Of a stretch of DNA of 37,079 bases, positions 1-37,079 are shown one piece after another (within the stretch, counting starts at the first letter, position 1; each line of letters opens with the position of its first letter). The notes under the pieces are model-generated. The model did not search any database. It was not told the DNA's origin and saw only the letters and a list, made by a program, of their open reading frames with translations. The stretch covers positions 1 to 37,079 of the IMG/VR virus record IMGVR_UViG_3300036900_000115. One strand, 5' to 3'. A program made the position numbers and the translations under genes. The DNA is from a virus.

Positions 1-64
1 CGTCAGGGTCGGCCACAAGCTCTTTCAGTCGCATCATTGCTCTTGGTTCAACTTCTAAAATCAT
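1..64 (-). CDS. hypothetical protein, N-terminal fragment cut by the window edge
   Basis: An ATG at 64 reads 21 codons in frame to the left edge with no stop. The visible protein starts MILEVEPRAMMRLKELVADP. A good ribosome site (AAGGAT) lies about 8 bases upstream on the minus strand. It follows the 64-aa gene at 77-271 in the same leftward series as terminase and portal, so it is probably part of the head-gene operon that continues outside the window. The family cannot be recognised from 21 residues. Confidence 0.6.
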   Translation of the reverse strand, partial: MILEVEPRAMMRLKELVADPD

Positions 65-76
65 CGTCTCAATCCT

Positions 77-271
77 TTAAGGGCCAGATATGCGCTTAAG
101 GTCTTTTTGAAGCAGATTGATCGCCCCCAGGGCCCGAAGGAAAACCTGACCAGCGAATTTTGATCGCGGAAATGGCGTAAGCAAATCTTTCTTTATTTGC
201 TCAATGTCCATCCTGATCCGCAATTCGACGGCGTTATCGACTGCCTCCGCCATAGTCTTTTTAGTTCTCAT
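77..271 (-). CDS. small hypothetical phage protein (64 aa)
   Basis: This 64-aa basic, mostly helical protein has no motif I recognise. Its ATG overlaps the end of the 90-aa gene upstream by 4 bases (ATGA), which is typical of translational coupling in this operon. It lies downstream of the portal gene, where many phages keep small head-assembly or unknown genes. No membrane segment or cysteine motif is visible. The call as a real gene rests on the tight coupling and the absence of a better reading on either strand. Confidence 0.6.
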   Translation of the reverse strand: MRTKKTMAEAVDNAVELRIRMDIEQIKKDLLTPFPRSKFAGQVFLRALGAINLLQKDLKRISGP

Positions 272-540
272 GGTTTTGATCCTATAGCGGCGGTATGCGT
301 TCGGCTGGCGTGTTCATCAAAGCCGCGCATTAGCGCATTGGCGAACCAACCAATCATCCATCCCTCATCAACCGGCTTGCCCTCTGCATCCCTGTATCCA
401 AGTTCGGTGGCTATCTTACAGAACGCCTCTGCCCAATCGCGGGCATCGAAGGACGGCAGCGGCCAATCACAGCGCTCTTTAGGTGGCGTGTCGGCGTTGT
501 CGATCTCGTATTGAAGATGGTCGCCATTGTGAATAATCAT
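268..540 (-). CDS. hypothetical protein (90 aa), downstream of portal
   Basis: A 90-aa acidic to neutral protein starting MIIHNGDHLQYEIDNADTPP, with an aromatic-rich middle (DWAEAFCKIATELGYRDAEG, then GWMIGWFANALMRGF). The ribosome site GAGGACA lies 6 bases before the ATG at 540. It sits 33 bp beyond the portal stop and is coupled to the next gene by an ATGA overlap. The residue pattern resembles small conserved phage proteins of the kind often annotated as unknown, but I cannot name a family. It is probably cotranscribed with portal. Confidence 0.65.
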   Translation of the reverse strand: MIIHNGDHLQYEIDNADTPPKERCDWPLPSFDARDWAEAFCKIATELGYRDAEGKPVDEGWMIGWFANALMRGFDEHASRTHTAAIGSKP

Positions 541-573
541 GGTGTTGTCCTCATAGGGCGCACAATGCGGCGG

Positions 574-2916
574 CTACTGCAAAGTCGGTGAGCCTGGTGC
601 GCCGCTCGGATGCGGCGGTGACGCGCCGGCGCCGCCGAGCTGCTGCGCGGCATCGGGCGGTCCACCCGGCGGCTGAGCTGCTGGTCCCGCGGCGTTGTCT
701 TTGCCTTGCGGACCTTGCGCAGCGCCGGCCGCTGGACCGGTGCCGGGCAGTTGCGCCTGGCTCATGCCGTTCATCGCAACGATCGACGGCAGCTGGCTCT
801 TGAACGCCTGCGTGAGATCGAGCTTGTCGTCCATGCGCCGCAGCAGATCCTTCGCGAGAAATTCTGGATCGATGCCGGGCAACTGAATAAGCAACGGGTA
901 AACACGCTGCGCGGTCGCCACCTCCTGCGCTGCATTCGGCCGGCCCATCGAGCCGGCCTCGACCTCGAGCAGCACCTCCTGCGCGATGTCCTGGCGGCTC
1001 ATCTCAGGCCACACGCAGCCGACGCCGACGATCTTCTCGACGGTCGGGCGCGACACTTCGGTGAGCAGGATCTGCCCGCCGTTGCGCGCCATCTGCGTCA
1101 TCATGTCGTTCAGGTCATCGATGTTGGATCCCATCGACGTCATGCGCGAGCCTTCGGCGATGTTGGCCTGCGTGGCGGTGGCGTCACTGGTGCCGCCCAG
1201 GTTGGCCTCCTGCACGCCGGTGACGCGCAGCACGTCCTCGTAGACGGGGTTGACCTCGTAGAGATTGTTGTCGATGCCGGGCCCGGCGTAGGCCTGCAGC
1301 AACTGCTTGACGTCCTGGTTGGGCTGCAGCGCATTGAGCTCGATGATGGCATTGGCCTCGCGCTCGGCGAGCTTGTTGAGATCGTCCTCCTCGATCGCGC
1401 CGGCGACCACGGCGGTGAACGGGCGTGCTGCGATGCGCTGTTCCTTGAGACCTTCACGGCAACGATTGTATTCGCGCTGCATGTCCATCATCAGCCGCAC
1501 GTCGGACGGCGGGAAGATTTCTTTCTCGTTCGGCGCCTCGTTGAACAGCAGCGCGTACCAGGGATAGAAGCGCTCGTTGTAGATCTCGGGTGAGGCCGGC
1601 TCGCGCAGGAAGTCCTCGTAGCCGTCGCACACCTCGTACACCAGGCCGTCCTTGCGGCAGTAGATCTGCCAGACGCAGCAGAAATCGCAGTCCTTGTCAT
1701 CGGTCGAGGAGCCGGTGTTCCAGTTCTCGTTGGTCAGCGTCCACGGGTCGGATCCCTGGACGTCGTCGCGGTGATAGGCGGTGTAGCTCTTGCCGACGTC
1801 CTTTTTGTAGATCTCTTGCACCTCGTACGGCGTGAGCAAAAATTCTTCGGCCACATAATCGCCGCCAAGAAAGTGCCGCAGCTCGACGCACTTGACGTCG
1901 GGGATGATGTTGGTCGGCATCGGGTAATCGTAGGTGAGCCCCTCGCGCGCGACGAACTCCGACTGCTTCGACAGATCCTCGATCAACAGTCTGAGCTGCT
2001 CGCTCTCCTTGGAGTTCTCGTCGAATTGTTCGTCGGCGTGATCGGCACTCAGGCGCTCGAGGGTGCCAAGGCGCTCGCTGGCGTCGGCGATGCCCTTCTC
2101 CATGTCGGGCCGCTGCTGCATCACCCGCTCGAAACCGAGCTTAACGTAGCCGACGCCCATGGTGACGGTGCGGCGCACCACGAGCTTCATCATCATCTTG
2201 AACGGATGCACCTGCTCGTCGATGTTGTATTTGTAGAGCAGCTCGAGGGTCTTGCCCAATTTGTCGAGCATCTCGTGCTCGGAGCGCACCTTGGCGGCAT
2301 CGGCCATGATTGCCATGCCCTGCTGTGCCACCTGCGCCGCCATCGGGTTGCCGAGCATGTTGCCGGCAATGCCGGCCGGCCCCGACGCCGCGGCCATCGG
2401 CGGCATTCCTGGCGGGGCGCCAGGCTGCGCGGACTGGCTGGCGAACATGGCGCCGGCCTGCATCAACGAGGAGATCTGCGATTGCGTCTCGTTCCACGCC
2501 GTGGCGTCGAGGCGCTCGCGCCGGCGCGCGATGGCCTTGGGATTTTTCGCGTAGAGGAACGCGGTTTTTTGCGCGACCATGCGCAGCGTCAAATTGGCGA
2601 TGTAGCGCGTGTCGTCGGGGTTTGTTGACCACTGCTTGCCGAAAGCAAAATCCATGTCCTCCTTCATGCGCTTGAAGGCTGGACCCCAATGCTTCTTCGC
2701 CGCCTTGACACGCGAGGCCCAGGACCGCACCAGGCGCGCGCGCTGCTCTGGCGGATCCGGCGGCTCGCGATCGATGATGTCTTTCTTGTCGCCGGTCTGC
2801 TGCTGGTCGGCGGCGAGCATCTGCATCAGGCCGGCGGCGTTGTCGACGGGTGCATTGGGGTCAGCCATCGGATCCACCGGCGGCGGGATCCCTGGCCCTG
2901 TTGGTCCTATAGCCAT
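574..2916 (-). CDS. phage portal protein (about 780 aa)
   Basis: This is the large dodecameric ring protein through which DNA enters the head and to which the tail attaches. The 780-aa length fits the large portals of podovirus-type phages. The core contains the FYPWYALLFNEAPNEKEI and PPSDVRLMMDMQREYNRCRE stretches and the later GGTSDATATQANIAEGSRM segment, where portal proteins carry a conserved Ala/Thr/Glu helix. A Met/Ala/Gln-rich insertion lies around residues 160-205, and the C terminus is Pro/Gly/Ala-rich and probably disordered. I chose the ATG at 2916 (MAIGPTGPG) because an AAAAGGAAT ribosome site precedes it and it overlaps the terminase stop; a longer frame opens at 2973. It lies directly after TerL, the usual order. 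Confidence 0.88.
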   Translation of the reverse strand: MAIGPTGPGIPPPVDPMADPNAPVDNAAGLMQMLAADQQQTGDKKDIIDREPPDPPEQRARLVRSWASRVKAAKKHWGPAFKRMKEDMDFAFGKQWSTNPDDTRYIANLTLRMVAQKTAFLYAKNPKAIARRRERLDATAWNETQSQISSLMQAGAMFASQSAQPGAPPGMPPMAAASGPAGIAGNMLGNPMAAQVAQQGMAIMADAAKVRSEHEMLDKLGKTLELLYKYNIDEQVHPFKMMMKLVVRRTVTMGVGYVKLGFERVMQQRPDMEKGIADASERLGTLERLSADHADEQFDENSKESEQLRLLIEDLSKQSEFVAREGLTYDYPMPTNIIPDVKCVELRHFLGGDYVAEEFLLTPYEVQEIYKKDVGKSYTAYHRDDVQGSDPWTLTNENWNTGSSTDDKDCDFCCVWQIYCRKDGLVYEVCDGYEDFLREPASPEIYNERFYPWYALLFNEAPNEKEIFPPSDVRLMMDMQREYNRCREGLKEQRIAARPFTAVVAGAIEEDDLNKLAEREANAIIELNALQPNQDVKQLLQAYAGPGIDNNLYEVNPVYEDVLRVTGVQEANLGGTSDATATQANIAEGSRMTSMGSNIDDLNDMMTQMARNGGQILLTEVSRPTVEKIVGVGCVWPEMSRQDIAQEVLLEVEAGSMGRPNAAQEVATAQRVYPLLIQLPGIDPEFLAKDLLRRMDDKLDLTQAFKSQLPSIVAMNGMSQAQLPGTGPAAGAAQGPQGKDNAAGPAAQPPGGPPDAAQQLGGAGASPPHPSGAPGSPTLQ

Positions 2917-4472
2917 CCGGCCAAATTCCTTTTCTGTCGCTCGCGCCGCTCGGCGTGCTTGGTGCCCTTCCACAGCGCCGCGAACGTGCCTTCCTGAATG
3001 ATCTGCTCCGGTGGTTTTTGCCGGTTGCGCGATCGCATCTTCGACAGACCGAGACCGATGAGCGAGAGAGTATCCACGAAATCATCTTTCGCGCCATTGG
3101 GGAATTTGAGGATCTGGTCCTGCGCCTCGGCCCACCAGCGTGTCCAGGTCGGGAAATGCACCATCCGCATCGCTGAGCGCGCCTGGATCGATTGCGCGCG
3201 CTGCTCCTTGTCGTTGGCCGGCGCGATCGGATCCATCACGCAGAACACGCGCTTCTCGAGCATGCGCTTGCGCAAAAACGGCCCGATTGATTTCTCGATC
3301 GCGCCCTTCTCGGCCCACCAGAATTGCGGCTTGTACTTTTCGATCAGCACCAGCATGCCCTCGACGGCGCCGGCTGAGTCGAGCCGCAGCCACACCACGT
3401 CGGGCATGATCCAGACGTGATCGGCGGTGTCGACGCCGACGACCATGAGACAGGTCTTGTCGCCGTGCTTGGCCAGCGTCACCGCATGATCGCTCGCAGC
3501 GTAAAAGCGCATCGTGTCATGCGCCGGCAGATCCTTCATCGAATTGTAGGGAACGAGATCCGCGTGCCGGAAGAAGGCGCCTTCGCGCGGTGACGGCCGG
3601 CATTGATAGAGCGCCATGAACCCGCGCGGGTCCGCCATCTTGAGCTCGTTGAGATACTCGACATCGAAGCGCTCGGGCCACAGCGCTTCGCCCTCGGCGC
3701 GGCCCAGGATGTCGTTCTCCTCGGCGAGCGCGGGGAGCTGGATCTTGCGCCAGAGCTTTGCCTCATCGTGCGAGTAGTACGGGTTGAGCGGATCGGTCAG
3801 GCGCCCGATCAGGTCGTCTTCATTCCAGCGCGTGGTGATGACGACGATGGTGCCGTACTTGTTCATCAGGCGGGACTTGAGCACCTGGTTGTACCACTGC
3901 CAGAGATTGTCGCGGATGACGACGCTGTCTGCCTCCTTGCGATCCTTGAGCGGATCGTCGAGCAGGATGGTGTGAGCGCCGCGACCAGTGACGGCGGATC
4001 CGCGGCCGACGCAGAACACAACGCCGCCGTCAGTGGTCTCTACGCGGTTTACTGCTGCGGATTTCTTTTTGATCTGCAGATTGGGAAACACCTGCCGGTA
4101 CTGCGGTGTCTGCATGATGTCGCGGATCTTGCGCCCGAGATCCCACGAGTACGTCTCGTTGTAGGTGGCGACGATGACCGATCGCTCGGGATGCCGGCCG
4201 ATGTACCAGGCCGGATACATCGAGCTCGCCAATGTCGTCTTGCCGGCGCGCGGCATGATCTCGATCTCGAGCCGGCGATATTTTGCCGCCTCGACCTCCT
4301 CGAGGCCGGCGCCGATGACGCGGTGGAATTTTTGCGGCGAGTAGAGCGAGAAATCAGGATCGTCGGCGTTGTTGGGATCCGGCATCATCAGCCGCGTGAA
4401 CTCAATCAGGTTGTCGCGCGCCAGGAGGATGGCGCGTTTGCGCTTGAGCAGCAGGAGCCGGCGATCGCTCAT
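2907..4472 (-). CDS. terL: terminase large subunit (ATPase and nuclease)
   Basis: This is the DNA-packaging motor; it hydrolyses ATP to translocate DNA through the portal and cuts the concatemer. It has 521 aa from the ATG at 4472. The Walker A variant MPRAGKTT is at residues 73-80, Walker B TILLDD at 168-173, and the coupling motif VITTRW at 211-216. The C-terminal RNase-H-like nuclease begins near AASDHA (Asp328), followed by a WWAEKGAIEKS strand and a late DFVDTLSLIG acidic strand. An in-frame extension to 4739 exists, but it would overlap the upstream gene almost completely, whereas the ATG at 4472 shares one base with that gene's stop (TGATG). Length and motifs are those of a complete, functional enzyme. 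Confidence 0.95.
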   Translation of the reverse strand: MSDRRLLLLKRKRAILLARDNLIEFTRLMMPDPNNADDPDFSLYSPQKFHRVIGAGLEEVEAAKYRRLEIEIMPRAGKTTLASSMYPAWYIGRHPERSVIVATYNETYSWDLGRKIRDIMQTPQYRQVFPNLQIKKKSAAVNRVETTDGGVVFCVGRGSAVTGRGAHTILLDDPLKDRKEADSVVIRDNLWQWYNQVLKSRLMNKYGTIVVITTRWNEDDLIGRLTDPLNPYYSHDEAKLWRKIQLPALAEENDILGRAEGEALWPERFDVEYLNELKMADPRGFMALYQCRPSPREGAFFRHADLVPYNSMKDLPAHDTMRFYAASDHAVTLAKHGDKTCLMVVGVDTADHVWIMPDVVWLRLDSAGAVEGMLVLIEKYKPQFWWAEKGAIEKSIGPFLRKRMLEKRVFCVMDPIAPANDKEQRAQSIQARSAMRMVHFPTWTRWWAEAQDQILKFPNGAKDDFVDTLSLIGLGLSKMRSRNRQKPPEQIIQEGTFAALWKGTKHAERRERQKRNLAGWL

Positions 4473-4777
4473 CAGTATGGGTTTCGGTTCTTCGGCCGGC
4501 CGACCGGCTCCGAATGTTTTGTTTTGTGCATCGGCACCGGCGGCATCTTTGTGATCTTCTTGTTGGTGTTCTGCGGCACCGTCTCCGAATACGGTGTCTG
4601 CTTCATGCCGGGCGACGGTGACGAGTGATGCGAGTAGTTGTCCTGCGTCGGCGATTGTGCGGGCGGTGCTTTCACTTTCTGCTCCTGTGGTTGTGGGCCA
4701 GGTGATGCGGCTTGTTGCCGATTGGGATCCGGCGGCCAAAGTGGCGCGTTTGCCAGCGGTTTGAGCGGGTTTGCCAT
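4472..4777 (-). CDS. Pro/Gln-rich small protein upstream of terL (101 aa)
   Basis: This 101-aa protein (MANPLKPLANAPLWPPDPNR at the start) is rich in Pro, Gln, Lys and Ser and is probably unfolded. The ribosome site AGGAGA lies about 8 bases before the ATG, and the stop overlaps the terL start. The position is that of a small terminase subunit, but no helix-turn-helix or oligomerisation pattern is visible, so I do not call it TerS. It could be a linker, an assembly factor or a decoy reading. A divergent rightward gene begins 48 bases away. Confidence 0.55.
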   Translation of the reverse strand: MANPLKPLANAPLWPPDPNRQQAASPGPQPQEQKVKAPPAQSPTQDNYSHHSSPSPGMKQTPYSETVPQNTNKKITKMPPVPMHKTKHSEPVGRPKNRNPY

Positions 4778-4813
4778 CTGTCTGCTTCTCCTGTTATAAG
4801 GGCCGTTGGCCCT
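4771..4813 (+). promoter_or_regulatory. candidate promoter with an AGGGY-N5-RCCCT operator
   Basis: TTGCCA (4771-4776) and TATAAG (4795-4800) are spaced 18 bp apart and point toward the rightward gene at 4825. Immediately after the -10 is the palindrome AGGGCCGTTGGCCCT (4799-4813). It has the same 15-bp geometry as four other sites in the window, at 28600, 32073, 32171 and 33420. On the other strand the same bases include TATAAC, which could instead serve the leftward gene starting at 4777. The match to the other operators is seen directly; regulation is inferred. Confidence 0.5.
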
Positions 4814-4824
4814 ATGAGGATGAT

Positions 4825-5112
4825 ATGGTTAAAGTCCTATATAAAGGCGGTCCCGGCTACCGGATCGAAAAGCCGTTCACGGCTGAAGAGCAGCGCGCGT
4901 TTGCTTCTGGCAAGCGAAAGGATTGGCCGAAGGGCTACGATCCTCGCTACTTTTTGCTGAGCGGCGAGGTGTGGCCGCACAGCCAGAACAAAGAGATCGA
5001 CTTCGACAAGATCACGTCGATGACGTTCTACGGCGCAGCTCCGCATCGACCTAACCCCCAGGCTGAGACTGCTGTTGCTCAAGCAACGGCGCGGCGAAAA
5101 CAGCGGCGATAG
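4825..5112 (+). CDS. lone rightward gene inside the leftward late operon (95 aa, unknown)
   Basis: The protein starts MVKVLYKGGPGYRIEKPF and has a balanced composition, with aromatic and charged residues (KDWPKGYDPRYFLLSGEVW), and a basic C-terminal tail. GAGG lies 5 bases before the ATG at 4825. It is the only rightward gene among roughly 17 kb of leftward late genes, and it overlaps the 3' end of the 780-aa gene by 62 bp tail to tail. A promoter and an operator-like palindrome stand directly upstream. This arrangement is that of a moron, a gene expressed independently of the late operon, often in the lysogen. I do not recognise the family. Confidence 0.6.
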   Translation: MVKVLYKGGPGYRIEKPFTAEEQRAFASGKRKDWPKGYDPRYFLLSGEVWPHSQNKEIDFDKITSMTFYGAAPHRPNPQAETAVAQATARRKQRR

Positions 5113-7393
5113 CCGGCAGCGCGATCTTGCCGGCCTTCTCCGCTGCCTTGAGCCCGGCGAGGCCTTTGTCGATGAAGATCTGCCGGGCATTCTGTACATC
5201 CTGACGCACCGTTTTTCCTTCGCTGGCGAGCTGCGCATCGCGTTCGTACATCCCGCGCACCTGGCTGCGCAGCTGATCGGAGGCGTCGATCTTGGCGATC
5301 ATCTCGGGGTCGTTGTAGACGCGCATGAGCTGCCGGGTTGCCTTGCCGGTCCCGGCATTTTTTTCCGCCAATGTTTTGCTGAAATCTTGCGTGATCGATT
5401 GACGCTCGGCGCGCTGCACCGGACCCGCGGCATCGCCGAGCTGCTGGGCGAGCTCGCCCACCTTGCCTAGCGTCAGCGGCTTGGCGCCTCCCCAGTTGGT
5501 CAACACCGCCTGGTCCTCGCCGAGATGCATCAGGTTGGGCCGGCCAAATTGCGCACCGATGCCCTGCAGCCGATCGACCTCGGCCGGCGAGAGCTGCCCT
5601 TGCGGATTGAACAGAACGTCGCCCTTTCGACCGGGCGCGTTCCTGGTCGTCATGTAGTTGGCGGCACCCATGTTGTTGACGTTGAAGTAGGTGCGAAATG
5701 CCTCGCCGAGCTTAAGCATTTTTTCCGAGGCAGGATCCAAAACACGCGAGCCGGATTTTCCGGTGAGGCTGACCAGTGGCCGGCCGGCGCCGCCGGGATT
5801 GACGTCGGTCTTGCCGCCCTTCTCGAATATTCCCGTCGTTGGGATACTCGGCCGCTGATACGCACCGAGCGCGTTGTAGATCGTGTCGTAGGGTTGGCCG
5901 CCCGCGCCTCGCACCGTTTGCGACGAGCGCGGATCGTTGTGGAACGCCTCGCGCGCTAATTGATCGCCGGTGGAGATTTCCGGCAGGTGTCCGGTGCCAA
6001 CGCCGGGAATTGTTTCGTAGGTCGCAAACGCCGTCTGCTGATCCAGCGTGTGCTTGTACTGCACGTCGGCCTGCTGCAGCGCCTCTTCGATGGTGATTGG
6101 CTTGCCGCGCTTCGCCGCCTTGTTGAAAATATCTTCCGCGCGTTTGCCGATCCAGCCGGCGGCCTGCACTTTTTGTGCCGTCCAATTTTTATCATTGCCG
6201 AGCCCGATCTGATTGGCGCGGTCTGCCGCCGTCAGTGTCTCCCCATCCATCCACACATGCTGCTGCTCGGTGAGCGCGCTCGCCCACGGCTTGCCGTTCT
6301 TGGTGTAGCCCAGCGCGCGCGCGTGCCAGATATCGTTCGCTGACGTCGGCGGCTCTGGAATTGTCGGGTCGATGCTCTCGCTGTACGGCCCGGTCTTTTT
6401 GCCGAGCTTGATGTCCTCGCCGGATTGCCGCGCCTCGATGTATTGCCGTCCCTGTTGACCGGTTCGCACTTTGTCGAGCGGCATTCCCATCTCGTAGGCG
6501 TTGTGCGCCTGGATCGCCCAGTTCTGATTGACCGGCGGCGTGGCTTGCGGCGACCAGGCTGCGTATTCCTGCGCGGCGAGATGGCCGGCCGGCGGCGCGT
6601 TGGATCCCGCGCGCGGCGGTGGAGCTCCGGTGATCTCACCAATGGTTTCCCGCGCGTTCGGATACCAATTCTGGCCACCGATGCGCGACCCGAGCTCAAC
6701 GTATTTGTCGAAATCCGCGCGCGCCCGCGCCAGGTCGTCGAGGCCTTTGACGTTTTCCGGTGCGCCCTTGAAGCCAACACCGGTTTCGTTCGGAATGATG
6801 TGCGGCTCGGTCTTCGCCAGGTCGACGGCGCCCTGCGCGGTCTGCGCGCGAAACTGCGGACCACTGGGTCCGGTGAGATAGCGCTGCGGCGCCTCAACCG
6901 GCGGCAAGCGCTCGGCAAGCTGCATGGCCGTTCCCGTCGCGCCTGGCGGCAGGATCGATCGGCCGAGCTGCTCACCGAGAATGCCGCGCCGCACGCCGCC
7001 CAGGAACGGAGCTGCGGCCTGCGACCCACCAGGACCGCCGCCCATCTGGATCATGAAATCGAGTGGATCAAAATGTGATCGCTGCGCCGACAGAGCGGCG
7101 ACGTTTTCCTGCAATGTTTTCGGCAGGCCGGGGATCGCCGGGATCGGCGCTGCACCTTGCGTAAATTGCGGCGCCGGATCATCACGCACCCCACGGTTCT
7201 GCTTGAAAAGATCGGCGAGCTGCTTGCCTACACTATTCGGCACCGCCGCCAGTTCGGGCTGATCGACGATCGGCTGGCCCAATTCATCTGTCGCCGGAAA
7301 TCCTTGCGACGGCGGGAGCTGGCCGCCGTCCAGCATCTTGCGCTGCCAGTCCTCCAGATCGCCGCCAAGTATGTCGCCCAGGCCGGGCATCAT
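5051..7393 (-). CDS. 780-aa virion-associated candidate with a DUF7178-like segment
   Basis: A long, Gln/Gly/Pro-containing protein with no membrane segment until a hydrophobic stretch near the C terminus (ALPAIAAVFAAPLL). Around residues 225-300 the pattern NWYPNARETIGEITG ... AAWSPQATPPVNQNW followed by AHNAYEMG resembles the DUF7178 type of phage protein, in which a Trp-Tyr segment is followed by a Ser-Pro-Gln-Thr helix. The second half includes a TTRNAPGRKG loop and many Gln/Ala helices. Position between the lysis genes and terL, and size, fit an internal or ejected virion protein of a short-tailed phage; that role is inferred. It overlaps the previous gene by 4 bases. Confidence 0.7.
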   Translation of the reverse strand: MMPGLGDILGGDLEDWQRKMLDGGQLPPSQGFPATDELGQPIVDQPELAAVPNSVGKQLADLFKQNRGVRDDPAPQFTQGAAPIPAIPGLPKTLQENVAALSAQRSHFDPLDFMIQMGGGPGGSQAAAPFLGGVRRGILGEQLGRSILPPGATGTAMQLAERLPPVEAPQRYLTGPSGPQFRAQTAQGAVDLAKTEPHIIPNETGVGFKGAPENVKGLDDLARARADFDKYVELGSRIGGQNWYPNARETIGEITGAPPPRAGSNAPPAGHLAAQEYAAWSPQATPPVNQNWAIQAHNAYEMGMPLDKVRTGQQGRQYIEARQSGEDIKLGKKTGPYSESIDPTIPEPPTSANDIWHARALGYTKNGKPWASALTEQQHVWMDGETLTAADRANQIGLGNDKNWTAQKVQAAGWIGKRAEDIFNKAAKRGKPITIEEALQQADVQYKHTLDQQTAFATYETIPGVGTGHLPEISTGDQLAREAFHNDPRSSQTVRGAGGQPYDTIYNALGAYQRPSIPTTGIFEKGGKTDVNPGGAGRPLVSLTGKSGSRVLDPASEKMLKLGEAFRTYFNVNNMGAANYMTTRNAPGRKGDVLFNPQGQLSPAEVDRLQGIGAQFGRPNLMHLGEDQAVLTNWGGAKPLTLGKVGELAQQLGDAAGPVQRAERQSITQDFSKTLAEKNAGTGKATRQLMRVYNDPEMIAKIDASDQLRSQVRGMYERDAQLASEGKTVRQDVQNARQIFIDKGLAGLKAAEKAGKIALPAIAAVFAAPLLEQQQSQPGG

Positions 7394-7788
7394 CGCCCTC
7401 CGTAATCGACGAAATCGTCGCCGTCGTAGCCGGTGCGGCGCGAGCAGGAGCGCTCGAGCAGCTCAGCCAGGCGCGGATCGTGGACAGTGTCAGGACGCAT
7501 TTCAGGACGCATTAAAATGCGTTTCGCATATGCGTCGGGATGTGCTTGCGCAGGTTGCTCACTTTTGCGCACCGTTTGCGCAGGTTTGCGCACTGTTTTG
7601 CGCACCGCCGGTAGCGACGTAGTGGGGTAGACTACTGGGGTGACTAGTCTCCCCTGCAGCGCATTGCCGATGCGCCGGATCAGTCCAGGCCGCGCGAGCT
7701 CGAGCATGCGGCCGTTCGGCAGACCGCAATGCTCGATGAGCTGGCGCTCAAGCTCGTCCCAGATCTGCGCTGCGCGTGCCTTGTTCAT
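7390..7788 (-). CDS. hypothetical protein (132 aa), basic linker and acidic tail
   Basis: A 132-aa protein with a helical N-terminal part (MNKARAAQIWDELERQLIEH), a middle containing a VRKxVRKPAQTVRK repeat rich in Lys and Arg, and an acidic end (GYDGDDFVDYGG). It is tied into the operon by a TGATG overlap upstream and an ATGA overlap downstream. No catalytic motif is visible. The plus strand across the same bases gives only Arg/Ala-rich shadows. It could be a structural or lysis accessory protein, but nothing in the sequence decides this. Confidence 0.6.
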   Translation of the reverse strand: MNKARAAQIWDELERQLIEHCGLPNGRMLELARPGLIRRIGNALQGRLVTPVVYPTTSLPAVRKTVRKPAQTVRKSEQPAQAHPDAYAKRILMRPEMRPDTVHDPRLAELLERSCSRRTGYDGDDFVDYGGR

Positions 7789-7919
7789 CAGTCACACCTC
7801 AGAACGCGCTCTTCGTCACGCCAACAGCGGCAGCACGCCGGCCAGGTGACCGACGCCGCCACCAGCATGAGGATCAATACTCCCAAAGCAATCGCCAGCA
7901 CCATATTGCGCTCGATCAT
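7788..7919 (-). CDS. 43-aa single-span membrane protein in the lysis region
   Basis: From the ATG at 7919 the frame encodes MIERNMVLAIALGVLILMLV followed by AASVTWPACCRCWRDEERVL, that is, one N-terminal hydrophobic helix, a Cys cluster and a charged tail. It overlaps its neighbours by ATGA on the left-hand gene's end and by TGATG on the next start, so its place in the operon is clear although it is very short. A tiny membrane protein beside an endolysin is often a holin, antiholin or spanin part; which of these applies here is not shown by the sequence. Confidence 0.65.
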   Translation of the reverse strand: MIERNMVLAIALGVLILMLVAASVTWPACCRCWRDEERVLRCD

Positions 7920-8368
7920 CTCCGCTCTGGCTTCATGATCGACGGCGTGTCGCCGAGATGAATATAGCTGCCGGTGTAGCGCGCGCCCATCAGCGTATTG
8001 TCGACCAGGATCAGCAGCGCGATCAGAATAATGGCGAAGACGATCACCCGCACAACCTCGGCAATTTGTGGCGTGGTGAAGCTGGCGATCAGTCCGATCA
8101 CCATGTCGAGCAGGTAAAGCACAACAAGGATGACGATGATGCCGATGGCAAAGCCGATGATGTTGCCAACCGTGGGCGCGGCACCGCCGCCGAAGAGCAC
8201 GTTTTGGATCGCGAGGATGAGGACGACCGCAAAGACGACGCCGACGGCAATCTTGGCCACCCTGTTCATGGCGGGGTCTGGAGCGGCCTTGTCGACCACG
8301 ATGAAGAACATTGCGGCTGCTCCGCACAGCACGATCAGCGTGATCAGAAAACCAAACAATGCACCCAT
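7916..8368 (-). CDS. multi-span membrane protein (150 aa), holin candidate
   Basis: The 150-aa protein has about four hydrophobic segments: residues 5-25 (LFGFLITLIVLCGAAAMFF), 38-58, 66-90 and 100-122. The soluble C terminus ends GSYIHLGDTPSIMKPERR. It starts at the ATG at 8368, 17 bases beyond the endolysin stop, and overlaps the 43-aa membrane gene by ATGA. Phage membrane proteins next to the endolysin commonly permeabilise the inner membrane so that the enzyme can reach peptidoglycan. Four segments is more than most small holins have, so another membrane role is possible. Confidence 0.75.
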   Translation of the reverse strand: MGALFGFLITLIVLCGAAAMFFIVVDKAAPDPAMNRVAKIAVGVVFAVVLILAIQNVLFGGGAAPTVGNIIGFAIGIIVILVVLYLLDMVIGLIASFTTPQIAEVVRVIVFAIILIALLILVDNTLMGARYTGSYIHLGDTPSIMKPERR

Positions 8369-8385
8369 GACCGCCTCCCTATCGT

Positions 8386-9057
8386 TTAATCCTTCAGCGC
8401 CTGCCAGGTGTACGGCCCGCACACGCCGTCGACCACCAGGCTGTTGCGATACTGAAACGCACACACCTGCATTTCGGTCGATGGCCCGAAATCGCCATCG
8501 ACCCTGACGACGTGAACGCCTTCGGCGATGAGCTGGCGCTGCAGCACCTTCACCCACGGTCCCTTGTCGCCACGCTGCAGCACCGGAAGAATTGTTTCGT
8601 CGTCCTTCTGCGCCGTGACCGGCGCGCTCTCCATGTCGATCGCCCACAGGTGCTTGTCGTCGTAGTATTCGGGATACTGCTTCACCGAAAAGTGCGCGTG
8701 CAGCGTGTGATCGTTGGAGCCGGTGTAGTCGCGCCACACCCACGGTGCGTGATCCTGCCCGGTGCCGCTGCAGATCTGCCGGCACCAGATGATGTACTTG
8801 ATGCGCTCGTCTTCGCTGGCGACGATCGCGTCGACGAGCTGCTGGCAGCTCATGCCGTTGTCGGGATCGTCGGTGATGTCCTGCGCCGTGACCACCCATG
8901 TGCCGTCATCGTCGTAGACCCACGGGTTGTGATCGGACGTCGTCGTCTGGTGGCTCTCGTCGCCGATCCAGCCATCGGAGGAGACGTCGCGGTTGGGCGC
9001 GATCGCGTTGACCTGGTCGACCAGGACGGTCAGGCACTCGGCGCGGCGATCGGTCAT
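8386..9057 (-). CDS. endolysin: M15-like peptidase plus peptidoglycan-binding domain
   Basis: This lysis enzyme (223 aa) is predicted to cleave peptidoglycan cross-links. The N-terminal domain (about 1-140) shows the zinc-peptidase pattern of the M15/VanY-like group: TSDHNPW with His43, AQDITDD with Asp60, and LHAHFSV with His120 and His122. The C-terminal 70 residues are a PG_binding_1 repeat (VLQRGDKGPWVKVLQRQL ... VDGDFGPSTEMQV ... VDGVCGPYTWQALK). There is no signal peptide, so release should depend on a holin; two membrane proteins follow and one precedes it. Both the domain order and the length are complete. Confidence 0.88.
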   Translation of the reverse strand: MTDRRAECLTVLVDQVNAIAPNRDVSSDGWIGDESHQTTTSDHNPWVYDDDGTWVVTAQDITDDPDNGMSCQQLVDAIVASEDERIKYIIWCRQICSGTGQDHAPWVWRDYTGSNDHTLHAHFSVKQYPEYYDDKHLWAIDMESAPVTAQKDDETILPVLQRGDKGPWVKVLQRQLIAEGVHVVRVDGDFGPSTEMQVCAFQYRNSLVVDGVCGPYTWQALKD

Positions 9058-9275
9058 TGTCGATCGCCCTTCTTGTTGTCCCGCGCCGGGAAGCAGTCGG
9101 TCGCCATGCGATCCAGCAGCCTGTCCTGCGCGTCGAAGCGCGACTGTGTGTTGGTGGAGACGGTGCGCAAAACGTAAAGTTCGGCCGTGAGAAACATGAA
9201 TATGACGACGAGCAGCGCAAACGCCACCGGGTGTGACTTGAGATTGTCGGCGACCGTTTTGACGGTGGCATTCAC
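9054..9275 (-). CDS. 73-aa single-span membrane protein upstream of endolysin
   Basis: MNATVKTVADNLKSHPVAFA leads into a hydrophobic helix (residues 18-37, ALLVVIFMFLTAELYVL). After it comes a polar, probably coiled tail with one Cys (RFDAQDRLLDRMATDCFPAR). It is joined by ATGA overlaps both to the tail fibre gene before it and to the endolysin after it. A short N-terminal helix with a periplasmic coiled tail suits either a spanin-like (i-spanin) protein or a class III holin. The exact role is not decided by sequence. Confidence 0.7.
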   Translation of the reverse strand: MNATVKTVADNLKSHPVAFALLVVIFMFLTAELYVLRTVSTNTQSRFDAQDRLLDRMATDCFPARDNKKGDRQ

Positions 9276-10861
9276 AGTTTGACCATGACGTTCATGAACG
9301 ACGTCGGCGGCATGTTGTTGTGCGGCTGACCGCCGCCGGTCGCGGTGCCGCTGATCGAGCCGCTGACGCTGGCGGTGCCGGTGACTGCAAGGTCTGTGTA
9401 GGTCGGGCTGAACTGATCTCCACCCATCTCCTGTTTCAGCATCCTGTTTCCAGGGACGGGTGCTCCCGTATCGTTATTGAGAGTTCTCAAAGTGGCTGTG
9501 ACCGGCCCGCTCGCGCTCACGCCCATTGCACCCACGGGCATGCTCGCCTGCTCGCCGGCGATCAGCGTGTGGTTCTCCTCGCCGACAAACTGGCCGAGCG
9601 CGCGGCCCGAGAGGCCGGCGCCGCTGCCGGCGATCGCCAGGGCACGGCCGAGCGCGCGCGGCAGCTTGAGCGTCTTGTGCGCCGCCCAGTCGGCAGCCGA
9701 GCTCGAGCCGCGCGGCGTCGGTGACACCGGGCAGTAGGCGTCCGGTATGGCATCCCACAGCAGGATGAACAGCGCATGCGCGTCGGCGCCGGCGCGCGTG
9801 GTGCCGCCCGATGAAGCATCGCCGATGGTGCCGTCGTTCATCATCACCCAGCCGCCATCGGCGGTTGACTTGAACGTCAGCTTGACGTCGCCGGTGGAAA
9901 AACCCGACACGCCGACCACCGCCTGCGCCACAAATTCCGTTGTCGCGATCGACTTGTCGCTGTCGCCCGGCGACGGCGTGGGTGCCGTCGGGTTGCCGGT
10001 GAAGACCGGCGAGTCGAGCGGCGCCATGGCCGGATCGGCCGGGTGGATGTGATCCTCGCGCGCGTACTTGAGCGAAGCGCCCACCGCGGCGGTGCCGGCG
10101 ACCAGCGGCGTTGCCGTCGCAGCCTGGCCGGCGACGAAGGCGGTGGTGGCGACCGAGATGCTGTTGTCATCGGCCGGCGGCGTCGGCGCGCGCGGATTGC
10201 CGGTGAACTGCGGCGAGGCGATCGGGGCCTTCTCCAGGTCGAGCTCGTAGAGCTGCAGCTGCACGTTGCCCGACGACAGCCCGCCGAGCGGCACGGTGAT
10301 GATCTGGTCGGCGCGCGGCACCGTTCCGCCGGTGGCCACCGTCTCGTCGACGTATTTCTTGGTGGCGGCCTCGAGGTCGGCCTGCGGCGCCCGCGCGAGC
10401 TGCAGCGCGCCGCTCATGCTGTCGCCGGCCTTGTTGAGCTTGCTGTTCACCGACGAGGTGAGCGCGAGGTCGGCGGCCTGGTAGTCGGTGATGATGGTGC
10501 TGTCGGCCGCCTGATAGGCGGTGCTGATCGCGGTGTCTGCCGCGTCGATATAGGCCTTGCTCGCCGCATCGCTGGCGTAGAGATCCCACTGCGCGGCGTT
10601 GAAGGCGCCGGGCACGATCGCGTCCTTGCTGCAGTAGAGCACGCCGGCCTGCACGATAAATTCGCCGGCCGCGTACTGCGCCTTGGCATCGAAGAAGCGC
10701 ACGCCGATGAGCTGCTTCATCGAGCCCGGCGAGGCCGGATCGGCATCGCCGACCGCGAGCTGGCGATTGGATGTGTTCACCGCGATCTCGCCCGGCTCGA
10801 TCGGCGTCGGAAACACCGTGGCCGGGTTGTAGATGCGACGGTGACGATAGTGCGAGGTCAT
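9272..10861 (-). CDS. tail fibre with N-terminal anchor module and tail-collar-type tip
   Basis: The 529-aa protein starts at the ATG at 10861 (MTSHYRHRRIYNPATVFPTP). Residues 1-95 are a paralogue of the N terminus of the 625-aa fibre at 12452. The shaft has repeated fibre motifs: AGDSMSGALQL ... ATKKYVD, two copies of FTGNP-AP-TP-D-S-ATT-FV, and YAREDHIHPAD. The C-terminal part (from about residue 330) resembles the phage tail-collar/microcystin-dependent family, ending GGGQPHNNMPPTSFMNVMVK, where HNNMPP is typical. It is predicted to be a trimeric receptor-binding fibre. It overlaps neighbours by ATGA on both sides. Confidence 0.85.
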   Translation of the reverse strand: MTSHYRHRRIYNPATVFPTPIEPGEIAVNTSNRQLAVGDADPASPGSMKQLIGVRFFDAKAQYAAGEFIVQAGVLYCSKDAIVPGAFNAAQWDLYASDAASKAYIDAADTAISTAYQAADSTIITDYQAADLALTSSVNSKLNKAGDSMSGALQLARAPQADLEAATKKYVDETVATGGTVPRADQIITVPLGGLSSGNVQLQLYELDLEKAPIASPQFTGNPRAPTPPADDNSISVATTAFVAGQAATATPLVAGTAAVGASLKYAREDHIHPADPAMAPLDSPVFTGNPTAPTPSPGDSDKSIATTEFVAQAVVGVSGFSTGDVKLTFKSTADGGWVMMNDGTIGDASSGGTTRAGADAHALFILLWDAIPDAYCPVSPTPRGSSSAADWAAHKTLKLPRALGRALAIAGSGAGLSGRALGQFVGEENHTLIAGEQASMPVGAMGVSASGPVTATLRTLNNDTGAPVPGNRMLKQEMGGDQFSPTYTDLAVTGTASVSGSISGTATGGGQPHNNMPPTSFMNVMVKL

Positions 10862-11175
10862 TTTTTCGCCCGCGCTGGTTTGCTGGATGGCTGCGGCGCA
10901 GGATTTTGCGTGGCCTTGGTCAGAAACTCGCCGATGCTCAACGGCGGCTGACCCTCGATGGCGCGGATGCGGTTCTCGTGATCGTAGAGGACCGTTGTTT
11001 CCGGTTGTGCCTCCGGCGGCACCGGTTCGGGCGGCACATACGGATCGGGCACACCGCCGTCCTTGATCCACTCGTCGTATTCGGCACGGTCGCGGTTGGC
11101 CGGATCGTTGGGGATCGAAGCTTGATCCTCAGTTCGGATGACGACGTCAGTCGCGGTGAGTTGATATTCTGCCAT
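10858..11175 (-). CDS. small tail-associated protein (105 aa), XkdW-like character
   Basis: The 105-aa acidic protein begins MAEYQLTATDVVIRTEDQAS and contains EYDEWIKDGGVPDPYVPPEP, a pattern seen in small XkdW-like or fibre-companion proteins encoded between tail fibre genes. The end is Pro/Lys-rich. It is linked to both neighbouring fibre genes by overlaps. A role as a fibre chaperone or connector is inferred from position; no catalytic residues are visible. Confidence 0.65.
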   Translation of the reverse strand: MAEYQLTATDVVIRTEDQASIPNDPANRDRAEYDEWIKDGGVPDPYVPPEPVPPEAQPETTVLYDHENRIRAIEGQPPLSIGEFLTKATQNPAPQPSSKPARAKK

Positions 11176-12452
11176 CAGAGCCTCGCGTCTGCGGTGGCGT
11201 GAATTGAGTAGGCGGTGCCTGCGGCCACCGCTCCACCAGCCCCTAAAAGGCTAAACCCCCATTCGCTTGCCGTTCGCAATGACGCTGCAACACCGGCACT
11301 CCAGTTGCTGTTTAAGGCGTCTGGAGCATAGGTCACGATAGTCGGAACCGCGCGCATCCGTCGTGGAAAGACAACATTGCCAACAACACCGGCAGCGACG
11401 GCATAGGCATAATCACTAAAAATGTTCTGACTAAAGCTGCCGACATTCTGGACAGGTGGTTGGGTGTAAGGAAATGTTTTCCAGTAGTAGCGTTGACATC
11501 GCTCAAGTTCGTCCGTGAATGGCCGCATCACGAACGGCGAGCGCGCGGCTGATGGGGCTTCGCTGCCGGGGAGGACGGTGACGCCAGTGATGCGGAAGGC
11601 GTCAGAGGTTGCTGCAACACCGTTCACCTGACCCGGCGCGGCGAGATAACTCCCCGCGATCCAAGTGTTTGCCGATGGTGCGGTCTGCGTACTACCCGCC
11701 CCGTTTGAGAACGACAGATACATCCCGACAGTGTTGTCAACCGCCCACACTCCACTGGTGTCGCCGGGGATGGTGACGGTGTTGTACTGCGGCGTGTCGG
11801 CAGCGGCCTGCGTGTAGGTGAACGCATAAGTGCGATTGGGTGCACCGTTGCGCACCGCGCCGCTGTAAAGACCCGCTCTGCTGTGCCGCGACCAGAAGCC
11901 AATCGTGATTGGCTGCGCGTTGGGAGTACCCCAATTCAGTCGAATACATCGCCAGCCTTCGATGACTTGATAAAGACCGGTGAAGTCACCAGCGCCCAGC
12001 GATGCCTGCGCGGTGCCGACCGTAATCATTGCCAAATAAGCAAAATACGGAAAATAATTGGCGAGCAGTTGCGATGCAGTCACTGCCATTGTGCCGCTGA
12101 ATTGCAGCTTCCAGCCATCGCAAAAGTATTTGTTGGTGACGGTCGCGTTGACGCCTTCTTGGCTGACCTCCATCGCGCCATTGATCTGCAATCCTGAGTA
12201 CGCCATCGCGTCGAACGGGGCGCGCGAGGTATCAACCGGATGAACATGATCCTCGCGCGAGAAATTGGTGGAGACGCCGACCAGCGCGGGCTTGGCGTTC
12301 ATCAGCGGCAACGCAGTGCCGGGCGATGCACTGACGATGCTGCCGCCCTGCGTCGTCCATTTTTCGCCGTCCCATGTGTATTGCGGGATTTGCGGCTGCG
12401 CGGGGACCGGATATTTCTGGCCGACTGTTGGTGAGGCGGGGAAATCGAGCAT
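11175..12452 (-). CDS. tail fibre carrying the AYSGLQING-type C-terminal module (425 aa)
   Basis: I start this gene at the ATG at 12452 (MLDFPASPTVGQKYPVP), which shares a base with the upstream stop (TGATG). Residues 1-40 form a short adaptor with a TWDGEKWTTQGG segment, then a REDHVHPVD repeat. Residues 79-425 are a beta-rich module beginning APFDAMAYSGLQING that is clearly paralogous to residues 294-625 of the next fibre (shared KYFCDGW, EGWRC-RL-WGT-NAQP, PGDT-G-W). This module probably forms the receptor-binding head. It lacks the RYRHRR N-terminal anchor of the other two fibres, so it may join the virion through one of them. Confidence 0.85.
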   Translation of the reverse strand: MLDFPASPTVGQKYPVPAQPQIPQYTWDGEKWTTQGGSIVSASPGTALPLMNAKPALVGVSTNFSREDHVHPVDTSRAPFDAMAYSGLQINGAMEVSQEGVNATVTNKYFCDGWKLQFSGTMAVTASQLLANYFPYFAYLAMITVGTAQASLGAGDFTGLYQVIEGWRCIRLNWGTPNAQPITIGFWSRHSRAGLYSGAVRNGAPNRTYAFTYTQAAADTPQYNTVTIPGDTSGVWAVDNTVGMYLSFSNGAGSTQTAPSANTWIAGSYLAAPGQVNGVAATSDAFRITGVTVLPGSEAPSAARSPFVMRPFTDELERCQRYYWKTFPYTQPPVQNVGSFSQNIFSDYAYAVAAGVVGNVVFPRRMRAVPTIVTYAPDALNSNWSAGVAASLRTASEWGFSLLGAGGAVAAGTAYSIHATADARL

Positions 12453-14329
12453 CACAACCTCGCATCCGCTGATGCACGGTAACCCGCCACATAGCATGGC
12501 CCTGCTGCTGCCGAGACCAACTGAGCCGAAACGCCATAGGGCGTGATGGTCGGAAAATTATTTGTAATATTGTTGGAAGCTGCCTGAGCACAGTTTGGGT
12601 CAGGCGCAATTCCTCCCATCGTCGGGTTCGCGCGCATTGTCACTTGAAATGGAATAGCGGTCTGCATCCCGGTCGAGACCGCACCTGCCTGAAAATACAT
12701 ATGGTACGGCACCCACTGGAAGTACCGCTGGCACAGCCGCAATTCTTCAGGATAACTCCGCATCACAAACGGCGAGCGCGTCTGGACGGGCGCTTCATTG
12801 CCGGGGAGGACGGTGACGCCGGTCAGGCGGAAGACGTCGCTGGTTGCGGCGACACCGTTGATCTGGCCGGGAGCGGCAGCGTACGTCGCGCCGAACCATG
12901 TGTTTGCAGCCGGGGCAATGTAAGTGCTGCCGCAGGCCATCATCAGATAGAGGCCCAACCCGATGGTGTTGTCAGTCGTCCACGTTCCCGTCGTGTCGCC
13001 GGGAATGGTGACGGTATTGTATTGAGCAACGTCAGCAGCGGCCTGCGTGTAGGTGAACGTGTAGGTGCGGTTGTTCGCCTTGTTGCGGACGGCCCCGCTG
13101 TAGATGCCTGTCCGGTGATGCGCCGACCAGAAGCTGATCGTAAGAGGCTGCGCGTTCGCCGTGCCCCAGCCCAGACGAACGCAACGCCAGCCCTCAATGA
13201 AGTGCTGAAGGCCAAGGTAGTCGCCAGCGCCAAGTGACGCCTGTGCGGTACTGACCGTAAATTGTGCCTGAGCGAGAAAGCCGGGGATATTGGTAACCAC
13301 CTGTGTCGCAGTGACGTTCATCGTGCCAACGCCAATCAGTTGCCAGCCATCACAAAAGTATTTGTTGTTGACTGACGACGCGACACCTTCCTGATTGACC
13401 TCAAACCCACCATTGATCTGCAAGCCGCTGTAGGCCATCGCATCGAACGGGGCGGCGTAGATGTTTTGCCGCGCCTGCTGCTGCTGCGCGGCGGTGAGCG
13501 ATTGCGCGGTGTCGTAGCGCACGGCCTGCGCAGCAATGTCGGTCTTGAGCGCAAACGCATTGATGTCGGGCTGCGGTGCGGCGATCACCCACTGGATGGT
13601 GTTGCCGTCGTTGTAGCGGACGTAGAGCAGTCCGCTGTCGCTCTCCCACCACAGCGAGCCGTCCTTGGCCCCGGCCGGCGGCGTGTCGGAGACGACGAGC
13701 GCCGATCCGGTGTTGGCGTCGACGTACTGCTTGGTGGCGGCGTGCAGCGGGACGGTCGGATCGGCCGGCAGCGTGAGCGCGCCGCTCATCGTGTCGCCGC
13801 CCTTGTCGACCTTGCCGCCGGCGAGCGTGGCCACCGCCGCGTCAGCGGCGTCGACGTAATCCTTGCGCACGGCGTTGGGCGCCGATGGCGAGGTCGGCAA
13901 TGACAGATGCCCGGCCATGGTGTCGCCGGCCTTGGCCACCTTCTCGGCGTCGACCTCGGCGATGGCGGCCTGCACGTCGATGGCGATGACGTTGCCGGTG
14001 GGCGTGAAGACGACGCTGCCGGCCGGCATCGTGGTGACGACGCCGAGCTGCGTCCAGTTGGCGCCGTTGAAGGCGCCGGGCGGGATGGTGGCGTTGGCCT
14101 TGTAGAGATTGCCGGCCTGGACGACGACGTCGTTGAGCGCGTAGCGCGCGGTGGTGTCGAAGAAGCGCACGCCGATGAGCGCCTTGGGCACGCCGAGCGC
14201 GCCGGCATTGGCATCGCCGACGGCAATCTGCCGGTTCGACGTGTTGACGATGATCTCGCCCGGCTCGACCGGAGACGGGAACGCAATGGCCGGATCAAAC
14301 GTGCGGCGGTGGCGGTACCTTGACGTCAT
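12452..14329 (-). CDS. tail fibre with anchor, shaft repeats and AYSGLQING-type head (625 aa)
   Basis: The protein starts MTSRYRHRRTFDPAIAFPSP at the ATG at 14329. Residues 1-95 are the RYRHRR anchor shared with the 529-aa fibre. The shaft contains two GDTM(A/S)G-L-LP ... A-K-YVD repeats (about 134-162 and 178-204) and an LLYVRYNDGNTIQWV strand. From about 294 (APFDAMAYSGLQING) to the end it matches the C-terminal module of the 425-aa fibre. It combines modules that the other two fibres carry separately. Predicted role: main receptor-binding fibre. The first 35 bases overlap the preceding small gene. Confidence 0.87.
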   Translation of the reverse strand: MTSRYRHRRTFDPAIAFPSPVEPGEIIVNTSNRQIAVGDANAGALGVPKALIGVRFFDTTARYALNDVVVQAGNLYKANATIPPGAFNGANWTQLGVVTTMPAGSVVFTPTGNVIAIDVQAAIAEVDAEKVAKAGDTMAGHLSLPTSPSAPNAVRKDYVDAADAAVATLAGGKVDKGGDTMSGALTLPADPTVPLHAATKQYVDANTGSALVVSDTPPAGAKDGSLWWESDSGLLYVRYNDGNTIQWVIAAPQPDINAFALKTDIAAQAVRYDTAQSLTAAQQQQARQNIYAAPFDAMAYSGLQINGGFEVNQEGVASSVNNKYFCDGWQLIGVGTMNVTATQVVTNIPGFLAQAQFTVSTAQASLGAGDYLGLQHFIEGWRCVRLGWGTANAQPLTISFWSAHHRTGIYSGAVRNKANNRTYTFTYTQAAADVAQYNTVTIPGDTTGTWTTDNTIGLGLYLMMACGSTYIAPAANTWFGATYAAAPGQINGVAATSDVFRLTGVTVLPGNEAPVQTRSPFVMRSYPEELRLCQRYFQWVPYHMYFQAGAVSTGMQTAIPFQVTMRANPTMGGIAPDPNCAQAASNNITNNFPTITPYGVSAQLVSAAAGPCYVAGYRASADARL

Positions 14330-14531
14330 GCGGTGGCTCCCGGCCGGCTGACTTTGCGCCGGCTTGCGCGGGTGGCGGATGGTCGGCGTCGTACTGTTTC
14401 TTCACGGCGACGGCGCGGTTGATGGCGTGCATGTTGAGCCCGCGCGAGACGACGAGATTGAGCGGCGTGCCGGGCGGCAGCCCGTAGGCCGTCGCCAGGT
14501 TCACGCCGGTGCGTGTGCTGCGCCCGGTCAT
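14295..14531 (-). CDS. small protein between tail genes (78 aa)
   Basis: A 78-aa protein starting MTGRSTRTGVNLATAYGLPP with a short folded part (ATAYGLPPGTPLNLVVSRGL, then AINRAVAVKKQYDA) and a Pro-rich end. It begins within an ATGA overlap with the preceding gene and overlaps the 625-aa fibre by 35 bases. The fold is not recognisable; the sequence looks like a short head-fibre or tail connector. Coupling to both neighbours supports it as real. Confidence 0.6.
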   Translation of the reverse strand: MTGRSTRTGVNLATAYGLPPGTPLNLVVSRGLNMHAINRAVAVKKQYDADHPPPAQAGAKSAGREPPHDVKVPPPPHV

Positions 14532-14824
14532 TTTCTCTCGTGCGGGTGCGGTTGCTGCTCGGCATCGCCTGGCAGCGCCGGCGGCGTATCCGGCGGCGTT
14601 GCCATCGGATCCGGCTCGCTGCCGGCGTGTTTCTTGTCGTCCGCAGGTTTCTTTTTCTCGTCAGCCATCGGTTTGCTCCTCTGGTTTGCTCTGGACACTT
14701 TTTTCGTCAGCGTCTTTTTCCGTTGCGCGAACGATTTCATCGCCAACGGTTTTGCTTCCTGCACGCGGTTCTTCTTCGACCTCACCTTTTTCTTCTTCGC
14801 TCTGCCGACCGCGCGCTGCGACAT
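14528..14824 (-). CDS. Lys-rich small protein, two possible starts (98 or 45 aa)
   Basis: From the ATG at 14824 the protein begins MSQRAVGRAKKKKVRSKKNR and is extremely basic for 55 residues, then becomes acidic and Pro-rich. A second ATG at 14668 (MADEKKKPADDKK) has a stronger ribosome site (AGAGGAGC, 7 bases upstream), so a 45-aa product may be the main or an additional one. The first start has only AAGGCG. The frame ends in an ATGA overlap with the next gene. No domain is recognised. Confidence 0.5.
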   Translation of the reverse strand: MSQRAVGRAKKKKVRSKKNRVQEAKPLAMKSFAQRKKTLTKKVSRANQRSKPMADEKKKPADDKKHAGSEPDPMATPPDTPPALPGDAEQQPHPHERK

Positions 14825-14829
14825 GGTCG

Positions 14830-15402
14830 TCAACGCCTTGCTTTTTCCGAGCGCGTTGCGCTCGAGCGGCCTGCGGCCGACGTAAACGAGAACACCAGCT
14901 CGTTGCTCATGCCGGCGGCGTTGCGTACGCCGACCAGGCAGTCGGCCGGCACCACGAACAGCGACGGCTTGACGCCGGTCGACACTTGCGTTGGCGAGAT
15001 CAGCGTCGTCGGCTCGTCGAGGCCGTCGAACACGATGACTGATGCTGCGGTGAAGCCCGAGCCGGTGACGGTCATCGTGATATCCGTTGGGTCACCGGCG
15101 ACTGCTGTCTCTGGATCGAGCGAAGAGACCACCGCCGGCTCTTCCGGTGGCGGCGTCGTCGGCTCCGGTGGCTTTGTCACCGGCTCACCGTCGATCAACA
15201 CCGAACCCGGTACGTCCGACGTCACGCGCAATGTCGCAGGACCGGTGATCTCGACGACCTGGCCCTCCTCGATCGCGATGCGCGGAAAATCTTCCGCCTG
15301 ACCATCGACCGTCACCGCCCCGTCCTCGGCGATGATCTGCATCCTGGCCGGGCCGTCGACCGTTGCGCTTGAGCCGTCCTTCACCTCGATGGTCACCGCC
15401 AT
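14830..15402 (-). CDS. IPT/TIG-like immunoglobulin-fold virion protein (190 aa)
   Basis: Residues 1-75 contain short beta repeats (MAVTIEVKDGSSATVDGPAR and similar strands). A Pro/Thr/Glu linker (about 77-92) leads to an IPT/TIG-type Ig domain, residues 93-175: LDPETAVAGDPTDITMTVTG, then GSGFTAASVIVFDG and NAAGMSNELVFSF. Such domains decorate phage tails and capsids and can bind surface polysaccharide. The gene lies between tail-stalk and fibre genes, so a tail decoration role is inferred. It ends at a TTGA next to the following start. Confidence 0.75.
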   Translation of the reverse strand: MAVTIEVKDGSSATVDGPARMQIIAEDGAVTVDGQAEDFPRIAIEEGQVVEITGPATLRVTSDVPGSVLIDGEPVTKPPEPTTPPPEEPAVVSSLDPETAVAGDPTDITMTVTGSGFTAASVIVFDGLDEPTTLISPTQVSTGVKPSLFVVPADCLVGVRNAAGMSNELVFSFTSAAGRSSATRSEKARR

Positions 15403-15414
15403 GCTGCGTTCTCC

Positions 15415-15741
15415 CTAGAATGTTCCTGCGTCGATGATGTCGAAGGCCGCCCAGCCGGATGACTGGCGCACATAGGGCTTGCCGTCGACCGGTGCCTCGG
15501 CGATGCCGCCGCCGGATCCGCCGGTGACGATCTCGATCCAGCCGGCGTCCTTGCGGCCAAAAGTTTTTCCGTTGACCGGCGCCTCGGCGATGCCGCCGCC
15601 ACCACCACCGCCACCACCGAGCACAAAGCGCGTCGGCAAAACTTTTGCCGCGAGCTCGACGTCCTTGGTGACGATGCCGTCGCCGACGTCGGGCGGCGTG
15701 TCGGTCGGCACCCAGAGCGCCACGCGAAGGGCTTGCGTCAT
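15415..15741 (-). CDS. 108-aa repeat protein with two GIAEAPV(N/D)GK repeats
   Basis: The protein starts MTQALRVALWVPTDTPPDVG. A run of nine glycines (residues 42-50) precedes the first repeat (GIAEAPVNGKTFGRKDAGW), and a GGSGGG linker precedes the second (GIAEAPVDGKPYVRQSSGW). The EAP-DG-Y-R-W pattern is widespread in phage tail proteins as short adhesin-like repeats. I start it at the ATG at 15741 because an upstream ATG at 15766 is out of frame. It is small, glycine-rich and placed between stalk and fibre genes, so it is probably a tail tip or connector. Confidence 0.75.
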   Translation of the reverse strand: MTQALRVALWVPTDTPPDVGDGIVTKDVELAAKVLPTRFVLGGGGGGGGGIAEAPVNGKTFGRKDAGWIEIVTGGSGGGIAEAPVDGKPYVRQSSGWAAFDIIDAGTF

Positions 15742-15763
15742 CGTGCGCGTCCCGTGTTGTTCG

Positions 15764-17152
15764 TCATGGCACCACCGGCTGGTACCAGACCGCCCACAGA
15801 TCGGCGTCGGCCCCCGGCGCCACCGCGAGGTGCAGCTGGTTGCCGGTGGCGGTGAAATCGATGCCCGGCTCCTGCGGCGTGCCGTCGAGGGTGACGAGGA
15901 GCTCCTCGGATTTTCCCACCACGGCATCGACGATCGCCGTCGCGGCGTTGACGTACTGCAGCAGAAAATTCTGGTTGCTGCCGTCAGGATGCAGCGGCTT
16001 GATCTTCCACGCCGTGATCGAGGCGGCCGGCACCTCGGGCGGCATCAGCAGATCCCACTGCACGGTGGATCCGGCCGGCAGCGGCGCACTGATGTGCAGC
16101 GTGTTGGTGCCGGCGTTGACCGAGTAGTCGAGGCCGAGCACCAGGCGCACGCCGTTGACGTGCACGTCGCTTGGGTTGCTCCCGACCGCCGGCGACTGGC
16201 CGCTGAGATCGGGACCGGAAAAATCCTGCTGGCCGGCCGTTGCCGCGTAGGCGTACTGCGCCAGCGCCGCGGGGGCGAGGAGGCCGACCGCCTGCTTCCA
16301 CTGCGCGCCGTCCCACACCATGATCTGCCCGGCCGTGGTGTCGTAGTAGATCGAGCCGGGCGGGATCGGCGTCGGGGCGACCTGTCCGGTGTTAGGATTT
16401 TGTTCTCCCGGCAGTGGTCCGGCTGGCCAGGGGCCGAGAAAGAATTGCCCGGCGGCCCCGACCAGGTTGTAGGCCTGCAGCGCCCACCATTTCGAGGACC
16501 ACAGTCCGGCGACGCCGCCCTCGACCGGCTGGTAGTAGAGGCCGGCCCCGATCGGTGAATTGGCGATGTAGGCGGGAGCTGCGGCCGGATCGACCACCGG
16601 TCCGGCGAGGTACTCGGCCCAGGCCACCGCCTCGTCGCGCGCCTTGGCGGCGTTGTCGGCCTGGGCGTGGGAATAGTTCGCCCAGTTCTCGGCTTCGGTC
16701 GAAAACATATCGGCGATGTCGGCGGCCTTGGCGTTGACGTCGGACTTGGTCTCGATGAGGTGACGCAGCGCCGCCATGCCGTTGACGAGCCGGGTGGCGA
16801 TCGTCACCGCGCGCTCGGCATCCTCCGCGTAGAGTGCGGTCTTGCGCTCGGCCTCGGTGGCGTTGGCCGCGGCGCCGGCAACACTGAGCGCAAACGGCGC
16901 CAGCTCGGATGTCAGGTTGGTCTTGATGTCGGCGAGCAAGCCGTCGACCAGGTGATGCTCGGTGATGGTTTTGTTTTTTAATTTGCCGTCATCGCGGCGG
17001 AGTTCGGCGAGCGCGTGCTGCGTGGTGTTGATCGCCTCGATCAGCTCGTGAAACTGCGCGTCAAGGCGATCACCCGGCGGCGGCTCTTTCGGCCGCAGCT
17101 GGCTGTGATCGGCAAACGAGAAGATGCGCGACGGGCGCTTGACCGTAACCAT
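15764..17152 (-). CDS. tail stalk / long fibre protein (462 aa), first gene of the late run
   Basis: The N-terminal 75 residues (MVTVKRPSRIFSFADHSQLR) include a helical part. A long alanine-rich coiled coil follows from about 80 to 190 (AERKTALYAEDAERAVTIAT and onward). The C-terminal half is beta-rich with Trp/Tyr strands (GSIYYDTTAGQIMVWDGAQW, LLVTLDGTPQEPGIDFTATG). A coiled stalk with beta tip is the usual shape of tail fibres that attach to the tail base. It is the promoter-proximal gene of the series in this window, with a 117-bp gap to the repressor gene. Confidence 0.75.
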   Translation of the reverse strand: MVTVKRPSRIFSFADHSQLRPKEPPPGDRLDAQFHELIEAINTTQHALAELRRDDGKLKNKTITEHHLVDGLLADIKTNLTSELAPFALSVAGAAANATEAERKTALYAEDAERAVTIATRLVNGMAALRHLIETKSDVNAKAADIADMFSTEAENWANYSHAQADNAAKARDEAVAWAEYLAGPVVDPAAAPAYIANSPIGAGLYYQPVEGGVAGLWSSKWWALQAYNLVGAAGQFFLGPWPAGPLPGEQNPNTGQVAPTPIPPGSIYYDTTAGQIMVWDGAQWKQAVGLLAPAALAQYAYAATAGQQDFSGPDLSGQSPAVGSNPSDVHVNGVRLVLGLDYSVNAGTNTLHISAPLPAGSTVQWDLLMPPEVPAASITAWKIKPLHPDGSNQNFLLQYVNAATAIVDAVVGKSEELLVTLDGTPQEPGIDFTATGNQLHLAVAPGADADLWAVWYQPVVP

Positions 17153-17269
17153 GTCTGGTTTTCGGTGTCTCGTTTCCGTCGTTGACGCCCGAGACCTGCG
17201 TTGCGCTGCCGTCGCGTTGCGAGCAGGTTTTTTCTATACACCGGAAGTCCGCTGACGGAAAGAGTTCGG

Positions 17270-17542
17270 TCAGTCGCCGGTTTTCTTCTTCCGCCCGCCG
17301 GGCAGCGTCCTCGGTTTGGCCCCGTGCGGTTTGGCGAGGAGTTCGCCGGCGGCCACGCCGAGCACTTTGGCCAGCCGGTCGAGGATAGCGATGGTCGGGT
17401 TCTCCTCGCCGCGCTCCAGACGCCCGACGTAGGAGCGGTCGACGTTGGCGTTGAGCGCAAGCGCCTCCTGCGACAGCCCGCGCTCGGTGCGGATCCGGCG
17501 CAAATTCCAGGCCACCCGCTGCTGGCTGGTTTTGCTCGACAT
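17270..17542 (-). CDS. XRE-family HTH repressor (90 aa)
   Basis: The protein reads MSSKTSQQRVAWNLRRIRTE then RGLSQEALALNANVDRSYVG and RLERGEENPTIAILDRLAKV: a complete five-helix lambda-repressor-type DNA-binding domain (about residues 8-68) with a basic tail and no dimerisation or LexA-like protease domain. The ATG at 17542 follows AAGG and GAGG sequences. It is divergent from the WYL-type HTH gene across a 173-bp region that contains a palindrome. It may be a phage repressor or Cro-like control protein. Confidence 0.85.
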   Translation of the reverse strand: MSSKTSQQRVAWNLRRIRTERGLSQEALALNANVDRSYVGRLERGEENPTIAILDRLAKVLGVAAGELLAKPHGAKPRTLPGGRKKKTGD

Positions 17543-17575
17543 CGGCCAACCTTGGCCTCTTCGGCGCCTGAGTCT

Positions 17576-17595
17576 CCACGGACTATAATCCGTGG
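17576..17595. promoter_or_regulatory. palindrome around a TATAAT box in the divergent control region
   Basis: CCACGGA and TCCGTGG form perfect 7-bp arms separated by CTATAA, so TATAAT (17584-17589) overlaps the centre. A weak -35 (TTCGGC) lies 18 bp upstream on the plus strand, so rightward transcription toward 17716 could be blocked by a protein bound here. A second, smaller inverted repeat, ACACAC-C-GTGTGT (17654-17666), lies in the same 173-bp gap. The natural candidate binder is the adjacent XRE protein; this is inferred. Confidence 0.55.
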
Positions 17596-17715
17596 GAATA
17601 AGACCAAGGTCCAACGGGACAATTCGCCGCTGACTGGTGTTAATAGAAAAGATACACACCGTGTGTGTCGCCAACCGAGCAAAAAGGACCATCACACCGA
17701 AACGAGAGTTTTGTC

Positions 17716-18000
17716 ATGGGCAGCGACTGGTTCCGGCAGCGTCGGATGTGCTTCATCAACGACGCGATCATTATTTATGGCTACATCAACCGCATCCACC
17801 TGATGCGCAAGTTCCGGTTGTCCAAGCAGGCGGCGGCGCGCGATCTCTCCGCCTTCGCCAAAAGCAACCCCCAGCTGGTGCGTTACGACGGGCACTTCAA
17901 ATGCTACGTCAACGCCGAGATCACGGCCGAGACCGTCAACCATTTCATCGCCACCCACAAAACAATGCCGAAGCTGCCGGCGGCGTGGTTCAGCGGATGA
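17716..18000 (+). CDS. WYL-type winged HTH protein lacking the WYL domain (94 aa)
   Basis: MGSDWFRQRRMCFINDAIII leads to YGYINRIHLMRKFRLSKQAA and ARDLSAFAKSNPQLVRYDGH. This reproduces the N-terminal HTH of WYL/DeoR-like regulators, where an R-LMe-F-S-A-DL-Y pattern ends in a LVRYD-KY wing. The WYL effector domain that normally follows is missing; the gene ends 30 residues later. It starts the rightward cluster and is divergent from the XRE gene. A stand-alone DNA-binding regulator is the best reading. Confidence 0.7.
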   Translation: MGSDWFRQRRMCFINDAIIIYGYINRIHLMRKFRLSKQAAARDLSAFAKSNPQLVRYDGHFKCYVNAEITAETVNHFIATHKTMPKLPAAWFSG

Positions 18001-18012
18001 GGTGCCGGTGAA

Positions 18013-18153
18013 ATGATCCTGCCCTCACACGCCTTCATGGCCATGATCGTCGTTGGTGTCGCCTGCGGCTCGGCGATGGCGGCCGGCGTCAACGTCGATG
18101 TGGCATTCGGTGTGCTGGTGGCGTGCTGCGGACTGGCGAGCTTCATGAGGTGA
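18013..18153 (+). CDS. 46-aa membrane protein
   Basis: ATG at 18013 reads MILPSHAFMAMIVVGVACGS and then AMAAGVNVDVAFGVLVACCG before the end LASFMR, giving two hydrophobic segments. The stop is 4 bases before the next start. GAGGTG lies about 10 bases upstream of its ATG. It is embedded in a tightly packed rightward series, which supports it as a gene, though its function is unknown. Confidence 0.6.
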   Translation: MILPSHAFMAMIVVGVACGSAMAAGVNVDVAFGVLVACCGLASFMR

Positions 18154-18157
18154 ACCT

Positions 18158-18364
18158 ATGACCATCGGACCAGGCAAGTACGACGACCTCTGCACGATCG
18201 TGCGCGAGAAGGCGAAGGCGAAGGGCGCCCTGGTGATCGTCATCGCCGGCGATCGCGGTGGCGGGTTCTCCTGCCAGTTCGACGACATGGCGATGATGGA
18301 GATGGTGCCCGACGTGCTCGAGGCCGTCGCGCAGCAGATCCGTAAGGACGGGGTGTGGGCATGA
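18158..18364 (+). CDS. hypothetical protein (68 aa)
   Basis: The product starts MTIGPGKYDDLCTIVREKAK and is a small alpha/beta protein (GALVIVIAGDRGGGFSCQFD then a helical C terminus). GAGGTG lies 5 bases before the ATG. Its last codons overlap the next gene by ATGA. The pattern is shared by small phage proteins of unknown role in rhizobial-type genomes, but I cannot name it. Confidence 0.7.
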   Translation: MTIGPGKYDDLCTIVREKAKAKGALVIVIAGDRGGGFSCQFDDMAMMEMVPDVLEAVAQQIRKDGVWA

Positions 18365-18639
18365 GCAAAAAACCAGAGCGGCTCGGCGATGCGCCGATCG
18401 AGCAGCAGTACGTCGACACGATAAACGCCGTGGCGCGGGCCATCGATGAGACGTTCAACGGTGAGCTCAAAGGTGACGCACGCAAGACCGGGTTTGTGCT
18501 GATGGTGTTTCCGTTCGGCGACAAGAGTGGGCGCTGCAACTATCTCAGCAACGGGGCCAATCGAGACGACGTGGTGGTGCTGATGAAGGAGATGATCGCG
18601 CGCTTTGAGGGCCAGCCGGAAATGAAAGGGCGCGCGTGA
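18361..18639 (+). CDS. hypothetical protein (92 aa)
   Basis: From the ATG at 18361 (MSKKPERLGDAPIEQQYVDT) the protein has a long helix followed by a strand pattern GFVLMVFPFGDKSGRCNYLS and another helix (DDVVVLMKEMIARFEGQPEM). The beta strand and Gly-Arg-Cys-Asn-Tyr turn resemble small conserved proteins found in many proteobacterial phages. It overlaps the previous gene by ATGA and the next by TGATG. Function unknown. Confidence 0.72.
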   Translation: MSKKPERLGDAPIEQQYVDTINAVARAIDETFNGELKGDARKTGFVLMVFPFGDKSGRCNYLSNGANRDDVVVLMKEMIARFEGQPEMKGRA

Positions 18640-18935
18640 TGGACAGGCCTGATCACCTCGGCATCGAGTACAAATCCAAACGCTGGCAGCCGCTGTGGTC
18701 GATCGGCTCGCTCGAATACGATGATTGCGGGCACTGGCTCGACATCAAAATCAACGGCGTGTCGGTCGGCTCGCTCGAGCCGCGGCCGTTCTACTGCGAT
18801 CGCGGACATTGGATGTTCCGCTGCGATCTGCCCGACGTTGATGGCCGGGATGGCTTCCCGCGCTACTACATGGATCTCGAGCGCGCCAAGGACGAGATCG
18901 AAGCCTGGCTGGGCTGGCGCCTGTGGCGGAAATGA
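18639..18935 (+). CDS. hypothetical protein (98 aa), aromatic-rich
   Basis: The protein starts MDRPDHLGIEYKSKRWQPLW and is rich in Trp, Tyr, Asp and Cys (GSLEPRPFYCDRGHWMFRCD). It has an acidic helical end (MDLERAKDEIEAWLGWRLWR). It is coupled to both neighbours. No metal site is clear, since the cysteines and histidines are not in a standard spacing. Unknown function. Confidence 0.72.
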   Translation: MDRPDHLGIEYKSKRWQPLWSIGSLEYDDCGHWLDIKINGVSVGSLEPRPFYCDRGHWMFRCDLPDVDGRDGFPRYYMDLERAKDEIEAWLGWRLWRK

Positions 18936-19201
18936 TGATGGACATCGTCGAGCAGCTGATCGCGTACCGTGATCGTCAAGGCCGATCGGCCGCCGGGCGC
19001 GAGCTGCTGGACGAGGCTGTTGGTGAAATTGGTTTCCTGCGGCGAGAGATCGAACGCCTGGTGTTGCGATTGCGCATCGAGCGCGATGCTGTGCTGTCGG
19101 ATGAGGTTGGGAAGTTGCTCGCGCCGGATGCAATCGTCCCGGTCGACATCAAGACGACCGCGATGCTGGTGCAGGAGATCCAGCGGCTGCGCGGTCGGTG
19201 A
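18932..19201 (+). CDS. coiled-coil small protein (89 aa), last gene of the cluster
   Basis: Starting at the ATG at 18932 in an ATGA overlap, the product is almost wholly helical (MDIVEQLIAYRDRQGRSAAG, later FLRREIERLVLRLRIERDAV and AMLVQEIQRLRGR). Heptad leucines suggest a coiled coil. It is the last gene of the rightward cluster starting at 17716. A 403-bp stretch without a convincing gene follows. Function unknown. Confidence 0.68.
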   Translation: MMMDIVEQLIAYRDRQGRSAAGRELLDEAVGEIGFLRREIERLVLRLRIERDAVLSDEVGKLLAPDAIVPVDIKTTAMLVQEIQRLRGR

Positions 19202-19604
19202 CGCTCTACCACCGATCTGGAGGGTTGCTGATTGCGTGGATCGGATTGGGGTAGCGGTGTGCGGTTCTGGTCGCGATTAACGCATGGGCGTTCAATTCTG
19301 AGTCGGTGTGGGGCATCGTACGCGCGACCGAAAGTTCAGAGATAAAAATTTTGGGGGAGAGCATTGCGCCCATGCCCGCTGCCTTCGTCGGGGGGTGGCA
19401 GGGGGCGGATTGCGATTTGTCGCTGCGGCAGTAGGCGAAGTCGCACGTGGGCCGCTGGCCCTGCGACAGTCTCACGAACGTAAGCATGTCACAAGAACGC
19501 ACCGGCAGTGCCGAGTTTGTGGTGGTGCGGAGTACCCAGGGGATGGGTCGCACTGCCGATGCGCACGCAATCACTGCAGCTCAGCGCGCGCCTGGTCAAC
19601 GCAA
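19202..19604. other. 403-bp stretch without a supported gene, between convergent clusters
   Basis: Frames on both strands are open for long distances but have shadow-like composition. A short rightward frame after a TAG at about 19252 (reading VLVAINAWAFNSESVWGIVR, ending DCDLSLRQ near 19434) looks protein-like but has no ATG or ribosome site at its head. No hairpin with a T-tract is obvious, so I see no clear terminator. It may hold the remains of a gene. Confidence 0.4.
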
Positions 19605-19838
19605 TCACTGTTGGATAGCCGCGATCTCAGCGTCCAACTCCTCGATCGACAGCTCCATCGCCGGGCGCTTCGCATCAGGATCACCGTAGTCGCCAAGGAT
19701 CTGCATCAGCGATCGGCCGGCGATCGCTCGCGCGGTCGGGCTCGCCTTTGGATCGCGCAGGACGACCAATAAGGCGTCACGTACCTCGTCTCTCAGGGAG
19801 GTTTGTTTCTTTCGTTGACTTGGTTTGCCACCTTTCAT
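19605..19838 (-). CDS. 77-aa helical protein, possible small terminase-like or DNA-binding protein
   Basis: MKGGKPSQRKKQTSLRDEVR has a basic head, followed by helices (DALLVVLRDPKASPTARAIA, GRSLMQILGDYGDPDAKRPA) and a closing SIEELDAEIAAIQQ. The order of a basic head, short alanine-rich helices and an ELDAEI tail is seen in small terminase-like and other unnamed phage proteins. TerL is far away (4472), so a packaging role is only a suggestion. It overlaps the preceding gene by 62 bases. AGGTGA lies 4-6 bases before the ATG. Confidence 0.6.
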   Translation of the reverse strand: MKGGKPSQRKKQTSLRDEVRDALLVVLRDPKASPTARAIAGRSLMQILGDYGDPDAKRPAMELSIEELDAEIAAIQQ

Positions 19839-20049
19839 GCTTCACCTGCTTGGCTTTCTGTAGTTTGCGTCTCCAGATTACTAGAGCTCCTCCATGCCTC
19901 ACACACCTCGTCCACCCTCTGATTGCTGGAGCCTTACACTGTGTCCCATCCCTCTTGATGGTAATGCACTGCCTACAATGCTTTAGGCCAGCAGTCTGTG
20001 CCCTAGAGGCTCTCCATGCTGCGTTTCCAGATCCACCACTCTTGCCCAT
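19777..20049 (-). CDS. Cys/His small protein with an HGG motif (90 aa)
   Basis: The protein contains CRQCITIKRDGTQCKAPAIR followed by GWTRCVRHGG, a pattern in which CxxC, Cys and Cys-His surround a KAPA-G turn. Small phage proteins with C-A-T-GKPC-APA-RC-HGG are common near terminase or DNA-packaging genes and may bind metal. The C-terminal third is basic (WRRKLQKAKQVKHERWQTKS). It overlaps the next gene. It begins 6 bases from the first TGCGCCAGT repeat of the cluster at 20055. Confidence 0.68.
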   Translation of the reverse strand: MGKSGGSGNAAWRASRAQTAGLKHCRQCITIKRDGTQCKAPAIRGWTRCVRHGGALVIWRRKLQKAKQVKHERWQTKSTKETNLPERRGT

Positions 20050-20054
20050 TTTTT

Positions 20055-20203
20055 TGCGCCAGTAGTTTTCCTGTTTGCTTGCTGTCGGCAGATCTGCGCC
20101 AGTGCCAGTGATCTCTCCTAAGAGGGAGAGAGATCACTGGCGCAACCACTATCGCAGATAGACGGTGCGCCAGTGTGCGCCAGTAATTTTAGCTACTGGC
20201 GCA
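20055..20203. repeat. cluster of six TGCGCCAGT repeats with two hairpins: origin, pac or operator candidate
   Basis: TGCGCCAGT occurs at 20055, 20095, 20166 and 20176, and its complement ACTGGCGCA at 20136 and 20195, with a partial copy at 20104. Two perfect inverted repeats are built from them: 13-bp arms CCAGTGATCTCTC (20105-20117 with 20128-20140) and 11-bp arms GTGCGCCAGTA (20175-20185 with 20194-20204). The second spans the helicase stop codon. Repeated sites in both orientations next to a RepA-like helicase gene resemble an iteron origin. A packaging (pac) site or a repressor-binding region are alternatives. Confidence 0.6.
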
Positions 20204-21508
20204 CCCACCTGGATACTCCGGTTCCGTCCAGTTGCCGGGCACGACGAACTCGCGCTCCTTGCGGTGCTCGTCCATGCGCGTCACCGTCGTCAGCACGCCC
20301 TCGGCAAACCAGCTCTTGAGGATCTTGTTGATGCGCCTGCGGCCGGCGGTTCCCGGTCCCGCATCGATGTCGAGCAGGCCGGCGATGCGCAGCCCGATCC
20401 AGTCGGGTGATTTGGCATCCTTGCGGCAGTCATCACGCGCCACCAGATCGCGCACCAGCCTGATGGTGTCGACGGAAACGCCGTCGAACACCTTTGGATA
20501 ATCCCACCGGGTGACCACCTGCACGTTGTCGCCCTGCCCGGCCGGGGCGTTGGGCAGCTCGCAGCCGATGAGGCGCACCCAGGTTGCCGCCTCGGCCGGC
20601 GCCAGGTTCACCTTGTCGCGGTTGACGCGCAGGTAGTAGCGCCGCTCGTCGGCCTCGACCTCGGCGGCATCGCCCTCGGCCTTGGTCATGCGGTTGATGA
20701 TGCGCACCGAGCGCGCCACGTTGGTGACGGCGCCACCGCCGCGGCTGTCGTCGACCGAGATCTCGCCCATGGCCCCGCCCTGCGATTTGCGCGTGTGGTG
20801 CGAGAGCTCGATGCAGCAGTTGTGCCGCTCGACCAGGCCACCGAAGGTGGCGGCGATCATCTCCTCCATCAGTTCGTTCCTCGCCTCGGGGATGCGGTGG
20901 AACGGCAGCAATGGATCGATGATGGCGCAGTCGATGCGCTCGCGCCCGATGAAGGCGTCGATGTGGTCGATCATTGGCTGGTTGATCTTCACCTGCTGCG
21001 CGCGGTCGAGGCTGGCGATGCGCTGCGTGGTCTTGAGCTTGCTGCCAAGGAACAGCCAGCCCTCGAGCCCGGCCGGATCGATCTTGTAGTGCAGGCAGAG
21101 CGCGGCAATGCGCCGCTCGATCTCGTCCTCGGGATCCTCGCCGTTCCAGTACAGGACGCGCAACTGCTGCTGCGGCGCGGGCCCGAGCAGGCCGCGCCCG
21201 AGCGCCATCTCGATCGCATTGCACAACACCAGCGCCGTCTTGCCGTAGCCGCCTGGGGCGACTGTCATCACCAGGAACCGGCGGATGTAGTGCCTGGCGT
21301 GCAGCCACTGGCGCAAGGGGATGAGCGGGAACGGCCTTGATCTGTAGTCAACCAGCGCCGGCAGCGGCGCCTCCTCGTGCCCGGCATGGCCGTTCGCCTT
21401 GGCCTTGCGCGCGCGCTTGCGCTCGGCCTCCTTCCAGCGCGGATCATCGGAAGTGATGATGTCGACCCCTTTGGGTAGTGGAAATGGCACGTCGGGCTCG
21501 TCCACCAT
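20189..21508 (-). CDS. RepA-like replicative helicase, AAA_25 type (439 aa)
   Basis: This is a RecA-fold ATPase of the RepA/AAA_25 group, expected to unwind DNA as a hexamer at the phage origin. Walker A APGGYGKTA lies at residues 84-92, an acidic YWNGEDPEDE strand follows the next helix, and Walker B IDCAIID ends near residue 198. ELSHHTRK is the usual Walker-B-following strand with catalytic histidines. The C-terminal part (from about 330) holds a winged-helix-like region (SPDWIGLRIAGLLDIDAGPG). I chose ATG 21508; a GTG at 21514 is also in frame. It follows the primase gene by 2 bases, so the two form a primase-helicase pair. Confidence 0.85.
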   Translation of the reverse strand: MVDEPDVPFPLPKGVDIITSDDPRWKEAERKRARKAKANGHAGHEEAPLPALVDYRSRPFPLIPLRQWLHARHYIRRFLVMTVAPGGYGKTALVLCNAIEMALGRGLLGPAPQQQLRVLYWNGEDPEDEIERRIAALCLHYKIDPAGLEGWLFLGSKLKTTQRIASLDRAQQVKINQPMIDHIDAFIGRERIDCAIIDPLLPFHRIPEARNELMEEMIAATFGGLVERHNCCIELSHHTRKSQGGAMGEISVDDSRGGGAVTNVARSVRIINRMTKAEGDAAEVEADERRYYLRVNRDKVNLAPAEAATWVRLIGCELPNAPAGQGDNVQVVTRWDYPKVFDGVSVDTIRLVRDLVARDDCRKDAKSPDWIGLRIAGLLDIDAGPGTAGRRRINKILKSWFAEGVLTTVTRMDEHRKEREFVVPGNWTEPEYPGGCASS

Positions 21509-21510
21509 GG

Positions 21511-22407
21511 TCACACCACCTTGAGGTTATCGGCAAAATCACTGCCGGCCGCGCCCGGCATGATGATCGTTGCTCGCTGATGCGAGGTCGCATTCCAGCG
21601 CGTGGCGCACACGATCGCGCACTGCAACCCGATGCTTGAGTTGTCGTTGTCGGCGCAGATCACCAGGTGACCGACACCGAAGAGGACGGGCAAGCGCTCG
21701 ATGGCGCCGGCAGACCCAAGTGCCCACACCGGACGATGCCCGGCCTGGTGCAATGCTAGTCCCGTCTCGAGACCCTCGCAAACGTAGAGCTTCGGACAAA
21801 ACGACAGGCAGTCCCAGAACGTGTCGTGCCGCGAGGTGATCATCATCGCCGCGTGGCCGACCGGGCCAAGCATCATGCCCTCGGTTTTTTTGTTTTGATC
21901 CAGATCAAGAAACAGCCGCTGCACGGCCTGCGGCTTGAACGTCTCGACGTTTCGCATCAGTGCCACCAAGGCAGGCGCGCGCAGCTGTGCGTTGGGACAA
22001 CGCGGATGGAAGCCGATGACGTCGTTTGCCTTTGGCGGCAGCACCAGCCCTCTGCCGCGGAGGTAGACCTCCACCGACGTTCCGGCCGCATCCGCCGAGC
22101 CTTCCCAGATCTTCATCGCCAGCTTGCGGTGGCGATCGGGATCAGTGCGTGGCGTCTCGACCAGGCGGCGCTGCTCATGCGGATCGTAGACTGGGTCAAT
22201 GTCGCTGCTGTTCCACAGTCCACGCCTGCGCAGCGCATCGATGATGTCGAGCGGCTCGCAGCCGGCAAAGCAGCGCACCTGGACGCTCTCGCGACCGTCG
22301 AAGACGATCATTGATGGGTCGGCATCGTCATGCGCTGGGCAACGGCATTTCCACTGGTTGCCGGATCGATGGCCACCAAGCGCGCGGGCGATCTGGGCGG
22401 CGTTCAT
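21511..22407 (-). CDS. DNA primase with zinc-binding and toprim domains (298 aa)
   Basis: This enzyme is predicted to make RNA primers for phage replication. The N-terminal zinc domain has CRCPAHDDADPS (Cys21, Cys23, His26) and CFAGC (Cys46, Cys50). A toprim core of the Toprim_3 type follows: LYVCEGLETGLAL with Glu211, ALGSAGAIERLP, and LVICADNDNSS with Asp253 and Asp255. The start at 22407 (MNAAQIARALGG) overlaps the preceding gene by ATGA. A longer frame to 22800 covers another gene and is not used. Helicase follows immediately, as in many phage replication modules. Confidence 0.87.
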   Translation of the reverse strand: MNAAQIARALGGHRSGNQWKCRCPAHDDADPSMIVFDGRESVQVRCFAGCEPLDIIDALRRRGLWNSSDIDPVYDPHEQRRLVETPRTDPDRHRKLAMKIWEGSADAAGTSVEVYLRGRGLVLPPKANDVIGFHPRCPNAQLRAPALVALMRNVETFKPQAVQRLFLDLDQNKKTEGMMLGPVGHAAMMITSRHDTFWDCLSFCPKLYVCEGLETGLALHQAGHRPVWALGSAGAIERLPVLFGVGHLVICADNDNSSIGLQCAIVCATRWNATSHQRATIIMPGAAGSDFADNLKVV

Positions 22408-23222
22408 ACCCCACACATCCCTTCGCATTCGTTGTTGAAGAGGTTGAGCTGCCCGCGATCCTCGGCCGTCGAGAGATCGACCTGGTCGAGCGGCTTGAGT
22501 GAGCGATGCAGGAACAATTCGCTGCGTGTTGAGCCAAATCCCTTGCGAATGAGCTGGTCGACCTTCACCGCATCGGCCCACTCCTTGTTGTCTTTCCTGA
22601 TGTCGCGCCACTGCTCGTTGGAGTGATACGGACAGCCGATGCATGAGCTCTTCGGTGGCGTCGGATAGCCCTTGCGCTGCATCCACAGCAGGCAATCGCT
22701 GCGACTGAGGCGCTTCTCGATCAGCGGCCAGCGCCGATTGATCCACGGCAACTGTGCCGGCTTGACGCGGTAGATCTCGTCGGTGGAGATCCCCATCCAC
22801 AGCTGCACCAGATGCTCACGCGGATGCCGCTGCCGCGGCTTGATGCCGAGCTTTTCCTTCAGGTGTTTCTCGATCGGCTCGATCTTGTAGTGCCCGGTGC
22901 ATTGGCGCCGCAGCGGCGCGGCAATGCCGTCCTTGCCGGCGACAAAGAATGGTGCAGTCGCCGCCCGGCCCTGTCCCCTGATGCTCTCGCCCTTGGCGAG
23001 TTTGTCGATGTCGGTGCGGATGTTGCCCTGGCTCACGATCTCCACGGGATACGGCAACACATTCGCCGACATCAGCCAGCGCAGATGCTCGTAGACCTTT
23101 GCCGGCTCCCAGCCGGTGTCGGCAAAGATCGCGCAGTCAGGCATCGGCGTGAGCTCGCCGTGCGCCGCCATCAGCGCCATGGTGGTGCTCTGCACGCCGG
23201 CACCGAGCGAGATGATATGCAT
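22404..23222 (-). CDS. PP-loop ATPase, PAPS-reductase-like (272 aa), in the replication module
   Basis: The protein begins MHIISLGAGVQSTTMALMAA. SLGAGVQST is the PP-loop that binds ATP pyrophosphate, followed by CAIFADTGWEPAKVYEHLRW, a signature of the phage PAPS-reductase/adenine-nucleotide alpha-hydrolase superfamily. The CIGCPYHSNEQWRDIRK segment near the C terminus has a CxxC pair. Members of this superfamily activate substrates by adenylation; the phage branch has no settled role. It sits between the primase and small genes, coupled by overlaps. A second PP-loop enzyme of this phage is at 31276. Confidence 0.85.
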   Translation of the reverse strand: MHIISLGAGVQSTTMALMAAHGELTPMPDCAIFADTGWEPAKVYEHLRWLMSANVLPYPVEIVSQGNIRTDIDKLAKGESIRGQGRAATAPFFVAGKDGIAAPLRRQCTGHYKIEPIEKHLKEKLGIKPRQRHPREHLVQLWMGISTDEIYRVKPAQLPWINRRWPLIEKRLSRSDCLLWMQRKGYPTPPKSSCIGCPYHSNEQWRDIRKDNKEWADAVKVDQLIRKGFGSTRSELFLHRSLKPLDQVDLSTAEDRGQLNLFNNECEGMCGV

Positions 23223-23413
23223 CACGAGACCTCCATCATGGACTTGACGGTCTTGATCACGTCCTCGGGCTTGTCGGTGAGCGCGATGGTCTGTCCGTCG
23301 TCGGTGTGGATGACGGCGCCGCCGCCCTGGTTGATGTTCATCGAGACGATGTGCTCGAGCCAGATCCACACCGTGCCCTTGGTCAGCGCTGACGTTCCTC
23401 TGATGACGTTCAT
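23222..23413 (-). CDS. hypothetical protein (63 aa), beta-rich
   Basis: A 63-aa protein (MNVIRGTSALTKGTVWIWLE start) with strands VWIWLEHIVSMNI and GAVIHTDDGQTIALTD and a closing helix (EDVIKTVKSMMEVS). TGATG couples it to the PP-loop gene after it, and ATGA joins it to the gene before. Short beta-barrel-like phage proteins of this type are common but unnamed. A small DNA-binding or accessory role in replication is possible; nothing proves it. Confidence 0.68.
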   Translation of the reverse strand: MNVIRGTSALTKGTVWIWLEHIVSMNINQGGGAVIHTDDGQTIALTDKPEDVIKTVKSMMEVS

Positions 23414-23829
23414 TCGCCTTGACCTCCTTCGTCGCCGCTATTGTGCGGCAGTCTCTGCAGAAGGGATGCAATCGCTGTTGCGTCCTGCTCGGAGACGCTG
23501 GGTTCTTTCGGTGGCGGCGGCACGATCGGCGCGCGATAGGCGACGTGCTTTGCCTCCTCGACCGCGCTCTTGATCAGCATGTCGATCGACGACAGCCGCG
23601 CGACCAGTTCAGTGCTGAAATTCATGAAGTGATCGCGCTCGGTGGTCGCGGTCTCGAGCCGCGAGGTGAGCTGCGCGATGCGCTCGCGCATCAGCATGGT
23701 GTCGGCGGTAAGCCGGTCGTTGGCCTTGAGCAGATCATTGCGCTGGCTAACGATGGTGCCCAGCGCCAGCACGCCGCGCTGGGCCTCTTCATCGGTCTGG
23801 CTGTTGCCGTTGAGTAGGGTTGTCGTCAT
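23410..23829 (-). CDS. coiled-coil protein (139 aa)
   Basis: MTTTLLNGNSQTDEEAQRGV leads to a long helix (residues 25-95) with heptad-like spacing (DLLKANDRLTADTMLMRERI, AQLTSRLETATTERDHFMNF). A Pro-rich segment (IVPPPPKEPSVSE) and acidic end follow. The architecture suggests an oligomeric scaffold or accessory factor, with no enzyme motif. It is linked by ATGA overlaps to the neighbours at both ends in the replication module. Confidence 0.68.
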   Translation of the reverse strand: MTTTLLNGNSQTDEEAQRGVLALGTIVSQRNDLLKANDRLTADTMLMRERIAQLTSRLETATTERDHFMNFSTELVARLSSIDMLIKSAVEEAKHVAYRAPIVPPPPKEPSVSEQDATAIASLLQRLPHNSGDEGGQGE

Positions 23830-24341
23830 GTGGCCTCCTGCTTCAGTAGATCGTTGATCGAGCGCAGCTCGCCGGCCGGCACGAAATGTGCCCAGCGATG
23901 CGGATCACCCTCGCGCCACCATTTCTGAATTTTGACTTTGTCTGCCGGTAGCCAGCCGGTGATGTAGAAATCCGGCAAGTAGCAGAGCACGCCGATGTAG
24001 GGATGGACGTCGGTGTCCTTCTCCATCGCGATGAGATCGGTCTTGCCGCGGCTGCAGTTGGTCTTGACCTCGTACCAAACCCCGTTGATGCAGACGTCGG
24101 GTGCGTCGGGATTGCCGACCGTGCCGGGCCAGTAACCCTTGCAATGTTTCGCCACGGCCAGCTCACCGCAGGCACCCTCGATGTGTGGTGTCCAGTTGTC
24201 CTTGTTCGGCCGGTTGTTGCCCTGCTTGCTTTTCTTTTTCAGCGAGTCGATCTGGCGCATGCAGCCAACGGTCGTGGCTTGCACGATCTCGTGCCAGGTC
24301 AGCGGGACGTGGATGCACTGGATGCCAAGACCGGTGATCAT
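23826..24341 (-). CDS. PD-(D/E)XK-like putative nuclease (171 aa)
   Basis: Residues 55-93 read EGACGELAVAKHCKGYW followed by NPDAPDVCINGVWYEVKT. Glu60 on a helix, Asp82 before a strand and E91-V-K93 at the end of the next strand form the restriction-endonuclease-like signature (E, D, ExK). The remainder contains SLKKKSKQGNNRPNKDNW at the front and a Trp-rich C terminus. It lies beside a VRR-NUC gene, so two nuclease folds are adjacent. It could act in recombination, in host DNA breakdown or as a Holliday-junction enzyme. Confidence 0.65.
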   Translation of the reverse strand: MITGLGIQCIHVPLTWHEIVQATTVGCMRQIDSLKKKSKQGNNRPNKDNWTPHIEGACGELAVAKHCKGYWPGTVGNPDAPDVCINGVWYEVKTNCSRGKTDLIAMEKDTDVHPYIGVLCYLPDFYITGWLPADKVKIQKWWREGDPHRWAHFVPAGELRSINDLLKQEAT

Positions 24342-24763
24342 GCCGACACGCTGACGCGAACGGCGCCCCAGGTTTTCAGGATGGCGAGCGCATCATCGAA
24401 GTTGTCGGCGACCGCATACCTGTGCCCCTTCATGCGCAGCGAGTGCATCAGCGCTTCCTGGTGCGCCGTTAGCTTCGCACCCTCGCGCTTGAGCTCGAGC
24501 AGGTACACGCAGCCGGGCGTGCAGTCGTCGATCGCCGGCGCGAAGAAAATGAAATCCGGCCAGCCGCGGTTGGTGCCCATGCGCTTGAGCCTGGCGCCGG
24601 TGGTCGCGCTGCGGTGTTCGCCAAACGGCAGATGCGTCCAGTCCCAACCCTTGCTGCCCCAGCGGCGCAGGATGTTGGCGATCAGGACGTGAAGGTTAAA
24701 TTCTGGAGCCGGGCGCGCCTTGCGCTGGCGCTTGGCAAACAACGTGAGCTGCCCGTGCTGCAT
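24338..24763 (-). CDS. VRR-NUC domain nuclease (141 aa)
   Basis: The VRR-NUC fold is visible: Glu21 on the first helix, HLPFGEHRSATTGARLKRMG (the conserved loop), GWPDFIFF with Asp70, YLLELKREGAKLTAHQEAL with E90-L-K92 and Gln102, then KGHRYAVADNFDDALAILK. This matches stand-alone phage VRR-NUC proteins, nucleases thought to process branched or replicating DNA. The length of about 140 residues is normal and all catalytic residues are present. It is the second gene of the leftward replication run. Confidence 0.88.
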   Translation of the reverse strand: MQHGQLTLFAKRQRKARPAPEFNLHVLIANILRRWGSKGWDWTHLPFGEHRSATTGARLKRMGTNRGWPDFIFFAPAIDDCTPGCVYLLELKREGAKLTAHQEALMHSLRMKGHRYAVADNFDDALAILKTWGAVRVSVSA

Positions 24764-24771
24764 GCTGCCAC

Positions 24772-25014
24772 CTACGCAGCATGACGTTTGGCACTGCGCC
24801 GGTTGTTCTCAAAACTGAAGAGCCAGAGCGCCTCGCACTCGTAGCCGCGCTCGGCAAGCTCCTCGGTGATGTCAGGCCACAGCGCTGCCGGGATCTGACC
24901 GCGCGATCGCCAGTTGAACACCGCCTGCGTGCTGCGGTTGAGGAGCCTGGCTGTCGCCTCGACGCCGCCCAGGCGTTTAACGATGTCGTCGAATGTGTTG
25001 GCGAGCCGTCGCAT
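24772..25014 (-). CDS. Cro/YdaS-like HTH DNA-binding protein (80 aa)
   Basis: MRRLANTFDDIVKRLGGVEA leads to TARLLNRSTQAVFNWRSRGQ, a classical HTH of the phage Cro or YdaS type, ending IPAALWPDITEELAERGYEC. No signal of a ribosome site is strong before the ATG at 25014, and the frame is open further upstream to 25170. It is the first gene of the leftward replication operon and faces the rightward recombination operon across a 416-bp region with repeated operator-like sites. Confidence 0.75.
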   Translation of the reverse strand: MRRLANTFDDIVKRLGGVEATARLLNRSTQAVFNWRSRGQIPAALWPDITEELAERGYECEALWLFSFENNRRSAKRHAA

Positions 25015-25430
25015 CCAGATTGTAAGCCACACAAATCTGAAAGGCGTCAATTCGCGATCTGTGCTCTGCAGTGATGTCTGGTGCCGACAAATGATCGGCA
25101 AAAATATATTTGGGATAACTGTTTTACGACAGGACTGCTGTCGTGCGCACTCGTGAGCATCACACAGCATTGGTGATCATCACAAAACATTCGTGATCAC
25201 AGTTGCGGGCCAATGGTCCGGCGGTAGCAAAGTAATCCGTACATATTTGGTGCGTTTGCAATTTGTCAAAGGTGTGCTCTCATCGCGTGTGTTGGATGCG
25301 CGATAAATCTGCTCCCGCGTGTTCTGACAGGACGCACAAAACCAAACGCTTAAAGCAAACAGGCGAACCCGATTGCGCGCGCAGGATTCATTGCGCGCGA
25401 ACGCGAGAGTACGCCCTGGTGGAGGACGGG
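25015..25430. other. 416-bp non-coding control region between divergent operons
   Basis: No good gene is present. Visible elements are the inverted repeat TGCCGA-N7-TCGGCA (25082-25100), the inverted repeat ACGACAG-N5-CTGTCGT (25126-25144), an A/T-rich patch AAAATATATTT (25101-25111), the three-repeat array at 25151-25200, and a duplicated ATTGCGCGCG near 25373-25398. Long open frames exist upstream of both flanking genes but have shadow-like composition. I found no convincing -35/-10 pair. Confidence 0.55.
25151..25200. promoter_or_regulatory. three operator-like repeats with 20-bp period
   Basis: TCGTGAGCATCACACAGCAT (25151-25170) and TGGTGATCATCACAAAACAT (25171-25190) match at 16 of 20 positions, and the third unit begins TCGTGATCAC (25191-25200). 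Each core GTGA(T/G)CA(T/C)CAC is nearly palindromic around TGATCA. A 20-bp period places the sites on one face of the helix, as in phage OR/OL regions. The most likely binder is the adjacent HTH protein (24772); this is inferred from position. Confidence 0.6.
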
Positions 25431-25658
25431 ATGGTCAAGGCCAAGCAGTCGGCGCGGCGCCAACGCCAACACAGTAATGGTCACGGTCCATGGAAACCGC
25501 TCACGGTCGAACAGACCTGCGAACTGCTGCATGTGAGCGTCGGACACTTCCATCGCCGCATCAAGAAGAAGCTCGAGACGAAAAAGCCGGGCCGGCGGCT
25601 GCTGGTCAATGCCTACTCAGTCGATCGCTATCTGAGCCGGCGCGATGCTCACCGCTAA
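25431..25658 (+). CDS. HTH (excisionase/MerR-like) small protein (75 aa)
   Basis: I start this at ATG 25431 because GGAGG stands about 6 bases before it. The frame is open to 25263 but that extension looks non-coding. The protein has a basic head (MVKAKQSARRQRQHSNGHGP) and a winged HTH: LTVEQTCELLHVSVGHFHRR, then KKPGRRLLVNAYSVDRYLSR. The pattern fits the HTH_17 or excisionase type. It begins the rightward operon and overlaps the exonuclease gene by 14 bases. A regulator is the best reading; another excisionase-like gene lies at 28634. Confidence 0.7.
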   Translation: MVKAKQSARRQRQHSNGHGPWKPLTVEQTCELLHVSVGHFHRRIKKKLETKKPGRRLLVNAYSVDRYLSRRDAHR

Positions 25659-26439
25659 GCAACTCAGCCAGCGCGGCGAGATCGGCGCCTCGGATCTTCC
25701 GGTGATCGTCAACGGAACGGCCGAGCAGCTCAACGCCAAATGGCGCGAGATGGTGGGCTTGGATCCCGCGCCGGATCTGCGGCGCGTGTGGCCAGTGCAG
25801 AAGGGCAGTCACATGGAAGCCTTCGGTCTCGACTGGCACCAGGAGACGCTCGGCTATCCGCTCGAGGAGCGCGGCGAGGTGCTGCGTCATCCGCAGCTCC
25901 CCTTCCTCACCTGCACGCTCGATGCCTACGATCGCGTGCGCGATGCGGTGATCGATTTCAAGGACACGGTCGCGCCAATCGACTGGGTCAAACAGTATTA
26001 CGCGCCGCAGCTCCTGGCGCAGCGCGCGTGCCGCGGTGCCAAGCTGGCGATCCTGCTGATCAGCCTCGGCGGCCGCGAGCCGGTCGAGGAAGAGATCCTG
26101 TTCGACCAGATCTACTACGACCAGGTGCTCGAGCGCGTGCGCACCTTCAAGATCTGCATGGAGATGATGACGCCGCCGGTCGAGCTGCCCAAGCTGGTGG
26201 CGCCGGAGCTGTGGCGCACGGTGGATCTCGAAACTGAAGAGCCCAACTACAAGGCCGAGCTGATTTCACACCTCGAGGACTGGAGAGCCACCCACCAGGC
26301 AGCGAAGGTCCACGAGCAGGCGGCCGCGTCGGGGAAATCCCTCGTGCCAAACGACGTCGGCCGCCTGCGCTACCAGGACATCCGCATCAGCCGCAGCAAG
26401 AAGGGCCATCTCTCAATGAGGAGCGTTGACGATGAATGA
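25645..26439 (+). CDS. YqaJ / lambda-type exonuclease (264 aa)
   Basis: This is a 5'-3' exonuclease that resects double-stranded DNA for annealing by the adjacent ERF protein. It shows the YqaJ core: GEIGASDLPVIVNG at the start, GSHMEAFGLDWH with Glu58, LTCTLDAYD with Asp93, and AVIDFKDTV with Asp104-Phe-Lys106, the D/E-x-K active site, followed by WVKQYYAPQLLAQ with the conserved Gln motif. All key residues are present and the length suits the family. ATG at 25645 overlaps the HTH gene. Confidence 0.87.
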   Translation: MLTAKQLSQRGEIGASDLPVIVNGTAEQLNAKWREMVGLDPAPDLRRVWPVQKGSHMEAFGLDWHQETLGYPLEERGEVLRHPQLPFLTCTLDAYDRVRDAVIDFKDTVAPIDWVKQYYAPQLLAQRACRGAKLAILLISLGGREPVEEEILFDQIYYDQVLERVRTFKICMEMMTPPVELPKLVAPELWRTVDLETEEPNYKAELISHLEDWRATHQAAKVHEQAAASGKSLVPNDVGRLRYQDIRISRSKKGHLSMRSVDDE

Positions 26440-27277
26440 CGTTGTGCCGATCGCACCCACCACCACACTGATCGATCTCTTGCGCGCGGCCGTCGACAAG
26501 CAGGCTGACATCGCCACGCTCGAGCGCCTGGCCAAGCTCTACGAGGCGGCCGAACTCGGGCAGAAGAAGGCCGAGTTCAACAATGCACTCGCGGCCGCCA
26601 AGGCTGAGCTGCGGCCGATCGTCAAGGATCAGGAGATCGGTCTCAACAGCGGCAAATCGATCAGGTTCGAGTCGATGGCGGCGATCGCGGCGGTGATCGA
26701 TCCGGTGCTCGCCAAGCACGGCCTGTTTGCCATCTTCCCCGACACCGAGCATCCAGAGCAGCACGAGGGCAACAGGATCTACGTCACCTGCCGGCTGTCG
26801 CACCGCAACGGCTACTCGATCGAGAAGACGCTCGATGGGCCGCCCGACGTCGGGCAGAACCGCAATGCGATCCAGGCCATGGGGTCAACGATGACGTACC
26901 TGCAGCGCTACTCGCTGCGCGCCATCCTCGGCCTGGCGGTGACCACCGAAAAGGAAAACAAGCAGCGCTTCACCGATCGGCCGGCGATCCAGACGCCTGG
27001 CGAGGTCGGCGACCAGGTCATGACCGAGCCCGCGCGCGACTACGATCCGAAGAAGCCTGAGCTGATCGCGCGCAACGGCGATGCCTGGGAGTACTGGTCA
27101 CGCTGGCTCCTGGCCATGATCAACAGCGCGCCGACGATCAAGCTGGCCGACCAATGGGTGGCGAAGAACGAGACGCACCTGGCGCAGCTCGCCAAGGACA
27201 AGCCAGCTCACCATGCCTTCGTCCAGCGTGAGATCAACAAGCGCTTGCGCAAGCTGCGAGGATCCAGTGCGGCTTAA
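26432..27277 (+). CDS. erf: ERF-family single-strand annealing protein (281 aa)
   Basis: This anneals complementary single strands and pairs with the upstream exonuclease. The N-terminal ERF domain (residues 1-185) contains FNNALAAAKAELRPIVKDQE, a central beta-strand set, and the signature NRNAIQAMGSTMTYLQRYSL followed by RAILGLAVTTE. The C-terminal part is more variable, with a YWSRWLLAMINSAP helix. Start is ATG 26432, since GAGGAG is placed 8 bases upstream; a TTG at 26426 also exists. It overlaps the exonuclease by 8 bases. Confidence 0.88.
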   Translation: MNDVVPIAPTTTLIDLLRAAVDKQADIATLERLAKLYEAAELGQKKAEFNNALAAAKAELRPIVKDQEIGLNSGKSIRFESMAAIAAVIDPVLAKHGLFAIFPDTEHPEQHEGNRIYVTCRLSHRNGYSIEKTLDGPPDVGQNRNAIQAMGSTMTYLQRYSLRAILGLAVTTEKENKQRFTDRPAIQTPGEVGDQVMTEPARDYDPKKPELIARNGDAWEYWSRWLLAMINSAPTIKLADQWVAKNETHLAQLAKDKPAHHAFVQREINKRLRKLRGSSAA

Positions 27278-27725
27278 CGTGGTCAAGGGAGCGCTGGTGC
27301 CGGCCAACGATCACGCGCGCCAGGTGCTCAACACCAACACCAAGATCGGCGACACGATCGAGGTCGAGATCGTGCACGAGCGCAACGCTGGCTTCAACGC
27401 CAAGGTGTTCGCCACGCTCGCCGAGATCGCCAAGATGCTCGGTGAGGACGAGCAAGCATTTCGCGCCGAGATCATCTACGAGACCGGCCGCGGCCAGGAC
27501 ATCGCGCTGCGCGCCGGCAAGGCGGTCGTCACCGTGCTGCCCTCGATGTCGAAGCACTCGATGACGCAGGCCGAGCTCGAGGCGTTCTGGGAGGACGCGC
27601 GCAACTACATTCTCAAGGAAGTGATGGTCAGCCTGGACGCAGCTCAGCAGGAGCGTGTGCTCGAGATGCTCGGTGCAACACGCGAAGACGAAAGGAAGGC
27701 AACCAACCCGTTGGCTGGGGGCTAA
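27267..27725 (+). CDS. DUF1367-like phage protein (152 aa)
   Basis: The likely start is GTG 27267 (V/M RLNVVKGALVPANDHAR), preceded by GAGG, within the end of ERF. The pattern LVPANDHARQVLNTNTKIGD, then EVEIVHERNAGFNAKVFATL, is typical of DUF1367 proteins, which are encoded in phage replication and recombination modules. The C terminus is helical (MTQAELEAFWEDARNYILKE). Members have no proven reaction; a role with recombination is inferred from the ERF and exonuclease neighbours. Confidence 0.7.
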   Translation: MRLNVVKGALVPANDHARQVLNTNTKIGDTIEVEIVHERNAGFNAKVFATLAEIAKMLGEDEQAFRAEIIYETGRGQDIALRAGKAVVTVLPSMSKHSMTQAELEAFWEDARNYILKEVMVSLDAAQQERVLEMLGATREDERKATNPLAGG

Positions 27726-27736
27726 CGGAGGTTGAG

Positions 27737-27844
27737 ATGATGCTGAACGTATTGACGATCTACGCCGCGCTCGCGATCGGCGGGATCCTTGGCTACCTGA
27801 CGTGCAGCGTGGTGGTGATGGGCAGGGAAACGGACGATGGATAA
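27737..27844 (+). CDS. 35-aa single-span membrane peptide
   Basis: ATG at 27737 reads MMLNVLTIYAALAIGGILGY and then LTCSVVVMGRETDDG. GGAGG lies 6 bases before the ATG, and the stop overlaps the next start (ATGGATAA). It is one short transmembrane helix with an acidic tail. The strong ribosome site and the operon fit make it a probable gene. Function unknown. Confidence 0.6.
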   Translation: MMLNVLTIYAALAIGGILGYLTCSVVVMGRETDDG

Positions 27845-28049
27845 CTGGACGAAGCTGCAGTGCATCGAGCGTGAGATCAAAATGCGCCGGCAAGTGTACC
27901 CGCGCCGGGTGGCGCGCGGTTCGATGAGCATGCCGGAAGCGCAGAAAGAGATCCAGATTATGGAGGCGATCGCCGATGACTATCGACGACACATCGCTCG
28001 AGAGGCGCCAACCCTGTTCGCCGGCGGACCAGGAACTGAGCCTCGGTGA
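27837..28049 (+). CDS. small helical protein (70 aa)
   Basis: MDNWTKLQCIEREIKMRRQV then YPRRVARGSMSMPEAQKEIQ and IMEAIADDYRRHIAREAPTL give a basic helical protein resembling the small helical unknowns of phage recombination modules. Its ATG overlaps the membrane peptide by 8 bases, and its last 74 bases are shared with the next gene in another frame. Both frames look codon-plausible, so one could be read with the other. Function unknown. Confidence 0.6.
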   Translation: MDNWTKLQCIEREIKMRRQVYPRRVARGSMSMPEAQKEIQIMEAIADDYRRHIAREAPTLFAGGPGTEPR

Positions 28050-28257
28050 TCAGATCAAGTACGTCGTCTATGGTCACCCGCTGCACGATGTTGCCGCGGT
28101 GGCGGTAGGCCTGCTGATGAACGTCGCGGTGCAGATCACCGCGGACAAGGAAGAGGCGCTGCGCTTCCTGCGGTCCACATTGGCGAAGATGCATGCGGTG
28201 GTCGACCGGGACTACGACGAGATGGTCAAGGATCTCAAAACGGTGACGGAGCAATGA
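27976..28257 (+). CDS. hypothetical protein (93 aa)
   Basis: Starting at ATG 27976 (MTIDDTSLERRQPCSPADQE), the protein has a helical middle (DVAAVAVGLLMNVAVQITAD) and an acidic-basic end (MHAVVDRDYDEMVKDLKTVT). GGAGG lies about 10 bases upstream. It shares 74 bases with the preceding gene in another frame and ends in an ATGA overlap with the next. A small phage accessory protein of unknown role. Confidence 0.62.
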   Translation: MTIDDTSLERRQPCSPADQELSLGDQIKYVVYGHPLHDVAAVAVGLLMNVAVQITADKEEALRFLRSTLAKMHAVVDRDYDEMVKDLKTVTEQ

Positions 28258-28490
28258 TGGTTTTTCTGAATGACGAGGAGGCCAGTGAGCTGGCGGCGCG
28301 GATCGTCGAGCTGTTCGACAAAGGCGACGTATCCACCGAGCTCGCGATGCAGGCGCTGACGCGCGTCATGGCGGCCTGTCTCTGCGACCAGGAAGACATA
28401 CTCGCCAAGATCAAGATCCTGGTGGCGAACCTGATCGTATTCGAGCGGGCCTATCGGATCGAAATGCAACGAGAGGAGGTGGTGTCGTGA
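28254..28490 (+). CDS. hypothetical helical protein (78 aa)
   Basis: MMVFLNDEEASELAARIVEL begins an all-helical, acidic protein with a Cys pair (MAACLCDQEDILAKIKILV). It overlaps the previous gene by ATGA. It is the last supported gene of the rightward recombination operon; a promoter with an operator-like site follows 100 bp later. No family recognised. Confidence 0.65.
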   Translation: MMVFLNDEEASELAARIVELFDKGDVSTELAMQALTRVMAACLCDQEDILAKIKILVANLIVFERAYRIEMQREEVVS

Positions 28491-28591
28491 GTGTTGGTGG
28501 CAGGAGTGTTTCTGAGCACACGGAGACCTGCCAGGGAGGCCTGGCGAGGGTGCGGTTTGGAAGGACAGCGCATCCCCGCCAGGTGAGCCCA

Positions 28592-28619
28592 TTGACCCTA
28601 GGGCTCTCGACCCTGTAAA
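28592..28619 (+). promoter_or_regulatory. candidate promoter of the xis/int operon with AGGGY-N5-RCCCT operator
   Basis: TTGACC (28592-28597) and TGTAAA (28614-28619) are separated by 16 bp. The spacer contains AGGGCTCTCGACCCT (28600-28614), the same 15-bp geometry as at 32073, 32171, 33420 and 4799. A protein bound there would cover both promoter boxes. AAGGAG lies 9 bases before the ATG of the gene at 28634. The promoter is inferred from sequence. Confidence 0.6.
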
Positions 28620-28633
28620 AGGAGCTGTTTCAC

Positions 28634-28981
28634 ATGGGAGGTCTTCTCAATACCCGAGAGGCTGCAGCTCATCTGCAGGTCACAACCAAGCAAGTGCTTG
28701 GCCTGATCAAAGACGGCGAGCTGCGCTACATCGATCTGACCAGAGGCACCGGCAAACGGCCGTGCATCAGGTTCAACCTGGAAGACCTGACCGAGTTCAC
28801 AGAGAGGCGGAAACGGCGATGCAAAAGTACCCCGACCCGTACCTCCCGAAGGGCAAGACCAACTACGAGGTCACCTTCTGGGTCAGCGGACAAAAATTCA
28901 AACGTAGTACCGGCACTCCGAATTTCGCAAAAGCGAAGAAGGAGGTTGAGCGACTGGTCAACGACGAAGTCTCCCGCATGA
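28634..28981 (+). CDS. excisionase-like HTH protein with an unusual long overlap into int (115 aa)
   Basis: MGGLLNTREAAAHLQVTTKQ and VLGLIKDGELRYIDLTRGTG then CIRFNLEDLTEFTERRKRR form the winged HTH of excisionase/AlpA-like proteins, complete by residue 63. The frame then stays open for 52 further residues of shadow-like composition, overlapping the integrase by 163 bases. The integrase ATG lies at CGATGC, just where a CGATGA end would be expected, so the original stop may have been lost. It is expected to direct excision by the adjacent integrase. Confidence 0.7.
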   Translation: MGGLLNTREAAAHLQVTTKQVLGLIKDGELRYIDLTRGTGKRPCIRFNLEDLTEFTERRKRRCKSTPTRTSRRARPTTRSPSGSADKNSNVVPALRISQKRRRRLSDWSTTKSPA

Positions 28982-30030
28982 AGGAGGACGCTGACATCAC
29001 CGAGTCGCTCGAGCTGCAGCACGTCAAGGTGCGCTACATGAAGCTCGTCGGCGGCAATCACGCCGACCCCGAGCACACCGAATACCAACTCGACAAGATG
29101 ATCTCGTTCCCATCCTTCGGCCCGACCAAGGACATGCGCGACATCCGACACGAGGACGTATTGGCGCTGCGCGCGTGGCGCATGCAGGACACGGTCGGCA
29201 AATACGATCCGCGGCCGATCGCGCCGGCCACCGTCAACGACACGATCGAGGTGCTCAAGAAGCTCTTCACGTTTGTCAAAAAATCCGGCGTGCGTTTCGA
29301 GCACGAGCCCGACTGGTCGTCGCGCACCGCCTCCAAGGTCTGGCTCGACGTCGTCGAGGAGCATGTGCGCGAACTCGCCGACGATGAGGCCGCCAGGCTG
29401 GAGAGCGCGATCGAGACCGAGCGCTCGGATCTGTGGCCGCTGATCGAGTACGCGCGCCACGTTGCCTCGCGCAAGACCAACTGCTTTGAGCTGCAATGGA
29501 AGCAGGTGATCTGGCCGCGCGGCGTGATCGAGATCATCGGCAAGGGCGGCAAGCGCATCGTCATCGAGATCGACGACGTGCTGCGGGACATCCTCGAGCC
29601 GCTGATCGGGCATCACCGCGACTACGTCTTCACCCGCGTGTCGCAGCGCACCTTCGACAAGGTCGTCAAGGGCAAGCGCTACACCGAAGTGAAGGGCGAT
29701 CGTCATCCCTGGAACAAGGACAGCCTGCGCCGCGCCTGGGACACCGTGCGCGCGGCCGCCGGCCTGAAGGGCGGCGACGACAACCTGCGCTTCCACGATC
29801 TGCGTCATGACTTCGCCAGCAAGGCGCTGCGCGCGGCGCCGGATGCGACCGGCATCAAGGTGGTGCAGAAGGCGCTCGGTCACCACAGCGCTGGCTTCAC
29901 GCTCAACGTCTACGGTCACCTGCTCGAGAACGCAGTGCCCGATATGCGCGGCAAGCTCGCCGAGCAACGTGCGGCCCGACGCAAAAACCACTCCCCGCAC
30001 CACTCCCCGACAAAACTGAAAGTCGTCTAA
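28819..30030 (+). CDS. int: tyrosine integrase (403 aa)
   Basis: This site-specific recombinase integrates the phage at the tRNA-Pro site next to it. The catalytic set is complete: Arg218 (VASRKTNCFELQW), Lys242/245 (IGKGGK), His326-x-x-Arg329 (FHDLRHDF), His355/356 (LGHHS) and Tyr365 (TLNVYGHL). The N-terminal arm-binding domain (residues 1-60) begins MQKYPDPYLPKGKTNYEVTF, and the core-binding helix bundle is at about 60-170. I start it at ATG 28819 after AGAGGCGG; a frame to 28762 lies inside the excisionase gene. The last codons encode NHSPHHSP, over the two left arm-site repeats. Confidence 0.93.
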   Translation: MQKYPDPYLPKGKTNYEVTFWVSGQKFKRSTGTPNFAKAKKEVERLVNDEVSRMKEDADITESLELQHVKVRYMKLVGGNHADPEHTEYQLDKMISFPSFGPTKDMRDIRHEDVLALRAWRMQDTVGKYDPRPIAPATVNDTIEVLKKLFTFVKKSGVRFEHEPDWSSRTASKVWLDVVEEHVRELADDEAARLESAIETERSDLWPLIEYARHVASRKTNCFELQWKQVIWPRGVIEIIGKGGKRIVIEIDDVLRDILEPLIGHHRDYVFTRVSQRTFDKVVKGKRYTEVKGDRHPWNKDSLRRAWDTVRAAAGLKGGDDNLRFHDLRHDFASKALRAAPDATGIKVVQKALGHHSAGFTLNVYGHLLENAVPDMRGKLAEQRAARRKNHSPHHSPTKLKVV

Positions 30031-30038
30031 GTGATTGT

Positions 30039-30062
30039 CGGGCCGGAAAATTTTCCGGCCCG
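30039..30062. terminator. 24-bp perfect palindrome after int
   Basis: CGGGCCGGAAAA is followed directly by TTTTCCGGCCCG. It is 8 bases beyond the integrase stop and 7 bases before the att core. The GC stem with A/T loop could end transcription, but no T-tract follows on the plus strand, so a recombination or protein-binding role in attP is equally possible. Confidence 0.45.
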
Positions 30063-30069
30063 GTTCGCG

Positions 30070-30117
30070 TGTCTGGGGGACAAGGGGTCGTGGGTTCAAA
30101 TCCCGCCGCCCCGACCA
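30070..30117 (+). other. att core: 3' half of tRNA-Pro(GGG)
   Basis: The segment from the anticodon loop to CCA is a clean tRNA 3' half. The loop is CTGGGGG (anticodon GGG) with closing stem ACAAG. The T-arm is GTGGG-TTCAAAT-CCCGC, then CGCCCCG, A and CCA. No matching 5' half (CGGGGCG plus D-arm) is present before it, so this is an att core that restores the host tRNA on integration, not a gene. Identity appears to begin near the anticodon stem. Confidence 0.8.
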
Positions 30118-30321
30118 ATACAAAGCCCCGCCAATCAACAACAACTTGCATTTTTTCTGTTCTCATCGCGCGCATGCGATGAGGCCTTTTAGGGAACGGA
30201 AAGGCACCTTGGAGAGCCAAAACCACTCCCCAAACCACTCCCCACCACTCCCCTGTTCTCGTCTGTTCTCGGGCCGGCGGTTGACTGATCGGCTGGCCGG
30301 GAGACAATCCTGGCCAGCCTC

Positions 30322-31230
30322 ATGAAAGCGCGGCTCGCACCCCTGATCGTTGACCCTGTCGCCGACTACTGGCGAAAGGCCGATCCAGAGTTTGACCGGC
30401 TGGCGCGGATGTTGGAAACGCCGATCGACCCCAACCACATGCCGCGTCACCCGGCGCTCGGCCCAGTGATGGTCGAGGCCGCCCGCCAGCACGCGCATGT
30501 GTACGTCTTCGATCAGCACTCGTTCACGGCGGCGACCTCGATCATGGACACCGACCGGCGCCGCGATTTTGTGTTCCAGAACGCGCGCGCCCCGCACGCC
30601 AGAATGTTCATGGAGATGACGACGTTCGGCCATCCCAGGACCGCGATCCACGGCATCTTCACCGAAGGTGACCGGGAGGACTGCTTGATCTCGCTGTGCT
30701 GCCTGTTCAAGGGCAAGAGCATCGACTTTGCGCTGCCGACCTTTCAGGTGCGCACTAATTTTGCCGACTGGGTCGGGCGCATCTGTCCGCAGTCCTTGAT
30801 GATACGGGATTTTACAAACACGCAGCCGGGCAACGAGCCCCGCCCGACCGACATCGAGAGAAAACAGGAGGCGGTCGCGGGCGTGTATATGGCGGCGATG
30901 TGCTGGATGTTTTTGTCGGTGCAGGGTGCGACCGTCATGTCGCGAACACTGACGCGCAAAGGCAAGAAGGCGACCAGGCGCGGCTTTGCGATGAGCGCGA
31001 TCGACTCCTACAACACGGTCAGGCTCAACTTGCCTGGCCGTCACTACGAGCGATTACCAAAACACTTTGTGCCTGGCCCCGGCGTGCGCTGGCACCAGGT
31101 GCGCGGGCATCTGCGGCACGTCACTGCAGATGGCGAGCGCGTGCTGCGGTGGATTGCGGAATACGAGCGCGGCGACGACAAGATGCGCGGCGTGCTCGTT
31201 AAAGAAACGCACGTCACCGTGCCTAAATAA
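30322..31230 (+). CDS. unknown 302-aa protein next to attP, lysogenic-conversion candidate
   Basis: The protein begins MKARLAPLIVDPVADYWRKA and has a mixed fold with no catalytic motif I recognise. The C-terminal 50 residues (GPGVRWHQVRGHLRHVTADG, then RVLRWIAEYERGDDKMRGVL) resemble the RGH-RH ... RG ... G-v repeat seen in several uncharacterised phage and rhizobial proteins. It stands alone between the att site and a strong terminator, transcribed away from int, the usual place for cargo carried into the host by a prophage. Confidence 0.78.
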   Translation: MKARLAPLIVDPVADYWRKADPEFDRLARMLETPIDPNHMPRHPALGPVMVEAARQHAHVYVFDQHSFTAATSIMDTDRRRDFVFQNARAPHARMFMEMTTFGHPRTAIHGIFTEGDREDCLISLCCLFKGKSIDFALPTFQVRTNFADWVGRICPQSLMIRDFTNTQPGNEPRPTDIERKQEAVAGVYMAAMCWMFLSVQGATVMSRTLTRKGKKATRRGFAMSAIDSYNTVRLNLPGRHYERLPKHFVPGPGVRWHQVRGHLRHVTADGERVLRWIAEYERGDDKMRGVLVKETHVTVPK

Positions 31231-31261
31231 AAACCCCGCCGAGCTGGCGGGGTTCTTTCTT
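31231..31261. terminator. bidirectional rho-independent terminator
   Basis: AACCCCGCC and GGCGGGGTT form a 9-bp stem around GAGCT (31232-31254), followed by CTTTCTT on the plus strand and by TTTTTATTTA on the minus strand. It separates the rightward 302-aa gene from the leftward PP-loop gene and can serve both. Confidence 0.85.
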
Positions 31262-31275
31262 GAGCTGCGCTTCGA

Positions 31276-32043
31276 TCAGGCGGCCGCCTGGCGCTGCGCC
31301 AGGTAGACGGTCCAGCTGAAGTTGCGGCCGAGCCCCTTCACCTTGTTGAGGCCGCGCTCGTGCGCCAGGCGCTCGATCTCTTTGGCGCGGGTGATCAGGT
31401 CTGGGTGAGCTGCGGCGAGCTGGTCGATCTCGCTCTTCTTGTGCGCCGGGCAGAACCAGCAGCAGCTCTTCACCGGCACCGGCAGGCCGGCCGCCTCGAT
31501 CTCGGCGATGCAGCGCGCGCGATCCCAACCCCACTCGATCAGCGGGAAGCGATTGATGTAGCCCTCGCTCGCCTTGCCTTCGGCCTTGTAGGCGCGGGCG
31601 CCGTCGCGCGGGCCGGCGTCGTAGCCGATGCACTGGGTGACCAGCTCGCCGGCCTTCCAGGCGTCGATCGCCGGCTGCCAGGTCTTCACAAACTTCTGCT
31701 GCGGATCGCGCTTCCACACCAGCGAGCACTGGTGTGCGCCGTAAGCAAGCGCCGGCAGAACACGCAGCTTGGTGATCTGATCTTCCAGCGAGGTGTAGCC
31801 GGCCTTCGGGCTGGCGTTCTTCACGATCGTGATCTGCGGGAAGCCAACGCGATCGAGCCAGGCGTTGATCGTGTCGAGGTAGGCGTAGGTCTCGGGGCGC
31901 TCCGAGCCGGTGTCGGCGAATAGGATTAAATCCGGCACCTCGCTGCGCTGCTGCAAACCGACCAGCATGGCGGTCGAGTCGACGCCCATGCCGTAGGCGA
32001 CGACGAGGGGTGATTTGCGGGTGGCTGCGATCTCGTGGGTCAT
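31276..32043 (-). CDS. PP-loop ATPase, PAPS-reductase-like (255 aa), partner of the DpdA-like gene
   Basis: The protein starts MTHEIAATRKSPLVVAYGMG. AYGMGVDSTA (residues 16-25) is the ATP-binding PP-loop, followed by PDLILFADTGSERPETYAYL, the family signature. A CCWFCPAHKKSEI segment with clustered cysteines is near the C terminus. Members adenylate a carbonyl or amide for sulfur, amine or ammonia transfer; QueC of the 7-deazaguanine pathway is one PP-loop member, though this protein is not an obvious QueC. I start it at ATG 32043, with AGGAG 6 bases upstream. It is divergent from the DpdA-like gene and shares its control region. Confidence 0.82.
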   Translation of the reverse strand: MTHEIAATRKSPLVVAYGMGVDSTAMLVGLQQRSEVPDLILFADTGSERPETYAYLDTINAWLDRVGFPQITIVKNASPKAGYTSLEDQITKLRVLPALAYGAHQCSLVWKRDPQQKFVKTWQPAIDAWKAGELVTQCIGYDAGPRDGARAYKAEGKASEGYINRFPLIEWGWDRARCIAEIEAAGLPVPVKSCCWFCPAHKKSEIDQLAAAHPDLITRAKEIERLAHERGLNKVKGLGRNFSWTVYLAQRQAAA

Positions 32044-32068
32044 TTGCATCTCCTGTTTGCTGACCCAG

Positions 32069-32206
32069 ATATAGGGTTCACCACCCTATATTCTCAAGCG
32101 CTTTGTGATTTTTAACCCTCTGGAAATACAGGGTTTTTACGATTTAATGTTTGTATGTAGGATGACAAACAGGGTTCTTGACCCTTAGGGTGTATCCCCC
32201 TATAAA
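32069..32206. promoter_or_regulatory. divergent promoter region with seven ACCCT/AGGGT half-sites
   Basis: On the plus strand TTGACC (32178-32183) and TATAAA (32201-32206) are 17 bp apart. On the minus strand TTGAGA and TATATC are 18 bp apart and enclose the perfect 9-bp-arm palindrome ATATAGGGT-N5-ACCCTATAT (32069-32091). Half-sites lie at 32073, 32083, 32115, 32130, 32171, 32181 and 32187. AGGGTTCACCACCCT (32073) and AGGGTTCTTGACCCT (32171) are full 15-bp operators, one per promoter. AACCCT-N10-AGGGTT (32114-32135) lies between them. The region is A/T-rich compared with its surroundings. Confidence 0.75.
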
Positions 32207-32231
32207 TGGCGCAGCAAACAGGAGCTGAGCC

Positions 32232-33152
32232 ATGGAAAAGACCACCGTTTACGGACTGCCGCTGAACCCGACCCACCTGCTGAACCAGCTGAAGGGCGCC
32301 TCGTTCTGCATCTCGTATGCAACGCGCGCCAAGCTCGGCAAGCAGCTCGACCAGGCGATCGAGCTCGTCGGCGAGAACGGCGTGCTGCTCGTCGACAACG
32401 GCGCCTTCTCGCACTTCATGAGCGGCGGATCGATGACCGAAGACTACATCGAGAGCTACGAGGCTTGGGCGAACGAGATCCTCGAGCGCTGCCCGCAGGC
32501 GATCGCCGTGATCCCCGACATCATCGGCGGCACCGTCGAGCAGAACGCCGAGCTGATCAACACCACGATGCTCGACACCGATCGCGCGATGCCGATCTGG
32601 CACATGGACGAGCCGATCAGCTACCTGCGTCACCTGCTCGACGGTGGCTTCAACTACATCGGTTTCGGCTCATCTGGAAAATACGCCAAGACCGTCGGCT
32701 CGGCCGAGTGGCACGCGCGCGTCAAGGAAGCGATGGACGCGATCGATGCCTGGGAGATCGAGGGCAACGAGTGCCGTCCGCGGATCCACATGATGCGCGC
32801 CCAGGCGTTCGCTCACCTCTACGCTTTCGACAGCTCCGACAGCACCAACGTCGCGGTCAATCACAATCGCTGGGCAAAGACGCACAAGGTCGCCGACAAC
32901 CACGTCGCCCAACTCGCAGCTCGCGTCGACGCCAAGATCCAGGCGAGCGCCGGCCCAGAGGCAGCGCACCAGGCGAAGCGCCCGCTGCTCGGCCATCTCG
33001 ATCGCGTCGATCTGCTGCAGAAATATTTTCTCATGGACCGCGGGTTCTCCGAAGAGGGCGCGCTCGAGTTCATCGCCGACTGTGCCGGCGATCTCAACGT
33101 CGACGTCGACGATCTCGAGCAGGACGAGCTCGAGCTGGCGCTCGCAGCCTAA
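32232..33152 (+). CDS. TGT/DpdA-like 7-deazaguanine transglycosylase candidate (306 aa)
   Basis: The protein shows the TIM-barrel pattern of phage DpdA, relatives of tRNA-guanine transglycosylase that exchange guanine for 7-deazaguanine in DNA. VLLVDNGAFSHF (Asp55, in place of DSGGF) is followed by AIAVIPDIIGGTVEQNA (Asp96), PIWHMDEPISYL (His124), GGFNYIGFGSSGKYA, PRIHMMRAQ (Arg184, His186) and YAFDSSDSTNVA (Asp200/Asp203). The C-terminal 80 residues are helical, with an acidic end. No folE, queD, queE, queC or queF is in the window, so the base may come from the host pathway. The fold call is strong; DNA as substrate is inferred. A plain tRNA enzyme is the alternative. Confidence 0.68.
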   Translation: MEKTTVYGLPLNPTHLLNQLKGASFCISYATRAKLGKQLDQAIELVGENGVLLVDNGAFSHFMSGGSMTEDYIESYEAWANEILERCPQAIAVIPDIIGGTVEQNAELINTTMLDTDRAMPIWHMDEPISYLRHLLDGGFNYIGFGSSGKYAKTVGSAEWHARVKEAMDAIDAWEIEGNECRPRIHMMRAQAFAHLYAFDSSDSTNVAVNHNRWAKTHKVADNHVAQLAARVDAKIQASAGPEAAHQAKRPLLGHLDRVDLLQKYFLMDRGFSEEGALEFIADCAGDLNVDVDDLEQDELELALAA

Positions 33153-33179
33153 TCACACACACCCCAACAGGAGACACAC

Positions 33180-33350
33180 ATGACGCACACTTACTGGACC
33201 TGGAAGCGCGACCAAGAGCTCATCGAGGCGCGCGCCACGCCGGCCGCCAAGCGCAACCGCTGGCAGCAGCTCATCGTCGAAGACGACGATCGCATGATCG
33301 CCGAAGAGCACCACAGCCTCGTCACCCTCGCCCTCGACCTCAACGTCTAA
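33180..33350 (+). CDS. 56-aa protein following the DpdA-like gene
   Basis: ATG at 33180 reads MTHTYWTWKRDQELIEARAT then PAAKRNRWQQLIVEDDDRMI, ending with an acidic helix and LVTLALDLNV. AGGAG lies 7 bases before the start. It is 27 bases after the DpdA-like stop and 37 before a terminator, so it belongs to the same transcript. It is an uncharacterised partner of the putative modification enzyme. Confidence 0.65.
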   Translation: MTHTYWTWKRDQELIEARATPAAKRNRWQQLIVEDDDRMIAEEHHSLVTLALDLNV

Positions 33351-33386
33351 CCAGGAGCACCTACTGAGCTGCTCACCAGGCGCCCC

Positions 33387-33415
33387 AACCCCCGCTCCGG
33401 CGGGGGTTTTCTTTT
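33387..33415 (+). terminator. rho-independent terminator after the DpdA-like operon
   Basis: AACCCCCGC and GCGGGGGTT form a 9-bp stem around TCCG, followed by TTCTTTTG. It ends the 32232-33350 transcript and lies just before the next promoter, so the two rightward units are insulated. Confidence 0.85.
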
Positions 33416-33419
33416 GACC

Positions 33420-33456
33420 AGGGCGCTTGACCCTAGGGGCCGGCGGCCGCTATAAA
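33420..33456 (+). promoter_or_regulatory. candidate promoter of the serine recombinase operon with operator
   Basis: TTGACC (33427-33432) and TATAAA (33451-33456) are 18 bp apart. AGGGCGCTTGACCCT (33420-33434) overlaps the -35, giving the same relation of operator to -35 as at 32171. GGCCGC-N7-GCGGCC is an additional inverted repeat around the -10 (33445-33463). AAGGAG is 7 bases before the ATG at 33481. Confidence 0.65.
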
Positions 33457-33480
33457 CGCGGCCTGTGAAGGAGAGAACCG

Positions 33481-34107
33481 ATGAAAACGCTGATCGCTTA
33501 CTACCGGGTGTCGACGCAGAAGCAGGGCCGCTCGGGCCTCGGCCTCGACGCGCAACGCAAGGCGGTGACCGAGTATGCCGCAGCTCATGGCATGCCGATC
33601 GTCGCCGAGTTCACCGAGATTGAGAGCGGCAAGCGCAGCGATCGCCCGCAGCTCGCCGCAGCTCTCGCCGCCTGCAAAAAGCAGAAGGCGCAGCTCGTCA
33701 TCGCCAAGCTCGATCGCCTGGCGCGCAAGCTGTCGAAGATCACGAGCCTGCAGGACGGCAAGGTTGATTTCGTCGCCTGCGATAATCCGTTCGCCACCAA
33801 GTTCACCATCCAGATCCTGGGCGCCGTCGGCGAGCTCGAGGCCGACATGATCAGCAAGCGCACCAAGGAAGGCCTGGCGATCGCCAAGGCGCGCGGCGTG
33901 CAGCTCGGCAATGCCAAGCAGGCGGCCGAGAACAAGCAGGCTGCGCTCGATCGCGCGCGGGAGCTGCGCCCGATCTTCGTCGCGTTCGCCGGCCAGTCGG
34001 CACGCGCGATCGCCGACGAGCTCAACGCCCGAGAGATCGCCACGCCGACCGGCGCACCGTGGTCGGCAAAGACCGTCATCCGCGTCCAGGAAAGGCTCGC
34101 AGCATGA
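33481..34107 (+). CDS. serine recombinase, resolvase/invertase type (208 aa)
   Basis: MKTLIAYYRVSTQKQGRSGL carries the catalytic Ser11 and the conserved Arg9. GLGLDAQRKAV, FTEIESGKRSDRPQLAAAL and AKLDRLARKLSKI complete the resolvase core, and VGELEADMISKRTKEGLAIA is the long dimer helix. The C terminus (IADELNAREIATPTGAPWSA then KTVIRVQERLAA) is the HTH-like DNA-binding part. The 208-aa length suits a resolvase or invertase, not a large integrase. With an intact tyrosine integrase present, it may invert or resolve DNA elsewhere in the phage; its target is unknown. Confidence 0.87.
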   Translation: MKTLIAYYRVSTQKQGRSGLGLDAQRKAVTEYAAAHGMPIVAEFTEIESGKRSDRPQLAAALAACKKQKAQLVIAKLDRLARKLSKITSLQDGKVDFVACDNPFATKFTIQILGAVGELEADMISKRTKEGLAIAKARGVQLGNAKQAAENKQAALDRARELRPIFVAFAGQSARAIADELNAREIATPTGAPWSAKTVIRVQERLAA

Positions 34108-34373
34108 TCGAAACCATCCTCCTCGCGCTGATCCTCTTCTATGTGATGAACCCGCCGCGGCCAGCGCCGGCGCCGGAGCCGCCGATGAGCAGGGAGGATC
34201 GGGAGTGGAACCAGCGCGAGCTCAAGAGGCAGCAGGAGGCCCAGTGGCAGAAAGAGGAGCAGGGGCGGATCGCGGCCGCAACGCCGGATATCGCGCCGAA
34301 AACACTTCTGGCCTGGACTGGCATCATCATCGTCATTGGCATCGCTATCGCACTATTCGGAGGTGCAGCATGA
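34104..34373 (+). CDS. membrane protein with two helices and a charged coil between (89 aa)
   Basis: MIETILLALILFYVMNPPRP is a hydrophobic helix. A Pro-rich stretch and charged coil (EDREWNQRELKRQQEAQWQK) follow, then a second helix (LLAWTGIIIVIGIAIALFGG). ATGA couples it to the recombinase and to the next gene. Small phage membrane proteins of this plan occur in immunity or lysis regions. Function unknown. Confidence 0.68.
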   Translation: MIETILLALILFYVMNPPRPAPAPEPPMSREDREWNQRELKRQQEAQWQKEEQGRIAAATPDIAPKTLLAWTGIIIVIGIAIALFGGAA

Positions 34374-34618
34374 AGCTCAAAAAAAACGCCATCAACCGCA
34401 ACAGCACCATGGGTGGCAAAGAATACGAGAAGGCGCTCGCGCAGCTCGGGCTCTCGTCCAGGCGCGCTGCGATCCATCTGCTCGGCGTCAACGAGCGCTC
34501 GGCGCGCGACTGGGTTGCCGACAAGGTGCGGGTGCCGACGCCGGCGGCGAATTTTCTGCGCTACCTGATCGCGACGAAGAAGACCGGCGACTACGCGATC
34601 AAAAAATTGGAGGAGTGA
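34370..34618 (+). CDS. HTH protein (82 aa), candidate regulator
   Basis: MKLKKNAINRNSTMGGKEYE leads to ALAQLGLSSRRAAIHLLGVN and ERSARDWVADKVRVPTPAAN, a Cro-like HTH with a helix-turn-helix and recognition helix, then a helical end. ATG 34370 overlaps the membrane gene by ATGA. It is in the operon behind the operator at 33420, so it is one candidate for the protein that binds the AGGGY-N5-RCCCT sites, along with the XRE (17270) and Cro-like (24772) proteins. Confidence 0.72.
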   Translation: MKLKKNAINRNSTMGGKEYEKALAQLGLSSRRAAIHLLGVNERSARDWVADKVRVPTPAANFLRYLIATKKTGDYAIKKLEE

Positions 34619-34619
34619 G

Positions 34620-34832
34620 ATGACCGTCGACGACAAGAGCCTCGACCTAGCGCGGCACTTCCTCCAGGACGAGGTGCCGCTCAACACCGATAAGAACGTC
34701 CAGTCGCTGGCGTGGACGATCCAGAACGCGGTCGAGGATTGGCTCCTCGAGGCGAAGTGCAATCACGTCGAGCCGCCGGCCGAGCCGCTCCTCGGCATCG
34801 ATCGGACGCCCAGGCGATGGTGGAGATCCTGA
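34620..34832 (+). CDS. hypothetical protein (70 aa)
   Basis: The product starts MTVDDKSLDLARHFLQDEVP and is a helical acidic protein ending LLGIDRTPRRWWRS. GGAGGAG lies 6 bases before the ATG, and the stop is separated from the next ATG by one base. Small helical unknown phage protein. Confidence 0.65.
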   Translation: MTVDDKSLDLARHFLQDEVPLNTDKNVQSLAWTIQNAVEDWLLEAKCNHVEPPAEPLLGIDRTPRRWWRS

Positions 34833-34833
34833 G

Positions 34834-35100
34834 ATGAAGATCTTCACCGTCGCCGAGATCCCCGACGAGCTCGCGCAGGCCTGGATGCAGCACCTGCGCG
34901 ATTTCGACACCGCACATCCTGGCTGCCATTTTCAGGTCTTCGCCGATGCGCCCAACGTCTCGATGGCCGACATGGTCGCGGTGCTCAAGGTCGAGCCGGA
35001 GCTGACGTTTCAGCAGCTCTTCGATCGCGAGCTTGAAAAGATGGAGACGATGCGCAAATCATTGCGCCGGTTCGGGATCAAAATCGGCAAGGACGACTGA
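34834..35100 (+). CDS. hypothetical protein (88 aa)
   Basis: MKIFTVAEIPDELAQAWMQH then LRDFDTAHPGCHFQVFADAP and a helical end (DRELEKMETMRKSLRRFGIK). The pattern of N-terminal strand, helix and HPGCHFQVF is a small conserved phage protein with no named family. It is coupled to the next gene by TGATG. The downstream gene is a membrane peptide. Confidence 0.68.
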   Translation: MKIFTVAEIPDELAQAWMQHLRDFDTAHPGCHFQVFADAPNVSMADMVAVLKVEPELTFQQLFDRELEKMETMRKSLRRFGIKIGKDD

Positions 35101-35255
35101 TGCACGGCACGCGCCAGAGCAGCTCACCGCGAAAACTGCCGTGGTGGAAGCGCTGGAACGAGTTTCCCAACCCAACGCTCGACGCACTGCTGGCGCTGTT
35201 CGGTCTTGCGGTGATCATCGCGGTGATAACTTACCTGCTGTCCGATCTGCCTTAA
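35100..35255 (+). CDS. 51-aa membrane protein ending the rightward operon
   Basis: MHGTRQSSSPRKLPWWKRWN is a basic head, followed by a hydrophobic helix (LLALFGLAVIIAVITYLLSD). The stop TAA (35253-35255) overlaps the stop of the leftward gene at 35252 within one TTAA. TGATG couples it to the previous gene. Function unknown. Confidence 0.62.
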   Translation: MHGTRQSSSPRKLPWWKRWNEFPNPTLDALLALFGLAVIIAVITYLLSDLP

Positions 35256-35383
35256 TCGATTGGCGTACTGACGTCGGTGGGCCAGCGCAATGTTTGTTTG
35301 ATTGGCAACGCTGACAGGACCATCGCCATCACCAGCCAGGCGGCGAAAATGATCAGGCACTTGGCCCACGGTTTAATTGTCAC
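35252..35383 (-). CDS. 43-aa membrane protein (GTG start)
   Basis: GTG at 35383 reads (M)TIKPWAKCLIIFAAWLVM and AMVLSALPIKQTLRWPTDVS, a single hydrophobic helix with short polar ends. It overlaps the preceding 32-aa gene by 11 bases. The frame has no long alternative on the other strand, and three such genes follow one another in overlap, which supports it. Confidence 0.5.
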   Translation of the reverse strand: MTIKPWAKCLIIFAAWLVMAMVLSALPIKQTLRWPTDVSTPID

Positions 35384-35471
35384 CGGGGGTGTCCAGCTTC
35401 AGCAGCAACCACCCGATCAGCACCATGACGAAAAGGCAGACCGTGGCGATAAATGCGGCGGTGAATAGCAT
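35373..35471 (-). CDS. 32-aa membrane peptide
   Basis: ATG at 35471 shares a base with the preceding stop (TGATG) and reads MLFTAAFIATVCLFVMVLIG then WLLLKLDTPGDN, nearly all one transmembrane helix. Very short, but the coupling to both neighbours and the all-hydrophobic sequence indicate a real peptide gene. Function unknown. Confidence 0.5.
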   Translation of the reverse strand: MLFTAAFIATVCLFVMVLIGWLLLKLDTPGDN

Positions 35472-35578
35472 CACGGCCACACGTCTTTGCTGTCAGGTTT
35501 GGGTTTCCCAAACAACAACCGCCCAGCAATCAGCCCGGCGGCGATTGCGATCACCGTCAGCCAGCCCAGTAAATCCAC
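35471..35578 (-). CDS. 35-aa membrane peptide, first of three (GTG start)
   Basis: GTG at 35578 reads (M)DLLGWLTVIAIAAGLIAG then RLLFGKPKPDSKDVWP, a hydrophobic helix followed by a basic and polar tail. A G-run (GGGGGG) about 6 bases upstream can serve as ribosome site. The promoter with tandem repeats at 35600-35629 points at this gene. Holin, immunity or superinfection-exclusion peptides have this form. Confidence 0.5.
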   Translation of the reverse strand: MDLLGWLTVIAIAAGLIAGRLLFGKPKPDSKDVWP

Positions 35579-35599
35579 GATGGTACCCCCCAAGATAGG

Positions 35600-35633
35600 A
35601 GGTATTATAATCCCAGGTAATATAATCCCACAA
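35600..35633 (-). promoter_or_regulatory. promoter in a tandem 15-bp repeat ahead of three membrane peptides
   Basis: On the minus strand TTGTGG (35628-35633) and TATAAT (35604-35609) are 18 bp apart. The spacer and -10 lie in two tandem 15-bp copies, GGGATTATATTACCT and GGGATTATAATACCT, differing at one base. The second copy provides the -10; the first may be a binding site or an alternative -10. Confidence 0.55.
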
Positions 35634-35652
35634 TTAAAAAATTCGGTGAGAG

Positions 35653-37079
35653 CTAGCCGAAAGCACCGAAGTCATAGCCACCCCCGAAGCCCCCGCCACC
35701 GCCACCGAAATCGCCGCCGGCAAAATTCCACCATGGCGGCGGCCACTGCTCAAACGGAGAGAGGTTCGGGCCGCTGGCGACCGGCGAAACCGGCGCGGCC
35801 TGCGCCGGCGGCTGCGGTTCCGAGCCACCACCAGGAACGGTGAACGGCGACAGACCCAGGAGCTGCTGATCGACGGTTCGCCCCGGCGCGATCGACAGTG
35901 GCCGCGTACCACCGAATGAGGGGGACGCTGATTGGTTTTCCAGCGATCGGGGCAGTGTCACGCCCTGGTCTGGCTGCGGACTCACCAGCATCCTCGCCGC
36001 CTCTGGCGCGAATGGAAACGGCGCCGGCCGAGATCCAGTATCGAACGGCGACATGGGTCTGCGCTGCGCTTCATCGGCGGTGAACGGCGAGTTCATCGGC
36101 CTGTCAGGTGTTCGCGAATAATCCTTGAACAGCGTGGACAGAAAATCAGCCTGCGGTGGCCGAGCTGCACTGATGGCACCCGGCGGCGTCGGCCCCTCGT
36201 CGAGGCGCGGCCCCATGTCGATCGGGCGCTGCTGCGTGAGCAACGTCGGATCCATCGCCGACGGGTCGAACGGTGCCAATGACGGTCGCACTCGTGGCAG
36301 TGGCACCGGCTCCTCTGCTCGTGCCGCTGACGGTGTTTGGTCGACGCCCTGGCCGGTTGTGGACGCCGGCGGCCCGGCCTCGCGCCGGGTTGGTGGAGGT
36401 CGAGCCGCCGCTCGGGACGGTTGTTGGCTGGGAGGCCGTCCGAGATCGCGCGTGATCCCCATCGCCTCCTCGCCCGACCTGGCGGGCGGGTTGAGGATCT
36501 CGCGTCCAGTGTCGGGATCGATGTAGCTCGAACGATCGAGGCCGCGCGGCCCCATCGCCTTGATGATCTGCGCGCCCAGTGTCGGCCGCGGCGTTGCAGT
36601 TCGCGCTGACACCGTTGTCGTCGTCGCTGGCGTCTTGGCCACCGCCGGTGCTGGCGCAGCAGGTGTGACGGGTGTGACGGGCGTTGCGACGGTCGGCTCG
36701 CCCGCGACCAGCGTCTGCTGCTCTTCATTGGTCGGCTCAAACGGACGATCGCCGGTGACCATGCCGGCGGCCACGCTGCCGGTCGATTGCGGTGCAGTGG
36801 CAGGTGACTGCGGTGCAGCTGCAGTATCGGGGCTCGGAGGTTTGCCGGCGACGTCGACGGTCGGCTGCGGACCACCCTTGCGCGCGGCCGCGATCCGCTC
36901 GGGACGATCGAGGCGTGATTTTTCCTCGACGTACATCTCGCCGCCCTTGGCCGGGTCGCCGTACCATTTCGACTTGGCGTACAAGCCACGCGCGGCGTTG
37001 CCGGTCGCGAAGGGCTCGCCGTATCTGTTCTTGCCGCTGTCGGAGGCATTGCCGGTCGGCGCAAACCCTAATTTTTCAG
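35653..37079 (-). CDS. large Pro/Gly-rich structural-type protein, 5' end beyond the window
   Basis: The frame is open to the right edge without a stop (visible N terminus EKLGFAPTGNASDSGKNRYG), so this is the C-terminal part of a longer gene. A TTG at 36984 is not used as start since the frame continues upstream. The sequence is low-complexity: Pro/Ala/Thr linker (about residues 80-170), GITRDLGRPPSQQPSRAAAR, then repeats of SPF (MSPFDTG, LSPFTVPG, LSPFEQW) and a Gly-rich end (GGGGGGFGGGYDFGAFG). Leftward direction matches the late operon. A virion or assembly protein is likely; no enzyme motif is visible. Confidence 0.68.
   Translation of the reverse strand, partial: EKLGFAPTGNASDSGKNRYGEPFATGNAARGLYAKSKWYGDPAKGGEMYVEEKSRLDRPERIAAARKGGPQPTVDVAGKPPSPDTAAAPQSPATAPQSTGSVAAGMVTGDRPFEPTNEEQQTLVAGEPTVATPVTPVTPAAPAPAVAKTPATTTTVSARTATPRPTLGAQIIKAMGPRGLDRSSYIDPDTGREILNPPARSGEEAMGITRDLGRPPSQQPSRAAARPPPTRREAGPPASTTGQGVDQTPSAARAEEPVPLPRVRPSLAPFDPSAMDPTLLTQQRPIDMGPRLDEGPTPPGAISAARPPQADFLSTLFKDYSRTPDRPMNSPFTADEAQRRPMSPFDTGSRPAPFPFAPEAARMLVSPQPDQGVTLPRSLENQSASPSFGGTRPLSIAPGRTVDQQLLGLSPFTVPGGGSEPQPPAQAAPVSPVASGPNLSPFEQWPPPWWNFAGGDFGGGGGGFGGGYDFGAFG

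Follow-up and report, generated by a model that had tools for sequence, protein, structure and literature searches.

A DpdA-like gene and a divergent SspD-like PP-loop gene in a temperate phage: a putative facultative DNA-modification module

Do the gene for a DpdA-like transglycosylase and the divergently transcribed gene for a PP-loop protein next to it form a functional unit in a temperate phage, and what would such a unit do? DpdA enzymes remove guanine from DNA and put an altered base in its place. The two genes lie in a 37-kb virus record, analyzed here over its whole stretch of 37,079 nucleotides (the window). The contig belongs to a temperate phage and carries genes for a terminase, a portal protein, a tail fibre, a primase/helicase, a RecE-like exonuclease, an Erf-like annealing protein, and a tyrosine integrase. 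The first-pass annotation had described three open reading frames (ORFs) at the locus, and all three were found, together with every motif quoted for them: (i) a minus-strand gene for a 257-aa protein at 31276–32049, (ii) a plus-strand gene for a 306-aa protein at 32232–33152, and (iii) a plus-strand ORF of 56 aa at 33180–33350. Neither of the two longer ORFs arose by chance, because the 306-aa product matches the phrog_887 family, "queuine tRNA-ribosyltransferase" (E = 1.4e-28), and the 257-aa product matches phrog_424, "PAPS reductase" (E = 5.5e-32). The 56-aa ORF has no Pfam or PHROG family match. Its one weak homolog (56% over 25 aa) is encoded just 3' of the dpdA-like gene in locus L018; the idea that the small ORF is a partner of the pair draws on this single relative and is weak.

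A 45-nt stretch of the window (30073–30117) is 93% identical to the start of the Sinorhizobium phage phiLM21 and resembles the 3' end of a tRNA. This stretch is probably the attP site beside the integrase gene, and, as an attachment-site candidate, it suggests an alphaproteobacterial host from the Rhizobiales. When close DNA relatives of the region were sought in phages, this 45-nt site was the sole match.

Profile matches, the modeled structure, catalytic residues, and the neighborhood of its family all support the assignment of the 306-aa protein as DpdA-like. In a profile search of named phages, phrog_887 matched DpdA of Enterobacteria phage 9g (E = 2.5e-100), Escherichia phage CAjan (2.3e-98), and Salmonella phage 7-11 (1.1e-75), and it gave no match in Vibrio phage nt-1. 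The nt-1 enzyme represents a separate type, DpdA2 (PMC6884629). Enzymes of the nt-1 type lack His196 and fall outside the DpdA profile; the 306-aa protein retains this histidine as His186. Comparison over the barrel by hhalign related the protein to DpdA of 9g (96.7%), CAjan (96.2%), and 7-11 (100%) vs. 0.2% for the Escherichia coli Tgt, a value equal to that of shuffled controls. The protein has no match above the Pfam cut-off, PF01702 included, and none in NCBIfam or PADLOC; the zinc site of Tgt (CxCxxC...H) is absent from its sequence, and PDB sequence searches returned nothing relevant. Judged by its sequence, it belongs to the phage DpdA family, as a protein of the phage singleton type, and has no relation to cellular Tgt. 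Its identity to the aligned relatives from named phages is about 26–35%, and it bears a C-terminal extension. A DpdA-like protein with 28.6% identity to the query is also encoded in a 1.7-kb record labeled as a Staphylococcus phage (OR850331.1); the query matches it just as it matches Salmonella phage proteins, and the record is possibly mislabeled.

Three residues of the 306-aa protein, Asp55, His186, and Asp203, align with Asp72, His196, and Asp215 of the 9g enzyme. Together with Asp96 they are invariant across all aligned relatives in both alignments (A1 and A2), and these four are the predicted catalytic residues. The catalytic aspartate within the FDSSDSTN motif would be the second one, Asp203, since Asp200 is not conserved; this corrects the initial reading. 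The AlphaFold model of the protein (pLDDT 88.8, pTM 0.85) contains eight barrel strands, and the invariant residues sit on or just past these strands. Thus, the TGT-like (beta/alpha)8 barrel expected at 32232–33152 is modeled with confidence. The top structural matches in BFVD include several queuine tRNA-ribosyltransferases of named phages and the Vibrio phage nt-1 protein R9TGF0; a fold search of the PDB gave generic TIM barrels, with no TGT within the top 50. Fold and family are direct results of these comparisons, from which we infer the reaction. An example of a different protein context is provided by locus L019 (1–9438, plus strand), in which a DpdA-like domain is found inside a protein that spans 3145 aa or more, also has an SNF2 domain, and is of the injected polyvalent type. 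Such a fusion would fit the action of a DpdA-like enzyme on incoming DNA.

The divergent gene had been described as encoding a QueC-like PP-loop protein. The QueC identity was rejected: the PF06508/QueC profiles do not match, and the best families are SspD and PAPS reductase. In addition to phrog_424, the 257-aa protein matches PAPS_reduct of Pfam (PF01507, E = 1e-4, just over the cut-off) and, along most of its length, the SspD model of PADLOC (E = 3.9e-13); phrog_424 and the SspD model both represent broad families. The protein contains a YGxGxxSTA loop, and the YGxGxxST motif, as well as Cys108, Cys180, Cys197, and Cys200, is conserved in at least 96% of 71 homologs; the four cysteines are invariant in the 37-sequence alignment. 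The top PDB matches of its model (pLDDT 93.2) include PAPS reductase, LarE, TtuA, and NcsA, the last three of which are [4Fe-4S] sulfurtransferases; a marginal PDB match of the PP-loop profile, "PptA" (E = 0.01), was left unused. On these similarities, the protein is best classified as an SspD/DndC-like PP-loop protein (N-type ATP pyrophosphatase) and not as QueC. From the fold and the cysteines, the most economical guess is a role in sulfur transfer. The PADLOC scan, which took in 15 window proteins, detected no SspB/SspC or DndD/DndE partners.

The same window encodes a second PP-loop protein similar to PAPS reductase and SspD, with a GAGVQST-type loop (22404–23231, minus strand; phrog_424 E = 9.1e-50, SspD E = 2.8e-7). 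Its gene, which adjoins the primase gene, had been missed in the first-pass annotation, and the two PP-loop proteins of the contig are only distantly related. Searching viral contigs with the 257-aa protein by itself found nothing, and an alignment-based search was needed to recover its homologs. About 10 of the 80 viral loci that had been selected by means of one PP-loop gene hold two such genes close together (L146, L147, L154, L180, L183, L186, L189, L199, L200, and L211); phage PAPS-reductase-like genes are often paired.

The first-pass annotation had also proposed that the two genes share a control region, and here the signal is above chance. The intergenic stretch of 182 bp contains mirror-image promoters and leaders, joined by a 42-nt inverted repeat with 76% complementarity (arms 32047–32088 and 32186–32227). 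Local alignment of the two regions scores 35 vs. at most 26 in 2000 shuffles. Promoters were assigned by eye from the mirror repeat, and an identical leader, GCAAACAGGAG, precedes both genes. On the minus strand, the left arm (32047–32088) holds the candidate -10 box of the PP-loop gene (TATATC, 32068–32073) and the leader (32050–32060), and the -35 box read by eye (TTGAGA, 32092–32097) lies just outside the arm. The plus-strand promoter and leader of the dpdA-like gene (32178–32227) would comprise a -35 box TTGACC (32178–32183), a 17-nt spacer, a -10 box TATAAA (32201–32206), and the leader at 32214–32224. A sigma-70 scanner reported no promoter at its threshold in the control region, and Rfam gave no riboswitch or other RNA match there.

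The 182 bp also contain AGGGT/ACCCT seven times vs. 0.17 expected, twice in the form of the operator-like site AGGGTTCNNNACCCT. One copy (32073–32087, plus strand) overlaps the PP-loop promoter; the other, accompanied by TTGACCCTNAGGG (32171–32190, plus strand), overlaps the -35 box of the dpdA-like gene. The same element as in the latter precedes the excisionase-like and integrase genes (28592–28614) and the serine recombinase gene (33420–33438). The exact string TTGACCCT(N)AGGG occurs three times in the contig, at 28592 in front of the excisionase-like gene, which itself lies upstream of the integrase gene, at 32178 before the dpdA-like gene, and at 33427 before the serine recombinase gene; it is found in none of 100 shuffles, and it overlaps the -35 boxes of both the dpdA-like gene and the serine recombinase gene. 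Because this element is shared, one regulator probably governs both the pair and the recombination genes.

The family neighborhood of the DpdA-like protein was analyzed in 129 loci with a relative, which come from phages, viral contigs, and bacterial genomes, and in a control set of 120 random phage or viral loci chosen by an arbitrary 14-mer. A transporter gene of the QPTR/YhhQ family (PF02592) is adjacent to the dpdA-like gene or lies within a few hundred bases of it in 27 of the 129 loci vs. none of the 120 (Fisher P = 5e-9), and QueD is encoded in 10/129 vs. 0/120. These neighbors tie the family of relatives to 7-deazaguanine. In L041, L042, L007, L080, L053, and about 22 other loci, the dpdA-like gene overlaps or adjoins the transporter gene. 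QPTR/YhhQ proteins import preQ0 and preQ1 (PMC11130926). Loci with these transporters or with QueD (about 10 loci) represent the 7-deazaguanine route of phages in a salvage form. The window had been said to lack the usual synthesis genes; consistent with this, a contig search that covered QueC, QueD, and QPTR recovered none of the three. Therefore, the host would be the source of the base. The suggested reliance on host preQ0 or queuine is plausible in this respect, and true QueC is encoded in 18 of the 19 bacterial genomes that carry a relative. The exception, Roseiarcus fermentans (L096), has a cellular Tgt and neither QueC nor QPTR. Among cultured strains it holds the closest dpdA-like relative found; this case is a weak point of the host-supply idea.

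Recurrence of the pair was assessed in the same loci. SspD-like PP-loop genes are present in 20/129 loci vs. 1/120 random ones (P = 1e-5), a count made with a PP HMM that was built partly from positives and that was therefore repeated on whole contigs with the independent phrog_424 profile (9/50 with a dpdA-like gene vs. 3/50). All nine positives are found no farther than 6 kb from the dpdA-like gene vs. 0.8 expected (Poisson P = 2e-7), and in 9 of the 20 loci the PP-loop gene is no more than 300 bp away from it, where 1.4 would be expected. Overall, SspD-like PP-loop genes occur near this DpdA clade at about ten times the expectation, as several subtypes unrelated to each other; the pooled statistics ignore kinship between loci, with L103 and L107 being 91–94% alike. 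Nearest to the arrangement in the window is L192: its dpdA-like gene shares 4 bp with a PP-loop gene of the same subtype as in the window, the two forming an overlapping operon. In L018 the two genes are 3.3 kb apart, and their products are 64% (PP-loop) and 65% (DpdA-like) identical to those of the window. In L001 a different PP-loop subtype occupies the same place in divergent orientation. The clade formed by the DpdA-like proteins of the window, L001, L015, L018, and L020 (49–74% identical) has at least four PP-loop subtypes in its neighborhood, no more than 31% identical to each other, and nearly all of the subtypes beside it score best as SspD. If the two genes are functionally coupled, such an exchange of partners with a retained role is the pattern to expect. 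Another arrangement is seen in Granulicella, Silvibacterium, Cupriavidus, and a Proteobacteria MAG (L103, L107, L110, and L123), where a larger SspD/BrxP-like PP-loop gene is located directly upstream of the dpdA-like gene on the same strand.

On the other side of the count, 109 of the 129 dpdA-like loci have no PP-loop neighbor, and about 4 of the 80 contigs chosen for this PP-loop subtype carry a dpdA-like gene (L142, L149, L157, and L192), so neither gene needs the other. Thus, the pair recurs above chance in unrelated phages but is facultative. The view of the pairing as a unit is supported in part: the pair recurs, with replacement of PP-loop subtypes, but the two genes are mostly found apart. 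Among the papers searched, none names "queuine tRNA-ribosyltransferase" and "phosphoadenosine phosphosulfate reductase" together with phage, which is a weak sign of novelty only.

A natural explanation, to which we give about an even chance, is that the two genes form a facultative DNA-modification module of a temperate phage, which combines a host-derived base, exchange by the DpdA-like enzyme, a sulfur-transfer or tailoring step by the PP-loop protein, and co-expression. The DpdA-like enzyme would replace guanine in the DNA of the phage with a 7-deazaguanine base that the host provides, acting through an aspartate nucleophile as in TGT and DpdA. The PP-loop ATP pyrophosphatase would most likely use ATP to transfer sulfur to DNA or to the inserted base, or to tailor either of them in another way. 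Both genes would be co-expressed from the mirror-image promoters with the shared operator-like element. The likely benefit, by analogy with tested DpdA phages, would be resistance to host nucleases. The first half of this scheme draws on family and residues, and the PP-loop half on fold, cysteines, and neighborhood. A narrower version, in which both enzymes act on one and the same DNA position and the inserted 7-deazaguanine, or the adjacent phosphate, is thiolated or activated in some other way by the PP-loop protein, would imply an undescribed sulfur-containing 7-deazaguanine DNA modification; we regard it as quite unlikely. Caution about the mechanism is urged by singleton DpdA phages with little or no modification: in PMC6884629, Salmonella phage 7-11, whose DpdA belongs to this subgroup, has only 0.02% dADG, and Orion, another phage with a lone DpdA, has no modification.

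A possible, though less favored, explanation is that the DpdA-like enzyme modifies phage DNA alone. The PP-loop gene would then be an accessory gene in its own right, serving a separate DNA or nucleotide modification or sulfur metabolism, and it would be co-regulated with its neighbor only because both belong to the lysogeny region. This would agree with the prevalence of either gene without the other, with the wide distribution in phages of PAPS-reductase homologs whose roles are unknown (PMC11437467), with the second PP-loop gene far off in the window, and with the operator element, which also stands before the integrase and serine recombinase genes and is not specific to the pair. The tenfold local enrichment and the close adjacency of several unrelated PP-loop subtypes argue against it, as do the overlapping operon in L192 and the mirror promoters that join the pair.

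Other explanations concern the activity of one of the proteins. The barrel protein might act on host or phage tRNA or on free nucleotides and thereby alter translation, or it might be catalytically repurposed. The PHROGs family name, tRNA-ribosyltransferase, points in this direction, and so does the record of this exact subgroup, for which the relevant passages of PMC6884629 report trace dADG in 7-11 and no strongly modified genome. We nevertheless consider it unlikely, given that the profile comparison sides with DpdA and places Tgt at the level of shuffled controls, that the zinc motif of Tgt is absent, and that one relative is embedded in the giant SNF2-containing protein of L019. Far less probable still is a QueC-type PP-loop enzyme that makes the base for the neighboring transglycosylase. 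The two kinds of enzyme share the ATP-pyrophosphatase superfamily, and distant neighbors of dpdA-like genes elsewhere score marginally as QueC (L110, PF06508 E = 0.003), but the contig yields no QueC match, the best families are SspD and PAPS reductase, and the absence of QueD leaves the phage with no substrate pathway.

The recurrent link with SspD/DndC-like sulfurtransferases, in which the PP-loop subtype next to a single DpdA clade is repeatedly replaced, points to a second step in the chemistry. Through this link, some of the abundant phage "PAPS reductase" genes, which are often counted as sulfur-metabolism genes, would gain a function as well.

Several known systems resemble parts of the locus. 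The DpdA proteins of the 9g/CAjan type and the singleton ones, that of 7-11 included, share with the 306-aa protein the PHROG profile, the Asp/His/Asp residues, and the barrel fold; the window differs from named DpdA phages in the low identity and the C-terminal extension of its protein. SspD and DndC, which act in DNA phosphorothioation, and BrxP resemble the 257-aa protein in the PP-loop fold, the nearly full-length SspD profile match, and the conserved cysteines. Unlike SspD and DndC genes, the PP-loop gene of the window adjoins a gene for a base-exchange enzyme, its scores are low, and the usual partners have no match among the proteins scanned. In the QPTR/YhhQ–DpdA and QueD–DpdA pairs, a member of the same DpdA-like family likewise has one adjoining helper gene. 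There the helpers supply the base, whereas in the window, which has no transporter, a PP-loop enzyme takes the helper's place. Lone-DpdA phages have been described before and, in the passages of PMC6884629 devoted to them, constitute the largest group of DpdA phages; as in that singleton group, no preQ0 biosynthesis genes were found in the contig. A divergent SspD-like PP-loop gene and a mirror promoter go unmentioned in those passages. Thus, the DpdA-like gene alone is a further member of a described group, and the new part is the recurrent SspD-like partner and the mirror promoter.
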